In this document: positions 1-64,000 of the stretch, one piece after another | How the letters are laid out: each line of letters opens with the position of its first letter | How positions within the stretch are numbered: the stretch's first letter is position 1 | NCBI RefSeq assembly: GCF_000949635.1 | Contig: NZ_BAFN01000001.1 | Location: 1,612,001 to 1,676,000, forward strand | Source: Candidatus Brocadia sinica JPN1 | Lineage (GTDB): Bacteria; Planctomycetota; Brocadiia; Brocadiales; Brocadiaceae | Direction: 5' to 3' | DNA length: 64,000 nucleotides | The notes under the pieces: model-generated | What the model was told of the DNA's origin: nothing | Databases searched by the model: none | The model's input: only the letters and a program-made list of their open reading frames with translations | Translations under genes and position numbers: made by a program

Positions 1-71
1 GAAACGTAGTTAATGTACTTATCGTGACAGGTAGTTCCTGCGACTGTAGTAATGGACACAATAGTACTTAA
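1..71 (+). other. possible 3' end of an upstream gene
   Basis: A frame open from base 3 runs to a TAA at 69-71 and would overlap the start of tsaC by 20 bases. It ends in a Cys-rich tail (SSCDCSNGH). There is too little sequence to assign a family, and it may be chance. Confidence 0.25.
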
Positions 72-678
72 TCTCAGAGATCAAAATCTTTATTCAAAAC
101 ACATAGAAGCAGCTGCCCGGGCATTACGGGCGGGCGAACTGGTTGCCTTCCCCACAGAAACAGTATATGGACTTGGGGCTCATAGAGACAACGCAAAAGC
201 CGTAGAGCGTATTTATAAGGTAAAGAAACGGGTCGAAGAAAAGAGACTCACCTTAATGATTGCGGATTCCGACGATGTAAAAAAGTATGTCGACCACTTT
301 TCAAACACTGCAAAGAGGTTGATGGAATTTTTCTGGCCCGGTGCGTTAGCCATTGTTTTCCCTTTAAAGGACGGTTCAGACATTTGTATACGGTTTCCCG
401 ATAACACCGTGGCGAGGGATTTGGTCCGGGCTGCAAAGGTACCTATCGTCACTACAAGCGCGAACATTTCCGGATACCCACCCTCCACAGATGCACAACA
501 GGTGCTGATGGACTTTCGGGGGAAGATTCCCATAGTACTTGACGGCGGTTCGACACGGTTTCGTTCCCCTTCTACCGTACTTGGATTAAAAGACGATGCC
601 TTTGAAATCCTCCGCCAGGGTATTATTTCAGAGGCTATGATACGAAGTCGCCTTGAGAAGGGTTTGGTAAAGGTGTAA
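52..678 (+). CDS. tsaC: L-threonylcarbamoyladenylate synthase (Sua5/YciO/YrdC family)
   Basis: The 208-residue protein is a single YrdC domain. Such enzymes make threonylcarbamoyl-AMP from threonine, bicarbonate and ATP for the t6A37 modification of ANN-decoding tRNAs in the cytoplasm. Visible family motifs are PTETVYGLG near the N-terminus, the basic stretch KKRVEEKRL, TSANISG in the middle and STRFRSPSTV near the end. The length fits the short TsaC form; the C-terminal Sua5 domain of the roughly 350-residue form is absent. The ATG at 52 has no clear Shine-Dalgarno sequence. It may follow another gene closely, since an open frame overlaps its start. It is separated from rpiB downstream by 225 bases containing a decayed repeat. 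Confidence 0.93.
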   Translation: MDTIVLNLRDQNLYSKHIEAAARALRAGELVAFPTETVYGLGAHRDNAKAVERIYKVKKRVEEKRLTLMIADSDDVKKYVDHFSNTAKRLMEFFWPGALAIVFPLKDGSDICIRFPDNTVARDLVRAAKVPIVTTSANISGYPPSTDAQQVLMDFRGKIPIVLDGGSTRFRSPSTVLGLKDDAFEILRQGIISEAMIRSRLEKGLVKV

Positions 679-690
679 TATTTACACAAT

Positions 691-753
691 CGAATTAGGT
701 TTTTGGCGAAGCGAAGAGTCTCCTTGCTCTGCAACCCCTTTGAAATTTCCAAA
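691..753 (+). repeat. shortened, diverged copy of the 186-bp dispersed repeat
   Basis: The segment shares with the repeats at 8815-9000 and 19005-19190 the opening AATTAGG, the GCGAAGA...CTCTGCAA block and the closing TTGAAATT. The central hairpin part of the full copies is missing. It lies between tsaC and rpiB. Confidence 0.55.
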
Positions 754-903
754 CGTTGAATTAGACTGATTCCTGGCTTCCCAACACAAGAAAACGCAGG
801 TTTACTGCTGTACAAAATATTGTTATTGTTGCAGTTATACATTGTGGTTTTTTATTTTTTAACTCTCATAAAAATTTTATAAACGATAGTAAAAGAGTCT
901 AGA

Positions 904-1356
904 ATGAAAATTGCATTAGCATCAGATCACAGAGGTTTTGATTTTAAGCAGCGCGTGGCATCCATGCTCACACAAATGGGGCACACGGTAAAGGATTTTG
1001 GCACAAACAAAAACAGTGAATCGGTAGACTACCCTGATTATGGATTACAGGCGGCACGCGCTGTGGGATCAGGGGAATGCGAACGGGCAATTCTGATCTG
1101 TGGCACCGGCATCGGAATGTCCCTCGTTGCAAACAAAGTAAGGGGTGTGCGAGCTGCATGCTGCCATAACCTGTATACGGTTGAGATGAGCCGAAGGCAC
1201 AATGATTCCAATGTATTGTGCATTGGCGCTGATGTCATAGATGAAGAACTTTTGGAACAGAAGGTCAAGCTGTGGTTAGAAACCCCTTTTGAGGGCGGGA
1301 GACACGCCCGCCGCGTAGAAAAGATCATGGAAGTCGAAAACGGGGAAGGAATCTAG
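904..1356 (+). CDS. rpiB: ribose-5-phosphate isomerase B (stand-alone)
   Basis: This 150-residue protein is a complete RpiB, interconverting ribose-5-phosphate and ribulose-5-phosphate in the non-oxidative pentose phosphate pathway. The start SDHRGFDFK matches the phosphate-binding N-terminus, DYPDY is conserved, the active-site Cys lies in CGTGIGMS, and the catalytic-region His is in the RHNDSNV segment. Length is typical. A second RpiB domain forms the N-terminus of the fusion at 10157-13447, so the organism carries two. The ATG at 904 has only a weak purine-rich stretch upstream. It converges with the exporter operon, whose last gene ends at 1629; the 272 bases between hold nothing I recognise. 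Confidence 0.95.
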   Translation: MKIALASDHRGFDFKQRVASMLTQMGHTVKDFGTNKNSESVDYPDYGLQAARAVGSGECERAILICGTGIGMSLVANKVRGVRAACCHNLYTVEMSRRHNDSNVLCIGADVIDEELLEQKVKLWLETPFEGGRHARRVEKIMEVENGEGI

Positions 1357-1628
1357 GTCTGGGTAATTGGTATTTTTTCTGTAAGTATCCAGATAGATCA
1401 TACATACAAAACAACAACAGCTTTCATGTTGTACTTATGCCACACTTGTTTGGGAAACCCAGCCGATATGCTGTTCATACTTAATATGTGTTCTGGTTGA
1501 TGATTCTACCGCTACATTCGTAAGCTATATAAGTTTCCTGAAAGAGATGTCAAAACTTTGACTACTTATTATTATTTACGGCATTGAACAATGTCCTGAT
1601 TGGCAGGCGGGATTTGCATGCCAGGAAC

Positions 1629-2753
1629 CTACTTCGTCACTGCAATTGATTTCCGGAAGAGCACCAGGCTATATGCAAAGAACCCAAGACCGATGGCAGT
1701 TACCATGAGGAACTGTAACCATACCGCGCTCAAGCCGCCGCCGCGATAAATGATCACCTGCGAAAAGCTGACAAAATGCCGTGAAGGCAGGAAGAAAGTG
1801 ATATACTGCAGCCATTGTGGCTGGCTCTCGATAGGTGTATTCCCGCCCGAAAGAAGCATCATCAGGATGATTACCAGAACGATCAGCAGCGCAAACTGCG
1901 CCATGGATCGAGAAATCGTGCCCAGAAATACCCCCAGCGCCGTCGTGAAGAACAGATAGAGCACGACGCCAATGAACCACAGCACAACCGAACCGGCAAA
2001 CGGCACCTGCAGCACTGTCCTCACCACCAAAAAGAGTGAAAACCCCGTCGCGACGAGAATCATCAGGCCGTTGGCCCACACCTTTGCCATGGCGATTTCG
2101 AACGCGGATAACGGCATCACCATCAGGTGTTCCAGCGTTCCATGCTCGCGTTCCCGGATCACCGCAGCGCCTGTCAGAATTACCGTTAGCATGGTCACCT
2201 GATTGATGATGGCTACCACGCTGGTAAACCAGGAGGACATTCCGTTTGGGTTGAACATCCGGCGAACGACCAGATTAACAGGCTGGCGCTCCGTTTCATC
2301 CGTACGTTTGAGAAAAGTTGCGATGCGCTGGTTAATAATGTTCTTAATGTAGTCCGCGCCAATGCTGGCCTGCTTCATCGCGGTTGCGTCTACATTTACC
2401 TGAATGTCCGGATTTCGACCGGCGCGAAGGTCCGATTCAAACATGGTCGGAATCGCGACCACGAACATGAACCGGCCTTTGTCCATCGCGTCTTCAACCT
2501 TCCTGGCCTCGATATACTCAGGATACTGAAAATACGGCGGCAAGAAGGCATTGAACAATTCCTTGGACAAGGCCGAACCGTCCTCGTCCACGAAGGCAAT
2601 TGATGCGTTGTTGACCTGAGTCGAAGTGCCCGTCGCCTGGACGTAGATAGCCATAGTGAACGCATAGCAGAGGAATATCACCATCACCAGATCGCTCAGC
2701 AGACTGGCAATTTCCTTGAGCCCAAGCCAGAAGATGTTCAGGAGTAATCTCAT
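1629..2753 (-). CDS. ABC-2 type permease subunit, YhhJ-like
   Basis: The 374-residue membrane protein has one N-terminal membrane segment (about residues 12-34), a periplasmic domain of roughly 140 residues, and a C-terminal block of five or six membrane segments ending in a basic tail. The REREHGTLEHLMVMP segment before the second membrane block is typical of ABC-2 permeases. I chose the ATG at 2753 because it begins the hydrophobic helix directly and lies 2 bases after the RbbA-like stop codon; the frame is open further upstream, but that part is antisense-like to the preceding gene. With the RbbA-like, HlyD-like and outer-membrane genes it completes a tripartite exporter resembling E. coli yhiI-rbbA-yhhJ. 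The substrate is unknown. Confidence 0.88.
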   Translation of the reverse strand: MRLLLNIFWLGLKEIASLLSDLVMVIFLCYAFTMAIYVQATGTSTQVNNASIAFVDEDGSALSKELFNAFLPPYFQYPEYIEARKVEDAMDKGRFMFVVAIPTMFESDLRAGRNPDIQVNVDATAMKQASIGADYIKNIINQRIATFLKRTDETERQPVNLVVRRMFNPNGMSSWFTSVVAIINQVTMLTVILTGAAVIREREHGTLEHLMVMPLSAFEIAMAKVWANGLMILVATGFSLFLVVRTVLQVPFAGSVVLWFIGVVLYLFFTTALGVFLGTISRSMAQFALLIVLVIILMMLLSGGNTPIESQPQWLQYITFFLPSRHFVSFSQVIIYRGGGLSAVWLQFLMVTAIGLGFFAYSLVLFRKSIAVTK

Positions 2754-2755
2754 CG

Positions 2756-5539
2756 CTATTTCTCCTGCTTTCTCATACTTACGACGCTCACCGTCAGGAG
2801 AATCGGGATGCAACAGGCCAGAAAAACAACGTCCTGCATCAGAAAGTTGGGACCGAGGCCCTTGGTGTACGCGCCCACGCTGGCATGCATGTAGTAAGTT
2901 GTTGGCCAGATCGAGCCAATGAGCCGGGCCCGACCCACAAGTGTCGAGACCGGCTGTAACAAACCAGAAAATTGGGTGGTCGGTAAAATGGTCAGAATCG
3001 CAGTGACGAAAACGGCCGCGACCTGGCTGCTCGTGAACGTCGAAATGACCATGCCGATGCCGGTTGTCACGATAAGGTACAGCAGTGTGCACATCGTCAG
3101 CGTCAGGAAACTACCCTTGATCGGGACGCCGAAGACGATCAGCGCCATGGCAGCCAGGATAAAGAAGTTCATCATGCCAATCGCAATGTAGGGGAGTTGC
3201 TTTCCCACAAGGTACTCCAGTCTGCCTGTCGGCGTAACATAAAAGTTGATGATTGAGCCCAGCTCCTTTTCGCGCACGACGCTGACCGCCATGAGCACAG
3301 CCGGTATCAGCACCAGCAGCAGGGAAGGGACGCTCGGCACAATTGTATAGATGCTTTCAAACGTGGGATTGTACATGAAACGCGTCTGGAGAGTGGCGGT
3401 GTACTTGTCTGGGCCGGAGGACAATCCGCTGGCGGGATCGCGCAGCAAGGTGTCGTGCACCCCTTGCGCATACTGTGCGATCGTCTCACCCCGGTATGGG
3501 TCGGCCCCGTCCACCGACGCCGAGACATCCGGTTTGGATCCTCTGCGGAAATCCCTGCCAAAATCCGGCGGAACTTCAACAACCAGCGAGATGTCATTTG
3601 ATTGCAGCCTTTCCAGCGCCTCGTCGGCAGTTCTGATTGGCGGTGTAAGACTGAAGTAACGCTGAGCCCCCGCGAACTGTTCCAGATACAAACGGCTTTC
3701 CGGAGACTGATCGAGATCGAACGTGGCATAGCGTATGTGCTCGACGTCGGAGGTAATTCCAAAGCCGAAAACGAGCATCAGCAATGCCGAACCAATGAAG
3801 GCAAAGGCCAGGCGCACCGGGTCGCGGCGAATCTGCATCGTTTCATTGTTGGTGTAGGCGAGCATCCGGCCAAGACTGAACCAGCCTGCACGGTGCACTG
3901 ACGGCGTTGGCTGGGTCGCAGGCTGCTTGGCCGATGATGCGCCGATGGGCGCACTGTCCTTGCTCTCGCCTTTGGCCGCGGCGTCACCAATAGCGTCCTC
4001 CATGTAGCCGATGAAGGCATCCTCAAGGGTATCGGTGCCTCGCTCCCTGATGAGCTTCTGTGGAGCATCGCACGCCAGCACCTTCCCCGCGTTCATAAGC
4101 GAAATCCTGTCACAGCGCATCGCTTCATTCATGAAATGCGTGGTTACGAAGATCGTCACGCCCTGCTTCCGCGAAAGATCGATCAGGAGTTCCCAGAAGC
4201 TGTCCCGGGCCACCGGGTCAACTCCTGACGTGGGTTCATCCAGAATCAGCAATTCCGGCTCATGCAGAACGGCGACCGCCAGCGAAAGCCGCTGACGCAT
4301 GCCCAATGGCAGATCTTCGGCCAACGAATCAAGATGCGCGCGCAGACCGAATTTATCCACCAACTCCTCGATACGTGTCTTGGCTTTGTCGGGCGGGATG
4401 TGATAAAGGCGCGCATCAAGCACCAGGTTCTGGCGAACGGTCAGTTCGCCGTAGAGTGAGAACGCCTGCGTCATGTAGCCGATGTGATTTCGCACCTCGA
4501 TGCTTCCGGCTTCGACCGACTGGCCGCCGAAGAGCGTCGCGGTACCTTCGGTGGGGGGCAGCAGCCCCGTCAGCATCTTCATGGTTGTGGACTTACCGCA
4601 ACCGTTGGAGCCCAGGAAGCCGAAGATCTCGCCGCGCTCGATGGACAGGCTGACGTGGTCAACCGCGGTGAAGCTGCCAAAGCGGCGCGTCAGGTCCTTG
4701 GCCTCGATGACAATTTCTGATTTGGATTCTACTCGCAGAGGAATGGTTACTTCCTTATGGCCGGCGCGCTTCTCCTCCGGCAGCAGGGCAATGAAGCATT
4801 GTTCCAGATCCTTCGTGTTCGTCCGTTTCATCAGCTCCGCCGGTGTTCCTGTCGCCAGCACGCGTCCGGCGTCCATCGCAACGATCCAGTCCCACTTTTG
4901 CGCCTCGTCCATATAGGCAGTGGAAATGACGACACTCATGCTGGGGCGTCCCTTGCGAATATCGTCAATGAGCGTCCAGAATTGCCGCCGCGAGAGCGGA
5001 TCAACGCCGGTGGTCGGTTCATCGAGGATGAGAAGGTCCGGTTCGTGAACCAGGGCGCCGCAGAGCCCCACCTTTTGTTTCATACCGCCTGAGAGCTTGC
5101 CAGCGGGGCGTTCGGGAAAGGGGGCAAGTCCGGTGGCATCGAGCAGTTCTTTGATGCGGACCGGACGCTCAGAGGCAGATAGTCCGAAGAGCCTTGCCAT
5201 AAAGTCGACGTTCTCATGAACGCTGAGTTCCAGGTAGAGATTCTTGCCCAGACCCTGAGGCATATAAGCGATTCGCGGACATACTTCGCCTCGATGCCGG
5301 GCATCAGCGATGTCCCCGCCCAGGACAGTCACGTTTCCCTGCTGCAGCTTCTTGGATCCGGCAACGATAGCCATGAGCGTGGATTTGCCGACGCCATCAG
5401 GCCCGATAACGCCTACCATAAGGCCGCTTGGAATGTCGAGGGAAATGCCATCGAGCGCCACAACGCTTCCATAGCGATGGGTGACGTCCTTGATGGAGAC
5501 CACCGGTGTGCTACCGGATTGAGACGCGGGAGACAACAT
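2756..5539 (-). CDS. rbbA: RbbA-like fused ABC transporter (two ATPase domains plus permease)
   Basis: The 927-residue protein carries two nucleotide-binding domains followed by an ABC-2 membrane domain. The first ATPase has Walker A GPDGVGKST, signature LSGGMKQ and Walker B LLILDEPTTGVDP. The second has Walker A GSNGCGKST, a modified signature LPLGMRQ and Walker B LLILDEPTSGVDP. Membrane segments begin near residue 580, with a periplasmic loop and five more helices to the C-terminus. Size and order match E. coli RbbA, a ribosome-associated ATPase also annotated as a transporter. The ATG at 5539 follows an AGGAGG-type site. The gene is expected to be cotranscribed with the YhhJ-like gene 2 bases downstream. 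A role as exporter is inferred from the adaptor and outer-membrane factor upstream. Confidence 0.9.
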   Translation of the reverse strand: MLSPASQSGSTPVVSIKDVTHRYGSVVALDGISLDIPSGLMVGVIGPDGVGKSTLMAIVAGSKKLQQGNVTVLGGDIADARHRGEVCPRIAYMPQGLGKNLYLELSVHENVDFMARLFGLSASERPVRIKELLDATGLAPFPERPAGKLSGGMKQKVGLCGALVHEPDLLILDEPTTGVDPLSRRQFWTLIDDIRKGRPSMSVVISTAYMDEAQKWDWIVAMDAGRVLATGTPAELMKRTNTKDLEQCFIALLPEEKRAGHKEVTIPLRVESKSEIVIEAKDLTRRFGSFTAVDHVSLSIERGEIFGFLGSNGCGKSTTMKMLTGLLPPTEGTATLFGGQSVEAGSIEVRNHIGYMTQAFSLYGELTVRQNLVLDARLYHIPPDKAKTRIEELVDKFGLRAHLDSLAEDLPLGMRQRLSLAVAVLHEPELLILDEPTSGVDPVARDSFWELLIDLSRKQGVTIFVTTHFMNEAMRCDRISLMNAGKVLACDAPQKLIRERGTDTLEDAFIGYMEDAIGDAAAKGESKDSAPIGASSAKQPATQPTPSVHRAGWFSLGRMLAYTNNETMQIRRDPVRLAFAFIGSALLMLVFGFGITSDVEHIRYATFDLDQSPESRLYLEQFAGAQRYFSLTPPIRTADEALERLQSNDISLVVEVPPDFGRDFRRGSKPDVSASVDGADPYRGETIAQYAQGVHDTLLRDPASGLSSGPDKYTATLQTRFMYNPTFESIYTIVPSVPSLLLVLIPAVLMAVSVVREKELGSIINFYVTPTGRLEYLVGKQLPYIAIGMMNFFILAAMALIVFGVPIKGSFLTLTMCTLLYLIVTTGIGMVISTFTSSQVAAVFVTAILTILPTTQFSGLLQPVSTLVGRARLIGSIWPTTYYMHASVGAYTKGLGPNFLMQDVVFLACCIPILLTVSVVSMRKQEK

Positions 5540-5654
5540 ATATTTTATATCTCCTCCTGTTTATAGAGTATCAAATGTATGCTAAGAAGGTTTATAGATT
5601 GTGATTTTCTTTTGAAATTCCTTACTATAAATTTAATACTATTCAATAAAAGCG

Positions 5655-5840
5655 CTATAAATCCCGTAGGGATGAAATGATTATAGACGATAGCATAAAA
5701 ACCAGCCGATAAACCCCGAAGGGGTGATATGATCGTTTTCCCGTGAAATGCCCCGTGTGTCTATTATGTCATCCCCTTGGGATTGGGTGTTGTTTTCGGT
5801 TTTTTCATCTATAATCATTTTACCCCTTCGGGGTTCTTGT
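5655..5840. repeat. REP-like cluster A: four palindromic units, two forward and two reverse
   Basis: The 435-base gap between the outer-membrane gene and the RbbA-like gene contains four short palindromes with an adjoining ATGATTATAG-like tail. Units with cores CCCGTAGGG (about 5660-5686) and CCCCGAAGGGG (5712-5735) point forward. Units with cores CCCCTTGGG (5762-5787) and CCCCTTCGGGG (5808-5835) point backward. The same forward, forward, reverse, reverse layout recurs at 17525-17684. Nothing else is evident in this gap. Confidence 0.85.
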
Positions 5841-5974
5841 TTTTATGTTCTTAATAAATCACAATAAATGAACACGTTTAGTATAATTTTACACATCACA
5901 TCTTCATTATATCTCCTCTCTATCGTCAGGCTTATAAAGCGGCTCGCGCGGCGGCGGATCAGCTGCGGAAGTAT

Positions 5975-7609
5975 TTACCAGTAGGGCTTTTTAAAAACTG
6001 GTACGTCCCTGGTCAGCAGCGGGTGTAAATCTTCCGGCTTTGGTGACGGCGGTGGCAACAAACGGCCCCAGTTGGTCCGTTTTTGCATCTCGGTTAGCGT
6101 ACTTTCTGCTATAATTGGTTGTCCCTGACGCAACTCCCAACCTCCACCCAACGCCTTGTAAAGGGCAATCAAATTCGTGGCAATGGACGAGCGTGTCTCG
6201 GTCAAACGAATCTCCTCCTGCAATAAAGCGCGTTGCGTATCCAACACGCGCTGATAATCCACGGCGCCTTCTCGATATTGCACCAGGGCTATCTCTACCG
6301 ATCTCTGGGCAGCTTGTACGGAGTTTTGTGTATACGTTGTAGATTCCTGGGATTTGAGGAAGCCAATCAAGGCGTCTTCCGATTCCTGGGCCGCCTTGAG
6401 CACAGTGTTTTTGTAGTTGACGAGCAATTGCTGAAATCGCGCGTCCTGGACGCGTACATTGTTCTCGATACGGCCGTAATTGAAAAAGGGCCACTGAACC
6501 GACGGGCCAAAGGAATAGAAAAAGCTGCCTGAGTCAAAGATATTATCCATGTGCGCATGGTTGGACTGCACCCCACCCTGGCTGCTGCTTTGTAACCCGA
6601 TCTCACCAAAAAGCGAAAATCTGGGATAGAGATCCGCTTTGGCAATGCCAATCCGGGCACACTGTGCAGCTGCGGCAAGCTCCGCACTGCGGATATCCGG
6701 ACGCCGCCGCAGCAATTCAGCCGGCATGCTGACGGCCACTTCCGCAGGCGCCGTTGGAATCCCTTTCTTTTCGTTCAGGACTGTCTGAATTGCGCCCGGA
6801 GGTTGCCCCAATAACGTACTCAAGGCGTTTTGCGCCTGCCGCAGTCCGCTTTGCAGCTGGGGTATGGAAGCCCGGGTGCTTTCTAATAACGTGCGGGACT
6901 GGGCCACATCCAGTTCCGTGACGACACCATTGCGGAAACGAGACTCGGCAATCTTTAACCCTTCCTCCTGGAGTTCGGCGTTTTTCCTGGTTAGCTCAAT
7001 GCGCACCTCAAGGGTTCGAATCACCGTATAGGTGCGGGCGACTTCAGCAGTAAGTGAGACCAGGGCGTCATCGTAGTCAGCCTCCGAGGCAATCAAACTG
7101 GCGTGGGCTGCCTGCACGTCCCGACGAAACTTGCCCCAGAAATCCAATTCCCAGACCGCATCAAAGCCTACCTGATAATCCCAATAATTTCGGTCTCTAA
7201 AGGAACTATTGGGCGCATTTTCACTAACACCCTCCTTGGTTGCACTGCCAAATACCTCTTGTTGCTGGGGAAACTGCTGGCCGATGGCAATACCTAACCG
7301 GGCACGGGCTTCCAGAATTCTCAGACCGGTAATCTGCAATGGAAGGTTTTGCTGATAAGCAAGTTTGATTAATTGATCTAATGTCGGGTCACTGAATGCC
7401 CTCCACCACTGGCTGGCAACGTCAGCCTGGGTTGCGACCCGTGAGTCATCTTTCTCGTTCCAGTTTTCCTGAATTTCGGCTTCAGGTTTCACAAAGTCGG
7501 GGCCCACCGCACACCCGTCCAGCAGCAACACCATGCTCAGGAGTGAAACCGCACTGGCAATGGCCCAACGCCCTTCGTACATCGTTGGCTTTGCATCGTT
7601 ATTGCACAT
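5975..7609 (-). CDS. TolC/OprM-type outer membrane efflux lipoprotein (NodT family)
   Basis: The 544-residue protein is an RND/ABC outer-membrane factor. After a hydrophobic signal it has a possible lipobox at LLDGC followed by AVGPDF, the characteristic start of mature OprM/NodT proteins. Two repeated halves with long alpha-helical hairpins follow, including EARARLGIA and RRRPDIRSAE, the latter diagnostic for the family. The length is a little above the usual 460-500 because of a proline-rich C-terminal tail. The ATG at 7609 overlaps the TGA of the HlyD-like gene by one base (TGATG), indicating translational coupling. It should form the outer-membrane channel for the adaptor and the RbbA/YhhJ-like permeases. 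Confidence 0.93.
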   Translation of the reverse strand: MCNNDAKPTMYEGRWAIASAVSLLSMVLLLDGCAVGPDFVKPEAEIQENWNEKDDSRVATQADVASQWWRAFSDPTLDQLIKLAYQQNLPLQITGLRILEARARLGIAIGQQFPQQQEVFGSATKEGVSENAPNSSFRDRNYWDYQVGFDAVWELDFWGKFRRDVQAAHASLIASEADYDDALVSLTAEVARTYTVIRTLEVRIELTRKNAELQEEGLKIAESRFRNGVVTELDVAQSRTLLESTRASIPQLQSGLRQAQNALSTLLGQPPGAIQTVLNEKKGIPTAPAEVAVSMPAELLRRRPDIRSAELAAAAQCARIGIAKADLYPRFSLFGEIGLQSSSQGGVQSNHAHMDNIFDSGSFFYSFGPSVQWPFFNYGRIENNVRVQDARFQQLLVNYKNTVLKAAQESEDALIGFLKSQESTTYTQNSVQAAQRSVEIALVQYREGAVDYQRVLDTQRALLQEEIRLTETRSSIATNLIALYKALGGGWELRQGQPIIAESTLTEMQKRTNWGRLLPPPSPKPEDLHPLLTRDVPVFKKPYW

Positions 7610-8643
7610 CAAGGCACCTCCCTGGGGCGTTCAATCGCCTTTGAGGGCAGCGTCAAGAGATTCTGCAGCCAGTGCGGCCAGGTGGCGTATTCATCCACCT
7701 TGACATATCCGACGCCCCGGACGCCCGTCTTTACGTAATCCATGTAAGCGGCGGCCAGCTCTTCAGGCACCTGTATCTTGACGCGGAACATCAGCTTCTC
7801 ACGCTCGCTGCGTGTCTCGACCTGCTTGGGAGTGAATTGCGCCTCCGGGGACACGAAACTCACATATCCGGCCGCTGCGAGGCCAGGAGCATGGTCAAGG
7901 GTAATCCGTCCTTCGGCGCCAATCTTCAACTTGGCGGCCTGTTGTGCGGGAAGGAATATCTCCATATAGATGTCTTTCAAGTTCACTAACGTCAGTGCTT
8001 TCCCGCCGGGAGCCAGGACCTCGCCAACTTCAGCCAAGCGATACAGTACTCTTCCGCGGACTGGGGACCTGAGCGTCGCATCGTCGATGCGGGTCTGGAT
8101 CGTCACTACGTTTGCCTGCGCGACTTCGACCTCTTGCTTGGCGGTTTGCAGCCTCGCTTCCTCTTCCGCGAGTGCGGCCGTGGTTGTTTCCAATGCCGTC
8201 CTGCGGACATCATACTCACGCTGCGAGCCGGCGCGTTCTTCGACGAGTTTTCGGGTGCGTTCGACCTCTATCCTGGCAAGTTCAATCTCGCTTTTCCGCC
8301 TGGCGATGGCGGCGTTGGCGATCGCTAGGCGCTCCTGCGTGGCGGCGACGTTTGCCTTGGCGCTGGCCAGCTCGGCATCCAGCGTGATAGTGTCCAGCCT
8401 TACCAGCACCTGACCCGGCTCGACACGATCGCCTTCGTCGACGAGGATTTCCTTGACCCTGAGCGGTTCCTTGGCGGCGACATCGACCAGTTTGCTCTCG
8501 ATCCGGCCGTTACCTGAGGCGATCCCCTCCGGCAGCGCGAATTTCTTTGCCTTCCAAAACTTATAGCCGAAGAACGCAGCTCCTGCGACAACGACTATCG
8601 GTATGATCCATATCAGGTGTTTCTTGTAACTAGTTTTGGACAT
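7609..8643 (-). CDS. HlyD-family membrane fusion protein (YhiI-like adaptor)
   Basis: The 344-residue adaptor has an N-terminal membrane anchor (about residues 8-27), a biotinyl-lipoyl-like half-domain (VKEILVDEGDRVEPGQVLVRLD), a long coiled-coil hairpin of about 110 residues rich in Ala, Glu and Arg, the returning lipoyl half (LRSPVRGRVLYRLAEVGE) and a beta-barrel domain. I chose the ATG at 8643 because an AAAGGAG site lies about six bases upstream and the membrane anchor follows directly; the frame is open for 31 more codons upstream. It is the first gene of the exporter operon and would link the inner-membrane permeases to the outer-membrane factor. Confidence 0.92.
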   Translation of the reverse strand: MSKTSYKKHLIWIIPIVVVAGAAFFGYKFWKAKKFALPEGIASGNGRIESKLVDVAAKEPLRVKEILVDEGDRVEPGQVLVRLDTITLDAELASAKANVAATQERLAIANAAIARRKSEIELARIEVERTRKLVEERAGSQREYDVRRTALETTTAALAEEEARLQTAKQEVEVAQANVVTIQTRIDDATLRSPVRGRVLYRLAEVGEVLAPGGKALTLVNLKDIYMEIFLPAQQAAKLKIGAEGRITLDHAPGLAAAGYVSFVSPEAQFTPKQVETRSEREKLMFRVKIQVPEELAAAYMDYVKTGVRGVGYVKVDEYATWPHWLQNLLTLPSKAIERPREVP

Positions 8644-8763
8644 AGGAGACTCCTTTGATTGTATTGAATAATTGCTTTTTCGCATTAGACATTCAATCCT
8701 AAAACAAAGGGGATTGAAAGTTTTTTTCCTGGACATAAATCCTTGCTAAAGGCAACGACACAT

Positions 8764-8791
8764 GTAGCCGCAGACTTCAGTCTGTGGCTAC
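8764..8791. repeat. perfect-arm palindrome GTAGCC...GGCTAC
   Basis: Twelve-base arms enclose a four-base loop, with one G:U-type mismatch. It lies upstream of the exporter operon and next to a short direct repeat (TTGAAATTCCTATAC) that also borders the neighbouring elements. It is one of several hairpins whose outer ends read GTAG and CTAC. Confidence 0.6.
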
Positions 8792-8814
8792 CAGGCTTGA
8801 AATTCCTATACCTA

Positions 8815-9000
8815 AATTAGGCCTTCGGCGACTTATTTAAAGAGAACGTCGAACCGCAGAACAAGGAATATCGAATAGTGAAGTAAAAATACTTCATCAT
8901 TCAACATTCTTTGTTCGATATTCGATATTCGGCGTACCTCTTTTCAATGGAGAGCGAAGAAGCTCTTCGCTCTGCAACAACTTTGAAATTCCTATACATT
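8815..9000 (+). repeat. 186-bp dispersed repeat, copy 1
   Basis: This non-coding element is nearly identical to 19005-19190 in the same orientation and of the same length. It holds a central imperfect hairpin around GAAGTAAAAATACTTC, a second inverted pair GGAATATCGAA/TTCGATATTC, and a third hairpin GAGCGAAGAAGCTCTTCGCTC. It ends with TTGAAATTCCTATACATT. A shortened relative is at 691-753. I find no open frame of useful length in it. Confidence 0.88.
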
Positions 9001-9042
9001 AAATTATGTCTTCGGTGACTTTTATATAACAAGGTTAATACC

Positions 9043-9105
9043 CACCCCTGAATCCCCTCCCAAGAGGGGACTTTTCAAATTCCCCTCTTGAGAGGGGTAG
9101 GGGTG
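9043..9105. repeat. long imperfect hairpin of CACCCCT...AGGGGTG type
   Basis: Arms CACCCCT...CCCCTC...AAGAGGGGA and TCCCCTCTT...GAGGGG...GGGGTG pair over about 26 bases around a ten-base loop. It lies between two copies of the short direct repeat TTTGAAATTCCT. Similar GC-rich hairpins occur at 17341-17426 and near 53340. A terminator for an adjacent gene is unlikely, because the gene that ends nearest (LOG, minus strand) ends at 9310. Confidence 0.65.
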
Positions 9106-9180
9106 TGTAAGGCAATAACAAAAAGTTTGAAATTCCTTAACATTTTATTAGGCTTTCAGCAACTTTGCTTGAGGTCGCTT

Positions 9181-9255
9181 GTAGGGGCGAAGCATTTGCT
9201 AATAGTACATTTGAATGCCGTCGCATATCCTGGACAGCAAATGCTTCGCCCCTAC
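9181..9255. repeat. 20-bp perfect inverted repeat GTAGGGGCGAAGCATTTGCT
   Basis: The perfect 20-base arms are at 9181-9200 and 9236-9255 and are separated by 35 bases. The outer GTAGGGGC/GCCCCTAC ends recur in hairpins at 14703-14731 and 17708-17735. It is probably a dispersed extragenic palindrome. Confidence 0.8.
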
Positions 9256-9309
9256 AACTAGGTATACCAGCAATCTTTCTATAACGTTTTCTAAGCAAAG
9301 CGAAGTCAT

Positions 9310-9960
9310 TTACCTTTTTTCCTTCTTATTCAGCCATGCCGTATGGTACTCGCGGATGAAAGCGATCGCTTCTTCCGCATTCGCCGCACAGTGCGGAATG
9401 GTCATATCCTCGGCATTTGCCAAAGGGGTATCGGGAGAAAGCATGGAGCCGCGCGTCCACTCGATCAGCCCTGGCCACATTTTCCCCACAAGGATCAGCG
9501 GCGTGTCCTCAAGGTGCCTCACCTGCAGCAACTGCCAGATCATCATCGTCTCCAGAACCGTGCCGATCCCTCCCGGCGCGACGATGAAAGCGTCAGATGC
9601 GAGCACGAACTGGTGCAGGCGCGTAAAGAATGTCCGATGCTCGAACGCCTGGGTAACAAACGCATTGACTTCCTGTTCAAAGGGTAAATCAACCCGGATT
9701 CCGACGGACTGGGCACGTCCCGTTGCGCTGGCGGCACCTTCGTTGGCAGCCTGCATGAGCCCCGGGCCGCCGCCGGTGATAATGTCGCAGCCCATCTTGG
9801 CCAGTGCGGCGGCGGCTCGCCTGGATGGTTTGAGCCGTGTAAGATTGTTGACGACGTCCCAAAGGCCGAGGATTGAGTTCACGATCACTTGCTTCACTCC
9901 TTCTTCGTCGGCAAGGCTAATTAAATCGGATTTTGTTTCCGTGGATTTCTCTTTGCTCAT
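9310..9960 (-). CDS. LOG-family (TIGR00730-like) nucleotide-binding protein
   Basis: This 216-residue Rossmann-fold protein carries both hallmarks of the LOG/lysine-decarboxylase-like family: GGGPGLMQAAN (about residues 63-73) and PGGIGTVLE. In characterised members these residues form the active site that releases ribose-5-phosphate from nucleoside monophosphates; many bacterial members have other or unknown substrates. The ATG at 9960 has AAAGGAGAGG upstream. Upstream extension of the frame would enter the repeat and the next gene, so I reject it. It lies at the head of the carbohydrate island, downstream of the RpiB-Tal-Pgi fusion and separated from it by an 87-bp repeat. If it releases ribose-5-phosphate it would feed that fusion, but this is speculation. 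Confidence 0.85.
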   Translation of the reverse strand: MSKEKSTETKSDLISLADEEGVKQVIVNSILGLWDVVNNLTRLKPSRRAAAALAKMGCDIITGGGPGLMQAANEGAASATGRAQSVGIRVDLPFEQEVNAFVTQAFEHRTFFTRLHQFVLASDAFIVAPGGIGTVLETMMIWQLLQVRHLEDTPLILVGKMWPGLIEWTRGSMLSPDTPLANAEDMTIPHCAANAEEAIAFIREYHTAWLNKKEKR

Positions 9961-10047
9961 GGTGATTCGCCTCTCCTTTCTGACAATATTTAAACTGCGT
10001 ATTGAATAACGAATATTGAACAAGAAATTTCGAATTATGAGGTTTCT

Positions 10048-10134
10048 TATCCTTTGACATTTACTATTCCTTGTTTGATATTCGATAGTGTGATCCTCAT
10101 CATTCGTAGGGACACGGAGCACCGTGTCCCTACT
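10048..10134 (+). repeat. 87-bp dispersed repeat with GTAGGGACACGG palindrome, copy 1
   Basis: The element begins TATCCTTTGACAT, contains TATTCCTTGTTTGATATTCG and ends in the perfect palindrome GTAGGGACACGG-AGCA-CCGTGTCCCTAC. A second copy lies at 60864-60948. The TTCCTTGT...GATATTCGA core is shared with the 186-bp repeats. Confidence 0.75.
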
Positions 10135-10156
10135 AACTGTCCCCGGTCTCCTCCGG

Positions 10157-13100
10157 CTACGACAGCAGCGCCGCAGCAACGGCTTTTTGCAGAGTAGCCA
10201 GTCCGGCGCCAACGTCTGCGCCGAGATGAGCGCGTAATGCGCGGCGATCGCGCTCCAGCAGGACCTGAAAATCACATCGGGCCTGGGCTGCCTTGACTAC
10301 TCCGAACGTGTATTTCTGCCCCGGCACGGGTAAATCGACGGCGTCATCGCACGTGATCTGCAGGAAAACACCCGTATTCGGCCCGCCCTTGTAAGCCTGT
10401 CCTGTCGAGTGGAGGAAGCGCGGTCCGAATTGGAGACACGTAGCTACCCGCCTGGCGTCACGAACGCCCTGGCGTATCGCCTGCAATGCCCGCTCGTGCG
10501 TTTCGTTCATCTCTATATAGGCGAGAATCGCAAAATAGTCGCCCACGCCGAGTCGGTTCAGATGCTCCCTGAGATACCCCGACAGCGTCCGATGATCTTT
10601 CATCATCGGTATTAATGCAGCCGTATTTTTCTCATCCGTGTATAACTTGATCCCCTCCCCTGTGAAGAAGGGTGTTTCCGGGGGTACCATGCCGTTTCTT
10701 TCGTACTCGGCGGTCAATTTCCGCGTCATGATCTTGCTCACTTCGACATCCGGCTGGTCAAACGGGTTAATACCGAGGATGGAACCGGCCACTGCGGTTG
10801 CTATCTCCCAGCGGAAAAATTCCTCGCCCAGGTCGTAAGGATCGTCTACCTCAATGCGTACGACCGGATGACCGGCTTGCCCCAGTTCGTCAACCAATTG
10901 GTCCTGTGCCGAATCTGGCGCCGATAGCATTCTCAGGTAGACAAATATACGGTCATGGCCATAGACATCAGGTTTGCCGGGCGCTTCGCGGTCAATCGGA
11001 ATCAATCCCCTGCCCTCTTTCCCTGTTGACTCTGCAACCATCTGCTCCAGCCAGGCGCCAAGACCGTAAATGCCCGGAGAAGTAATGATCGTCATCTTGT
11101 CGTGTCCAAATTGGTTCGCAGCTACACCAAGGATGGTACCGAGTATGACACCGGGGTTTTCTTCTGCCGGAACCGAGGGCATGCAGGCACAGACCATTTC
11201 ATCAGTCCTATCCAAAAATTTCACCACATCCATTCCCAGGATGGCTGCGGGGACCAGACCGAAATCGGAGAGCGCCGAGTAGCGCCCACCGATATTCGCC
11301 CAGCCGAAGAAGACATACCGAAAGCCATCGCTTTCTGCAATCTGCTGCATCCTGGAACCGGGATCGGTGATGGCAATGAAATGACAGCCGGCTTCCTTCA
11401 CACCAACGAGTTGTGTCATGCGGTCGAAGAAATACTGTTTTAAAATATTGGGCTCGATGGTCGAGCCAGATTTGCTCGAGACAATGAAGAGTGTGTTTTT
11501 CAGATCGACTTTGCCCTCGAAAGCCTTCACCTGTGCCGGGTCGGTGGAATCGAGAACAGAAAGTTCCGGAAACCCGCTGATCGTACCGAAGGTCAGCTTC
11601 ATCACTTCAGAACAGAGGCTCGATCCGCCCATGCCTAACAAGAGGACATGGGAAAAGCCGGCGCTCCTGGCCACTTCGGTAATTTGGATCAAGCGCTGGA
11701 TGTGAGCCAACTGATCATTGGTAATGCCGAGCCAGCCGAGCCACTGCGATTCATCTTTGCCGGTCCACAACGATGCGTCTCGACCCCAAAGCTTTCTTAC
11801 TTTGCCCTGCGCGTGCCACTCTCTCAAAGAATTTTTCACCACAGAGGCGAATGTCTTGGGTAGTATGTAAGTCAGGCGATTGATCTTTCCTGCCCCTGCT
11901 TCCCTGCTTTGCTTCTCTAAAGCCTTCAGCAGCTTGCCAAAGGCATCCGAAAATAGCTTTACCCCCTCATCAAGCAACTTGTCGGCCACGTCCTTCATGG
12001 AGATTCCGGCTTCGGCGAGCGTGGTCATGGTATCATAGGCTGACTCGATATCTTCCGTGAGGCTTGCGCGTAGCCGCCCGTGGTCACGAAAAGCTCCGAG
12101 GGTCGCAGGAGGAATCGTGTTAACCGTCTCAGGCCCGATCAATTCTTCCACGTAGACGACATCCCGGTAGTTAGGATTCTTCGTACTCGTGCTTGCCCAT
12201 AACAAGCGTTGCGTTTGCGCACCTTGTCCGGCCAGCGCTTGCCAGCGCTGGCCGCTGAATAGTTCCCGGTAACGCTGATAGGTTAGCTTGGCGTTGGCGA
12301 TCGCTGCCTTGCCGGTGAGGCCACGCAGGAAGCGCTCTTCTTTTGCATGTGACGGTGCCTGCAACCTTGCTTCGATAAGCGTATCGATGGCGGTGTCAAT
12401 CCGGCTGATGAAGAAACTGGCAACGCTACCCACGCGCTTCAGATCACCGCCACGGGCGGCAAATTTCTCCAGACCCGCAATATACGCTTCTGCCACCTGT
12501 TCGTAAGCTTCCTGCGAAAAGAGCAGCGTCGCATTGACATTAATGCCCTCGCTGATAAGTTGATGGATGGCAGGAATGCCTTCAGTTGTGGCTGGAATTT
12601 TGATCATCAGATTATCGCGCTCTACTGCTTGCCACAGCCGCCTGGCTTCATCCAGGGTGCCCACCGTGTCGTGCGCAAGGAACGGAGATACCTCCAGGCT
12701 TACATACCCGTCACGACTCAAAGCTTCCTCATACACTGGATGCAGCGCATCTGCAGCGTCCTGAATATCGCGGACTGCGATTTTTTCATAGAGCGTCTTC
12801 GCATCCTGCACCCGTGCTTCCGGCGTGTCGAAAATCTCACGGTAATCGGCAGATCCGGTAACAGCTTTTTCGAAGATTGCCGGATTGGAGGCCACGCCAC
12901 GCAAGCCGTCATCATCGATCATACGGCGCAACTCACCGCTGGTGATCAGGCTGCGGCGTATGTAATCGAGCCATACCGACTGGCCGAAGACCTGCAGGGC
13001 GCGCACCCGGTTTTCCAGTGCCGTCATCTTAGCGAGCCTGCGAAGATGTCGCCCTTCGCCTGTAAAGCTTGCGTTTAAGAACGAACGAATCAGTTCTCGT

Positions 13101-13447
13101 GCAAGCTCAATGCCGACTACACGACCGCCCAGCACCAGCACATTCATGTCATCATGCTCCACACCCTGGTGTGCCGAGTAGGTGTCATGGCATAACCCGG
13201 CGCGGATGCCGTGAATCCTGTTCGCTGCCATCGATGCGCCGACGCCGCTGCCGCAGAGAAGGATACCACGCTCAGCCCTGTATTCACGCAGGGCTGCGCC
13301 GATGGCTTCAGCATAGTCCGGGTAGTCCACGGGATCTTTGCTGTAGGTGCCAACGTCGAGTACCTCGTGTTTCTCCTTGATCAAAAAGGCCTTCACATCT
13401 TCCTTTAGCTCGAATCCGGCATGATCTGAACCTATTGCAATACGCAT
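10157..13447 (-). CDS. tal-pgi: RpiB-transaldolase-phosphoglucose isomerase triple fusion
   Basis: This uninterrupted 1096-residue protein joins three enzymes. Residues 1-145 are a full RpiB domain ([17 protein letters not shown] with Cys65, HDDMNV). Residues about 150-510 are a TalB-like transaldolase of the long bacterial type, with WLDYIRR at its start and the Schiff-base Lys283 in IKIPATTEG. Residues about 525-1096 are a phosphoglucose isomerase with [10 protein letters not shown] (602-611), the SSKSGST sugar-phosphate site and a long C-terminal extension. Tal-Pgi two-enzyme fusions are established; the added RpiB is unusual to me. Together the domains interconvert glucose-6-P, fructose-6-P, erythrose-4-P, sedoheptulose-7-P and ribose/ribulose-5-P. 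The gene is next to a decayed beta-CASP gene and near phosphoketolase. Stand-alone RpiB and PGI genes are also present. Confidence 0.93.
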
Positions 13448-13455
13448 GTCTCACC

Positions 13456-14576
13456 TCAAATTTCAATCATATCGCCCAGATTGGGGCACACTGGCCGCAA
13501 GCCATGCTGTGAACAGATAAGCTCTGAAAATATTTTGCGTACCCGGTTTTCACCATGGGTGATTATCACGCGGGGCCGTGAAGGCACAACGACAGAGAAC
13601 CATTTCAGCAGATCGCCTTGTCCGGCATGGGCGCTGAATCCTCCCATAGTGTGGATCGATGCGCGTACGGCTACTTCTTCGCCAAAGATCGAGACCGATT
13701 CCTTGCCATCCACGAGTTGTCGCCCAAGGGTTCCGGGCGATTGATATCCAACGATCAGGACGGCCGTCTCCGGACGGTGCAGATTGTGCCGCAGATGGTG
13801 CATGATCCGCCCGCCGGTGCACATGCCGCTGCCGGCCATGATCATGCACGGACCTTTCACATCATTGAGCGCCTTGGAATCTTCGGTGGTGGGACAGTAC
13901 TTCGCGTTCTGGAGATTCTCGCGCAGATCGCCGGATTTGGCCATGGTCTGAGCCTCCTGGTCAAACAGTTCGTTATGTTTGCCGTAAATTTTCGTCGCCT
14001 CGATCGCCAGCGGGCTGTCGAGATAAATCGGAAATCGCGGCAGCGTTTTGTTGCGGAATGCCCCTGCCAGGAGATAGAGCAGTAATTGTGTCCGTCCAAC
14101 GGCAAATATGGGAACGAGAATTTTGGCCTTCTCTTCAATCGCTTTTGCGATTATTTTTCGTACCTCGATAGCAGTCTCGTGCAGTGACCGGTGATTCCGA
14201 TCCCCATAGGTGGACTCCATGATAACCGCGTCGGCGCGTTCAAAGGGAACGGGATCGTTCAGCAGGGGTGCCCCGCGTGGCCCCAGGTCACCGGAGAAGA
14301 CCACGATCGTCTTTTTACCGTCTTCATCCACGGTCAGCTCGACACTGGCAGAACCAATCACGTGCCCGGCATCGACTAGACGCGCCTGAATACCCGGAGC
14401 GACTTGAATCGGCTGATTATAGGCAATCGCCTTGATCAAAGGCTTCAGACGAAGCACATCTTCCTCCGTCTACAGCGGCTCGAGCGGTTCTTGACCGGAG
14501 CGCACTCTTTTCCGGTTCTCACGTGATAGGCAGAACCGGTTACGTCACCCATTGCGCCATGGAAATAGATTTTCAT
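13456..14576 (-). pseudogene. metallo-beta-lactamase/beta-CASP RNA-exonuclease-like gene, internally deleted
   Basis: The start MKIYFHGAMGDVTGSAYHV (ATG at 14576, with GAGG upstream) is the normal N-terminus of this family. After about 22 codons the sequence jumps, out of frame, to a segment matching roughly residue 125 of intact relatives. There the conserved PLYTEED reads PL-stop-TEED because the Tyr codon is TAG at 14470-14472. The remaining frame to 13456 keeps the FSGDLG, ESTYGDR, GSGMCTGGR and FSAHAGQGDL motifs. About 100 residues, including the metal-binding HxHxDH motif, are missing, so catalytic activity is not expected. The deletion, frameshift and stop together argue for a dead gene. 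The downstream 333-codon frame might still be translated from a GTG or ATG near 14457. Confidence 0.88.
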
Positions 14577-14702
14577 TGGTTTTCCTCTTTTATCATTGCT
14601 GCTTGCCGTTAGATGTATGGCCTGTGCCCGTATTTCGCTATACAACTATTATGGAACAATTTAGTTTTCAAAAAAACCTTCTGTTATTTATACCATTGTC
14701 TT

Positions 14703-14731
14703 GTAGGGGCAGGTTTCAAACCTGCCCCTAC
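14703..14731. repeat. palindrome GTAGGGGCAGGTTT...AAACCTGCCCCTAC
   Basis: Two 14-base arms flank a single C. It lies in the 313-base gap between the decayed beta-CASP gene and phosphoketolase, in which I see no gene. It belongs to the GTAGGG.../...CCCTAC hairpin class. Downstream of phosphoketolase on the minus strand it could also serve as a transcription stop, though no T-run follows. Confidence 0.7.
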
Positions 14732-14889
14732 TACTTTTCTCATGCCCATGCCATCATTTGGACATGCTAAATGCAGTTCTGAAGCACTCCACGAGCATTC
14801 ATTGCTCGCTATCGCTTCCGCTGGGCTGTTTCCTGTAGTGCGGTTCCTTACCTGCACGATTGATAGCCCACAACCTGCGGATGCGGACA

Positions 14890-17256
14890 TTAATACGGCC
14901 AGGTCCAGTTGGCGATCTCCGGCCGGTCCGTGCCGTGCTCGTGCGCGTATCGCAGGTTATCAATAATGGCATTCTTCATTTGCTCCTTCAAATGTGCGGC
15001 CTTCGTGCGCAACTTCGGCACCCGATCAATTATGTCGATGACCAGATGGAAACGCGAGGTTTCATTCAGCATCGCCAGTTCGAGCGGAGTATTGATGTTG
15101 CCCTTTTCCTTGTAACCACGCACGTGCAGGTTATCATGTCCCTTGAAACGGTACGAGAGCTTATGGATGAGCCACGGATAGCCGTGGAAGTTAAAAATGA
15201 TGGGCTTGTCTGTGGTGAACAGGCTGTCGAATTCTCGATCCGTTGATCCGTGTGGGTGCTCAGATGCCGGCTGCAGCTTGAATAGATCCACCACATTGAC
15301 GAAGCGCAGCTTCAGATCAGGCGCCTTCTCGCGCAAGATAGCGGCTGCGGCTAACGCCTCCATAGTGGCAACGTCGCCGCAGGAAGCTAAAATTACATCC
15401 GGCTCTTCGCCCGCATCCGTGCTTGCCCTCGCCCAAATGCCGAGGCCCTTGGCACAGTGAACGATTGCCTCATCTATGGTAGTAAACTGCAGATGCTTCT
15501 GCTTATCGGCAACGATGACGTTTATATAGTTGGTGCTGCGCAGGCAGTGATCGGCGACGGCTAAGAGCGTATTGGCGTCGGGCGGCAGATAGATACGCGT
15601 GACCGATGGGCTCTTGTTGGTAACAAGGTCAATGAATCCAGGGTCCTGATGAGAAAAACCGTTGTGGTCCTGACGCCAGACCGTGGACGACAGCAAAATA
15701 TTCTCTGAAGCGACCGAGGCCCGCCACGGCACGTGGTTTTTGCAGATGTCCAGCCATTTGGCGTGCTGGTTGAACATGGAATCGATGACGTGGGCAAAGG
15801 CTTCATAGGTATGAAAAAACCCGTGGCGCCCTGTAAGCAGATATCCTTCCAGCCAGCCAATGAGTGTATGCTCGGAAAGCATCTCCATAACGCGGCCATC
15901 ACGAGCGAGCTCGCCGCCGTCAGCATCCTCCGGCAACATATCTGCCATCCAGGTCTTCTTGCTCACCTCGTAGATAGCCTGGAGCCGGTTAGATGCGGTC
16001 TCGTCCGGGCCAAATACACGGAAGCTCGTCATGTTGTTTTTCATCACGTCGCGCAGATACTCGCCGAGGGGTTTGGTGTTCTCGTATTGCACTGTACCGC
16101 GGGAAGACACTTCTACAGCGTATTTGCGAAAATCGGGAAGCTTGAGTTCCTTGCGCAGGAGCCCGCCGTTGGCATGAGGGTTAGCGCTCATGCGCTGATT
16201 CCCCCTCGGCGCCAGAGCCTTGAGTTCTGGCACGAGCTTGCCGCCCGCATCGAACAGTTCCTCGGGCTTGTAGCTGCGCATCCAGTCTTCCAGAAGCTTT
16301 GCATTCGCCGGATTGTCGCGCACGTCGGCAAAGGGCACCTGATGCGAACGCCAGAAGCCCTCCACCTTATGTCCTTTGATCTCCTTCGGTCCGGTCCAGC
16401 CCTTGGGGGAACGCAACACGATCATGGGCCAGCGAGGACGGAAGGGGTTATTCGATTCCCTTGCCTTTTTCTGCTGGGCACGGATCTCGCCGATGGTCTC
16501 TTCCAGCGTGGCGGCCATCTTCTTATGCATCTCCACAGGGTCGCTTCCTTCCACAAAATAGGGCTTATAGCCATAGCCGACAAACAACGCCTCCAGCTCC
16601 TGGTGGCTGATTCGTGCAAGGATTGTTGGGTTGGCGATCTTGTATCCATTGAGGTTCAGGATCGGCAGCACAGCGCCGTCGCGCACCGGATTGATGAACT
16701 TGTTGGAATGCCACGCTGTAGCAAGAGGTCCGGTTTCCGCCTCGCCGTCACCCACCACGCAGGCGACGATGAGATCCGGGTTGTCGAGCGCCATGCCGTA
16801 GGCATGCGAGAGACTGTAGCCAAGTTCTCCGCCCTCGTGGATGGAGCCAGGAGTTTCCGGAGTGACGTGGCTTCCAATATGGCCGGGGAAGGAGAACTGC
16901 TTAAAGAACTTCTGCATCCCTTCCGCATCTTCGCTCTTGTCCGGATATATCTCTGAGTAAGTGCCTTCAAGATATGCCGGCCCCAGCACTCCGGGCGCAC
17001 CGTGGCCAGGCCCGGCCACGAAAATCACGTTGAGGTCATGCTTGACGATCATCCGGTTAAGATGTACCCAAACAAAAGATAGCGCAGGACTCGCGCCCCA
17101 GTGACCGAGCAGCCGGTGCTTCACATGCTCTGGCTTCAAGGGCTCCCTGAGCAGCGGGTTGTCCTTGAGATAGATCATGCCTACGGAAAGGTAATTACAC
17201 GCCCGCCAATAGGCGTTCATCAGTTCCAGCTCTTTATTCGTTAATGGATTTTCCAT
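14890..17256 (-). CDS. xfp: phosphoketolase (xylulose-5-P/fructose-6-P)
   Basis: This 788-residue thiamine-diphosphate enzyme has the family's usual length. It splits xylulose-5-P to glyceraldehyde-3-P plus acetyl-phosphate, and fructose-6-P to erythrose-4-P plus acetyl-phosphate. Visible motifs include GHWGASP (51-57), GPGHGAPG (82-89), the thiamine-diphosphate motif GDGEAETG (169-176) and the family-specific SNPHANGG-like and SVASEN regions. The ATG at 17256 has an AGGAGGG site upstream. It shares strand and surroundings with the RpiB-Tal-Pgi fusion, aldolase, PGI, glycogen phosphorylase and the acetate kinase-PduL fusion, which supplies the step that uses acetyl-phosphate. Whether it prefers X5P, F6P or S7P cannot be read from the sequence. 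Confidence 0.97.
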
Positions 17257-17340
17257 TGCACCCTCCTATCGTTTTTCTTGAGTGTCTGCGAGGCTTGAAA
17301 AGTTTTGCGAATAGCTATATTCCAGCTATTCCATTTAAGT

Positions 17341-17426
17341 CCCCCTTAACAAAGGGGGATTCAGGGGGGGTTGTGTTTTTTCCCGGAATTTTTACAACCC
17401 CCTGCCCCCTTTTCTAAGGGGGAGGT
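17341..17426. repeat. nested GC-rich hairpins (CCCCCTTAACAAAGGGGG type)
   Basis: Two local hairpins, CCCCCTTaacAAAGGGGG and CCCCCTTTTCTAAGGGGG, sit inside an outer pair AGGGGGGGTTGT/ACAACCCCCT. This lies in the 779-base gap between phosphoketolase and aldolase, which otherwise contains REP cluster B, another palindrome and no convincing gene. Confidence 0.65.
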
Positions 17427-17524
17427 ATTGCAACTTACTGCGTTCCTGGTTTTTACAAAAATTGGGTAACTATTAAGCGTACTTTTAGACACCATCACTA
17501 CGAGTGAACAGAATATTGATTATG

Positions 17525-17684
17525 TAATCCCGAAGGGATGTCATTATTATAGCATATCGTTATGCAATTATGGTTAACCCCGTAGGGGTGACATGGTATC
17601 ATTATTTTCGCACTATTTCACCCCCACGGGGTTGAACATTGTGGTGTGTTTTTTTCTATAATCATGCCATCCCTTCGGGATTTT
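17525..17684. repeat. REP-like cluster B: four palindromic units, two forward and two reverse
   Basis: Units with cores CCCGAAGGG (17525-17552) and CCCCGTAGGGG (17576-17603) point forward. Units with cores CCCCCACGGGG (17611-17637) and CCCTTCGGG (17656-17684) point backward. Order, orientation and the adjoining ATTATAG/CTATAAT tails match cluster A at 5655-5840, although the spacers differ. Confidence 0.85.
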
Positions 17685-17707
17685 CCCGTCTGCCTGTTTT
17701 TCCTGTT

Positions 17708-17735
17708 GTACGGGCGTATTGCCATACGCCCCTAC
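17708..17735. repeat. palindrome GTACGGGCGTAT-TGCC-ATACGCCCCTAC
   Basis: Twelve-base arms with one mismatch flank a four-base loop. A degraded relative with the same ATACGCCCCTAC arm is present near 60835-60857. It belongs to the GTAGGG/CCCTAC hairpin class. Confidence 0.65.
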
Positions 17736-18035
17736 ATCTCTGAGAAAACATTCTCTGTCAGGCATTAGGCGGGGGATAAACCACCCGCGCCACGTCTCTT
17801 GTTTTGTGTGGATTACACTTAAATGTACGGTTTTTCAAAGAGCTAAATTGTTACAGAATCAAGGATTAACACCAACCCCTTGTTCTGCTGCAGACGCCGC
17901 GCCGTTGCATCTGTACTTGTCCCCCGCTGTCGGGGGTTAGGGGGTGGACAGGACTGCTTCACTTGTTTCCACTGAAAATCGGTACAAATTTTCTCGCTGA
18001 TCTCTCATCTCAAAATCCTGTCTTGGGTTTTGAGT

Positions 18036-18986
18036 TTAACAGCACTCGGCGGCTTTTCCTGCACAACCCAAAACAGTGAGTTTATGCTTTACCATGCCCG
18101 CAATAGCCTCCCTGGCAGGACCAAGATACTTGCGAGGGTCGAACTCACCGGGTTTTTCGGCAAAAACCTTCCGTATGCTGGCAGTCATCGCCATACGCAG
18201 GTCTGTATCGATATTGACCTTACAGACCGCCATTTTTGCCACCCTGGAGATAGCGCTCTCAGGCACACCCATCGCATCAGGCATCTTGCCACCGTACTTG
18301 TTGATCAATTCCTTGAACTCAGGCAGAACACTGCTTGCCCCGTGCATTACCAGCGGGAAACCGGGAAGCTTTTTGCCGACAGCCTCAATTACGTCAAAAG
18401 CGAGTTTCGGTTCGGTTTTGAACTTGTACGCGCCGTGACTTGTGCCGCAGGCAATGGCAAGCGAATCGCAACCGGTCTTTTCAACAAATTCGACAACCTG
18501 GTTCGGGTCGGTCAGATGCTTTAATACATCATCAGCGCTTATGCCGACAACATGCTCCTCGATACCGCCGAGCTGGCCTAATTCGGCCTCAACGACCACT
18601 CCTCGGGCATGGGCATATTCAACGACTTTTTTGGTAAGCCTGACATTCTCTGCAAAAGGAAAATGGGATGCGTCGATCATGACGGAAGTATAACCATCAT
18701 CAACACACTGCTTGCACAGTTCAAAGGTGTCGCCGTGGTCAAGGTGCATGCAGACAGGAATATCAGGATTTTCCTTCACAGCGATATCAATAATAGCCCT
18801 CAGATAACTTATGCTTGCGTATTCACGGGCCCCCTTTGAAATCTGAAGAATAACAGGCGCCTTTTCTTCCCTAACAGCCGCTATGATGCCCTGAATAATC
18901 TCCATGTTATTGACATTGAACGCGCCAATGGCGTAGCCATTCTTGTAAGCCATCTGAAACATTTTCTTTGATGAAACAAGCGCCAT
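18036..18986 (-). CDS. fba: class II fructose-bisphosphate aldolase
   Basis: This 316-residue zinc-dependent aldolase condenses dihydroxyacetone phosphate with glyceraldehyde-3-P; class II enzymes often also accept erythrose-4-P to give sedoheptulose-1,7-bisphosphate. Visible are the zinc-ligand region CMHLDHGDTFE, the YTSVMIDASHFPFAENV segment, HGASS with a zinc-ligand His, and KVNIDTDLR for phosphate binding. The protein ends in a Cys pair. The ATG at 18986 follows AAAGGAG. It lies downstream of the 186-bp repeat copy 2. In this island it could reform hexose bisphosphate from the triose phosphate left by phosphoketolase. Confidence 0.95.
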   Translation of the reverse strand: MALVSSKKMFQMAYKNGYAIGAFNVNNMEIIQGIIAAVREEKAPVILQISKGAREYASISYLRAIIDIAVKENPDIPVCMHLDHGDTFELCKQCVDDGYTSVMIDASHFPFAENVRLTKKVVEYAHARGVVVEAELGQLGGIEEHVVGISADDVLKHLTDPNQVVEFVEKTGCDSLAIACGTSHGAYKFKTEPKLAFDVIEAVGKKLPGFPLVMHGASSVLPEFKELINKYGGKMPDAMGVPESAISRVAKMAVCKVNIDTDLRMAMTASIRKVFAEKPGEFDPRKYLGPAREAIAGMVKHKLTVLGCAGKAAECC

Positions 18987-19004
18987 AGAAACTCCTTTCC
19001 TTTA

Positions 19005-19190
19005 ATTAGGCCTTCGGCAACTTAATTTAAAGAGAACATCGAACCGCAGAACAAGGAATATCGAATAGTGAAGTAAAAATACTTCATCATTCAACATTCC
19101 TTGTTCGATATTCGATATTCGGCGTACTGCTTTTCACTGGAGAACGAAGAAGCTCTTCGCTCTGCAACAACTTTGAAATTCCTATACATT
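19005..19190 (+). repeat. 186-bp dispersed repeat, copy 2
   Basis: Nearly identical to 8815-9000, same orientation and equal length, lying between pgi and fba. Differences are scattered single bases (for example GGCAACTT for GGCGACTT, and TTCCTTG for TTCTTTG), plus compensating one-base indels. It is not coding. Confidence 0.88.
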
Positions 19191-19224
19191 TAAGTATGCA
19201 AACATTCCACCTTTCCGCTACCGG

Positions 19225-20868
19225 TCAAGACTTGTTCCTGCGATAGCGACGTATCAGGTTGTTTGTCGAACTGTCATGGGCAAGCTCAGGCTCACTTTTA
19301 CTCTCAAGTTCAGGGATGATGCGCTGCGCCAGCACCTTGCCCAGTTCGACACCCCACTGGTCGAACGAGTCAATCTGCCAGATAACACCTTGGGTGAAGA
19401 CACAATGCTCATAGAGGGCAACGAGTTTGCCGAGTATTTCTGGCGTGAGCCGATCCGCAAAGATTATGTTCGACGGCCGGTTACCTTCAAAAACCCGATG
19501 CGGCACAAGCCAGTTTGGTGTTCCTTCGGCCTTTACCTGTTCCGCCGTCTTGCCGAAGGCCAGCGCCTCGGCCTGAGCAAAAACATTCGCTATCAGCATA
19601 TCATGGTGCCGGCCAAGAGGGTTGAGCGATGTACCGAATGCTATGAAATCACAGGGAATGAATCGTGTACCCTGATGAATCAGCTGATAGAAAGAGTGCT
19701 GGCCGTTGGTGCCCGGTTCGCCCCAGTAGACCGGGCTGGTCTGATAGTCAACCTGAATTCCATCAAGGGTAATATATTTGCCATTACTCTCCATGGTCAA
19801 CTGCTGAAGATATGCCGGAAAACGTTTGAGGTACTGTTCGTAGGGTAAAACTGCAATAGTATGGGCATCAAAAAAACCGGTATACCAGATGGTCAGCAAA
19901 GCCATAAGAACAGGCAGGTTTCGTTCAAACGGAGTAATACGAAAATGCTCATCCATCTGATGGAATCCACTCAGCATTGCGCTGAAGTTGTCCGGACCGA
20001 TGGCAAGCATCGTCGAAAGGCCGATCGCAGAATCCATAGAATACCGCCCGCCGACCCAATCCCAGAATCCGAACATATTAGCGGTATCAATGCCAAACTT
20101 TGCCACTTCAGTCTCGTTCGTCGAAACAGCGACAAAGTGCTTTGCTATGGACTTTTCATCTCCACTAAGCCCTTTCAGCAACCACGCACGGGCGGTGCGG
20201 GCATTCGTCATTGTCTCTAATGTGGTGAATGTTTTTGAAGAGACGATAAAAAGAGTCTGTGCAGGGTCGAGGTCTTGAACTGCTTCTGCGAAATCAGTGC
20301 CGTCGATGTTGGAAACGAACCGGAACGTCATGCGCCGGTCGCTGTAATGCTTAAGCGCCTCGTAAGCCATTACCGGCCCAAGGTCAGAGCCCCCGATGCC
20401 GATATTGATGATATTGCGTATGGATTTCCCCGTATGGCCTTTCCACGCACCTTGCCGGACGCGGTTGGAAAAGTCAGCCATCTTGTCGAGGACAGCATGA
20501 ACTTGTGGTACCACATTTTTGCCATCCACGAGAATAGACGTCCCTCGTAGGGCCCGCAGTGCCACATGCAAAACAGCCCGGTTCTCTGTGATGTTTATCT
20601 TCTCACCACGAAACATGGCGTCAATTTGCTCGCGCAGGCCAGATTCCCCAGCCAATTGAACAAGGAGTTTGAGCGTTTCATCGCTAATGCGATTTTTCGA
20701 GTAATCCAGGTAGATGCCTGCTGCCTCGGCGGTCATACGCTCGCCGCGTTTTGGGTCATCGGCGAAAAGCGTGCGAAGATGCAGCGATTGAACTTTTTTG
20801 TAGTGGGTGTTAAGTGCGTTCCATGCCGCACGTTTGCTGAGCGGCTTAATGTGTGTTGTCATATTCAT
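19225..20868 (-). CDS. pgi: glucose-6-phosphate isomerase (stand-alone)
   Basis: This 547-residue protein has the classical long PGI architecture with two SIS folds. Motifs seen are [20 protein letters not shown] for phosphate binding, [11 protein letters not shown] (PGI signature region), the ESNGK signature 2 area and the C-terminal [11 protein letters not shown]. It interconverts glucose-6-P and fructose-6-P. ATG codons at 20868 and 20862 are both possible behind a weak AGGGA site. It is a second, differently built PGI beside the domain in the fusion at 10157-13447. It stands between glycogen phosphorylase upstream and aldolase downstream, which suits entry of glucose units from glycogen. 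Confidence 0.97.
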
Positions 20869-20950
20869 TCCCTGTTTGCTTTTTCTGTTTTATTTCAACG
20901 GGGTTCCCCGCAAATTGTTCACAATCTGCTGACTTCATTTTGCTTTTGAC

Positions 20951-23464
20951 TTACTGTACCGGGCATGGCTTTGCTTTCCAGATATCGGCAGCATACTCTG
21001 CAATCGTGCGGTCACTTGAAAATTTTCCTGAACCAGCCACATTCAGAATGGCCTTGCGTGCCCATCCATGCTGATCTGCATACAAATCGCATAGCCGCTG
21101 ATCTGCCTCAAGATAGGACCTGAGGTCCGCCAAATGCATATAATAGTCACCTCGGTTCAAAAGGGTATCGCGCAGCGGCGCAAAAACACCCGGCTCATAT
21201 CGGCTGAAATGGTCAGAAAAAATCAAGTCCAGTGCCTCGCGTGTCTCTGCGTCGTTATCATAGTGCCAGTGCGGATTGTACCAGCTGCGGCTGTCAGCTA
21301 CCTGCTGAGCAGTCAGTCCAAACAGGAAAAAGTTTTCCTCGCCCGCTTCCTCTGCCATTTCGATAGTCGCGCCGTCGCGAGTACCGATTGTCAGCGCACC
21401 GTTCATCATAAACTTCATGTTGCTCGTGCCGCTGGCTTCATAGCCTGCTGTAGAAATTTGGTTAGAAACGTCACTGGCAGGTATGAGTCGCTCCGCGAGT
21501 GAAACGCAATAATCCGGCAGGAACAGGACTTTGAGCCGGCCGCGCATCGCAGGGTCGCCATCAATGGTGCTGGCAAGGTTGTTAATGAATTTGATAATGA
21601 CCTTTGCCAGGCGGTAGGCAGGCGCCGCTTTGCCAGCGAAGAAAAACGTTCGCGGTTCCATGTCCACACCAGGATTTGTGCGCAGCCTGTTGTAAAGGAC
21701 CACGATGCGCAGCGCATTGAGCAATTGCCGTTTGTATTCGTGGATACGCTTGACCTGGCAATCAAAGATGCTGTCCGGATCCACCGTCTGACCGCTGGTC
21801 GATTTGAGCCAGTCGGCAAACTGCGCCTTGGCTGCACGTTTGGCCTTGAGGAATGTTTCACGAAAACCTTTGTCGTCGGCAAGCGGTTTGAGCTTGCCCA
21901 CTTGAGCAAAATCCGTGGTCCAGCCGTCACCGATAGACTTGGTAATCGTATTTGCCAGCATCGGATTAGCCAGCAGTAGCCACCGACGCGGCGTAACGCC
22001 GTTGGTTTTGTTATTGAAACGCTCCGGAAACATTTCGGCAAAATCCTTAACCGTCATCGTGCGCAAAAGCCCGGAGTGAATCGCGGCCACGCCATTGGTG
22101 CTATGTGAGCCGACTATGGCCAGATTGGCCATACGAATTTTGCGTACGGTACCTTCCTCGACAATGCTCATACGGGCAACACGCCCCTCATCGCCTGCAA
22201 ATTGAGCGCGAACATCATCAAGCAGGCGGCGATTTATTTCAAGAATGATTTCCAACAGGCGCGGAAGCATCTTTTCAAACCACACGAGCGGCCATTTTTC
22301 AAGGGCTTCCGGCAACAGCGTGTGGTTCGTATACGCCAAAGTCTTTTGTGTGATATTCCACGCCTGGTCCCAACCGAGATGCGCTTCATCAAGCAGAATG
22401 CGCATCAGCTCAGGTACCGCCATCGACGGATGCGTATCGTTAAGCTGTATGGCAACCTTCTCAGGAAGTGTATTCCAATCGGTATTGCTGCTCTGGAATC
22501 GGCGCACAAGATCGGCCAGCGAGCAGGCAACAAGAAAATACTCCTGTATAAAGCGCAAACCCTGTCCCATACTGGTGGTGTCGTCGGGATACAGTACCCG
22601 TGTGAGCGATTCGGCCGTCAGCGTCTCAGCAAAAGCGCCGACAAAGTCGCCGCTGCTAAATCGCTGAAAATTAAAATAATCCGGGGCGGCAGCAACCCAG
22701 AGCCGAAGCGTATTGATCGTCTTGCCGCCATGACCAACTACGGGGCGGTCAAACGGGATACCGAGCAGACTGGCAGGCTGACCGGCAATCACACGCAGCG
22801 AACCGCCGTGTATCTCGAATGAGCAGTTCAGCCTGACCTCAACCATATCCTGCAGCCGGGCGACTTCCCATGGGTCGGGCCGGCGAAGCCAGTTGTCCGG
22901 CTGTTCGTACTGCCAGCCATCCCTGATGGACTGCTTGAAGATGCCATACTCATAACGAAGGCCGTAGCCCATGGCCGGCAGCTGCATCGTGGCCATCGAA
23001 TCCAGAAAGCACGCCGCCAGGCGTCCAAGACCTCCGTTCCCCAGGCCTGCATCAGGTTCCTGTTCGAGTAAACCGGGTAAATCAATATGCTTCTGCCCGG
23101 CCGCTTGTTTGGCAAGATCATCGAGCAGAAGATTCGTAATATTGTTGGCCAGAGAACGGCCAATGAGAAACTCCATGGAAAGATAATAAATGCGCTTCGG
23201 ATTCGCACGATGATACGTATCCTCTGTGCGTATCCATCGCTGCGAAAGGACATCCCGCACCGAACGGGCAAAGGCCTCAAATTGCTCCCGTGCGCCGGCC
23301 ACTTTCAAATCGGTAACGTTGTCAAAAATGAGGTGCCGTTCGTATAATCCGTTATCCGTCCCGGCAAACTGCACCGGCCCACACCCATATTGTTTGAGGA
23401 GTTCCGATTCAGTGACCTTGCCTGCTGACACCCTTGTGGATGCTGCCATACTTTTTGTACTCAT
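20951..23464 (-). CDS. glgP: glycogen/alpha-glucan phosphorylase
   Basis: The 837-residue GT35 enzyme releases glucose-1-phosphate from the non-reducing ends of glycogen. The N-terminal half holds YYLSMEFLIGRSL and NGGLGRLAACFLDS; the C-terminal half has the pyridoxal-phosphate site EASGTSNMKFMMNG, whose Lys binds the cofactor, followed by GTRDGATIEM. Length is typical of bacterial GlgP/MalP. The ATG at 23464 follows AAAGGATATTGAG. It is followed 82 bases downstream by pgi. No phosphoglucomutase is in the window, so the step from glucose-1-P to glucose-6-P must come from elsewhere. Confidence 0.97.
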   Translation of the reverse strand: MSTKSMAASTRVSAGKVTESELLKQYGCGPVQFAGTDNGLYERHLIFDNVTDLKVAGAREQFEAFARSVRDVLSQRWIRTEDTYHRANPKRIYYLSMEFLIGRSLANNITNLLLDDLAKQAAGQKHIDLPGLLEQEPDAGLGNGGLGRLAACFLDSMATMQLPAMGYGLRYEYGIFKQSIRDGWQYEQPDNWLRRPDPWEVARLQDMVEVRLNCSFEIHGGSLRVIAGQPASLLGIPFDRPVVGHGGKTINTLRLWVAAAPDYFNFQRFSSGDFVGAFAETLTAESLTRVLYPDDTTSMGQGLRFIQEYFLVACSLADLVRRFQSSNTDWNTLPEKVAIQLNDTHPSMAVPELMRILLDEAHLGWDQAWNITQKTLAYTNHTLLPEALEKWPLVWFEKMLPRLLEIILEINRRLLDDVRAQFAGDEGRVARMSIVEEGTVRKIRMANLAIVGSHSTNGVAAIHSGLLRTMTVKDFAEMFPERFNNKTNGVTPRRWLLLANPMLANTITKSIGDGWTTDFAQVGKLKPLADDKGFRETFLKAKRAAKAQFADWLKSTSGQTVDPDSIFDCQVKRIHEYKRQLLNALRIVVLYNRLRTNPGVDMEPRTFFFAGKAAPAYRLAKVIIKFINNLASTIDGDPAMRGRLKVLFLPDYCVSLAERLIPASDVSNQISTAGYEASGTSNMKFMMNGALTIGTRDGATIEMAEEAGEENFFLFGLTAQQVADSRSWYNPHWHYDNDAETREALDLIFSDHFSRYEPGVFAPLRDTLLNRGDYYMHLADLRSYLEADQRLCDLYADQHGWARKAILNVAGSGKFSSDRTIAEYAADIWKAKPCPVQ

Positions 23465-23530
23465 CTCAATATCCTTTCTGACGTTATACTCAAGGTGATC
23501 ATAGAACGTGCATGTTAAGATTGATTACCA

Positions 23531-23693
23531 GGTGGCACGGACAAATTTCGTTTGTCCGTGCTGAAGCTGCACGATATTGTTGGCGAATTATTCATGTTAA
23601 AACTTGGATAGACAATATAAGTCAAACCGTTGCGAGTGCAAAGTATAAAGCAGTATTACAAAACACGGACAAGCATAGCTTGTCCGTGCCACC
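23531..23693. repeat. MITE-like element with 14-bp terminal inverted repeats
   Basis: The ends read GGTGGCACGGACAA (23531-23544) and TTGTCCGTGCCACC (23680-23693). Each end is also part of its own local hairpin, 23535-23561 and 23664-23688. The 100-odd bases between encode nothing. It lies upstream of glgP, between it and the phosphatase gene. The 329-base gap holds nothing else I recognise. Confidence 0.7.
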
Positions 23694-23793
23694 GGTCGGT
23701 TAGATTATGGTGGCTATCAAATCTATAAATCATAAATTGCGAGCATCTTGAGTATACCTTTTTTTACCCCTGGGGTACCTGCAACCGGATCTA

Positions 23794-24393
23794 TCATGTA
23801 CCGATGTGATGATCATCATTCCACAGCCGTATCACCGGATGTGAAAGATCATGTTTATAACCCAGTGCACTCAGGCTCGCGGTGCTTAGCATGAAATACG
23901 AACAGGAAACCGATGGCTCAAGTCCGAGCCATCGGACCGTAAGGACTCTGATAAAATGTCCGCTCGAAAAAATCAGCACATTCCCATTAACCTTGCGCAC
24001 CCTGCCGATTACTCGGTCAGCCCGCGCTACGGCCTGAGCCGGTAATTCTCCTCCGGGACAGCCATCACGGAAGAGCTGCCAATCCGGGTGTTGGGCATGT
24101 ATCTCGCTGGAGAGGTGGCCTTCATATTCGCCATAGTTCCATTCAACAAGGTCATGATCGACCTCCGCTACAGCCCCAAAACCGGCCAGTTCACAAGTCC
24201 GCACAGCTCGCTGCAGCGGACTGGTAAATACCTTGGCAAAAGCTATACCTTTCAGGCGTTCCCTAAGCCGGCGCGCATTCCGCTCGCCGCGCTCGGTCAG
24301 CGGCAAATCAGTAAGACCGGTATACTTCCCCGTCAGACTCCAGGCCGTTTCACCATGTCTCGCAAGATAAATGACCGGAAGCTCTTCGCTCAT
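23794..24393 (-). CDS. histidine phosphatase, resembling Shb17 sedoheptulose-1,7-bisphosphatase
   Basis: This 199-residue member of the histidine phosphatase (phosphoglycerate-mutase-like) superfamily has the catalytic RHGETAW near residue 13 and the second His in SGHFIRVL. Beyond the general motifs it shares several features with what I remember of yeast Shb17: YTGLTDLPLT, EWNYGEYEG, RDGCPGGE and an ALGY..H..P...LW ending. Shb17 dephosphorylates sedoheptulose-1,7- and fructose-1,6-bisphosphate. Such an activity would fit an island with aldolase, transaldolase and phosphoketolase. The general call is firm; the substrate is inferred. Alternatives are CobC/GpmB-like phosphatases. The ATG at 24393 follows a GAAGGAG site. 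It is divergent from glgX. Confidence 0.85.
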   Translation of the reverse strand: MSEELPVIYLARHGETAWSLTGKYTGLTDLPLTERGERNARRLRERLKGIAFAKVFTSPLQRAVRTCELAGFGAVAEVDHDLVEWNYGEYEGHLSSEIHAQHPDWQLFRDGCPGGELPAQAVARADRVIGRVRKVNGNVLIFSSGHFIRVLTVRWLGLEPSVSCSYFMLSTASLSALGYKHDLSHPVIRLWNDDHHIGT

Positions 24394-24444
24394 GATTTCA
24401 TATCTCCTTCATCCTAACCCGAACGAGTCGGAAAAGACAAAATC

Positions 24445-24489
24445 CGAAGCACGAAATTCGTGAGTCAACTCAACCCTGTCAGGGTTAAA
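24445..24489 (-). repeat. short repeat with AACCCTGACAGGGTT palindrome, copy 1
   Basis: Read on the minus strand, it matches 26969-27006: the palindrome TTAACCCTGNCAGGGTT followed by ACTCACG.ATTT.GTGCTT. The two copies lie in opposite orientation at either end of glgX. Confidence 0.6.
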
Positions 24490-24501
24490 ATAAACAAAAA
24501 A

Positions 24502-24597
24502 AGCCTTACTGCAAAGATATTTATTTCGAATATCTTCGGCAGTAAGGCTGTCTTTTAGAAAAAACCGCTTAAGCCGTTGAAACTGTTTCAACGGCTT
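24502..24597. ncRNA. two strong adjacent hairpins in the phosphatase-glgX divergent region
   Basis: The first, 24502-24549, pairs AGCCTTACTGCAAAGATATT with a near-perfect complement around a seven-base loop. The second, 24571-24597, pairs AAGCCGTTGAAAC with GTTTCAACGGCTT. They are upstream of both divergent genes, so ordinary termination is not obvious. They may be a structured leader for the phosphatase, a remnant of a mobile element or an unknown RNA; I cannot assign a known riboswitch family. The call as RNA is tentative. Confidence 0.35.
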
Positions 24598-24778
24598 GGC
24601 AAGACCCTTTACTTTGCGCCCCCTGATTGCTCAGGGTTTACCTTTATCGGGACATTTTGAATTTTGTGTGCCCATGTTGGCAACTTTGATCATTACTATC
24701 ATTAATAGATAATCTCTGTCAAGCAAAAAATAACAATACAAAAATATATTCTCAAACAAATAATGCGCCAAAGAGTGT

Positions 24779-24806
24779 TTGCAATCATTATTGAAAATTG
24801 TATAAT
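24779..24806 (+). promoter_or_regulatory. putative sigma70-type promoter of glgX
   Basis: TTGCAA (24779-24784) and TATAAT (24801-24806) are separated by 16 bases. Transcription would begin near 24813, giving a leader of about 84 bases with a small hairpin ATGAGG-CTTTT-CCTCAT at 24821-24837 before the GGAGAAAGGA ribosome-binding site. Confidence 0.5.
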
Positions 24807-24896
24807 CAAGAAAATTGCCATTATGAGGCTTTTCCTCATTATGTTTGAGGAAGATGGGTACTCAATAGCCATGGCGTACCGGAGAAAGGAAAACAC

Positions 24897-26972
24897 ATGT
24901 CTCACATTAACACAAAGGGTCGAAGCTCACCACTCGGCGCAACCGTTTACGAAGACGGCGTTAACTTCAGCGTTTTTTCCCGTAATGCTACAGGTGTAGA
25001 ACTGTTGTTCTTTGACCACGAGGACAACGACAAGCCGGTACGCAGTATTCAAATTGATCCCTGGGCCGGCCGAACCTATCATTACTGGCATGTCTTTGTG
25101 TCAGGCGTACAAGCCGGACAACTTTACGGTTATCGGGTACGCGGACCGCATGAACCTGCCAGGGGGATGAGATTCGATCCATCCAAAGTCCTTCTCGATC
25201 CCTATGGCCGCGGTGTTGCTGTTCCCAGGAATTACAGTCGAGAAGCCGCCAGCAAAGCGGGTGACAACGCCGCTGTGGCGATGAAAAGCGTAGTGGTCGA
25301 TACCCACAAGTATAATTGGGAAGGCGACACGTCGATTAAACGGCCGTCATCACGCATGATCATTTACGAGATGCATGTGCGGGGTTTTACCCGCCATCCC
25401 AGTTCAGGGGTTTCCGAAAAGGCACGTGGCACTTACGCCGGCCTGATTGAGAAGATTCCGTATCTTCAGGAACTCGGTGTTACTGCGGTCGAATTACTCC
25501 CTGTTTTCCAGTTCGATGCACAGGATTGCCCGCCGGGACTTGTCAACTACTGGGGCTATGCGCCGGTATCTTTCTTTTCCCCGCATCAGGCGTACAGCTC
25601 GCGGCAGGATCCGCTTGGTCCGACAGATGAATTCCGTGATATGGTCAAGGCACTGCATCGGGCAGACATTGAGGTTATTCTCGATGTCGTGTTCAATCAT
25701 ACCGCCGAAGGCGGCCAGTCCGGGCCAACGCTGAGTTTCCGCGGATTGGACAACAGCATGTACTACATCCTCGAACAGGATTGTTCCCGTTACGCCAACT
25801 ACAGCGGAACGGGAAACACCCTCAACGCTAATCATCCTGTCGTGCGCCGCATGATTGTGGATAGTCTCCGCTACTGGGTCGAAGAGATGCATGTAGACGG
25901 TTTCCGCTTTGACCTTGCATCGATCCTCGCACGCGACGTGTCAGGGCACCTGATGCCAAACCCGCCGGTGCTCTGGGATATTGAGTCGGATCCGGTTCTT
26001 GCAGGCACAAAGATCATCGCCGAGGCATGGGATGCTGCCGGCCTGTATCAGGTGGGCAGTTTCGTTGGAGACAGTTGGAAAGAGTGGAATGGACGATTTC
26101 GCGATGATGCTCGCAGCTTCTTCCGCGGCCAGGATGGTTCAGTAACACGCTTTGCCGACAGGCTCATGGGTAGTCCCCAGATATATGGTCATGAGAATCG
26201 CGAGGTAGAACAAAGTGTCAACTTTGTGACCTGTCACGATGGTTTTACGCTCAACGACCTTGTCTCCTATAACAGCAAACACAATGAAGCTAACAGGGAA
26301 GGCAACCGTGACGGTTCGGATGACAATCTGAGCTGGAACTGCGGCGTAGAGGGACCGACGGATGATCCGGCGGTGGAAAAACTGCGAAACCGCCAGGTAA
26401 AAAACTTTTTGACTGTCACGATGCTGTCGCTCGGTGTTCCCATGATTCTGATGGGCGATGAAGTGCGGCGTACCCAGCATGGCAATAATAACGCCTATTG
26501 CTTAGACAACGAGATCAGTTGGTTCGACTGGACGCTGGTCACAAAACATGCCGATCTGCACCGGTTTGTGAAATTACTTATTGCGCGGAGGCGACTGAGG
26601 GAGGTGGAGCACGAATATCAGCGCGTAACCCTGAACCAGTTGCTCCGTGATGCCAATAAAGCATGGCATGGTACAAAACTTGGTCAGCCGGACTGGGGGG
26701 ATCATTCGCATAGCATAGCATTCACTGCGGAGATAAAAACACAAAGGCTGCTCTTCCACATGATCATGAACGCATACCGGGAGCCGCTCGACTTCGAATT
26801 GCCGCCGGTAGAGAACAGGGGGAAAAATTCCTGGCGTAGGTGGATCGACACTGCCCTCGATTCCCCAAATGACATCATCGGATGGCAAACATCGCCTCCG
26901 GTTCAAAATCTTTCCTATCAGGCCGCGCCACACTCTGTGGTCGTACTGTGGAGAAATACATCCAACGATTAA
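24897..26972 (+). CDS. glgX: glycogen debranching enzyme GlgX (isoamylase type)
   Basis: The 691-residue GH13 enzyme hydrolyses alpha-1,6 branches of phosphorylase-trimmed glycogen. A CBM48-type N-terminal domain (about 10-100) precedes the barrel. Barrel motifs are DVVFNHTAEG, the nucleophile Asp in GFRFDLA, the acid/base Glu in IIAEAWD and the third carboxylate in VTCHDGF. Length matches GlgX/TreX. The ATG at 24897 has GGAGAAAGGA upstream. It is the only plus-strand gene in the island, divergent from the Shb17-like phosphatase and convergent with the acetate kinase-PduL fusion. Its stop codon lies within a short palindromic repeat. Confidence 0.96.
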   Translation: MSHINTKGRSSPLGATVYEDGVNFSVFSRNATGVELLFFDHEDNDKPVRSIQIDPWAGRTYHYWHVFVSGVQAGQLYGYRVRGPHEPARGMRFDPSKVLLDPYGRGVAVPRNYSREAASKAGDNAAVAMKSVVVDTHKYNWEGDTSIKRPSSRMIIYEMHVRGFTRHPSSGVSEKARGTYAGLIEKIPYLQELGVTAVELLPVFQFDAQDCPPGLVNYWGYAPVSFFSPHQAYSSRQDPLGPTDEFRDMVKALHRADIEVILDVVFNHTAEGGQSGPTLSFRGLDNSMYYILEQDCSRYANYSGTGNTLNANHPVVRRMIVDSLRYWVEEMHVDGFRFDLASILARDVSGHLMPNPPVLWDIESDPVLAGTKIIAEAWDAAGLYQVGSFVGDSWKEWNGRFRDDARSFFRGQDGSVTRFADRLMGSPQIYGHENREVEQSVNFVTCHDGFTLNDLVSYNSKHNEANREGNRDGSDDNLSWNCGVEGPTDDPAVEKLRNRQVKNFLTVTMLSLGVPMILMGDEVRRTQHGNNNAYCLDNEISWFDWTLVTKHADLHRFVKLLIARRRLREVEHEYQRVTLNQLLRDANKAWHGTKLGQPDWGDHSHSIAFTAEIKTQRLLFHMIMNAYREPLDFELPPVENRGKNSWRRWIDTALDSPNDIIGWQTSPPVQNLSYQAAPHSVVVLWRNTSND

Positions 26973-27006
26973 CCCTGTCAGGGTTAACTCACGGATTTGT
27001 GCTTTT
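26969..27006 (+). repeat. short repeat with TTAACCCTGTCAGGGTTAA palindrome, copy 2
   Basis: The palindrome overlaps the glgX stop codon and continues with ACTCACGGATTTGTGCTTTT. An inverted relative is at 24445-24489 on the other side of glgX. It could double as a transcription stop in the convergent gap. Confidence 0.6.
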
Positions 27007-27023
27007 CACGATGCTCCCTTACT

Positions 27024-29321
27024 TCATTGGCTCTGAATTTCCGCTATGAATCCCCGCGCGCCGGTCTGGATGTTTGAAGCATTTCCTTCATCGGTGTCAA
27101 TGTGCATTGCCAGCCGGTAATCCGGCGAAACTCGCACCAGTACATCGCCGAACTCCAACTCACGGTCGCCGGCCACGCGCACGCTCACGACCGACTTGTC
27201 GCGTACACCGTAGCGGAGCGCATCGTCGGGTGTCATGTGGATGTGTCGCCAGGCGTAGATGACTCCCCGCTCCAGTTTCACACTGCCGGCCGTGCCTTCG
27301 AGCGTGCAGCCAGGCGTATCCTTGATGTCGCCGCTTTCACGAATTGGTGGATGAACGCCGAGCTTGAACTGTTCGGTCATCGCAATTTCGACCTGCGTGA
27401 ATTTGCGGACCGGACCGAGCACGCGGACCCGTTCGATGCGGCCCTTCGGTCCGACGAGCGTGACTTGCTCTTTGCAGGCAAACTGACCGGGCTGCGAAAG
27501 GTCGGTGTGCGGTGTGAGCTGATGTCCCTTGCCGAACAGTGCCTCGGCATGTTCCTGTGTGAGATGAATGTGATGGGCCGACACCTCGATCATGATCGGT
27601 TCCTGCCGCCTTGTTTTGAGCACACCCGTGATGTATGACCGGCTCAACGCCCGCAACGCCTCGCGCGCCATCATCCGTTCTTCATCAGTCGGCACAACCA
27701 GCACCGTAACCTTCGAGTCCTGTGTCGAGACGCGGCATACTTCATCGAACCCGCGCGCGTCACGGTTGAGTTGTTCATCGAGACGGATGCCCATGCAATC
27801 CAACCCCTGTAAGGCAAGCGCGCGCACCATGGCACTGCCTTGTCCGACACCTCCGGTAAAGACCACAGCATCCAGTCCACCCATGGCGGCGACGTACGCG
27901 CCGATGTATTTGCGGACACGATAGCAATAGGTCTTCAGCGCCACCAACGCGCGAGATTCTCCAGCCTCGGCGGCCTTGAGAATTTCGCGCATGTCGCTGG
28001 AAATACCAGACAGTCCAAGCAGGCCGCTCTTCTTGTTGATCAGTTCATCAACCTGCGGGACGGTAAGGCCCGCTGTTCGTTCGAGGAAGGTGATCACGCC
28101 CGCATCCACATCTCCGCAGCGCGTCCCCATAATCAGCCCCTCAACCGGCGTGAACCCCATCGTAGTGTCTACTGAACGTCCATGGTCCACGGCACACAAC
28201 GACGAACCATTGCCAAGATGACAGCTTACAATTTCGAGTTCGTTTGGTCTCCGCCCGAGGAACTGCGCCGCACGGAGGCAGACGTACGAGTGCGACATGC
28301 CGTGAAAACCGTACCGGCGTACGCCCTGCTTCTCGTAGAACTCGTATGGCAGCCCGTACAGATACGCATACGACGGCAACGTGTGATGAAAGGCGGTGTC
28401 GAACACCGCCACGTGCGGCACGGCCGGTAACAGCCGGCGCATCTCTCGGATGCCGGCGATATTGACAGGATTGTGCAGCGGTGCAAGCGGACTCAGTGCA
28501 TCGAGCTGCGAGAGCACGTCGTCCGTGATCAGCGTTGCTTCAGTGAATCGCTCACCCCCGTGCACCACACGATGCGCGACGACGCTGACTTCGGGTTCTC
28601 CCCGCAACGCTTCCACCATCGCCGCCATCGCCTCGGCAAATCCGGACTTGGGCAACTCGCGCGTGACTTCACCCTTTAACCCGCGATGAACATGGCGCGT
28701 GCCGTCCAGCCCGATCCGCTCGACCTGGCCACGCACTTGCCGAGCGTCATCTTCGGTGTCGTAGTAAGTGTATTTCAGTGAAGATGAACCGCAGTTGACC
28801 ACGAGAATATGCTCCGGCCGTTCGCTCCTGAGCTTAAAACCATAGGGATCATCGCTTTGCCGAAGCGCCGCGGCCGCTTTCTCCGGGTCGGCCACCAGCA
28901 TCTTGAACCGTTCGGAAATTGTCCGTGAAATGTGTTGCACTACCTGCGGTTCGGCAACGATGATCGATTGAAACACCGAGACCGGTATGAGCAACACATC
29001 GCACCGCGTTGCGGCAATGAGTTCGGTCAGCGTCTTCTCGCCCGTCATCAACGCCAGTTCGCCGAATGTGCTGCCCGCTTCGAGCCGCCCCAATTCTAAC
29101 CGTATGCCACCGCCGGCAATTACCGACGCCGTTACCGTACCGGCCAGGATCACGCCGAAGTGCGTAGCTTCCGCGCCGTAATGCACGATGGCCTCGTTCT
29201 GTTCGAACGACACGACACGCGAGCTGCTCACGAGTTTGTCCAACAGTTCCTCTGTAAATCCGGCAAACAATGGGATGCCGGATTTGAGATGCCGGATTAT
29301 TTCGGATTTGGCTCTGCTCAT
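27024..29321 (-). CDS. ackA: fusion of cyclic-nucleotide-binding-like domain, acetate kinase and PduL phosphotransacylase
   Basis: This 765-residue protein has three parts. Residues about 10-130 form a cNMP-binding fold with FGELAL (86-91); the Arg that normally binds the cyclic phosphate is replaced (GEKTLTE). Residues about 171-560 are a full acetate kinase: NCGSSSLKY, RVVHGG, HLGNGSS, GTRCGDVD and FTGGVGQGS. Residues 577-765 are PduL, with metal-binding HHIHL and RHIHM segments. Acetate kinase makes ATP from acetyl-phosphate; PduL exchanges phosphate and CoA, so one polypeptide can direct acetyl-phosphate from Xfp to ATP plus acetate or to acetyl-CoA. The ATG at 29321 lacks a clear Shine-Dalgarno sequence; a GTG at 29432 would add 37 residues of unlikely composition. 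I know of no described protein with all three parts. Confidence 0.92.
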   Translation of the reverse strand: MSRAKSEIIRHLKSGIPLFAGFTEELLDKLVSSSRVVSFEQNEAIVHYGAEATHFGVILAGTVTASVIAGGGIRLELGRLEAGSTFGELALMTGEKTLTELIAATRCDVLLIPVSVFQSIIVAEPQVVQHISRTISERFKMLVADPEKAAAALRQSDDPYGFKLRSERPEHILVVNCGSSSLKYTYYDTEDDARQVRGQVERIGLDGTRHVHRGLKGEVTRELPKSGFAEAMAAMVEALRGEPEVSVVAHRVVHGGERFTEATLITDDVLSQLDALSPLAPLHNPVNIAGIREMRRLLPAVPHVAVFDTAFHHTLPSYAYLYGLPYEFYEKQGVRRYGFHGMSHSYVCLRAAQFLGRRPNELEIVSCHLGNGSSLCAVDHGRSVDTTMGFTPVEGLIMGTRCGDVDAGVITFLERTAGLTVPQVDELINKKSGLLGLSGISSDMREILKAAEAGESRALVALKTYCYRVRKYIGAYVAAMGGLDAVVFTGGVGQGSAMVRALALQGLDCMGIRLDEQLNRDARGFDEVCRVSTQDSKVTVLVVPTDEERMMAREALRALSRSYITGVLKTRRQEPIMIEVSAHHIHLTQEHAEALFGKGHQLTPHTDLSQPGQFACKEQVTLVGPKGRIERVRVLGPVRKFTQVEIAMTEQFKLGVHPPIRESGDIKDTPGCTLEGTAGSVKLERGVIYAWRHIHMTPDDALRYGVRDKSVVSVRVAGDRELEFGDVLVRVSPDYRLAMHIDTDEGNASNIQTGARGFIAEIQSQ

Positions 29322-29872
29322 GACTATGTTTGTCTGTTTGTTTCGGTAACCGCAGTAATCTTGCCGGGTGCGAGCACTTACCCGGACGTGGTGGTTGCAA
29401 GCAAATGCATCATGCGAGGGATCAGGGATCACTCATGCCCGGATGATAGGAAATTGCTTTTCACTTTGAGGCGATAGTAAAACAAAATGAAGAAGTTTGC
29501 AAGTTTTTTTAATTTCTTCAGCAAGAATTGAAAAAATGGCAAGACCATTCCTGTATCCTGGATAGGGAAATAAGGAAGGGTTTCATTTGGCGCAATACTA
29601 CAGGACCATCATAACCTGGCCAATCATCAGCGAAGAATTCCTGGTGCGGCTACGCCGCAACCAAAGCTTTAAAACCGTCCCCCAATGGTGTATACTTGAT
29701 TTTTATAAAGTGAAATTCTCATAAGATAAGCCGGAGGCAGAGAGAGGTGGTGAAAATAATTTGTAAAAAGAACGTACAACAAGCGGGCAGTAGCGATAAA
29801 AAGGTTTTTTTAGGGAGGTTCATTGTTTTTGTTATGCTATGAACATATGAATAAAGGAGAAAGGTGGTTTAC
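29322..29872. other. 551-base divergent intergenic region
   Basis: It lies between the acetate kinase fusion (minus) and the SpoIIAA-like gene (plus). I see no RNA gene or clear promoter. A small palindrome GGTGCGGCTACGCCGCAACC is near 29643. A TTG-started frame of about 45 codons from 29588 is unrecognised and probably not coding. By eye the region is AT-rich and marks the end of the GC-richer island. Confidence 0.5.
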
Positions 29873-30229
29873 ATGGGATTTAACGTTATCGGATCATCTG
29901 GTAAACTCATAAGCGTCAAGATAACAGGTAAATTAAAAAAGGCAGAACTTGATCAAATGCAGGCAATTGCCTCAGAACTTATGAAGCGTGAGGGAAAAAT
30001 CAAAATACTGGTGATCCTAGAAGACTTCCTCGGATGGGAGAAAGGAGCTGATTGGGAGGATACCAGTTTTCAATCAAAACACGATAGTGATATTGAAAAA
30101 ATTGCCATTGTTGGAGACGAAAAGTGGAGGAATCTGGTATTTGCATTTACCGGGAAACCTTTCCGGCCAGTTGAAATAGAGTATTTTACTCATTCACAAC
30201 TCGACCGGGCGCATGCCTGGATTGCTTGA
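29873..30229 (+). CDS. SpoIIAA-like (STAS-related) protein
   Basis: This 118-residue protein resembles the SpoIIAA-like family (PF11964), a STAS fold without the phospho-Ser of true anti-sigma antagonists. Typical features are the alternating G.L..VKITGKL start, the KIKILVILEDFLGWEKG strand-helix, and KIAIVGDEKWR followed by KPFRPVEIEYF. Function in this family is poorly known; membrane association or signalling is assumed. I chose the ATG at 29873 behind AAAGGTGG, four codons in from a GTG. It starts a plus-strand group of envelope and stress-type genes. Confidence 0.8.
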   Translation: MGFNVIGSSGKLISVKITGKLKKAELDQMQAIASELMKREGKIKILVILEDFLGWEKGADWEDTSFQSKHDSDIEKIAIVGDEKWRNLVFAFTGKPFRPVEIEYFTHSQLDRAHAWIA

Positions 30230-30301
30230 GGGAAAACATATGAAAACGGTATTGTCTTTTTTTATTGGCATCTTATCAGCCATATATAAGGAGAAAAATG
30301 C

Positions 30302-30545
30302 ATGAATTTTATAGTCTGGATTATCAGTGGTATTATAGCAGGTTGGTTGACGGGATTAGTGGTTAGGGGAAGAGGTTTTGGTATTACAGGAGATTTGATT
30401 GTTGGATTAGTGGGGGGGGCTTGTTGCGGGAGTATTACTAAGTTTTATTGGGCACATTACCTTTCATGTACTAGGAGATGTCCTTATAGCGGTAGTTGGC
30501 GGTGTAATACTTGTTGCAATTATTCGCTTTTTTCGCAGGAACTAA
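30302..30545 (+). pseudogene. GlsB/YeaQ/YmgE-type small membrane protein, frameshifted at a G8 tract
   Basis: The first 38 codons match the family start (MNFIVWIISGIIAGWLTGLV, then VRGRGFG, GDLIVGLVG). At a run of eight G (30412-30419) the frame is lost. With seven G the reading would continue as LVAGVLLSFIGHI...VGGVILVAIIRFFRRN and stop at 30545, giving about 80 residues with the normal third membrane helix. As written, translation runs on in the wrong frame to 30571. It may be a sequencing slip, a real null allele or slippage-controlled expression. Family members are small stress-induced membrane proteins of unknown mechanism. Confidence 0.8.
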
Positions 30546-30712
30546 AGAAGGACGCATGGGGTAGTAAATAATTTTCATTCGAAGAAAGAACAACCCCCCC
30601 CCTGTTTCCCCCTAGTTTTTAAAGGGATATTTATGCTTCATAACTACCCGGGAATCCGTTTAATTACTCTGTTGAAACGTTTTCCTAAGAAATCAAACTG
30701 TAGGAGAAACCT

Positions 30713-31663
30713 ATGAAAATTCTTAGAACTATTTTGGGTATTCCTTGCCTTGCTTTCGTTTTGTCAGGTATTTTTTTTGCATCGTTGCGTTTAGAAGCTA
30801 CTGAAACAACCCTACCGAAAGAAGGAGACATCGTGGGTACTTTTGCCGTTGGTAAGAATCCGGTGCGGATACTCTTTGATGGAACACATATCTGGGTTGC
30901 GAATATGAACAGTGATACCGTAACAAAGTTGCGGGCACGTGACGGGGCTACGCTGGGTACTTTTCGGGTAAGTTCAGGCCCGCTAGATATGGTCTTTGAT
31001 GGCACACATATTTGGATTACGAATAGCAGCAGTGGTAAGATAACGAAATTACGAGCAAGTGATGGAGCTATACTTGGTACGTTTGACGCAGGTAACTTTC
31101 CTTTTGCAATTGCTTTTGACGGAACTGACGTCTGGGTGACAAATCAAAGTGGAAACGTGGTGGCGAAATTTCGAACGAGTGACGGAACAAAATCAGGTAC
31201 GTTTGATGTGGGTACAAGCCCACGTGATATACTATACGATGGAAAGAACATCTGGGTAGTAAATGCCAGCAGTAATGACGTAACAAAATTGCGTGCCAGT
31301 GACGGCGCTGCATTAGGGACATTTCGGGTGGGTTTCGGACCACGAGGTATTGCCTTTGACGGAGAGAACATCTGGACAGCAAACTTTAACAGCGCTAACG
31401 TAACGAAGCTACGGGCGGATGATGGGGCACTATTAGGCACATATTATGTGGGTGATAATCCACGGGGCATTATTTTTGATGGCAAGTATATCTGGGTGAC
31501 GAATTATAGCAGCAATACGGTAATGAAATTGAGTGTTAGCGATGGCGCTATCTTAGGCACCTTTGATACAGGCACGGGGCCTATAGGAATTACGTTTGAT
31601 GGTAACTATCTCTGGGTGGCTAATTGGTTAAGTAATACGGTGATGAAGATGGAGGGTAAGTAA
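30713..31663 (+). CDS. secreted seven-bladed beta-propeller (YncE/Vgb-like repeats)
   Basis: The 316-residue protein has a signal peptide (about 1-25) and then seven repeats of exactly 40 residues starting near residue 41, the last one shortened. Each follows GTF.VG..P..I.FDG..IW..N..S..V.KLR..DGA.L. Seven such blades suit one closed propeller. Related folds occur in YncE, virginiamycin B lyase and surface-layer proteins; I see no catalytic residues to support a lyase. The ATG at 30713 follows TAGGAG. The preceding 30546-30712 gap has only poly-C/G tracts. Role unknown, probably periplasmic or surface binding. Confidence 0.85.
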   Translation: MKILRTILGIPCLAFVLSGIFFASLRLEATETTLPKEGDIVGTFAVGKNPVRILFDGTHIWVANMNSDTVTKLRARDGATLGTFRVSSGPLDMVFDGTHIWITNSSSGKITKLRASDGAILGTFDAGNFPFAIAFDGTDVWVTNQSGNVVAKFRTSDGTKSGTFDVGTSPRDILYDGKNIWVVNASSNDVTKLRASDGAALGTFRVGFGPRGIAFDGENIWTANFNSANVTKLRADDGALLGTYYVGDNPRGIIFDGKYIWVTNYSSNTVMKLSVSDGAILGTFDTGTGPIGITFDGNYLWVANWLSNTVMKMEGK

Positions 31664-31932
31664 ATTACCCTAATTTTATTATGAAAAGAAAACGAATAAG
31701 CGATAAAACCATCTTTGCCTGTATACCGAAAAAAACTTGTATTCTTCAGATATTTTTGTTCTATTAAGAAAATAAAAGGGGAAAGGCAATTTCCTGTTGC
31801 CGGATCAGGCACGGGATCAAATAAATTTATCGCAAACCATTCGGTATTGCAGAACAGTGAGGTTTCGATACGAAAATATAGTATAGGTGGAACAGGAAAC
31901 GTTATATTAGAAATGACAAAGGGAGGAAACCA

Positions 31933-32424
31933 ATGAATACAAAATGGAAATATAAACTCTTTGGGGTGGGATTCGTGGCGATCATGATATGGGCTGCCGC
32001 TGCAACCGCGCAGGACAAACCGGCGGATAACATGCAAATAGTCGCCGAGAAGGTACGCGCAGACAAGAAGCTCCTTGTTGCGGAGAACATGCAGCTCACG
32101 GAGACTGAAGCAAAAGCCTTCTGGCCGGTCTATAATCAATATCAGGATGAACTGTTCCTTCTTCGAGTACGTACGGTGAAATTGATCAATGACTATAAAG
32201 ATGCCTATGGCAAGATGACCAATGATACTGCCAGGAAGCTGCTTGATGAGTACATGAAGATCGAGGCCCTGACACTAAAACTCCGCAAGGCATATCTCCC
32301 AAAGTTCCGCGAGGTATTGCCAGAGACCAAGGTGATGCGCTACTACCAGATCGAGAACAAGGTCCAGGCGGCGCTGGTTTATGAAATCGGCGCAGGCATA
32401 CCGCTTATAAAAACGGATAAGTAA
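31933..32424 (+). CDS. periplasmic helical protein of unknown function
   Basis: This 163-residue protein has a cleavable signal peptide ending AATAQ and a mature part that is almost wholly helical, with LTETEAKAFWPVYNQYQDEL and LLDEYMKIEALTLKLRKAYLPKFREVLPETKVMRYYQIE. That pattern is common in small periplasmic proteins found near stress genes and looks distantly like Spy/CpxP-type folds. I do not recognise a named family with certainty. The ATG at 31933 follows GGGAGG. The SYLF gene starts 23 bases downstream, so they are probably cotranscribed. Confidence 0.8.
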   Translation: MNTKWKYKLFGVGFVAIMIWAAAATAQDKPADNMQIVAEKVRADKKLLVAENMQLTETEAKAFWPVYNQYQDELFLLRVRTVKLINDYKDAYGKMTNDTARKLLDEYMKIEALTLKLRKAYLPKFREVLPETKVMRYYQIENKVQAALVYEIGAGIPLIKTDK

Positions 32425-32447
32425 TCATTCAAAAGGAGAATATAATC

Positions 32448-33005
32448 ATGAGATACGTTCATTTAACCGTCATTCTTTTTATGCTTGCATTCACTGCGGG
32501 CGTATTTACGTGTGTAAATCCTGCCGGAGCCGCAACCGCGGAAGAAATTGACCGTGATGCCAGAAGTGCCCTTGAGCAATTGTATTTGAAATCCCCTTCA
32601 GCGAAAGTGCTGGGAGAAAAGGCAAGCGGCATTCTCGTCTTTCCGCGCATTGTCAAAGGCGGGTTTATTGTGGGTGGACAATTTGGTGAAGGCGCTCTCT
32701 TCAAGGATGGAAGTACTGCCGGATATTACAATACGGTCCAGCTTTCGTATGGTCTGCAAGCCGGCGTACAGAAATACGGGTATGCGCTGTTTTTCATGAG
32801 CGAATCTGCGATGTCCTGGCTCGACAAGAGCGCCGGCTGGGAACTTGGTGTTGGTCCGAGCATTGTGGTTGTGGATATTGGCGCAGCCGGGGCGGCAACA
32901 ACCACAACCTTGCAAGCACAGATCTATGCGTTTTTTTTCAGTCAGAAGGGATTGATGGCAGGACTCGGCTTGCAGGGCACAAAAGTCACAAAAATAGATA
33001 AATAA
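32448..33005 (+). CDS. SYLF-domain (YSC84-related) lipid-binding protein
   Basis: The 185-residue protein has a signal peptide (about 1-28) and a SYLF/YSC84 domain over most of the rest: ARSALEQLYLKSPSAKVLGE, ASGILVFPRIVKGGFIVGGQ, FGEGALFKDG, YYNTVQLSYGLQAG and the ending MAGLGLQGTKVTKI. SYLF domains bind phosphoinositide-type lipids in eukaryotes; in bacteria these secreted versions are thought to be envelope stress or lipid-binding factors. The ATG at 32448 follows AAAGGAG. A stem-loop at 33070-33103 may end the transcript. Confidence 0.92.
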   Translation: MRYVHLTVILFMLAFTAGVFTCVNPAGAATAEEIDRDARSALEQLYLKSPSAKVLGEKASGILVFPRIVKGGFIVGGQFGEGALFKDGSTAGYYNTVQLSYGLQAGVQKYGYALFFMSESAMSWLDKSAGWELGVGPSIVVVDIGAAGAATTTTLQAQIYAFFFSQKGLMAGLGLQGTKVTKIDK

Positions 33006-33069
33006 TTGTTGCTTCGTGTCCTTTTTCAAGTGGGCTTTGTCGTGAGCGCCCATCGACCTTCACTGTGTC

Positions 33070-33103
33070 CACCCCTGAGTTCCCAGCTGTGGGCTCAGGG
33101 GTG
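33070..33103 (+). terminator. stem-loop after the SYLF gene
   Basis: CACCCCTGAG pairs with CTCAGGGGTG, with an inner CCCA/TGGG extension around GCTG. It lies 65 bases after the stop codon. No T-run follows, so it would be a weak or factor-assisted terminator; it may also be another extragenic palindrome. The rest of the 291-base gap shows nothing. Confidence 0.4.
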
Positions 33104-33296
33104 AGATCTCCACTTGATCCCCTACCGCTTGTTAAAATACCCAAGGAATATCAGCTCAAAGACCTATTGAAATGATTTTGCCTGATTATTTCAAACAGAA
33201 AAAAAGTAATTTGATTAAAGACACGGCGGATCACAGCGGATTCGATACAGTTTTTGAGATGAACAATTTTCTATTTAACGGGAAAGGGGAATTCCC

Positions 33297-34388
33297 ATGA
33301 TTCGCACAGGTCGATTCCCCGGCGCATTGTTCCTTCTATTGATCACCGGTCTTACTGGTTGCGCCGGCATTGGGCCACGGTTCCTGGCACGGGACCGATT
33401 TGATTACACCACTGCTATTTCAGACTCGTGGAAGGACCAAATGCTTCTGAATATGGTAAAGATGCGCTATGCCGATGCCCCTGTTTTTCTTGATGTGAAC
33501 TCTATTATCAGTCAGTATGCACTGGATGGTGCAATCAGTTTGAATAGTTCCTGGAGTAGCCCCAAAGAAGGGTTTGGTGGAGGTAATATTTTCGGTATAG
33601 GGGGCGTTGGCAGATATTTTGACCGTCCTACTATAACATACAGTCCCATGACAGGAGAAAAATTTGCCCAGAGCCTGATGAAACCTATTCCACCCCCTTC
33701 TCTCCTCAGCATGATTCAAACTGGCTATCCCATTGATATTGTTTTCAGGCTCTGCATACACGCCATTAACGGGATACAGAATCGTTTCGGAGGGGGGGCG
33801 AGGGCGCACCCGGCAGATCCAGAGTTCTATCCTTTGCTTGAGAGGATGCGAAAAGTTCAGAGTGCCGGAGTTATGGGGATGCAGATAAAAAAAACAGACA
33901 GAGAAGCATTTCTCGAGCTCTTTTTTCGCGAGAAGGTGAATTCTGAAATGGAGGCGGATATTCTCGCTACCCGAAAGATCCTTGGCCTCGACCCCTACGC
34001 AAATGAATTCAGGGTGGTCTATGGTTCTTTTTCCACAAGTGATAAAGAAGTTGCTATCCTCACCCGGTCAATTTTAGAAATCATTGCGGATTTGGCTTCC
34101 TATATCGAGGTGCCCGATGTGCATGTGACAGAGAAGCGTGTGAATTTAACACTGACGGATCAGCCGGTTGCCGGTGCCCCTCCTGTGCCTCTGATTCGGA
34201 TACATAGTTCTCAAGAAAGACCTTTGGATGCCTTCATTTCTGTTCCCTATCGGGGTTACTGGTTTTGGATTGATGATAAGGACTTGCCATCCAAGAGATT
34301 ATTTTCTTCCCTGATGTTTGTCTTTACCCTCACAGAGACAGGAGGTAAAGAAGGCGCCCCGATTGTGACGATTCCTGCTGGTGGTTAG
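33297..34388 (+). CDS. putative lipoprotein of unknown function
   Basis: The 363-residue protein has a signal sequence with lipobox LTGC at about residue 22. The mature part begins with RDRFDYTTAISDSWKDQMLLN, a sequence type I associate with uncharacterised lipoproteins of Gram-negative bacteria. It has a Gly-rich segment near residues 90-105 and a C-terminal beta-rich region with SVPYRGYWFWIDDKDLPSKR. No enzyme motif is visible. The ATG at 33297 follows GGGAAAGGGG. The neighbours (SYLF, MarC) suggest an envelope function. Confidence 0.75.
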   Translation: MIRTGRFPGALFLLLITGLTGCAGIGPRFLARDRFDYTTAISDSWKDQMLLNMVKMRYADAPVFLDVNSIISQYALDGAISLNSSWSSPKEGFGGGNIFGIGGVGRYFDRPTITYSPMTGEKFAQSLMKPIPPPSLLSMIQTGYPIDIVFRLCIHAINGIQNRFGGGARAHPADPEFYPLLERMRKVQSAGVMGMQIKKTDREAFLELFFREKVNSEMEADILATRKILGLDPYANEFRVVYGSFSTSDKEVAILTRSILEIIADLASYIEVPDVHVTEKRVNLTLTDQPVAGAPPVPLIRIHSSQERPLDAFISVPYRGYWFWIDDKDLPSKRLFSSLMFVFTLTETGGKEGAPIVTIPAGG

Positions 34389-34618
34389 TTCGATGCTTAG
34401 CGTAAAAATACAAAACTTTCATCCGAAAATCCCCCTCACCTTAATCCTTTACAAAGGGGAGAGGGAACTTTTTCTCCCTTGACGGGGGGTATTGTATTTT
34501 CATTTTCCTTTGTGAGCCTGTGGCTCATACCAGTTAAAGAAGAAAAAGAGAGATTACCATGAACAAAAATGGGTAAAAGAAACGACCCTTCTAATGCAGG
34601 AAAAAGGGGATATTCTCT

Positions 34619-35377
34619 ATGAAAAGGATTGGTTTGTTTCTGGCTGCAATTAGTATCCTTTTCCTCATCTTGATATTTCCGTCAATTGCACAAACAACCT
34701 CTGTCAATCAGTTCCAGACAACCGCTTCCGGTGATCAACAGACGGGCTATATCTTGAGTCTTGCAGGAATATTTACCTTCTTCTTTCTTATGCTGGGACC
34801 TATCAAGGTTTTGGTTCCGTTTGTCAAGATGACTAAAGATACGGATGCAAGGTTTCGGCGTAAACTTGCACTCATGGCTACCCTCATCTCTACCATTGGT
34901 TGTCTTGTAGCTGCTTTTGTGGGTCAAAGGGCTATGAAATCCTTGCATATTTCAATTTCTGCCCTGATGCTTGCGGGGGGAATAATTCTTTTCCTGGTAG
35001 CTTTACGAATGATCATGCAGTTGTATTCATCCACTCCCCGGAATGAAACAACACCACCCACCCCGACGCTCGCTATGGCAGTTTCTCCACTCTCTTTCCC
35101 CACGATTGTCACCCCCTATGGAATAGCAATTCTTATTATACTCATGGCGGCAGCACAGGATAGCACACGCCAAATTGGTATTATTGGGGTACTATTAGGA
35201 ATTATGATTTTAAATTTCCTTGCGATGCTGTTCGCACATAAAATAGTAAAGTTTATTGGCGTTGTTATAACCCTGCAAATCCTCGGCTGCGTGAACGGTG
35301 TGCTGCAGGTTGCACTTGGAATAGAGTTAATTCTTCAAACCTTAATAAAGATGAAGATACTGTCAAAAGTTTTCTGA
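34619..35377 (+). CDS. MarC family integral membrane protein
   Basis: The 252-residue protein has a signal-like N-terminus (about 1-25), a polar stretch, then six membrane segments. Typical MarC features are the LGPIKVLVPFVKMT region at the end of the first core helix, AGGIILFLVALRMI, and AVSPLSFPTIVTPYGIAILI. MarC proteins belong to the NAAT superfamily of proposed amino-acid or small-solute transporters; the substrate is unknown. The ATG at 34619 follows AAAAAGGGG. The preceding 230 bases contain a GC-rich extragenic hairpin near 34425-34490 and no gene. Confidence 0.88.
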   Translation: MKRIGLFLAAISILFLILIFPSIAQTTSVNQFQTTASGDQQTGYILSLAGIFTFFFLMLGPIKVLVPFVKMTKDTDARFRRKLALMATLISTIGCLVAAFVGQRAMKSLHISISALMLAGGIILFLVALRMIMQLYSSTPRNETTPPTPTLAMAVSPLSFPTIVTPYGIAILIILMAAAQDSTRQIGIIGVLLGIMILNFLAMLFAHKIVKFIGVVITLQILGCVNGVLQVALGIELILQTLIKMKILSKVF

Positions 35378-35416
35378 AAAAGATGTTTTTACTGGTAATA
35401 CTATAATGAGGTGATT

Positions 35417-36067
35417 ATGGCGAAAGAATATACGCAAGATGAGAAAGAACGCTTCAAACACAACCTTGAATTATCAACAACGATTGTTATTGCCCTTGCA
35501 ACGATAGCTTCAGCATGGTGCGCGTACCAGGCCACATTATGGAGTGGGATTCAGATGTTCCGGCTCAGTGCAGTTAACGCTTTAGGGCGTAAGAGTTCAG
35601 AACAAACCGTACGTGCCGGACAGATGCGCTCGATGGATGGGATACTCTTTATTGAGTACCTCAAAGGCAAAGAACGCCATGAAGATTTTCTTGCAGATTT
35701 CTTTTATCATCGTTTCAGACCTGAATTAAAGCGGGCAACCGATGCCTGGCTTGCCACAAAGCCATTCCAGAATCCCCAGTCGCCTCTGCATCCTTTGGTT
35801 ATGGAGGAATATAGCCTTGAACCGGAACAAGAAGCAAAACGCCTGAGCGAAGAGACTGCACAAAAGTTTGAGGAGGCCAGAGAGGCCAATCAGAATTCTG
35901 ATAATTACATTATGCTCACGGTACTCTTTGCATCAGTTATGTTCTTTGGCGGCATCTCAACACAGTTTGAAAGCCCTAGATGCAGAATTACGCTGCTAGC
36001 CATTGGCGCATTAGTGCTTTGTACCGCCCTTGGAGTATTGATTACTTACCCTATAGCGCTTGAGTAG
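35417..36067 (+). CDS. membrane protein of unknown function
   Basis: This 216-residue protein has one membrane helix at about residues 18-38 and a pair at about 160-205, with a soluble charged middle domain containing WSGIQMFRLSAVNALGRKSS and FYHRFRPELKRATDAWL. I do not recognise a named family. The ATG at 35417 follows GAGGTGATT; a GTG two codons earlier is less likely. It follows MarC by 39 bases and is probably in its operon. It converges with tilS. Confidence 0.75.
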   Translation: MAKEYTQDEKERFKHNLELSTTIVIALATIASAWCAYQATLWSGIQMFRLSAVNALGRKSSEQTVRAGQMRSMDGILFIEYLKGKERHEDFLADFFYHRFRPELKRATDAWLATKPFQNPQSPLHPLVMEEYSLEPEQEAKRLSEETAQKFEEAREANQNSDNYIMLTVLFASVMFFGGISTQFESPRCRITLLAIGALVLCTALGVLITYPIALE

Positions 36068-36241
36068 GCAGTGTGTAGTTTTGAAATTGTTTCGAGTTTC
36101 AGACTTTGTACTAATTTAAAGGAGAGCAGACAATGATGCCCCGGGTCCGGATGGCAATTCCGCTGATTACATTTGATGATATAGCCGCTAGGAAAGGTCC
36201 TATCATCCTCATTGATGCAACGGGTATACGTTGGTATTTCC

Positions 36242-37726
36242 TCATGTGTGTTTGGTGCAATCTGTACAGACCTGTCCGGTCTTCCTGTTTCGCATGAAGG
36301 TTAGTTTTAAAACCTTTTTCGTCCTGAGGGTAACTTTTACTCCATTATCCATACATACTCCAATAACCCAAATAGGATGATCGTTCATTACGATGATGGG
36401 GGTAGCATCACGTTCTTTTACCGGGATTTTTTTATCAATAAAGAGATCTTTCAGTTTTTTATGGCCATGGATACCTAAAGGTGAGATCGTATCCCCGTCT
36501 TTGCGTCCCCTTACAGAAATTGGCATGGTTATCCTTTCTAGGTCGAAGACTTCTTCGTATGTTGTCTTGGTTTTTTTGTAAGCTTCCAGGGAAAAATCCT
36601 GAATGTCAAGGATTTCAGAGATGAGTTGACCTAAGGGATAGACGGGTGTTGTTCCGGGTATTTGGACAGCGATCTCGGATAATGGCATGCATGGTTTGTA
36701 AAGGGGATCTTTGGTAAAATGGAGCATACCGTGTTCATGCCATAAATAAAATTTTCCTGGCAATTGAAAATGCCGCCCTTTTCCTTTTCTGGTTATTTCA
36801 TCAAGTATCTTGGCATAGTGCTCATAGGTAATCTCTTTTAATGGTATTTGCATGCTCATTAATATTTCTCTCAATACCAGGTATTGTAATATCTTTGGTT
36901 GGTTTGCCAAAAAACGGGTATTGACGGTATATAAGTCTTTCCTTTCTTCTATGGTGGAGTCTTTTACTATTTTTTTTGCTTTTGAGGCTAAATATTCATT
37001 ATTTACATTGAGGATTTGGCATAGCTGCATGAGCAGGTGTTTGATGTTGGGGTTGTATTGGTTTTCTAATAAGGGAATTAATTCGAGCCGTATCTTGTTT
37101 CGGAGGTAGAGAGGTTCGTAATTGGTGGCATCTGTTCTGTAGCTACTGTGTTCATTCCCAAGATATTCAATGATTTCCCTTCTCCAGGAGAAGAGGAGGG
37201 GGCGGATAAGCTGTATCGTGGAACCGGTGGCTAAAGGCCGTTTTACAGGTATTCCTCCCAGTCCCACTGTTCCTGCGCCCCGGATTATACGATGAAGAAA
37301 GGTTTCTATGTTGTCGTCTGCGGTATGCCCGATAGCAATGGTAGAGGCGGTATATTCCTGCGCTGATTCCAGAAAAAAGTTGTATCTTTCCCTGCGAGCC
37401 GTTTCTTCAATCGAGCATTTCGTCTGGTCTGCAATCTTTTGAATGTTTACCTTTTTTAAAATAAAGGGCAGAGAAAGGTCTTTTGATAAATTCCGGACAA
37501 ATTGTGCATCTTCTTCCGAAGAGCTTCCGCGAAGTTGATGGTTAAGGTGTGCGATGAATAAGCGGAGATGAAGATTTTTGACCAAGTTAATAGTACGGAG
37601 GATTTTGAGGAGAGCGACGGAGTCGGGCCCTCCGGATACCGCAACGATGATTGAATCATGAGGTTTTACGAGATGGTATTTATTTATGGTATTGAAGACC
37701 TCGAAAGGGAGTTTGTCTAATCGCAT
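36242..37726 (-). CDS. tilS: tRNA(Ile) lysidine synthase
   Basis: The 494-residue protein modifies C34 of the AUA-reading tRNA(Ile) to lysidine using ATP and lysine. The PP-loop motif SGGPDSVALL is near the N-terminus, followed by HLNHQLRGSSSEEDAQFV, IGHTADDNIETFLHRI and RPLLFSWRREI of the N-terminal ATPase domain. TilS substrate-binding and C-terminal domains follow (RGRKDGDTISPLGIHGHKKLKD, and VPVKERD-like). It is slightly longer than the 430-450 typical because of a Lys/Cys-containing tail. I used the ATG at 37726, which has no obvious Shine-Dalgarno sequence; a TTG at 37762 is possible. Confidence 0.95.
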   Translation of the reverse strand: MRLDKLPFEVFNTINKYHLVKPHDSIIVAVSGGPDSVALLKILRTINLVKNLHLRLFIAHLNHQLRGSSSEEDAQFVRNLSKDLSLPFILKKVNIQKIADQTKCSIEETARRERYNFFLESAQEYTASTIAIGHTADDNIETFLHRIIRGAGTVGLGGIPVKRPLATGSTIQLIRPLLFSWRREIIEYLGNEHSSYRTDATNYEPLYLRNKIRLELIPLLENQYNPNIKHLLMQLCQILNVNNEYLASKAKKIVKDSTIEERKDLYTVNTRFLANQPKILQYLVLREILMSMQIPLKEITYEHYAKILDEITRKGKGRHFQLPGKFYLWHEHGMLHFTKDPLYKPCMPLSEIAVQIPGTTPVYPLGQLISEILDIQDFSLEAYKKTKTTYEEVFDLERITMPISVRGRKDGDTISPLGIHGHKKLKDLFIDKKIPVKERDATPIIVMNDHPIWVIGVCMDNGVKVTLRTKKVLKLTFMRNRKTGQVCTDCTKHT

Positions 37727-37972
37727 AATCGGAACTATATCTGGTTCGTTTGAGTAAGTCAAGTTTAGAAATAGGTTGACTTTAGTTTTTGTGGTCGTAA
37801 AATATTCCCTAGGTTATCGTATTATTTTGTACAATCTTTTTTTGATAAATTTTTACATTACGCTATACAGCGGTTACATTCGCTTTTCTTCATCCCCCAT
37901 TGCAAGGGGATAAAAGGAGGGTTAACCAGGTTGCGGTATGGCTGTGCCGGGATTTTACAAAGAAATGGCGAT

Positions 37973-38464
37973 ATGATTGTGAATAGAAAACGGAACCGTC
38001 TTTTCTTCGTGCTACTTTCCGTTTGTGTGGTTTATAATGGTATCCATGGGGTGTGTTGTGGTGAACCAAAAAGAAAGGACGTATTGCCCATTCATGTTGC
38101 TGGAATGGAATTGGAAGTAGAAGTAGCAATTACTCCTGAAGATCACATGTTGGGGTTGATGTATCGTGATACATTGGAAGATAATGAGGGTATGCTATTT
38201 ATTTTTCCTAAAGAGGAAATCCTGTCTTTTTGGATGAAGGATACCCGTATTCCTCTTTCTATAGCCTTTATTAAGGCCAATGGCCGAATCGTACAAATCG
38301 AATCAATGAAGCCGCACAGTTTGGATACCCATGTTTCGGAGGAAAAAGTCAAGTATGCATTGGAGATGAAAGAGGAATGGTTTAAGGCACATAAGGTAAA
38401 AGTGGGTGATACGGTAAAAATACCGCTAACTGCTAAAGAGAAGAAAACAGCCGGACGAGATTGA
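37973..38464 (+). CDS. DUF192 family secreted protein
   Basis: The 163-residue protein has an N-terminal hydrophobic export signal (about 9-28) and a DUF192 domain: EVAITPEDHMLGLMYRDTLEDNEGMLFIFP, FWMKDTRIPLSIAFI, and IVQIESMKPHSLDTH, a form of the family core. DUF192 proteins are small extracytoplasmic beta-barrels of uncertain role. The ATG at 37973 is preferred over an earlier in-frame start at 37931 because it puts the basic and hydrophobic signal at the N-terminus. It is followed 44 bases later by the TPR lipoprotein. Confidence 0.88.
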   Translation: MIVNRKRNRLFFVLLSVCVVYNGIHGVCCGEPKRKDVLPIHVAGMELEVEVAITPEDHMLGLMYRDTLEDNEGMLFIFPKEEILSFWMKDTRIPLSIAFIKANGRIVQIESMKPHSLDTHVSEEKVKYALEMKEEWFKAHKVKVGDTVKIPLTAKEKKTAGRD

Positions 38465-38508
38465 AGAATAAATTTATGATACTTCTTTTATGAAAAGGGG
38501 CATATTAC

Positions 38509-39255
38509 GTGAATACAAAGCGATTCGGAATGCTTGGCATAAGTGGTTTGTTTTTCCTTTGCGTTGTTTCGTATAGTTTGCAAGGGTGTAAAAAAGAATC
38601 ACCGCCAGCAGGCGCTGAGAAATCCGTAATATCAGATCGTGAAGTACAAAAGGGACACAAAGAGCTTGGTTTATCGCTTTACGAAAAAGGGAAAAATTTA
38701 GAGGCTATTGAAGAATTCAAAAAAACTATTGCAGATAATACAGCTGATATTGAGGTGTATTACAATCTCGCATCCGCTTATTATGACGAGGGGATGATAC
38801 ATGATGCAATAGATATGTATAAGAAGGTTATTGAAATTGACCCTAATCATACCGAGGCGCATTACAATTTGGGCCTTATCCTTATAGACGAACGGTTGTG
38901 TGAGGAAGGGATTCATGAATTAAAAAAGGTGTTAGAGATAGACCCAAAACATGAAGACGCCACATATAGCCTGGGGGATGCGTATTACGATTGTAAAAAA
39001 ATAGATGATGCGATAGAAATATGGAAAACGCTGCTAAAGGATAATCCTGAAGACAGTATTCTTCATTATAATCTTGGTGTTGCTTACCGTGACAAGGGGC
39101 AACTGAATCCCGCGATAGCTGAGTTAGAAAAAGCTCTTAAGGCCGACCCAAAGGACCGGGATGCAAAAAAGCTATTAAAACAGCTAACTATTAAGAAGAA
39201 AGGTGTCAAAAGCTCGGGTCAGGTTAAAAATTTAAAAAAAACAGAGAAAAAGTAA
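38509..39255 (+). CDS. TPR-repeat lipoprotein
   Basis: The 248-residue protein has a signal peptide with lipobox LQGC at about residue 27 and then five tetratricopeptide repeats (about 45-215), for example EVYYNLASAYYDEGMIHDAI and EAHYNLGLILIDERLCEEGI. It ends in a Lys-rich tail (LKKTEKK). TPR domains form protein-binding scaffolds; being a lipoprotein it probably sits in an outer or inner membrane leaflet. The start is GTG at 38509. The FGE-like gene begins 19 bases after its stop and is probably cotranscribed. Confidence 0.9.
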   Translation: MNTKRFGMLGISGLFFLCVVSYSLQGCKKESPPAGAEKSVISDREVQKGHKELGLSLYEKGKNLEAIEEFKKTIADNTADIEVYYNLASAYYDEGMIHDAIDMYKKVIEIDPNHTEAHYNLGLILIDERLCEEGIHELKKVLEIDPKHEDATYSLGDAYYDCKKIDDAIEIWKTLLKDNPEDSILHYNLGVAYRDKGQLNPAIAELEKALKADPKDRDAKKLLKQLTIKKKGVKSSGQVKNLKKTEKK

Positions 39256-39274
39256 ATAATCCTTAACGTCGAAT

Positions 39275-39928
39275 ATGGGTGATATGACTAAAACAGGGGT
39301 GGTTAGCATTATTAATGAGAGAGACGGTTCCGAAATGGTTTTTGTGCCACCGGGTGAATTTATTATGGGTGAGGAAAGAAAAGTTGTGTATGTCAATGCT
39401 TTTTATATTGATAAATTCCCAGTAACTAATTTCCAATATAAAAAGTATATTAAGGAGACGGGAGTTCAGGAACCTTTGTTTTGGGATAATGAGCGGTTTA
39501 ATAAGCCATCACAACCTGTTGTGGGTGTCAGCTGGAAAGACGCTGTTGCCTATGCAAAATGGGCCGGTAAACGGCTCCCCCGAGAGATGGAATGGGAAAA
39601 AGCGGCACGGGGAGTCGATGGCAGAGAATATCCTTGGGGGAACACCCAACCGGACAATTCAAAGGCGGTTTACAATCTGGATCCGAATACTGGCGCCCCG
39701 GCCCCGGTTGGCAATCGAAAGGAGGGTGCAAGCCCTTTTGGTTGTTTTGACATGGCTGGGAATGTCTGGGAATGGTGTGAAGATTGGTATGAGGAGGGAA
39801 AGTTTCGCGTAGTGAGAGGCGGATCGTGGGTAAACCATCATTATATTCTGAGGAGCGCCTATCGGAGTTGCAGTTATCCTGAGGGTAAGGATAATAATGT
39901 TGGTTTCCGCTGTGTAAAAGGAGGCTAA
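39275..39928 (+). CDS. formylglycine-generating-enzyme-like (SUMF1/EgtB/PvdO fold) protein
   Basis: The 217-residue protein is one FGE-sulfatase-type domain: MVFVPPGEFIMG, YIDKFPVTNFQYKKYI, PVVGVSWKDAVAYAKWAGKRLP, AARGVDGREYPWGN, GCFDMAGNVWEWCEDWY and RGGSW...GFRCV. It lacks the Cys pair of genuine formylglycine enzymes: the segment after RGGSW reads VNHHYILRSAYRS, with no Cys where the first catalytic one should be. It is therefore more likely one of the many non-FGE members with binding or other roles. No signal peptide is seen, so it may be cytoplasmic. It is tail to tail with the Minf_1886 gene, 8 bases apart. Confidence 0.88.
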   Translation: MGDMTKTGVVSIINERDGSEMVFVPPGEFIMGEERKVVYVNAFYIDKFPVTNFQYKKYIKETGVQEPLFWDNERFNKPSQPVVGVSWKDAVAYAKWAGKRLPREMEWEKAARGVDGREYPWGNTQPDNSKAVYNLDPNTGAPAPVGNRKEGASPFGCFDMAGNVWEWCEDWYEEGKFRVVRGGSWVNHHYILRSAYRSCSYPEGKDNNVGFRCVKGG

Positions 39929-39936
39929 TGATTTTC

Positions 39937-40371
39937 TTATTTCTTGATGCCCAGGGCATTGAGCGATAGCCGGATGTCATATTTTCCGTCGAACTTAAAT
40001 CCCTCATCAAAGGCCTTCTTGAAATCATAAATATTCTTAAAATCATCACGAGAGTCGGTTTCGGTTTTTCCCATAAGCCCGCTTTCCACCAGGTTAAAGA
40101 CGATATTCCCAAAATCTTCATCTTGCTTTATGCCCCATTGTTCGAATACGGTTAGTGCCATAAAACCAAACTGTTTCAATGCATATTTTCGAATGCCTTC
40201 CATCAGTTGTTTCCCCGTTACATGGCGGTCTACATCGCTCGTTTTCTGTTGATTTTTGCCGAGCATGTTTGTGGTATAGTCAAGGGCCTCGAATACAAAT
40301 TGATAGGCTTGTATGGGATAACGGGGGTCTTTTTTCATAATTTCTTTTACCTTGTTCCATGTTTTTGTCAT
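39937..40371 (-). CDS. Minf_1886 family protein (planctomycete/verrucomicrobial)
   Basis: The 144-residue protein matches the conserved pattern of the family I know as TIGR04138: DPRYPIQAYQFVFEALDYT, the HVTGKQLMEGIR block, ALKQFGFMALTVFEQWGI and DFGNIVFNLVESGLMGKTE. Its function is unknown; it is mainly useful here as a phylum marker. I chose the ATG at 40371, which has GGAG about eight bases upstream, rather than the longer frame starting in the 40.4-kb gap. The 182-base gap to metG holds an imperfect hairpin (40478-40509). Confidence 0.9.
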   Translation of the reverse strand: MTKTWNKVKEIMKKDPRYPIQAYQFVFEALDYTTNMLGKNQQKTSDVDRHVTGKQLMEGIRKYALKQFGFMALTVFEQWGIKQDEDFGNIVFNLVESGLMGKTETDSRDDFKNIYDFKKAFDEGFKFDGKYDIRLSLNALGIKK

Positions 40372-40553
40372 ATACATTTCTCCAACTTTTTGTAATAGTA
40401 TCTTTAGAAAAATATTTTGCCGGTACCATACAGGGCAAGCCTGAAGGGTTGCTGTCCTGCGATAAACACAACACAAGGCCTGTCTGCATGCAGTCATGCA
40501 CAGGCAGGCAAAAGCCTCGCCATAGATTTTTCTTCCCGCTCGTTCAGGTCAGG

Positions 40554-42074
40554 TTAGGGAGGTTCGATTCTTGGGAACAGTGGTTTACCCTTTTGTGAGA
40601 CGGTGCCTTCCTTAAATCCCTTATGGAACTCCAGGCAAAGGGGATGATTGTCTTTCAGGATGCCAAGTTGCCGTTGAATTTCAGCAGCAGTTTTTGGCAT
40701 AAAGGGATAGACAAAAACAGAAATGTCTTTGATAGCCCTGGCTAATGTGCCAATGATTGCTGCAAGTTGTGGCTGCGTGGCACTTGTTTTCGCCAGCACC
40801 CAGGGTTTCTTGTCTTCTATGAATTTATTGGCACGGCCGATAAATTCCCAAATAATCTCAAGCGCCCTGCTAAGCTGGAGTTCATCCATTTCATGATCCA
40901 CTCTGACACGGGTATCTTCTGATGCACTTCTGAGTTCATCGTCTGCTCCGGAGACCTCCGGGATGATCCCATGAAAGTATTTTTCGATCATTGTTAACGT
41001 GCGTTGTAATAAGTTGCCCAGGTCGTTGCCGAGATCAGAATTTATCCTGTGAATAAGTGCGGTGTAAGAAAAATTTCCATCCAGACCAAAAGGAACTTCC
41101 CTGAGTAAAAAGTATCTATAAGCGTCTGTGCCATACGATTGAATGATACCGAGCGGGTCTATCGCATTTCCCAGGGATTTCGATATCTTTTGACCTTCAA
41201 TTGTCCACCAGCCGTGCGCAAAGATTTTAAAGGGTAAATCTATTTTCAGGGACATAAGTACTGCCGGCCAGATAACACCGTGAAACCATAGGATTTCTTT
41301 TCCAATAATGTGGACGTTTGCCGGCCAGTATTTTTGGAATGTTTGCATATCATCATCGTAACCTAATGCAGTAATATAGTTCAGAAGCGCATCAATCCAT
41401 ACATAAATGGTGTGGGTTTGATCCGAGGGAACCTGAATACCCCATTCTACAGCAGCGCGACTGATGCTGATGTCTTCTACCGGAGATTTGATTCTCTGCA
41501 GTAATTCATTCCTCCTCGATTCGGGTTGGATAAAATGAGGATGCTTTTCGTAATATTCGAGGATGCGGTTCTGGTATTTTGATAATCTGAAAAAATAATT
41601 TTTTTCCTTTACTCTTTCTACGGCACGATTACATTCAGGGCAATTCCTCTCCTTGAGTTGTGACTCAATCCAGAAACTTTCACAGGGGATACAATACCAT
41701 CCTTCATATTCTCCCAGATAAATATCCCCGTTCTCGAAGATTTGTTGAAAGATTTTTTTTACACGGCGCCAATGCCGCTCCTCTGTTGTCCGTATGAAAT
41801 CATCATTGGAGATGTCGAGTTTGTTCCACAATATCTTGAATTTATCTACCACCGCATTGACAAATTCTATTGGTGTTTTATTACAGGATTGCGCCGCTTT
41901 TTGGATCTTCTGTCCATGTTCGTCTGTTCCCGTCAGGAAGAATACATCAAAGTTTTTCGTTCTTTTATATCGAGCCAGCACGTCGGCAGCGATGGTGGTA
42001 TAAGAATGACCTATATGTGGTACATCGTTGACATAGTAAATGGGTGTTGTAAGATAAAAGGTGTGTTTACTCAA
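40554..42074 (-). CDS. metG: methionyl-tRNA synthetase
   Basis: The 506-residue class I synthetase charges tRNA(Met). Motifs are TTPIYYVNDVPHIGHSYTT with the HIGH box, the zinc knuckle CIPCESF...CPEC, and GQKISKSLGN, a KMSKS variant. There is no C-terminal EMAP/tRNA-binding domain, so it is the short form. The likely start is the TTG at 42074, which has AAAAGGA seven or eight bases upstream and overlaps the end of ricT by 8 bases; the frame also opens with a GTG at 42104. The RicT-MetG neighbourhood is conserved in many bacteria and supports the call. Confidence 0.96.
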   Translation of the reverse strand: MSKHTFYLTTPIYYVNDVPHIGHSYTTIAADVLARYKRTKNFDVFFLTGTDEHGQKIQKAAQSCNKTPIEFVNAVVDKFKILWNKLDISNDDFIRTTEERHWRRVKKIFQQIFENGDIYLGEYEGWYCIPCESFWIESQLKERNCPECNRAVERVKEKNYFFRLSKYQNRILEYYEKHPHFIQPESRRNELLQRIKSPVEDISISRAAVEWGIQVPSDQTHTIYVWIDALLNYITALGYDDDMQTFQKYWPANVHIIGKEILWFHGVIWPAVLMSLKIDLPFKIFAHGWWTIEGQKISKSLGNAIDPLGIIQSYGTDAYRYFLLREVPFGLDGNFSYTALIHRINSDLGNDLGNLLQRTLTMIEKYFHGIIPEVSGADDELRSASEDTRVRVDHEMDELQLSRALEIIWEFIGRANKFIEDKKPWVLAKTSATQPQLAAIIGTLARAIKDISVFVYPFMPKTAAEIQRQLGILKDNHPLCLEFHKGFKEGTVSQKGKPLFPRIEPP

Positions 42075-42936
42075 GGCTACAATCCTTTTCGCAGGGATGA
42101 TCACACGTTGTTTCTTTTTGACGCAAGGGTTCTCTTACTTTGTCTATAATGTCATGGACAGATGCATGGATCCTGCTTCCGTTGTTCAGCTCAATGGTGA
42201 CCTGCTGTTGTAATACATCGTAATTAACGACTTCTCCAATCCCTTTTGCAGTTTTGACGATAGAACCTTTTTTTGGCAGAGCGTGCTTTAAATCTTCATA
42301 GACCCTGTCTTCGTAACGTAAACAACACATGAGACGGCCGCATCTCCCTGAGATCTTGGAGGGGTCCAGGGTCGCCTTCTGATTCTTTGCCATTTTCATG
42401 GTGACAGGTTCAAGATTTTTCAGAAAAGACCTGCAGCACAACTCCCGTCCGCAGTGTTCATAATCAGCCAGAAGCCTTGCCTCGTCCCGAACACCGATTT
42501 GTTTCATCTCTATGCGGGCCTGGTATTCTTTTGCCAGATCTTTTACCAGTTCCCGGAAATCTACACGTCCGTTGGCGAGGTAATAAAAAATGATTTTTTT
42601 TGTTCCAAACAGGTGTTCAGCGCTGGCCAGTTTCATGAGAAGATTGTGTTCTCTTATCTTTTTCTGGCAAAATTTGAACTCGACAGGAATTGATTCGTTT
42701 TGTATTTTCTTTTGTTTTTCTTTATCGTCGGGGGTGGCTTTTCGCAAAATTTCTCCAAGATTTTCAATCGGGTCATCATCTGCGATTTCTTTCACCTTTA
42801 TGACGACCTCGCCGAACTCTACGCCCCGATGTGAACGAATGATAACCGGATCGTCTTTTTTCAGCGAGTTAAACGTTGAGAAGAAATCTGATGTATTCTT
42901 GAGAACGCCGTATCGAATAGTAAAAATGTGTCTCAT
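42067..42936 (-). CDS. ricT: PSP1-domain protein RicT (YaaT-like)
   Basis: The 289-residue protein carries the PSP1 domain: GVEFGEVV, EYQARIEMKQIGVRDEARLL, the Cys-rich CGRELCCRSFL and GRCGRLMCCLRYE. In Bacillus, RicT forms an iron-sulfur-containing complex with RicA and RicF that promotes RNase Y-dependent mRNA processing. The Cys positions that bind the cluster are present. A tail CDHPCEKDCSLE adds three more Cys. I chose the ATG at 42936 over a GTG at 42963. It overlaps metG by 8 bases and is divergent from the gene at 43382. Confidence 0.93.
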   Translation of the reverse strand: MRHIFTIRYGVLKNTSDFFSTFNSLKKDDPVIIRSHRGVEFGEVVIKVKEIADDDPIENLGEILRKATPDDKEKQKKIQNESIPVEFKFCQKKIREHNLLMKLASAEHLFGTKKIIFYYLANGRVDFRELVKDLAKEYQARIEMKQIGVRDEARLLADYEHCGRELCCRSFLKNLEPVTMKMAKNQKATLDPSKISGRCGRLMCCLRYEDRVYEDLKHALPKKGSIVKTAKGIGEVVNYDVLQQQVTIELNNGSRIHASVHDIIDKVREPLRQKETTCDHPCEKDCSLE

Positions 42937-43381
42937 GAAGATATCGTGTAAAGAAATGCGCACTGCTTTTATGAATTATAAATATTAATAATAGCAAATT
43001 GTATTATATCTTGTCAAGGTTTACGGCTTTCCGGTCGCCATGTGATTATGTGTAATGGTTTCAATGGATTACGCTTGCACTGCCAGTTTAGAATATGCTA
43101 TTATCATCCGGCAAAGGCTACTTTTGCGGATAGGAAGAATAACGACCGCCCATTTTTGACCAAAGAAGTCCTTTTTTGTGCGGGCATTGTGAAGGTCTTT
43201 TTGTTGCACGAAAAGTGATGAGGTTTTGAGTGAAACGAAGGATTGTTTTCTTTGTACTCTTCACAAGAGTATTTTTAAGAGAAGTTCCATTCTCTCCGGT
43301 GATTATAAGATTGCGATTAAAATCATTGTGTTTTCTGTGTTTACATTTTGACAATACCGGATTTGGAATATGAGGATAGCG
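42937..43381. other. 445-base divergent intergenic region
   Basis: It separates ricT (minus) from the coiled-coil secreted protein (plus). Short frames of 45-78 codons occur on both strands but show no recognisable family or good ribosome-binding site. A TTGCAC...CTATTA pair near 43075-43105 could be a promoter, but the match is weak. I see no RNA gene. Confidence 0.4.
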
Positions 43382-43909
43382 ATGAGAAAATTTTTTGCTG
43401 TTGTGGCAGTACCAATAATTCTTTTTGTACGGGGAAATACCGTATTTGCGCAGGATTTATCTGATAAATTGAATATGCTGGAGATCGTTATTTCAAATCT
43501 TATCGCACGGGTTGAGGCCTTAGAAAAACGGGTGAATGCATTGGAAAAAAATCTCCCGGCGGGGGTCTCAAAAGTGCCCAGAAAAGAGGTTCCTGGTAAG
43601 GAGCCCTTAAAACCTTCTATAATAGATGGGTTTGAAGATATCGGGAATGGATTTTTTGTAAGAAATGTGAGATTCAATCCATTTGGTGATAACGTACTTT
43701 TTACCGGTGAGATAGCTAATAGGTCTGAAAAGAATTATCGTTTTGCAAAATTTAAGTTAGAGATATATGATGACCGTGATCTACTCGTGAAAAAAGAGGA
43801 ATTTACCATACCGGATCTCCCGAAGGAGAGTATAAAATCCTTTGAAGCCATGCTTGCGGGGGTGGATGCTGGTCTTATTCATAGATATGTGATTCGTACA
43901 ACCGATTAA
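43382..43909 (+). CDS. secreted protein with coiled coil and FxLYD-like domain
   Basis: The 175-residue protein has a signal peptide (MRKFFAVVAVPIILF..., cleaved after about residue 24), a short coiled coil with regular Leu/Val spacing (LNMLEIVISNLIARVEALEK), and a C-terminal beta domain (VRFNPFGDNVLFTGEIANRS, then RFAKFKLEIYDDRDLLVKKE) resembling FxLYD-type domains. The function is unknown. The ATG at 43382 has GAGG six bases upstream; the ATG at 43370 lies four codons earlier and is less suitable. It converges with 44062-44352. Confidence 0.78.
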   Translation: MRKFFAVVAVPIILFVRGNTVFAQDLSDKLNMLEIVISNLIARVEALEKRVNALEKNLPAGVSKVPRKEVPGKEPLKPSIIDGFEDIGNGFFVRNVRFNPFGDNVLFTGEIANRSEKNYRFAKFKLEIYDDRDLLVKKEEFTIPDLPKESIKSFEAMLAGVDAGLIHRYVIRTTD

Positions 43910-43945
43910 TTTCTTGGTGAGGCAACCTCAGACTGGTAGACCGCT

Positions 43946-44041
43946 GAAACCACAGATTTCACAGATAAAAATACCCGCAATCTGTTAATTTATGGCAAGA
44001 TATAATACGAAATCTGTGCAATCAGCGTAATCTGTGGTTTC
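43946..44041. repeat. inverted repeat with GAAACCACAGAT ends, between convergent genes
   Basis: GAAACCACAGATTTCACAGAT is answered by AATCTGTGCAATCAGCGTAATCTGTGGTTTC about 60 bases on; the perfect outer arms are 12 bases. The element fills the space between two convergent genes and could work as a bidirectional stop or be a dispersed extragenic element. Confidence 0.65.
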
Positions 44042-44061
44042 TGTTTCTGATTGTTGGTTAA

Positions 44062-44352
44062 TTACGGCAGGAGAAATATTTTCATCAACCGATAAAGCAC
44101 ATAAGAGAAAAAGCCAAATATGAAGAAAAGGAGAATAATTTCTATAAAGATGACCTTATCCCGTTTCTTCATCGTTTCCTGAACTTTTCTTATATCCTGC
44201 GGACTAAGCCAAATTCCTTCCCACGGGTATAATCCCCGCCTCTTCTCCTCTTCAAATTCCTTTAAAAGCCTTTCCTTTACCTTTTCCCTGGTTTTTTCTT
44301 TTAACTCCCTGATCTTCAGGGTAAGGACATCGTTTTTTTTCACGTTGGCCAT
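44062..44352 (-). CDS. small membrane protein with charged coiled region
   Basis: The 96-residue protein has a highly charged helical N-terminus (about 10-45, Lys/Glu-rich) and one membrane helix near the C-terminus (VIFIEIILLFFIFGFF). The ATG at 44352 has no strong Shine-Dalgarno sequence. It is the last of three closely spaced genes after the chain-length protein and probably belongs to the polysaccharide operon. I do not recognise the family. Confidence 0.6.
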   Translation of the reverse strand: MANVKKNDVLTLKIRELKEKTREKVKERLLKEFEEEKRRGLYPWEGIWLSPQDIRKVQETMKKRDKVIFIEIILLFFIFGFFSYVLYRLMKIFLLP

Positions 44353-44400
44353 AGAAAAGGTGGTGTAGAATAATAGCAATAGGTGAACAAAAGGACTTTT

Positions 44401-44637
44401 TTAAAGGTGGAGAAAGAAAACAAAAAGTAAGAAATTAAAGACCAAAATGGAGACTCCCAAAAAAATACCGAGAAGGATACCTCCCGCATACTGTAAGGGA
44501 AGAGACGTCTTTTTTAAGAAAAGAAAAGGCATCGGTGGAATGTTCCCTTCTTTTTCGGCCTGGTTCTGGAGCAGATTCAGAAACCTCTTTTTTTCCTTTT
44601 TTTCCAGGATGGTCAGTATCTCTTCATCTATCGTCAT
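44401..44637 (-). CDS. small membrane protein
   Basis: The 78-residue protein has a charged N-terminus and one or two hydrophobic segments at the C-terminal end (YAGGILLGIFLGVSILVFNF). It starts 3 bases after the Wzz-like gene stops and is probably translationally coupled to it. It may assist the chain-length regulator, but this rests only on position. The family is not recognised. Confidence 0.62.
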   Translation of the reverse strand: MTIDEEILTILEKKEKKRFLNLLQNQAEKEGNIPPMPFLFLKKTSLPLQYAGGILLGIFLGVSILVFNFLLFVFFLHL

Positions 44638-44640
44638 GCC

Positions 44641-46014
44641 TCACTCCTGTATTGATTTTAAGACCTTCCATAATCTGTAGATCCTTTTCTCCCGGGTCTC
44701 TTCCAGATAATTCACAAAGAAGCAATAAAATACTCCACCGGCAAGACCGGCCAGACAGGCTACCATCACATTCAGCCACAGAATGGGAAAGGATGCTTTT
44801 GCCGGGGGAGTAGCATCCTCCACCAGGACAGCTACCTGGGGGGCCCTCTTTGTCTGGGCCATGACCTCTTCCAGATTGACTTTCAGTGTATCAGTGAGTC
44901 TTTTATATCTGTCCACTTCAGAGACGAAGGTATCAAGCTGATTCCTGAGTTTCGGGATTTCACGTATTCTTTCCTCTATGCCGGAGAGAACCTGTCTGGT
45001 ACCCTTAATGTCTGCTTCTATCCCCTCTTTTTCTATCGTGAGGCTGATGAGCTGTCTTCTCAAATTTTCGTAAAAGGTATCGGGGGCCTTTACCTGGCTC
45101 TTTATGATAATCTCAATTTCTTTATCGATATTTTTTTTAATTTCCTCATAATTTCTTTTTAAGGTCATATACTCAGGGTGAGATTCTTTTATTTCCACCC
45201 GGAGAGTGGCCATTTTGGCCTCAATGTCTACCAGTTGCGCCCTTAACTTTTCTAAGAGCGGACTGGTAATTACCAGTTCAGAAGTCTCGAAGGCACGAAC
45301 CTCATCTTTTAGCTTCCTTTTCACCGCCAGCATTTTATTCTTATTTTCATGGTATTCAACATGGGCGTTCTCTAGCTGAGATTCAAAAGTGGTCTTCATG
45401 GAGATAAGTTGCTTTATTTCTTCATCAAGGTTAGCCGTCCGATTTTTTTGCTGAAAGGCCTTTAAGATCCCCTTTGCCCTTGAAAGCCTCTTTTCATTCT
45501 TTGCTATTTCTTCTTCTATTGTCGCCTGCCTTTCTGATTGCGACATCTGAGAGTATTCTCCCATAAGTTGCTTGAAATATTTTACATAGGCGTTGGCAAT
45601 ATCAGCCGCCAGACCGGGGTTATTATCCCTGGCGTAGACCTCCAGGAGGTACTCGTCGCTTAAGACAAAGTCCATATCCCTTCTCATTAAGTTTTCGACC
45701 GTTTTGTGAGGGAAGTCTTTCTGGACAAGTCCAGCGATAGTTTTACTTTTCAGGATGCCAATATACGGTCCATGCGGCTCTTCATTGCTTGTCGGCATGA
45801 GGGGAGACCTTGCCATAATCTCGTCAGGGGAAGTGAAAAAGGTGGTAATATCCGGTTCTTTCGGGACAAAGAACACGGCCTTTGCCTCATAGACAGGGGA
45901 AAGGATCTTTGACAGCGCCCCGGCAGTTATCATGGATGAAAGGGTTATAACGAATATTATCACCTTTCTGTTATATAATATAAACCAGTACTCTAGTAAG
46001 GTCTTTTCTGCCAT
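44641..46014 (-). CDS. Wzz/GNVR-type polysaccharide chain-length determinant
   Basis: The 457-residue protein has the polysaccharide co-polymerase layout: membrane helix at about 16-36, a periplasmic domain with long coiled coils (about 150-390), and a second helix at about 415-435 preceded by a Pro/Ala segment (VAVLVEDATPPAKASFPILW) like the Pro-rich motif of Wzz proteins. It has no tyrosine kinase domain. It sets chain length of a polymer made by Wzy-type polymerases. It lies 11 bases downstream of the carbamoyltransferase gene in the minus-strand polysaccharide cluster. Confidence 0.92.
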   Translation of the reverse strand: MAEKTLLEYWFILYNRKVIIFVITLSSMITAGALSKILSPVYEAKAVFFVPKEPDITTFFTSPDEIMARSPLMPTSNEEPHGPYIGILKSKTIAGLVQKDFPHKTVENLMRRDMDFVLSDEYLLEVYARDNNPGLAADIANAYVKYFKQLMGEYSQMSQSERQATIEEEIAKNEKRLSRAKGILKAFQQKNRTANLDEEIKQLISMKTTFESQLENAHVEYHENKNKMLAVKRKLKDEVRAFETSELVITSPLLEKLRAQLVDIEAKMATLRVEIKESHPEYMTLKRNYEEIKKNIDKEIEIIIKSQVKAPDTFYENLRRQLISLTIEKEGIEADIKGTRQVLSGIEERIREIPKLRNQLDTFVSEVDRYKRLTDTLKVNLEEVMAQTKRAPQVAVLVEDATPPAKASFPILWLNVMVACLAGLAGGVFYCFFVNYLEETREKRIYRLWKVLKSIQE

Positions 46015-46025
46015 GACTTCTTGAT

Positions 46026-47744
46026 CTATGAGGGTACCTTATGGGGTTGTTCTATGAGAAGATTATTTAAGACCAGATAATCCACCTTTGTTTTCAGGAA
46101 ACAGGCCACTGCATCCTTCGGGGAACATACGATCGGTTCCTGCACATTAAAGGAGGTGTTTAATAATACCGGCACTCCGGTGCGATTTTCAAATTCCTTA
46201 ATGAGATTCCAATACAGCGGGTTTGCCTCTTTCCTCACAGTTTGAGGCCTTGCCGTGCCATCCACATGGGTTACCGCGGGGATATCCTTCTGCCTGTCCG
46301 GATTTACCTTAAAGGCAAAGAGCATAAAGGGAGATGGGATAGGGTTTCCGAAATAATCATAGCTTTTTTCTTCCAAAACAGATGGGGCAAATGGTCTGAA
46401 TGGTTCCCGTTGTTTTACCTTGAGGTTGATAATATCCCTCATCTCTGCTCTTCGGGGATCAGCGAGGAGACTTCGGTTCCCTAATGCCCTGGGTCCCCAT
46501 TCCATGCGGCCCTGGAACCAGCAAACGAGCTTGCCCTCTGACAAGAAGGTGGCAATTCTACTGCATAACTCTTCTTTTGTCAATTCTTTATAAGAAAGAC
46601 CGAACTCATTGAGTGTCTCAATGCACCGTTGATTAGAATAGGATGGACCCAGATAGGCGCCTTTCATCTGATATCTCCTGGGTTCACGGGTATACCGGTG
46701 ATAAACATGAAGGGCGGCGCCAATGGATGTTCCCGCATCCCCCGCCGCCGGCTGAACAAATATCTGGCGAAAGGGAGTATTATCAAGCAGTTTCCCATTT
46801 GCCACACAGTTTAATGCAACCCCTCCGGCCAGGCAAAGCTTATCAACACGTGTTTTGCTGTGCAGATGATTCGCCATGTGGAAGAGCACCTCTTCAATGA
46901 CCACCTGGGCACTTCTGGCAATATCCATATGATGGTTTGTGACCTCTTCATCTGGCAAACGGTTCTTTCCTAACACTTGTATGATTTCTTCCAGAAATAT
47001 ACCTTGTCTGGCAAGGTGATAATCAAGGAAACGGCTTTTCAGTCGAAAGGTACCATCTTTCCGTATATCGAATATCTTGTTTCTGAAGAAATCAGCAAAT
47101 ACAGGTTTACCGTATGGAGCCATTCCCATTACCTTATACTCGTCTGACTGTACCTTAAAGCCGAGAAACCCGGTAATACTCGCATAAAACTGACCAAGGG
47201 AATGGGGAAGTTTTATTGAAGCCAGTCTTTTTATTTCTGTGCCTTCACACATCCAAAAGACCGTGGTATCCTCCTCCCCTGCGCCATCCACAGTTAGGGC
47301 CGCTGCCCTTTCAAATGGGGAAACAAAGAAAGCGCTTACTGCATGGCAGAGATGGTGGTCAATATACTGGAGCCTGAAGTTTCCTTTGCCGAAGTGTCTT
47401 TCGATGAGCCATTTCATGGTAAAGAGTTGATACCATTCGTTCCCCATCTGGCCCATACCGCGACTCGTTTTCGCCTGGAAGGCCTTTTTTGAAAAAGAAA
47501 CTGACTTCAGGGCATTCAATACCCTCGTTCCCAATACCCACGGTCTCCAAGACAAAGCCACGGCGTCGAGGTCCTTTATGGTTATGCCCGCTTCGTCAAG
47601 GCAATATTGAAAGGCATTGACAGGAAAGCCGACATGGTGTTTACGTCTGCTGAATCTCTCTTCCTCTGCGGCAGCTACCACCTTGCCATCCACGACAATA
47701 GCTGCTGATGCATCATGCATATTATTTATACCAAGAACGATCAC
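46026..47744 (-). CDS. NodU/CmcH-family carbamoyltransferase
   Basis: The 572-residue protein has the two parts of this family: an N-terminal kinase-like domain with DHHLCHA and LTVDGAGEEDTTVFW, and a C-terminal YrdC-like domain with GRMEWGPRALGNRSLLADPR and NTSFNVQEPIVCSP. Such enzymes make carbamoyl-AMP from carbamoyl-phosphate and move the carbamoyl group to a hydroxyl of a sugar or antibiotic. Within this cluster the acceptor is probably a polysaccharide residue. The start is GTG at 47744 behind AAGAGG. It lies directly upstream of the chain-length gene. Confidence 0.95.
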   Translation of the reverse strand: MIVLGINNMHDASAAIVVDGKVVAAAEEERFSRRKHHVGFPVNAFQYCLDEAGITIKDLDAVALSWRPWVLGTRVLNALKSVSFSKKAFQAKTSRGMGQMGNEWYQLFTMKWLIERHFGKGNFRLQYIDHHLCHAVSAFFVSPFERAAALTVDGAGEEDTTVFWMCEGTEIKRLASIKLPHSLGQFYASITGFLGFKVQSDEYKVMGMAPYGKPVFADFFRNKIFDIRKDGTFRLKSRFLDYHLARQGIFLEEIIQVLGKNRLPDEEVTNHHMDIARSAQVVIEEVLFHMANHLHSKTRVDKLCLAGGVALNCVANGKLLDNTPFRQIFVQPAAGDAGTSIGAALHVYHRYTREPRRYQMKGAYLGPSYSNQRCIETLNEFGLSYKELTKEELCSRIATFLSEGKLVCWFQGRMEWGPRALGNRSLLADPRRAEMRDIINLKVKQREPFRPFAPSVLEEKSYDYFGNPIPSPFMLFAFKVNPDRQKDIPAVTHVDGTARPQTVRKEANPLYWNLIKEFENRTGVPVLLNTSFNVQEPIVCSPKDAVACFLKTKVDYLVLNNLLIEQPHKVPS

Positions 47745-47845
47745 AGATCCTCTTTTTTCACCTCCGTTTTTTCTTACCCTGCGAATCTCTTTTCCTGACA
47801 GCGGCCATCTGTCAGGATGGCCGCTGTGGGAATAGCGTTGCTGTA

Positions 47846-48373
47846 TTATAAATCCTCTTCTTCCGTGGTTTCCTCTATGTTATTTACTGTCTTCTTTTTA
47901 ATGTCATCCACTGTTAAAAACCCGTCTTTGTTGGAGTCTAGCTTGAGAAAGAGTTTTTCTGCCCTTTCATCTGCTTTTGTCTGAACAAAGGTAATTGCTT
48001 CATCCTTCGAAATCTTTCCATCTTTATCGGTGTCAACGTCATCAAAACGAACCTTTAACTTGTTTTTCCCTTTGAGTTCTTCTTTTGATAAGCACTTGTC
48101 TCCATCGGTATCTAATCTTTTGGCTTTTTCAGCGATCCTTTCCTTTGCCTTTTTTGTTACAAAGGCAATCAACTCGTCCCTGGAGATTTTTCTGTCCTGG
48201 TCTGCATCGATAGGGGTGAGCTTTGGTGGCAGTGCGGGAGCTTCAGTTGGTGCAGAAGTTTCCGGAGCGCTTGCAGTTTCTGCAGGTGGAGTTACTGTTT
48301 GCTCCTCTGCATAAGACGGGGTTACAAAAAAGGGTAAAAGCAATGTTGCAGTTAATAATCCTTTTATTTTCAC
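47846..48373 (-). CDS. secreted EF-hand calcium-binding protein
   Basis: The 175-residue protein has a signal peptide (about 1-22), a Pro/Ala/Thr-rich linker, and four EF-hand loops: DADQDRKISRDE, DTDGDKCLSKEE, DTDKDGKISKDE and DSNKDGFLTVDD. All have the acidic ligands at positions 1, 3, 5 and 12. It ends in an acidic tail. It is likely to bind calcium outside the cytoplasm. It lies between the FG-GAP protein and the carbamoyltransferase, and a decayed EF-hand segment is found just upstream at 48481-48537. Confidence 0.92.
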   Translation of the reverse strand: MKIKGLLTATLLLPFFVTPSYAEEQTVTPPAETASAPETSAPTEAPALPPKLTPIDADQDRKISRDELIAFVTKKAKERIAEKAKRLDTDGDKCLSKEELKGKNKLKVRFDDVDTDKDGKISKDEAITFVQTKADERAEKLFLKLDSNKDGFLTVDDIKKKTVNNIEETTEEEDL

Positions 48374-48480
48374 AATTTTCCTCCTTTTTTAGTTTCCGAT
48401 TTCAAAAGATACTGACTAATGAATACATACGGCTCCACATTTTTTGATCGATATTCCCCCTTTCCGATTTCTTTTCTTCT

Positions 48481-48537
48481 TTAGTTTCTTACTTCGTTGT
48501 TTGCAATAAATCCATCTTTATTCGCATCAGCGCTGGT
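48481..48537 (-). pseudogene. decayed EF-hand fragment
   Basis: On the minus strand the sequence SADANKDGFIANNEVRN precedes a stop at 48481 and follows an in-frame stop near 48535. DANKDGFIANNE is a good EF-hand loop. It stands between the FG-GAP gene and the EF-hand gene and may be the detached end of one of them or of a lost duplicate. Confidence 0.55.
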
Positions 48538-48583
48538 TTAGACGGGAATGCCTGAATTCATCCTATCAAAAATACTGTGTGAA

Positions 48584-50998
48584 TTAGTTGTTTTCCAACT
48601 CGAGATTATTGAGCATTATGCTAACATTGTTTGTGTACCAATTGGCAACTGCAACATCAGTTTTACCATCGTTATTAATATCGTCAGATACCAGGGCGGC
48701 AGGCCTGTTGCCTGCAATAAAGTTAGCACTAAATGAAAAACTAAAATCATCATTTCCTGACAAAATGGATATTATATTATCAAATTCACAAACTACTGCA
48801 ATATCATATAGTTCATCATGGTTGAAATCATCAAGCGCGATTGTTGAAGGCAATTTCCCTACATTATAAGTGTTCAGATTATGGAAAGAACCGTTGCCTG
48901 CACCGAACAAAGAAAATATTTTGTCAGCATAAAAAAGACTTCCTACTATATCAGTTTTTCCATCAAAGTTTATGTCTTTCATCAATACCGAGTGCTGGCC
49001 GCCAGCAACATCAATATTTTCTTTTTTTATAAAAGAACCATTCCCATCCCCAAGAAAAACCGTTATATAACTTACATCAAAGTGTGAGATAACCAAATCC
49101 TTGTTGCCGTCCATATCTATGTCGTCAATTGCAGCATCGGAAGGCGTATCGCCGGAAAAAAGAATTGTCCTATCCACGAAAGAGCCATTTTCATTTCCAA
49201 ACAAAATTGTAGTAAAATTCCCTCCAAAGATGGGAATAACGAAATCATTTATACCGTCATTATTCAAATCATCGATACGAACAAGATGCGGGCTTGGTCC
49301 GACGAAATATTTATCATATATTGAGAATGTTCCGTCTCCGTTGCCATGTAATAGGGTAATGGTATTCGAACTGATATTCGCAGTAACAAGATCAGGTACG
49401 CCATCGTAATTTAAATCCCCCGGCGTTACGGCATGGACGGTAGCCTGGATCTCACAAACCTCGGGTAATTTATAACTTCCATCGCCGTTTCCTAATAAAG
49501 CGCTTATATTTGTTGCATCAATATTTGCTGTAACAAGATCACTATTTCCATCAAGGTTGAAATCGCCTGATGCAATCCAATGCGCACCTTTCCCGGCAGG
49601 GTAATTATTGAAAGGCCCAAATGTTCCGTCTCCGTTGCCTGATAATACTGTTATATTATTGCTCTCAAAGTTTGTGGTAACCAAATCAATTGTCTGATTA
49701 CCATCAAGATCTCCTGATGTTGCTGAAATTGGACTTACTCCAACGACAACATCTTTTAAGGTCTGATTAAATCTACCATCACCATTTCCGAGAAGAATGG
49801 AAATGTCTTCGCCACGCCTTTTAACCCCTAAACCACCAAAATTTGTAACAGCTATATCTTTTTGGCCATCATCGTTAAAATCATTTACAATCAAAGCGCT
49901 TGGATTGGATATCACCTTATCTATTGTAATATTCTCATAACTTATAAGAGGTGTTTCTTCCAGTTTTCCTAGTAAGACAGAAATGCTATTGCTGCCCATA
50001 TTAGCGATTGCAAGATCTAAAATGCCATCCCTGTTAAGATCTTCCGCGATAACCATAGATGGGGCAGTGTCCACAGGAAAATCAAATTTTTTCATAAAAG
50101 CGCCGTCTCCGTTTCCCAAAAATATTGATACGGTATTATCATAAAAATTAGCGACTACAATGTCTTCTTTTCCGTCGAGATTAAAGTCACCAACAGCAGC
50201 AGAAACAGGACCATTTCCTGTCTTTTCGCTGACTGAATTGCCAAAAGTTCCTGTTCCATTTCCAATGAGAATTGAAATAGTATTGCTGCCAAAATTTGGT
50301 ACTGCTAAGTCAGCAATTCCATCCTTATTAAAATCACCAGTTGTCAATCGAAATGGCTTCAACCCTACCTTAAAATGCGTTGCTATCCCAAAAGACCTGT
50401 CACCATTTCCAAGAAAAATAGAAACGGTATTACTGCCAAAATTTGAGATGGCTAAATCCCTTTTTTCGTCCCCATTGAAATCACCTGTTACAAGGGAAAC
50501 AGGGTGAATCCCTGCATTGAAACTATTTGAGATGGTAAATGTATTATTAGTGTTTCCCTGCAAGATAGTAATTTCACCAGTGGAATCCTGTGAAATAATA
50601 CTGCCGAAATGCGATACTGCTAAGTCTTTTCTCCCATCGCCATTGAAATCATCCATAACAACAGCGGTTGGATGGAGGCCTGTGCTGTAAGCAGGTATAG
50701 CAGTAAAACCTTTATGAATATCCGACCCGCTGGCACTTGATAACTGATCAATATGAAAGACTCTATCAAACTTGTTTTTGCGTTTGCCGGGAAAGGGGTT
50801 TTCCCCTCTTTGATCAAGATCAAATTGGGGATTGAAAAAAGGAAAAATGTATGCATCCGGAGCTCTTTCTGTCTCTGCCAAATGAAGTGAAGTGTGGTTT
50901 TTGATATTGCATGAATAACTGATTTTACCAGAAGATACGAATATACTACTCTGGAAAAGGGTGAAAAACAGTATAAGTTGCATTGTATACTTTAACAC
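48584..50998 (-). CDS. secreted FG-GAP/VCBS-repeat protein
   Basis: The 804-residue protein has a signal peptide (about 1-24) and, from about residue 95, fourteen FG-GAP-type repeats of 45-60 residues. Each ends with LGNGDGSF-like loops (for example IFLGNGDGAF and LLHGNGDGTF) and contains DFNGDGRKDLAVSHFGS-type calcium-binding loops. Fourteen blades suit two seven-bladed propellers. Such proteins bind calcium at the cell surface and often ligands or polysaccharide. The GTG at 50998 gives a signal peptide with a Lys; the ATG at 50983 would not. It is placed between a GH39-like enzyme and an EF-hand protein. Confidence 0.9.
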   Translation of the reverse strand: MLKYTMQLILFFTLFQSSIFVSSGKISYSCNIKNHTSLHLAETERAPDAYIFPFFNPQFDLDQRGENPFPGKRKNKFDRVFHIDQLSSASGSDIHKGFTAIPAYSTGLHPTAVVMDDFNGDGRKDLAVSHFGSIISQDSTGEITILQGNTNNTFTISNSFNAGIHPVSLVTGDFNGDEKRDLAISNFGSNTVSIFLGNGDRSFGIATHFKVGLKPFRLTTGDFNKDGIADLAVPNFGSNTISILIGNGTGTFGNSVSEKTGNGPVSAAVGDFNLDGKEDIVVANFYDNTVSIFLGNGDGAFMKKFDFPVDTAPSMVIAEDLNRDGILDLAIANMGSNSISVLLGKLEETPLISYENITIDKVISNPSALIVNDFNDDGQKDIAVTNFGGLGVKRRGEDISILLGNGDGRFNQTLKDVVVGVSPISATSGDLDGNQTIDLVTTNFESNNITVLSGNGDGTFGPFNNYPAGKGAHWIASGDFNLDGNSDLVTANIDATNISALLGNGDGSYKLPEVCEIQATVHAVTPGDLNYDGVPDLVTANISSNTITLLHGNGDGTFSIYDKYFVGPSPHLVRIDDLNNDGINDFVIPIFGGNFTTILFGNENGSFVDRTILFSGDTPSDAAIDDIDMDGNKDLVISHFDVSYITVFLGDGNGSFIKKENIDVAGGQHSVLMKDINFDGKTDIVGSLFYADKIFSLFGAGNGSFHNLNTYNVGKLPSTIALDDFNHDELYDIAVVCEFDNIISILSGNDDFSFSFSANFIAGNRPAALVSDDINNDGKTDVAVANWYTNNVSIMLNNLELENN

Positions 50999-51080
50999 TT
51001 TTTTGTAATCTCCAAAACATCTTTTGTGAACAGAATAGAAGTATTTTTTTAGGAAATAAAAGCAAGCATAAAAATATTGA

Positions 51081-53087
51081 TTAATCCGATGCTTGCAAAA
51101 AGGTTATTTCAACCAGAAAAACAGCATACGGCTGCAAGGTTATTACTTCTTGGTATGAGCCATTGATTATATGAATCTGTTTCGTTTGTTCTGAACCTTC
51201 CAGGGAGATATTTGGATCGTTGTTTATCTTATCAATCCACGTCGAAACAGTAATTGTCTGACCTGACAGACTGGTATGATCACCGAAGAAATAGAGGTCA
51301 TCATGGGTGTTGTGATATACATTATTACAGTCTATAACATCTTGTTCAAATACGTTGCAATCTGGTGGATAACTTCCCGTACTAATGACCTGAGCACAGG
51401 CCGATTCTAACGAGGTACTAATGCAGTCTGTAAAAATAGATTCTCTGTCCATTTTAAAACAATTGCCAAGCTGTCTTGTAATTATTGCTATCTGGCTTTC
51501 GGTATATCCCTTGTCCTTTAAGTAATAAATAGCTTCCAGGAAGGCCTTTTCCTGAGATTCGCTCTCTGCTTGCAGAACCAACTTATCTACTATTCCATTT
51601 GTGCCGCAGGGAGAATCTGTTTGTTCCTCTTCTGTTTTTTTGTTATATCTGCAAGAGTTTGCATGATCCTTATCTATGAGATACGTTGTCATGGTTGCAT
51701 CTCCTGAGAAAGGAATGTTTTTAAGATTCAAGGTTATTTCTCTCGGATTTTTTCTATATTTTAAGGCGCTTGGGTAGGTTTCCGGAGGGAACGCATTTTT
51801 GAGCATTGCTGCGGTGGGAATATAGTTAGAAATCAGTATTCTTATTGTGCGATTGTCGTGTGTTTGAGAGGCAATTGCTGCAAGAAAAGTATCATCATGA
51901 ACATCTGCTTTCAGTCTGTTTGGGATCTCATTTTCTGGTTCGCCTTGTACGATGGCGAGCGCCTTGAGTGCATTGTAAACAGATTTGATAACACCTTCAT
52001 TACTCATGGCGCCTGTACTACCTGAAAATAACGGATTATGTTCAAAATCAACGAAATTAAAGAAGGCTTGTTTATCAATACCTGTATCAAGCATATTATG
52101 CATGGCATATACAGCGTATGCACTATTCCGTTCTGTAGTATGGTCTTCTAAATCATTGAGACTTGCGTCATAGTTCCACTCATCAATAATAAGGGGTGTG
52201 TTTTCATCGTACCCATACTGTTTCAGCCATTGTTTAATAGAACTTGCCATTTCTCTGTATTCTGCTTTTGTCCCCCAAAAATTATTCCATCCAACATACA
52301 TATGCCAGGTTATAAAATCGATCGGCAGGTTATTTGTCGCTGCATATTTTATAAACTCCTCGATTACCCCTTTATCCCATATAGAAGCACCAGGGCCTCC
52401 TATCTTTACATGAGGGTCTGCTTCAAGAGCACCTTTAACGCTGTATTTATATAGGGTAAAGTATTCTTCCTGACTTCCGAACCAGAAATCAGTATTAGAA
52501 AAGAGATAGCCCTGGTCTGGCTCATTCCATATTTCGTACCATAAATCCAGGCCTAATTTATATTTATAATAACCCACGATTCCCTTAACATGTTCTGCCC
52601 AGGCATCATAATCCGTGGGCGGTGTTGCACCCCAATTCGGTCCACATACATATTTCCCATCCCTCTTTTTTACACATCTTTTGCTCAACCATTTCGGCAT
52701 ACCATAAATGGTTAAGATAAGATCCACTCCCTCTTTCTCATAGGATAACGTTGTGCTATCAAAATCATTCAGGTGCTTTATATATTTTTCAATGTCATTG
52801 GATAAATCAGAAACATGATATCTCAGATTGAGTCCAGTCCGGTAGATACTCCCGGCATTTTCAATGTCTTCTTCGTATCTTTTCCGAAAATAAAATTTAT
52901 AAAAATCATTCCCCCATTGGGAAAGTTCCACTCCCACTGCTGCAATACCTGGCATTTGGCCAAGATTCTGTGAGGCATCTACAGTTATTTCCGTATTGCC
53001 TGATGCCTCTTCTGCTTTTGTATAGAGAGGGAAAATCCATGATATCAGAATAATTGCTATTCCTGTTAAATAGAATATTTTTTTCAT
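51081..53087 (-). CDS. GH39-like secreted glycoside hydrolase (paralog A)
   Basis: The 668-residue protein has a signal peptide (about 1-25) and a clan GH-A barrel. WYEIWNEP places the acid/base at Glu189, and LIIDEWNY the nucleophile at Glu303. The spacing and the WHMYV segment resemble GH39 beta-xylosidase-type enzymes; GH5/GH30 relatives cannot be excluded. The C-terminal beta-sandwich region holds an unusual insert (about 470-640) starting SCRYNKKTEEEQTDSPCG and rich in Cys, also found in paralog B. It ends in an aliphatic beta region. It is probably a glycosidase that trims or degrades the polysaccharide made by this locus. Confidence 0.85.
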   Translation of the reverse strand: MKKIFYLTGIAIILISWIFPLYTKAEEASGNTEITVDASQNLGQMPGIAAVGVELSQWGNDFYKFYFRKRYEEDIENAGSIYRTGLNLRYHVSDLSNDIEKYIKHLNDFDSTTLSYEKEGVDLILTIYGMPKWLSKRCVKKRDGKYVCGPNWGATPPTDYDAWAEHVKGIVGYYKYKLGLDLWYEIWNEPDQGYLFSNTDFWFGSQEEYFTLYKYSVKGALEADPHVKIGGPGASIWDKGVIEEFIKYAATNNLPIDFITWHMYVGWNNFWGTKAEYREMASSIKQWLKQYGYDENTPLIIDEWNYDASLNDLEDHTTERNSAYAVYAMHNMLDTGIDKQAFFNFVDFEHNPLFSGSTGAMSNEGVIKSVYNALKALAIVQGEPENEIPNRLKADVHDDTFLAAIASQTHDNRTIRILISNYIPTAAMLKNAFPPETYPSALKYRKNPREITLNLKNIPFSGDATMTTYLIDKDHANSCRYNKKTEEEQTDSPCGTNGIVDKLVLQAESESQEKAFLEAIYYLKDKGYTESQIAIITRQLGNCFKMDRESIFTDCISTSLESACAQVISTGSYPPDCNVFEQDVIDCNNVYHNTHDDLYFFGDHTSLSGQTITVSTWIDKINNDPNISLEGSEQTKQIHIINGSYQEVITLQPYAVFLVEITFLQASD

Positions 53088-53326
53088 GTCTGTTATACTT
53101 CCGTTCCGGCTACAGGTTAGTGCAATTTTTTAAGACTTCATTGATTCCACTCATTCCGGAGCATGTAACATAACATAGCCGTAACCGGATGAACCACCCC
53201 TCTATCTCTTTCTTCCTCTTTTTTGCAATGAGAGGACGAAGGGGGCGGTAAAAAAACTGCTAAATGAGGGGCTTTTGTTAGGCAACATTCATGAGCTAGA
53301 GGCCCACATAAAAGCGTGAAAATATA

Positions 53327-54886
53327 TTACCCTCCCTGAATCCCTCCCGTTAAAGGGGGGAAAGTTCCCTCGCCTGGTGCGGGAGAGTGTCTGGGTGAGG
53401 GGTATTTTGGTGTCAATAATATATCAGGTTTCTGGCTTTTCTTTTTGACGATTATTACATAAGCGTTGACGATGCCCATATAAACCCAGGTAAATCTTTC
53501 GTAGAAAAACGGGTGAAATTGTATCGTTACTATATATGCAATAAAACCTGAAAATAATCCACGGTTTATCCAGGTATTTATGAGCGATTTGTCCGTCAGG
53601 CTGACCTTGATAAGATTGTAGAATGTATACGATAATAATACAATATAAAAAAAGAAACCCAATATGCCTACAGCATCTGCGGCTTCAATAAAGGCATTGT
53701 GAACAGCCCAGTGTAAGTAATGCGAGGTGTATCTATAGACATCACTCACTCCTACGCCAATAAAAGGATGCCTGTGTATGAACCCGTGAATTCCTTCTCT
53801 GGCCAACTGTAACCTGATTCTGTATTCCCCCCAATGACAATCTGCCGAGATTGCCCTGAAAATATCATCCAGAAAACCTGTAAGGTAAATAGCAATGCCT
53901 GCTATCAAAGTACAAAAAAAACCATGGATAATGAATTTTGACCATCTCACAGAGATCGAAAAGATCAATCCGATGAAGAGGGAAAGAAATCCGTCTTTGG
54001 AAAAAGTCAGCAAGAGCGCGGTTATCATGAGCAAGAAAGAAGAAATGAGCGTAAACCGTTTTTTCAATGCGAAAGGCCCGTTATAAATGAAGTAATTAAA
54101 GACGATGAGTATTGCAGTATTGAGAAAAAAGGTAAAGGGCTTATATGTTCCAAAAAAGGCCGGGATTCTCAGAAAAGGTCCTTGAGAGGTCATTTCAAAC
54201 ATCAGTGAAAGATTTTTTTTGTCAACAGGGCCGATAAAAAGCAACCCCGTTGTTTTAAAGAGTATTCCTTGCCCGATCCCGATTAGGGAAGAAATACAGG
54301 TGAGAACTACAATGCATTTTACAGCAAAAACAAATAGCTCTCTGCTGTGAATGAAGTTTAAGAGGAGGAACAGAATGAGAATGAATTTTACCAACGTAGG
54401 GGCATATATGACAAAGGGAACAATTCTGGCATTCATGAATGAAACAAGCGCTGAGGCAACAAAGGCCATATTGAAAATATCCAGAAGTGATATACAAAGC
54501 CTTTTGTCTTTCACGACAGATTGAGAAAACAGGGCGAATAAAGAGACCATCATTACGAGCTCAGTCAGGTCTATTTTGACAAGGGTAGTCAAACTGGTAA
54601 TATGCATACCGCCAAAAAAAAGCGTGATAAATACCTTTTCCGTATGCCGCTTCGTCAGGAGAATGAACTTCTTTATAAAAGGCAAAAAAAGGGAAAAGAA
54701 AAAAAGCAGGGAGGAGACTTCATACGGGTAGAGTTTAAAAATGTTGGTACCCTCTATTGAAATATCAAGCATTTTTGCAAGAATATTTGCTAATAGAGGG
54801 TCCAAAACTAAAAATGCGCCTGCGAATCCCCCCCACAATAGTGGGAAAAAGAGGATGCGGGAAAGGGGAAGTACAGAAACTCTCAT
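53327..54886 (-). CDS. O-antigen ligase/Wzy-type polymerase
   Basis: The 519-residue protein has about 11-12 membrane helices and a large loop between late helices (GEYRIRLQLAREGIHGFIHRHPFIGVGVSDVY), including H-P-x-G-x-G-type residues typical of the Wzy_C/O-antigen ligase family. It joins or transfers polysaccharide at the outer face of the inner membrane. The last 25 or so residues (about 494-519, rich in Pro and Gly) are encoded by a GC-rich extragenic repeat and are unlikely to belong to the ancestral protein. It lies between the two GH39-like genes, 3 bases downstream of paralog B. Confidence 0.87.
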   Translation of the reverse strand: MRVSVLPLSRILFFPLLWGGFAGAFLVLDPLLANILAKMLDISIEGTNIFKLYPYEVSSLLFFFSLFLPFIKKFILLTKRHTEKVFITLFFGGMHITSLTTLVKIDLTELVMMVSLFALFSQSVVKDKRLCISLLDIFNMAFVASALVSFMNARIVPFVIYAPTLVKFILILFLLLNFIHSRELFVFAVKCIVVLTCISSLIGIGQGILFKTTGLLFIGPVDKKNLSLMFEMTSQGPFLRIPAFFGTYKPFTFFLNTAILIVFNYFIYNGPFALKKRFTLISSFLLMITALLLTFSKDGFLSLFIGLIFSISVRWSKFIIHGFFCTLIAGIAIYLTGFLDDIFRAISADCHWGEYRIRLQLAREGIHGFIHRHPFIGVGVSDVYRYTSHYLHWAVHNAFIEAADAVGILGFFFYIVLLSYTFYNLIKVSLTDKSLINTWINRGLFSGFIAYIVTIQFHPFFYERFTWVYMGIVNAYVIIVKKKSQKPDILLTPKYPSPRHSPAPGEGTFPPLTGGIQGG

Positions 54887-54889
54887 TTT

Positions 54890-57121
54890 CTATTTTTTGC
54901 CGAGAATAATCAGACGCACCGAATTGGGCTCCATACTTATGTTGAGTGTCGCTGTATCTTTTGTTACATTGACGGCTGCGGTCTCCTTCGATCCCTCCAG
55001 AGATATTTCTTTCCATTCGTTGATTTTGTCAATCTGCTCCCGGAGGTAATTTTGTCTAATTGCTTTCAATTTCCTGAACCCCAATGCTATATCTTTTTTT
55101 TGAAAACCTTTTTTTGTGAGCTGATCGAAAAGTTCTTTCAAATTCCCTTTGTTTTTAGCAGTTCGAATTTTTTCCCTGAGAATTTCTAAGTGTTTTGTGC
55201 TGTAACCTTTCGATAAAAGGAAGTCTTCCAGGTTTTTTTGGGCATATGTATTGGCATCGGCATTTGCCTGCCACACAGCTTTATCGACCATTCCACCGAT
55301 GCCGCACAGCGTATCTGTGGAAGAAGGCTCGGTTTTTTTGTTCAGTTTGCAGGCATTGCTATTATTGCTGTCAATGGTGTATACGGTTGCCTGGGCAGAT
55401 GGTGAAAATGAAAGATTGGCGAAGTCAATCTTCAGTGATTTATTGAAAGAGGTTCTTTTTAGCGTATCCGAAAGCTCCGAAGCAATTATCTTTGTTTGAG
55501 GGTATTTTGCATTTGATGAAACTTCACCAAGATATGTTAAAACCCCCTCCATGGATGGTTTTTTTTGTAAATGAGAATAGATATTGGCAAGGAATTCAAC
55601 TACTTCTGTTTTTTGGCCATCTTTTACCCTGGCAATAAACTGATCTTTACAGGCAAGCAAGGTGTCTTTTCTTTTACTCTTCTTTCCTTCCTGGATGCAT
55701 TCCTTCAGCCAGTTGATTTCTTCAGGAGAAAATCCTGATTTTTCCAGGAGCAATTTCGTAACAGTGGAGCGTAATCTTGCTTGTCTTGGTGCGAAATTGC
55801 TTAAGAGTACATAAATGCCATCATCTTTCATTGTGGATATCGCTATAATGTCATCCGCAGAAGATTCTACACGTAACAGCTCCGGAATCTTCTCACCGTC
55901 TGGTTTTGTAGCCATAGTTAATGCCTTAAACGAGTTATACACCGGTTTGATTATGCCATGTTTGGTAAACAGGGGCCAATCACCGATAAATTCTGCATTC
56001 CGCCTCTCTTTCCGGCGGCTATTTTCATGTGCGTCAACCTGGATATCAAAATCATGTCCATGCCAGTCAACACCTCCCTCCCACATATGGAAAAGTGCGG
56101 TTATGGCTTCAGAAGCAGTTTCTTCCGTATCAAGATAATCGTCAGGATAAGGCCATCCGGCCCAATAAGCCCAATCAGAAATATAGATCCTGACATTATC
56201 GAGGTTCTTTTCCTTTAACCACTGGGAAACCGTTTTGCCGTCGCTTACAAGCTGGCGTGAATTGTGGGTGAAAGAATGCCAATTGATAAAATCCAGCGGG
56301 ACATTATTTTTTGCGACATATTCAATGAAACTTTTGAGAAGAGGCTCCCCTTTCGGGTTTTTCCAGCCGCCTTCCTTTTTTGCTAAGTCACCGATGGCGG
56401 GAGTAATGCCTTCAAAATCAGCGCCTTCCTTTTTCGCCGTTAAACTCCAGGGGCCGAGGCCGCCAACCTTTATCTCACTGCTCACGTTTTTTGCAGACCT
56501 TGCAGCAGCTTCATAATATTGAAAGAGACTCTCCTCCGTTCCCATCCAGAGCCAGTTTGGTTCGTGACCTACAAAAAACCCCAACTTTTTTACTCCAAGT
56601 TCGTTTCGTAAAAAACTGAGCGCAAAACCCACCACCTCCCCCCAGAGTTTGAAATCTCGCGGAGGTGATAATTGCTCGATTGTCCACCAGCTTTCATGGG
56701 TAAATGCCGGCCTCTTGTCTCCCTGTCTTAAGGAAAGCCAGGCAGGTATCGTAAAGGGATCGAAACCTACGATTAATTCTGCATCCGCCTCTTTTGCCTT
56801 TTGGACAACGAGATAGGGTATGCCTGATGGGTGAAAGAACTCGTTCTTGAATTTTTGCTTGTAATCCTCAAGGCTCTTGGTCTTCGGGAGGAAGAGGTCG
56901 AAGGTAAATTGTATCGCCTTTGGATGATTGTCTTTAAAGAAACGTTCTATATTATGCCGGTTGTTTGCCTTAACAATCCATATGCTGCTGCTGAAGAGGT
57001 CAGGAACCGGTCCCAATCCCTTTGCGGCATCCACTTTCATTTCTATCGTTTCTGAAAAAGTATAGAATGGTTTCACTGTCAGGACGATCAGAATGGTCAA
57101 TAGAGATAAAAATATCTTCAT
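54890..57121 (-). CDS. GH39-like secreted protein (paralog B), altered active site
   Basis: The 743-residue protein has a signal peptide (about 1-23) and a barrel related to paralog A (51081-53087). The acid/base region reads FFVGHEP, with Glu187 kept but Asn replaced by His. At the nucleophile position the sequence is YISDWAY, with Asp316 in place of Glu. The C-terminal part has a shared insert beginning ACKLNKKTEPSSTDTLCG, then a longer helical stretch (about 640-700). The Glu-to-Asp change suggests reduced or altered catalysis, or a binding role. The ATG at 57121 overlaps the GT2 stop by 4 bases behind GGAGG, so translation is coupled. Confidence 0.82.
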   Translation of the reverse strand: MKIFLSLLTILIVLTVKPFYTFSETIEMKVDAAKGLGPVPDLFSSSIWIVKANNRHNIERFFKDNHPKAIQFTFDLFLPKTKSLEDYKQKFKNEFFHPSGIPYLVVQKAKEADAELIVGFDPFTIPAWLSLRQGDKRPAFTHESWWTIEQLSPPRDFKLWGEVVGFALSFLRNELGVKKLGFFVGHEPNWLWMGTEESLFQYYEAAARSAKNVSSEIKVGGLGPWSLTAKKEGADFEGITPAIGDLAKKEGGWKNPKGEPLLKSFIEYVAKNNVPLDFINWHSFTHNSRQLVSDGKTVSQWLKEKNLDNVRIYISDWAYWAGWPYPDDYLDTEETASEAITALFHMWEGGVDWHGHDFDIQVDAHENSRRKERRNAEFIGDWPLFTKHGIIKPVYNSFKALTMATKPDGEKIPELLRVESSADDIIAISTMKDDGIYVLLSNFAPRQARLRSTVTKLLLEKSGFSPEEINWLKECIQEGKKSKRKDTLLACKDQFIARVKDGQKTEVVEFLANIYSHLQKKPSMEGVLTYLGEVSSNAKYPQTKIIASELSDTLKRTSFNKSLKIDFANLSFSPSAQATVYTIDSNNSNACKLNKKTEPSSTDTLCGIGGMVDKAVWQANADANTYAQKNLEDFLLSKGYSTKHLEILREKIRTAKNKGNLKELFDQLTKKGFQKKDIALGFRKLKAIRQNYLREQIDKINEWKEISLEGSKETAAVNVTKDTATLNISMEPNSVRLIILGKK

Positions 57122-57921
57122 AGTGTCCTCCTTTTCAAAAGATCATGGTGTTTTTTATAAAACTTTGCATACGATTTAAAATGAGAAAAGAGCAGTTGAA
57201 TGCCTGTCTTACTCAGGAGTTTCTTTCGCGTTATTCCGCTGACATAATGTTTAATGGTATAAGAGGGGTAATAGACTACTTTGTAACCGGCTTTCCTGAT
57301 CCGTGCACAATAATCAGCATCTTCAAAGCCGTAGAACATGTTTTCGTCCAGAAGGCCTGTAACGTTAAATACATCTCTTCTGATAAGCTGAAAGGCGCCA
57401 ATAACGTAGTCGACTTCCATAGGCTTATCGGAGTCATGAAGCAATACATGATGTGCTTTCATGAGCCTGCTATTTCTTATGAAACCAAGAAACGCCAGTC
57501 TTCTCAACACGATATCCCGAATAAGCGGAAATGTCCTCGATGCCGGATACGGTTGATTATCAAAAGTTATCTGTTGTACCCCCAGCAAGGCAACATCAGG
57601 AGAGAAGTCCATATATCTTATAATATCGCCAAAATTTTTTGAAACGAATTCTGTATCAGCGTCGAGGAGGAGAACATAACGTCCTGAAGAACGCCTGATA
57701 GACTGGTTCCGCGCAGGTGCTACCCCGGCATTCCGATCATTTTCTATCAACAGGACATGAGGAAAGTCTTTTTTTATCATATCGACAGTCCCATCCTGAG
57801 ATGCATTGTCAACTACGACAACCTCGAATTGTATATCCTTTATCTTCTCGTAAATTGAAATGAGACACTTTTTAAGAAAGTCTCTGTTATTATAGGTACA
57901 GATATTAATCGATAGATCCAC
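57118..57921 (-). CDS. family 2 glycosyltransferase
   Basis: The 267-residue protein has a GT-A fold. It starts with the INICTYNNRDFLKKCL strand, followed by VVVDNASQDGT and LLLDADTEF (the DxD-type metal site) and the FYGFEDADYCARIRKAGY acceptor region. It resembles rhamnosyl- or galactosyl-transferases of polysaccharide clusters; the exact sugar cannot be read. The start is GTG at 57921, with no good Shine-Dalgarno sequence. The stop overlaps the start of paralog B. Confidence 0.92.
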   Translation of the reverse strand: MDLSINICTYNNRDFLKKCLISIYEKIKDIQFEVVVVDNASQDGTVDMIKKDFPHVLLIENDRNAGVAPARNQSIRRSSGRYVLLLDADTEFVSKNFGDIIRYMDFSPDVALLGVQQITFDNQPYPASRTFPLIRDIVLRRLAFLGFIRNSRLMKAHHVLLHDSDKPMEVDYVIGAFQLIRRDVFNVTGLLDENMFYGFEDADYCARIRKAGYKVVYYPSYTIKHYVSGITRKKLLSKTGIQLLFSHFKSYAKFYKKHHDLLKRRTL

Positions 57922-58060
57922 GGGTATTATTACGAAAAAAGATCTTAATTTATATAAACTGATAAATGGAACTTGTGCAATACTATAAAACTTCGTTAAG
58001 CCATTGAATAGCTTTTGTACAGAAGTGATCAGATTAGAAAGTATATGGCTAGGTTTTCAC

Positions 58061-58302
58061 TTAATCCCAATGCTCTGCCTTATTCGGGATTATCCATCTT
58101 ATCCCACCACGTGGATCTTTTGTATCGCCATGATACCTTGGGATGATATGAAAATGAAGCTGTCCCATTGTTTGCCCTGCCGCTTCACCATCATTTATTC
58201 CCATATTAAATCCATCGGGTTAGGATATTTATCAAAAACGATCATGAAATAATCGTCCTCGGCAATTATTTTCTCTTTTTCTATTGTTTCAAATAATTTC
58301 AT
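58061..58302 (-). pseudogene. HIT-family hydrolase, internally deleted and frameshifted
   Basis: The start from ATG 58302 reads MKLFETIEKEKIIAEDDYF then FDKYPNPMD and stops shortly after in that frame. In another frame the sequence continues as GFNMGINDGEAAGQT, LHFHIIPRYHGD and DPRGGIRWIIP to a stop at 58061. These are the two ends of a HIT protein. About 50-60 residues of the middle, including the GHVL..PKRH region, are missing. Intact relatives are nucleotide hydrolases or transferases. It lies inside the polysaccharide cluster, between two glycosyltransferase genes. Confidence 0.85.
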
Positions 58303-58400
58303 ATGTTAAAAACACATTTTTTAGGCTATTTCAGTCATAGCATCTCAATAATCCACTTGCGTAAGGCTCTTGGTGCAAATTTATTCATTTTCCGAGCAAC

Positions 58401-59552
58401 TTATACTGAAGGTTCATTATTCATACCTGCTAATTTTCTGTATATTTCCAACGTTTTCCGGGCGGTATTTTCCCACGAAAAATCCTTAATCCGTTCTAAA
58501 GATTTCGTGATTAAGCTGTTTCTCAACTCCTCATCCAACAGTATCTTGCTCATTGCGTCCCGGAGGGCAGTAATATCATATGGATCGACAAGTACGGCTG
58601 CATCCCCCACAACCTCTGATATGACGGGGATATCAGATGCAATGACCGGTATTCCATGTCCCATCGCCTCCAGGACAGGCAAGCCAAATCCTTCAATAAG
58701 AGACGGAAAAACAAATACCTTTGCCTTTTTATAAAGATATTTCAAATCATTATCCTGAACATATCCCAGAAAAAAAACCTTTTTTTCTAATTCACAATTG
58801 CGAATAGTGGCCTTTACCTCTTCATACGCATTTCCTTTGTTGCCGGCAATTACAATGGCATAATTTCTTTGTAAAGAATCGTCAAGGCGGGAAAACGCCT
58901 TTACAATGGATTCAACCTGTTTGGTTTTTTCGATAACACCTACATAGAGTATATAATTTCTGGGTATATGATACTTTTCGAAAATATATTCACCATCGTT
59001 GTTATCAACGGATAAATTCTGGGAAATACCTTCCAGGGTCACATCGATGGATTCAGGGGTATAATCTAAGAGATCAAGAATTGCTCTTTTCGTGGTATCC
59101 GATACGGTTATGATGAAATTGGCTTTCTTTATACACAGGAGCACGAAAAGGCGTTTTGCATAACTTTTGAGTGCCCCGTATTTTGTTGGTTGAATAAATT
59201 CGGCAAGGTCATGGATCGTTACCACAATGGGACAGTGTCGTTTCAGAATCGGTATGGGATTGGTGTAATGAAGCACATTGAGGTTATACTTTTTTACCAC
59301 TTTGGGGAATATCAGCGCCTGCCAGAATGCTTTTAGCAGGGTTCCTTTTGGCGGAGACATTTGGATAAACTGAAAGTTAGACGCCTTGAGTGGTTGTGCG
59401 AATCTTTGCCAGTGTGCATAGAAGATAAAATACTGATTCGTCTTATCCATTGTGGAGAGTTGATGGAGTATCTCTGTGATGTATCTGTCGGTACCTCTTA
59501 AGGTTTCGTTAGAGGTGATCATATTGATACCAATATTCAGTCTATTCTTCAA
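58401..59552 (-). CDS. family 4 glycosyltransferase
   Basis: The 383-residue GT-B protein has the N-terminal glycine-rich RGTDRYITEILHQL region and the C-terminal nucleotide-sugar site VFPSLIEGFGLPVLEAMGHG with the E-x7-E pair. YVGVIEKTKQVESIVKAF is the inter-domain strand typical of GT4. The start appears to be a TTG at 59552 with AGGA six bases upstream. It transfers a hexose or pentose of unknown kind to a lipid-linked intermediate. It lies 24 bases after the GT9 gene. Confidence 0.93.
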   Translation of the reverse strand: MKNRLNIGINMITSNETLRGTDRYITEILHQLSTMDKTNQYFIFYAHWQRFAQPLKASNFQFIQMSPPKGTLLKAFWQALIFPKVVKKYNLNVLHYTNPIPILKRHCPIVVTIHDLAEFIQPTKYGALKSYAKRLFVLLCIKKANFIITVSDTTKRAILDLLDYTPESIDVTLEGISQNLSVDNNDGEYIFEKYHIPRNYILYVGVIEKTKQVESIVKAFSRLDDSLQRNYAIVIAGNKGNAYEEVKATIRNCELEKKVFFLGYVQDNDLKYLYKKAKVFVFPSLIEGFGLPVLEAMGHGIPVIASDIPVISEVVGDAAVLVDPYDITALRDAMSKILLDEELRNSLITKSLERIKDFSWENTARKTLEIYRKLAGMNNEPSV

Positions 59553-59576
59553 TGTTGATCCTGCCTATCATCATAA

Positions 59577-60758
59577 TCAGGATATTTCTTCATGAAAATT
59601 GTCTGACAATACCTTCTTTACTGCATTGAATACTTCGTCTACAGAAATTTTGTTTAAACATTGGAAATCCTTACAGGCAGGCGTATAGTCATATTGATGT
59701 ACATAGCAAGGCGAACATGCCAGATTTTTTCTTATCACAACACACCGTTCCTGTGGGCCAATAACCTGCTCTGGTGATGTCGAACCAAAGACAGCTATGG
59801 AGGGTACTTTTAAGGCCAGTGCGATATGGAGCGGACCTGAGTCATTGCCTAAAAACAAATTAGAAAGTTTGATAATAGCAGCCGTCTGTGCAAGCGTAGT
59901 CCTGCCCATTACACTGATGATATCAGGGCTCTCAACTTCTTTGAGGATTTTTTTGCCTGTTTCAATATCACCTTTGTTTCCGATTATGATTACTTTTAGT
60001 TGCTGTTCTTTTATCAGCCTCTGAATAAGAGATATATATTTTTCAAGTGGCCAACACCGGTATCCGGCGTTCCACGATGCACCCGGGTGGACAGTAATTA
60101 CAGGGGAAGGGATTTCCCGGGTAAGTTTCGTTATCAGAAGCTCCGCTTCATGAATATCCTTTTCAGGCACGCTGAGGTCTATTTCTTCCTTTGTTACCTG
60201 TAATCCGGCGTTCCGTAAAATATCCAGGTTTTGCTTTACTATCGGGACGCCTTCTCTGAGTTCAATCATTATGGTATTTAATGAACCTGCCCTGCCTTTT
60301 TGAAAACCGATCCGGTGAGGTATCCCAGTGAGAAAATTCATAAGAACTTCTTCTCTCATGCCTTCTCCCCTGTCCGGAGCATAGATGAGGTCGAAATGCC
60401 TTTTTCTTAAAGAAAAAATAAGCAGGAACTTTCTGAAAAATCCCCTGTGCCTGCCTTTAAGGTCGTAATCAATTACTTCGGAAATGATATTTTTTTTAGA
60501 AAAAAGAGACAAAATCTCTTTTGCCTCCGGAGATGCCAGAACAGAAATAGAGGCAGCGGGAAAATTGTCCTTCAGGCATTCGATGGCAGGGAATACCCGT
60601 ATAAGGTCTCCTATGCCTCCACCTTCAGCAACGAGTATCTTTCTCATCTCTGAATGAGCTAAGGACTTTTTGTCTCTATTGAGAAAAGGTGCAAATTTTT
60701 CAAAAAGAGAAAAAAAAACGTTTTTTATACTCGCCTTTAGGCCTAAAACACTACTCAT
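59577..60758 (-). CDS. family 9 glycosyltransferase (heptosyltransferase-like)
   Basis: The 393-residue protein has the GT9 pattern: ILVAEGGGIGDLIRVFPAIE in the N-domain, HPGASWNAGYRCWPLEKY in the C-domain, and FLGNDSGPLHIALALKVPSIAVFGSTSP, the donor-binding block. The C-terminal CSPCYVHQYDYTPACKDFQC segment is common in the family. Members transfer heptose to lipopolysaccharide, but planctomycete examples may use other sugars. The first 37 residues before ILVAEGG are longer than usual; a start at MRKILVAEGG (about 60648) is possible. Confidence 0.92.
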   Translation of the reverse strand: MSSVLGLKASIKNVFFSLFEKFAPFLNRDKKSLAHSEMRKILVAEGGGIGDLIRVFPAIECLKDNFPAASISVLASPEAKEILSLFSKKNIISEVIDYDLKGRHRGFFRKFLLIFSLRKRHFDLIYAPDRGEGMREEVLMNFLTGIPHRIGFQKGRAGSLNTIMIELREGVPIVKQNLDILRNAGLQVTKEEIDLSVPEKDIHEAELLITKLTREIPSPVITVHPGASWNAGYRCWPLEKYISLIQRLIKEQQLKVIIIGNKGDIETGKKILKEVESPDIISVMGRTTLAQTAAIIKLSNLFLGNDSGPLHIALALKVPSIAVFGSTSPEQVIGPQERCVVIRKNLACSPCYVHQYDYTPACKDFQCLNKISVDEVFNAVKKVLSDNFHEEIS

Positions 60759-60863
60759 GTTTTCGATACTATTCCTTCAGAAAAATCTCTTTTGCACGAA
60801 TAATTCTGACGGCACAATCTATGAAGATTGTAAGGGTATATTGCAATACGCCCCTACGACTAT

Positions 60864-60948
60864 TATCCTTTAACATACATTATTCCTTGTCCGATATTCG
60901 ATGTTAGAATCCTTATAAATCGTAGGGATACGGAGCGCCGTGTCCCTT
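60864..60948 (+). repeat. dispersed repeat with GTAGGGATACGG palindrome, copy 2
   Basis: It matches 10048-10134: TATCCTTTAACAT, TATTCCTTGTCCGATATTCG and GTAGGGATACGGAGCGCCGTGTCCCT. It lies in the 225-base gap between two glycosyltransferase genes, preceded by a decayed palindrome (about 60835-60857) of the GTACGGGCGTAT type. Confidence 0.7.
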
Positions 60949-60983
60949 GTATGTATTATGTTTTGAACAGGGATTGGATAGGG

Positions 60984-62198
60984 CTATGCAGCGTTAAGGC
61001 CGTCTTTTGTTAGGCTGTGTTTTTTAAGGGTGTTGATAATAATCTCAGAAGCCTTTTCCAATCTGCCTTCCCATGTCCATCCCTGTGAGGCCTGAACATA
61101 TTTCCGTACCAATTCTTCTTTTTTGCCATCCTCTAAAGCGGCTTCAATATTCTGGATAAATTCTCCAGAAGTACGGGAAAGGCGAATTATTTCCCGATAG
61201 TCTTCCAGCTCGGGAATCCATGAGGAAACTACCGGTTTACCGGCAGCCAGATATTCAAATGCCTTGGTTGGCTGGCATGCCTTTAAAAAATCTTCTCCCT
61301 GATAAGGAATCAGGCATACATCAAAACCCTTGATACAAGAAGGTAAAAGATTTTGTGGCTTAGTTCCCACAAAGAGAATGTTTTTTTGCTGTGTAATATA
61401 GGATGGAGGGTTCTCGACACATGGTCCAATAAAGACAAAATTCCACTGTGGTCTTGCGATTGCGGCCTCCCGTATCCATTCCCAATGCATCTTGGAGTTG
61501 ACCATACCACCAACAAAACCGATAACTGGACTGGGAATATCTTCCAGTTCTGGTGCAATCTTACAGGCAGGGGATTGGGCTTGTTGAAAAAGTTCGCTGT
61601 CAACACCGGAAGGAAGATAATGGGTATTGGGATTTTGCCCTTTTCGGATTCGATAGAGATATTTGGATGTGGCAAACACGGCATCAGCCCTTTTTGCCAG
61701 TCTCTCCTCCATATCTGACAACCGGTTTCTCTTGTTGAAGTGATAACAAAAGAAAAAACCCACGTCGTCATTGCAATCATAACAAACCAATTTTTCACCA
61801 AACTCTCCCCGGGGATTGATGGCATAGGGATGATAGATCCATACGATTGGATTTGTAAAACCCAGACGTTTGGCTGTTTTTGCGATCGCAGATGTTAAGA
61901 AAGACTGATTCAGGCTGTCGACATTTTTATAGTGTCCGTACTGCAATAACAGCGGAGGCGGATAATAGACATACATGTTGTCGTTTACCTGGCGCACTCC
62001 GCGCAACCACAGAAATGTTTTTTTCAGGCGGTCTTTCCATAGTGAAGGGCGGATAATGAGGTTGCTATACGCCACGGGCGGATCCACAAACAAGACCCTG
62101 TTGTGCCTTGCCAACCGTGTCATCATCTGGTGCATTACGAGGGGGATCGAATCCCATACCAGCCACGAGATGCAGATAATGTTTTCATCGTTGATCAT
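60984..62198 (-). CDS. glycosyltransferase (GT-B fold, TuaH/GT4-like)
   Basis: The 404-residue protein has an N-terminal domain with NVLFVDPP-like strands, and a C-terminal domain with IGFVGGMVNSKMHWEWI, FVGTKPQNLLPSCIKGFDVCLIPY and KAFEYLAAGKPVVSS. This resembles the TuaH-type glycosyltransferases of teichuronic acid and exopolysaccharide loci. The ATG at 62198 overlaps the radical SAM gene by 14 bases. The donor and acceptor are unknown. Confidence 0.9.
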   Translation of the reverse strand: MINDENIICISWLVWDSIPLVMHQMMTRLARHNRVLFVDPPVAYSNLIIRPSLWKDRLKKTFLWLRGVRQVNDNMYVYYPPPLLLQYGHYKNVDSLNQSFLTSAIAKTAKRLGFTNPIVWIYHPYAINPRGEFGEKLVCYDCNDDVGFFFCYHFNKRNRLSDMEERLAKRADAVFATSKYLYRIRKGQNPNTHYLPSGVDSELFQQAQSPACKIAPELEDIPSPVIGFVGGMVNSKMHWEWIREAAIARPQWNFVFIGPCVENPPSYITQQKNILFVGTKPQNLLPSCIKGFDVCLIPYQGEDFLKACQPTKAFEYLAAGKPVVSSWIPELEDYREIIRLSRTSGEFIQNIEAALEDGKKEELVRKYVQASQGWTWEGRLEKASEIIINTLKKHSLTKDGLNAA

Positions 62199-63336
62199 GT
62201 GAATCCCTTTTGAGAAATTTTTTGTAAAACCTTTTCCATAAAGAGGGTGTACCTCTGTGCACCATGCAGCATTTTTGACAAAGAGGAGGAAGGTTTTTGC
62301 GAAGGAGCCTTCGCATATTCATAGCCCGCTTGTTGTTCCAAATTTTACGAAAGGACATTTCTCTTACATTGCCCATTTTATATCCTGTAAACATGGCACA
62401 AGGTACGACATCACCGAATGGGGTGATCATAGCGGATAGCCATGGGGTATTACATCGAAGGACAGAGAATTTCCCTTTCAATAAATGATCTTTGTTTCCG
62501 CTGAGCAGTGCCTGGTCCAAATCACACTTGATTTCTGAGCCTCCCCTTTTCTTTATATTTTCTATGACAGACTCCAATTGGTCAATGTGCTCTTTCTGGA
62601 GCAAATACTCAGGGCTAATATCTGAAAAGGTATGAAAACCAATAATTTTTTCTCCCATTTCCTGATTCGTAAGTTTCACCGTATTATGATCTACAATGGA
62701 AAGATAATTGAAATTTATCCTTCGAACGGCAAGAGACTTTGCAAGATCTGTTATCGCGGGTAAGAAAAAAAAATTCTTTGAAGAAATTGTTGTGTTTATG
62801 AAGATCTCGGGAAAATCAGTGTTGTACTCCTTCTGCTTTTGCTTGATTAAACGTATTCCTTCAATGGCATGATCAAATGCTCCCTCAAACCCTCTGATCT
62901 CATCATGGAGTTCCTTATTAGCGCTATCGATCGAAATGCCAATGGAATCTATCCCGGAGATGACTATTTGTTTAGCCAAATCAGAGTTGATTAAATATCC
63001 ATTTGAAATCGTAGAACAATACAGCCCTTTCGATTTACAATATTTGACAATGTCTAAAAAATCTTTCCTTAAAAATGGTTCTCCTCCGCAAAAGTATATG
63101 GATTTAATTCCTATAGTATAAAGTTCCTCAATAAGTCCTTCTATTTCGCATTTTGACAGGATATTATTGTCCTTTATTCGTGACGTTTTAAAATCTTTCG
63201 TCCACATCTGGCACATCACGCATCGGAAGATACATCTATAGTTAACCTCTATGGTGACCGATTCCGGAGGTGAAGCGTATCCCAGTCCTAAATTGTACGG
63301 AAGGTTTCTTTTTGTTGTCCTAATTAGCTTTACCAT
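62185..63336 (-). CDS. radical SAM protein with SPASM domain
   Basis: The 383-residue protein has the 4Fe-4S motif in RCIFRCVMCQMW (CxxxCxxC), then IYFCGGEPFLRKDF (GGEP) and GISIDSA. The C-terminal part has SPASM-type Cys: CNTPW, GDVVPCAMF and LPPLCQKCC. These proteins modify peptides or sugars; here the neighbourhood suggests a sugar or lipid-carrier modification. The start is ATG 63336; it follows the FAD-dependent gene by 9 bases. Confidence 0.92.
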   Translation of the reverse strand: MVKLIRTTKRNLPYNLGLGYASPPESVTIEVNYRCIFRCVMCQMWTKDFKTSRIKDNNILSKCEIEGLIEELYTIGIKSIYFCGGEPFLRKDFLDIVKYCKSKGLYCSTISNGYLINSDLAKQIVISGIDSIGISIDSANKELHDEIRGFEGAFDHAIEGIRLIKQKQKEYNTDFPEIFINTTISSKNFFFLPAITDLAKSLAVRRINFNYLSIVDHNTVKLTNQEMGEKIIGFHTFSDISPEYLLQKEHIDQLESVIENIKKRGGSEIKCDLDQALLSGNKDHLLKGKFSVLRCNTPWLSAMITPFGDVVPCAMFTGYKMGNVREMSFRKIWNNKRAMNMRRLLRKNLPPLCQKCCMVHRGTPSLWKRFYKKFLKRDSHDQR

Positions 63337-63345
63337 AGACAAAAG

Positions 63346-64000
63346 TCAGATTTTATAGAGGGTTTCTTCTTTGTTGAATACTATTCTGTTTACAACTTCC
63401 ATCCCCTGCATTACCGAATGATCCATATTGCCAACCTCATATTTCCATCCCCCAAACCGCCCCCGGGAATAAATGTTCTGTTCTGAGAGAAAGGATTGAA
63501 TATTCTTTATTGTAGTATCTCTCCCTACGAAAGGAACAGGAAAAGAGTGTGGCACATCAATGAGAAATGTTGAAACTATCAGCGACCTGTCTTCCTCCTT
63601 TAAGAGTTTTGAGTTGATCAATCCCTGGATAGTTTCCTCTACGATAGTTTCTTTTGACACGGTCTTAAACCTTGAGTAAGAGGTCTCAGCCAGAAAAGAA
63701 AAAAATTCCCCTGTTGGTGTCATATTGGGTGAATAATTGGAGAGATAGGTGATTCTGTAAAAAGGTGAATTATTTTCGGGGAAATAGATCCAGTTTTTAT
63801 TGCTGGGGCAGGGTTTCCTGATGCCAATGCCTACCATGTAGCCTCCACTCCAGAGGAATTCCTCCACAGACCTTCCTAACCATTCGGGTTTGTCTTCTAT
63901 TTTGCCCAAAAGCTCAGTGAGAGGTATTGTGGAGATTAATACGTCGTAAGAAGCCTTTTCTCCATCTTCAAAAATAACCTCTTTTCTGTCAGTGGCGATT
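63346..64000 (-). CDS. FAD-dependent oxidoreductase, UDP-galactopyranose mutase/amine-oxidase-like (5' end outside window)
   Basis: This is the C-terminal 217 residues of a gene that continues beyond the window. The visible part has DVLISTIPLTELLG (a Rossmann-side strand), GIRKPCPSNKNWIYFPENNS and the ending SRGRFGGWKYEVGNMDHSVMQG, which is typical of flavin enzymes near glycosyltransferase loci. They are related to UDP-galactopyranose mutase or protoporphyrinogen-oxidase-like proteins. The N-terminal GxGxxG motif is not in the window, so I keep the call general. Confidence 0.8.
   Translation of the reverse strand, partial: IATDRKEVIFEDGEKASYDVLISTIPLTELLGKIEDKPEWLGRSVEEFLWSGGYMVGIGIRKPCPSNKNWIYFPENNSPFYRITYLSNYSPNMTPTGEFFSFLAETSYSRFKTVSKETIVEETIQGLINSKLLKEEDRSLIVSTFLIDVPHSFPVPFVGRDTTIKNIQSFLSEQNIYSRGRFGGWKYEVGNMDHSVMQGMEVVNRIVFNKEETLYKI

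Follow-up and report, generated by a model that had tools for sequence, protein, structure and literature searches.

A CNB-acetate kinase-PduL fusion protein predicted to act on acetyl-phosphate in an anammox planctomycete

The window analysed here is a 64,000-nucleotide stretch of DNA from an anammox planctomycete of the Ca. Brocadia lineage (genome 4.08 Mb), and it encodes a single polypeptide in which a CNB-like domain is followed by an acetate kinase (AckA) and a PduL phosphotransacylase. The nearest named relatives of the host are Ca. Brocadia and Jettenia. Taken together, our results make it probable that this protein combines two acetyl-phosphate enzymes with an N-terminal regulatory domain, that it is fed from glycogen by the phosphoketolase (Xfp) of the surrounding gene island, and that the CNB domain is a non-canonical switch. 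The fusion protein and its parts are placed as follows.

27024 to 29321 (including the stop), minus strand: CNB-AckA-PduL fusion protein, 765 aa; a single open frame without internal stop, with orthologues.
28959 to 29213, minus strand: CNB-like domain, residues 37-121; PF00027 match (E 3.6e-14) and structure model of residues 1-165.
29031 to 29033, minus strand: codon of Thr97, the usual site of the cyclic-phosphate-binding Arg in CNB domains, located by homologue alignment.
27663 to 28808, minus strand: acetate kinase domain, residues 172-553; Acetate_kinase match (E 1.3e-142), TIGR00016 above cut-off, catalytic residues conserved.
27069 to 27593, minus strand: PduL/PTAC phosphotransacylase domain, residues 577-751; PTAC match (E 2.2e-78), NF011652 above cut-off, six zinc ligands.

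The intact 765-residue frame and its three Pfam matches (cNMP_binding, Acetate_kinase and PTAC), all far above the curated cut-offs, bear out the claim of an earlier sequence-only reading that these domains lie in one polypeptide. A frameshift or assembly chimera as the source of the joining is ruled out by full-length, single-frame orthologues in independent and unrelated assemblies, some of them single-contig (G002 with 87% identity and G160 with 67%). The best choice of start is the ATG of the 765-residue frame, close to which the orthologues also begin, and the frame stays open upstream as far as a GTG at 29432. Measured against three anammox orthologues, dN/dS was 0.07-0.19 in each part of the fusion, indicating purifying selection on all three. 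An AF2 model of the whole 765 residues, built with 9 sequences, reached a mean pLDDT of 50, too low for interpretation.

The acetate kinase part scored 475.5 bits against PF00871 (cut-off 22) and 469.8 bits against TIGR00016 (cut-off 293.4), a model that covers acetate/propionate kinases. When aligned to 1g99, the acetate kinase of Methanosarcina thermophila, the fusion has N176, R251, D308, H340, R401 and E547 at the positions of N7, R91, D148, H180, R241 and E384, the catalytic residues of the acetate kinase family. This set of Asn, Arg, Asp, His, Arg and Glu is invariant in the close three-domain homologues. The PduL part scored 262.5 bits against PF06130 (cut-off 25) and 264.6 bits against NF011652 (cut-off 209), and alignment to the PduL structure 5cuo recovers all six dizinc ligands (H584, H586, E645, H693, H695 and H740) as well as the phosphate-contacting R639, with residue roles as described in PMC4784909. 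In belonging to the PF06130 family with all zinc ligands this part resembles the PduL of bacterial microcompartments, but unlike that protein it is joined to a kinase, and no microcompartment genes were found among the window ORFs scanned.

The proposal that both acetyl-phosphate enzymes reside in one protein holds at the level of sequence, since the active-site residues are complete in the AckA and PduL parts, and there is good support for reading the fusion as a single predicted protein that covers both uses of acetyl-phosphate. The AckA part would convert acetyl-phosphate to acetate and ATP, while the PduL part would convert it to acetyl-CoA; flux through the fusion could also run in reverse, from acetate and ATP to acetyl-CoA. 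A genome-wide search identified the fusion as the only acetate kinase and the only PF06130 (PTAC) protein of the host, and no classical Pta (PF01515) was found in that genome, with control genomes matching as expected. As searches of the host genome gave no second AckA or PduL and no Pta, the fusion would set the two activities at 1:1, side by side. Separate pta-ackA or pduL-ackA operons provide the same pair of reactions, but as separate polypeptides, with no CNB domain and usually with the unrelated Pta fold (PF01515).

The CNB part matched PF00027 at 52.9 bits (cut-off 27.5). The CNB fold is secure, since an AF2 model of residues 1-165 (mean pLDDT 77) matched known structures of such domains (Z up to 18.6, rmsd about 2 A). 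The CNB part is less conserved than the AckA part (dN/dS 0.16-0.19 vs 0.07-0.08), as would suit a ligand-free structural or oligomerisation element in a fusion that only couples two enzymes. Several CNB-fold domains, those of the FNR/DNR class, function without a cyclic nucleotide, and two-domain AckA-PduL proteins do without a CNB domain altogether. However, the ribose-contacting Glu of the phosphate-binding cassette (E88) is kept in 26/26 CNB domains examined and the FxExxLMTG segment is strongly conserved in the homologues, which suggests a retained pocket function and leaves a ligand-free element a somewhat unlikely explanation. We favor instead a CNB domain that would act as an allosteric or assembly switch, whose ligand would differ from the classical cyclic nucleotides and might be a nucleoside.

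The sequence-only reading included neither the phosphoketolase, the likely source of acetyl-phosphate, nor the glycogen/pentose-phosphate island that surrounds the fusion. The island and its genes are listed below.

2001 to 30000, no strand assigned: high-GC island, 52.8% GC vs 41.6% in 30001-64000.
9310 to 10275, minus strand: LOG/TIGR00730-family protein, possible nucleoside-5'-monophosphate phosphoribohydrolase; true start uncertain; adjoins the fusion in related islands.
10157 to 13447, minus strand: RpiB-transaldolase-phosphoglucose isomerase fusion, 1096 aa.
14890 to 17256, minus strand: phosphoketolase (Xfp).
18036 to 18986, minus strand: class II fructose-bisphosphate aldolase.
19225 to 20868, minus strand: glucose-6-phosphate isomerase.
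20951 to 23464, minus strand: glycogen phosphorylase.
23794 to 24393, minus strand: histidine-phosphatase-superfamily protein.
24897 to 26972, plus strand: glycogen debranching enzyme GlgX, convergent with the fusion.

The fusion gene itself has 58.9% GC and lies 10 kb from the phosphoketolase gene, and the same island genes surround it in G009, G018, G004 and G026. High GC together with patchy presence suggests that the island was probably acquired. A region of ~40 kb with aldolase, Pgi and acetate kinase has been described in Jettenia ecosi and is absent from J. caeni, an absence that the passage on this region reads as loss in J. caeni (PMC6828613); the same passage mentions neither the fusion nor phosphoketolase.

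Several other features of the island were observed. The combination of RpiB, transaldolase and Pgi in 1096 aa is a second multi-enzyme fusion, in which the transaldolase/Pgi pair is known to NCBIfam (NF007080) and the RpiB part is extra. The LOG-family protein gave a weak PpnN-like match, is kept in the islands of those anammox carriers that were examined, and may free ribose-5-phosphate from nucleotides; a 264-aa ORF at 9215-10009 on the plus strand was rejected as antisense of its gene. A Beta-CASP/RMMBL protein of 333 aa (13456-14457, minus strand) aligns only from inside longer models, from about position 126 of NF045584 or 301 of TIGR03675, so its N-terminal metallo-beta-lactamase part is seemingly missing. 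In the islands of G018 (L058-L059) and G026 (L064-L065), the phosphoketolase has 72% identity to that of the window, with neighbours mostly at 80-95%, and lies at a different place; this lower identity and other position indicate that the gene was probably swapped.

Within the proposed pathway, phosphoketolase would split fructose-6-phosphate or xylulose-5-phosphate, ultimately derived from glycogen, to yield acetyl-phosphate. The phylum sample comprised 392 planctomycete genomes, 24 of them from the anammox family of the host. In this family AckA and Xfp occurred together in 7 genomes and were both absent from 17 (Fisher p 3e-6, uncorrected for shared ancestry). One of the seven, G010, belongs to the same genus and is without the fusion, pairing Xfp with separate, adjacent pta and ackA genes, which indicates that the fusion stands in for Pta plus AckA. 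Among planctomycetes outside this family a stand-alone AckA is often found 24-70 bases away from Xfp. In the single-contig planctomycete G160 the fusion and Xfp share a strand and are separated by 574 bases, within which a LOG-family match falls. Outside the anammox family the association of fusion and Xfp is weaker (2/5, p 0.07) and not significant. No phosphoketolase was found in six MAGs (Verrucomicrobia, delta and Flavobacteriales) that carry close orthologues, and in some of them pyruvate kinase, lactate/malate dehydrogenase or serine dehydratase is encoded close to the fusion; thus the source of acetyl-phosphate is not always Xfp.

Such pyruvate-producing neighbours of the non-anammox orthologues are consistent with a main role in acetate uptake (acetate and ATP to acetyl-CoA) or in pyruvate-to-acetate fermentation, with the phosphoketolase link being incidental. 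Both reactions are reversible, and organic acids are used by anammox bacteria (PMC3477478). Yet the strict co-presence and co-absence of AckA and Xfp among the anammox genomes argues against this role, which we consider unlikely. An AMP-forming acetyl-CoA synthetase, described for an anammox bacterium in PMC3477478, would provide another route for acetate uptake. As to the phosphoketolase-fed pathway that we favor, no description of a stored-glycogen/phosphoketolase route in anammox bacteria was found in the open literature searched.

The architecture search over genomes showed that the three-domain protein is not unique to the host; it recurs at low frequency, in genomes that are assigned to four phyla. 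It is present in about 10 of the 392 planctomycete genomes, in 3 of 289 genomes from the phylum of a verrucomicrobial MAG (one with an internal stop), in 6 of 247, plus one truncated, from the phylum of a 'delta proteobacterium' MAG, and in 1 of 247 from the phylum of a Flavobacteriales MAG; the three non-planctomycete samples were each centred on a known carrier, so these counts are slightly inflated, and some carrier MAG contigs are short, making misbinning possible. In a tree of the AckA domain one label change suffices for the 25 three-domain rows (support 90/91; 93% of bootstrap trees), which have two-domain AckA-PduL proteins as their closest neighbours. The simplest history compatible with these sequences would have AckA and PduL joined first, the CNB domain added once, and horizontal spread thereafter.

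The two-domain fusions, found for example on Polaromonas plasmid pPNAP02 (WP_011798166.1) and in Paracoccus sp. Arc7-R13 (WP_127899590.1), likewise carry acetate kinase and then PduL in one chain, but are without the CNB domain and have ~45% identity to the three-domain protein over the shared part. In public genomes they are annotated only as 'acetate/propionate family kinase'. The suggestion that the architecture was undescribed therefore survives for the full protein, since no paper on a CNB-AckA-PduL protein was found in the open literature searched, and needs qualification for its enzymatic half, which was already in public genomes. The novelty of the architecture lies in how known domains are combined. 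L088 and L089, candidates for further AckA-PduL fusions, each have a stop inside the match and are placed elsewhere in the AckA tree, and were rejected as adjacent genes rather than true fusions. In Ca. Brocadia carolinensis (L005 566-1056) the orthologue has a frameshift in its CNB part and is otherwise intact; the gene may be broken, or the assembly may be in error at this place.

In the Jettenia ecosi orthologue (L012 6001-7695) the reading frame stops once AckA is complete, with GlgX immediately next to it, and neither PF06130 nor PF01515 was found elsewhere in that genome. Judged from its gene content, this is a natural deletion of PduL activity. The earlier idea that a single signal on the fusion lets the cell choose between ATP and acetyl-CoA is a hypothesis, to be set beside this anammox relative that keeps CNB-AckA without PduL.

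The canonical feature of a cAMP or cGMP sensor, the phosphate-binding Arg of the cassette, is absent from the CNB domain of the fusion. Position 97 is T, S, V, M, L or A in 26/26 CNB domains and Arg in 0/26, and position 90 is Ala or Ser in nearly all homologues. Since none of the homologues retains the pocket Arg, it is doubtful that the domain responds to cAMP or to any other cyclic nucleotide; the sensor-like N-terminal domain first proposed is thus upheld in its fold and put in question as a cyclic-nucleotide sensor. A similar situation exists in the regulatory subunits of trypanosome PKA, where the Arg site is V, T, A or N and nucleoside analogues, rather than cAMP, give a response, although the ligand was not predictable from sequence alone (PMC6440977). 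Both proteins combine a CNB fold with a short neutral residue in place of the phosphate-binding Arg, but trypanosome PKA additionally has Glu in place of a neighbouring Ala, a change not shared by the fusion and nearly all its homologues (Ala/Ser at position 90), and the effector domain is unrelated to the enzymes of the fusion.

A more specific proposal is that the CNB domain, lacking cyclic-nucleotide specificity, senses another metabolite such as a nucleoside or nucleotide-breakdown product and gates the only acetyl-phosphate enzyme, between ATP and acetyl-CoA, in the phosphoketolase/glycogen pathway. Such a signal would fit the putative nucleotide phosphoribohydrolase of the LOG family beside the fusion in related islands, and we regard this proposal as tentative and, in its full form, improbable. 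A conventional cAMP (or cGMP) sensor setting acetate kinase/PTAC activity would be compatible with the CNB fold and E88 of all homologues, with a class III cyclase domain encoded in the host genome, and with mammalian PKA RI-alpha, which keeps cAMP activation at 5-fold lower sensitivity when the equivalent Arg is mutated (PMC6440977), but it is unlikely given the loss, in all the homologues examined, of an Arg that most other CNB proteins looked at in the same MAGs keep.

Acetyl-phosphate carries energy and also serves as a chemical signal. By bringing both of its main enzymatic exits together with a sensor-type domain, the fusion offers a compact test of how carbon is split between ATP and biosynthesis, and its CNB pocket without the arginine presents a ready case for a new ligand class. 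In some anammox bacteria, a stored-glycogen/phosphoketolase route could aid survival once ammonium or nitrite is exhausted.
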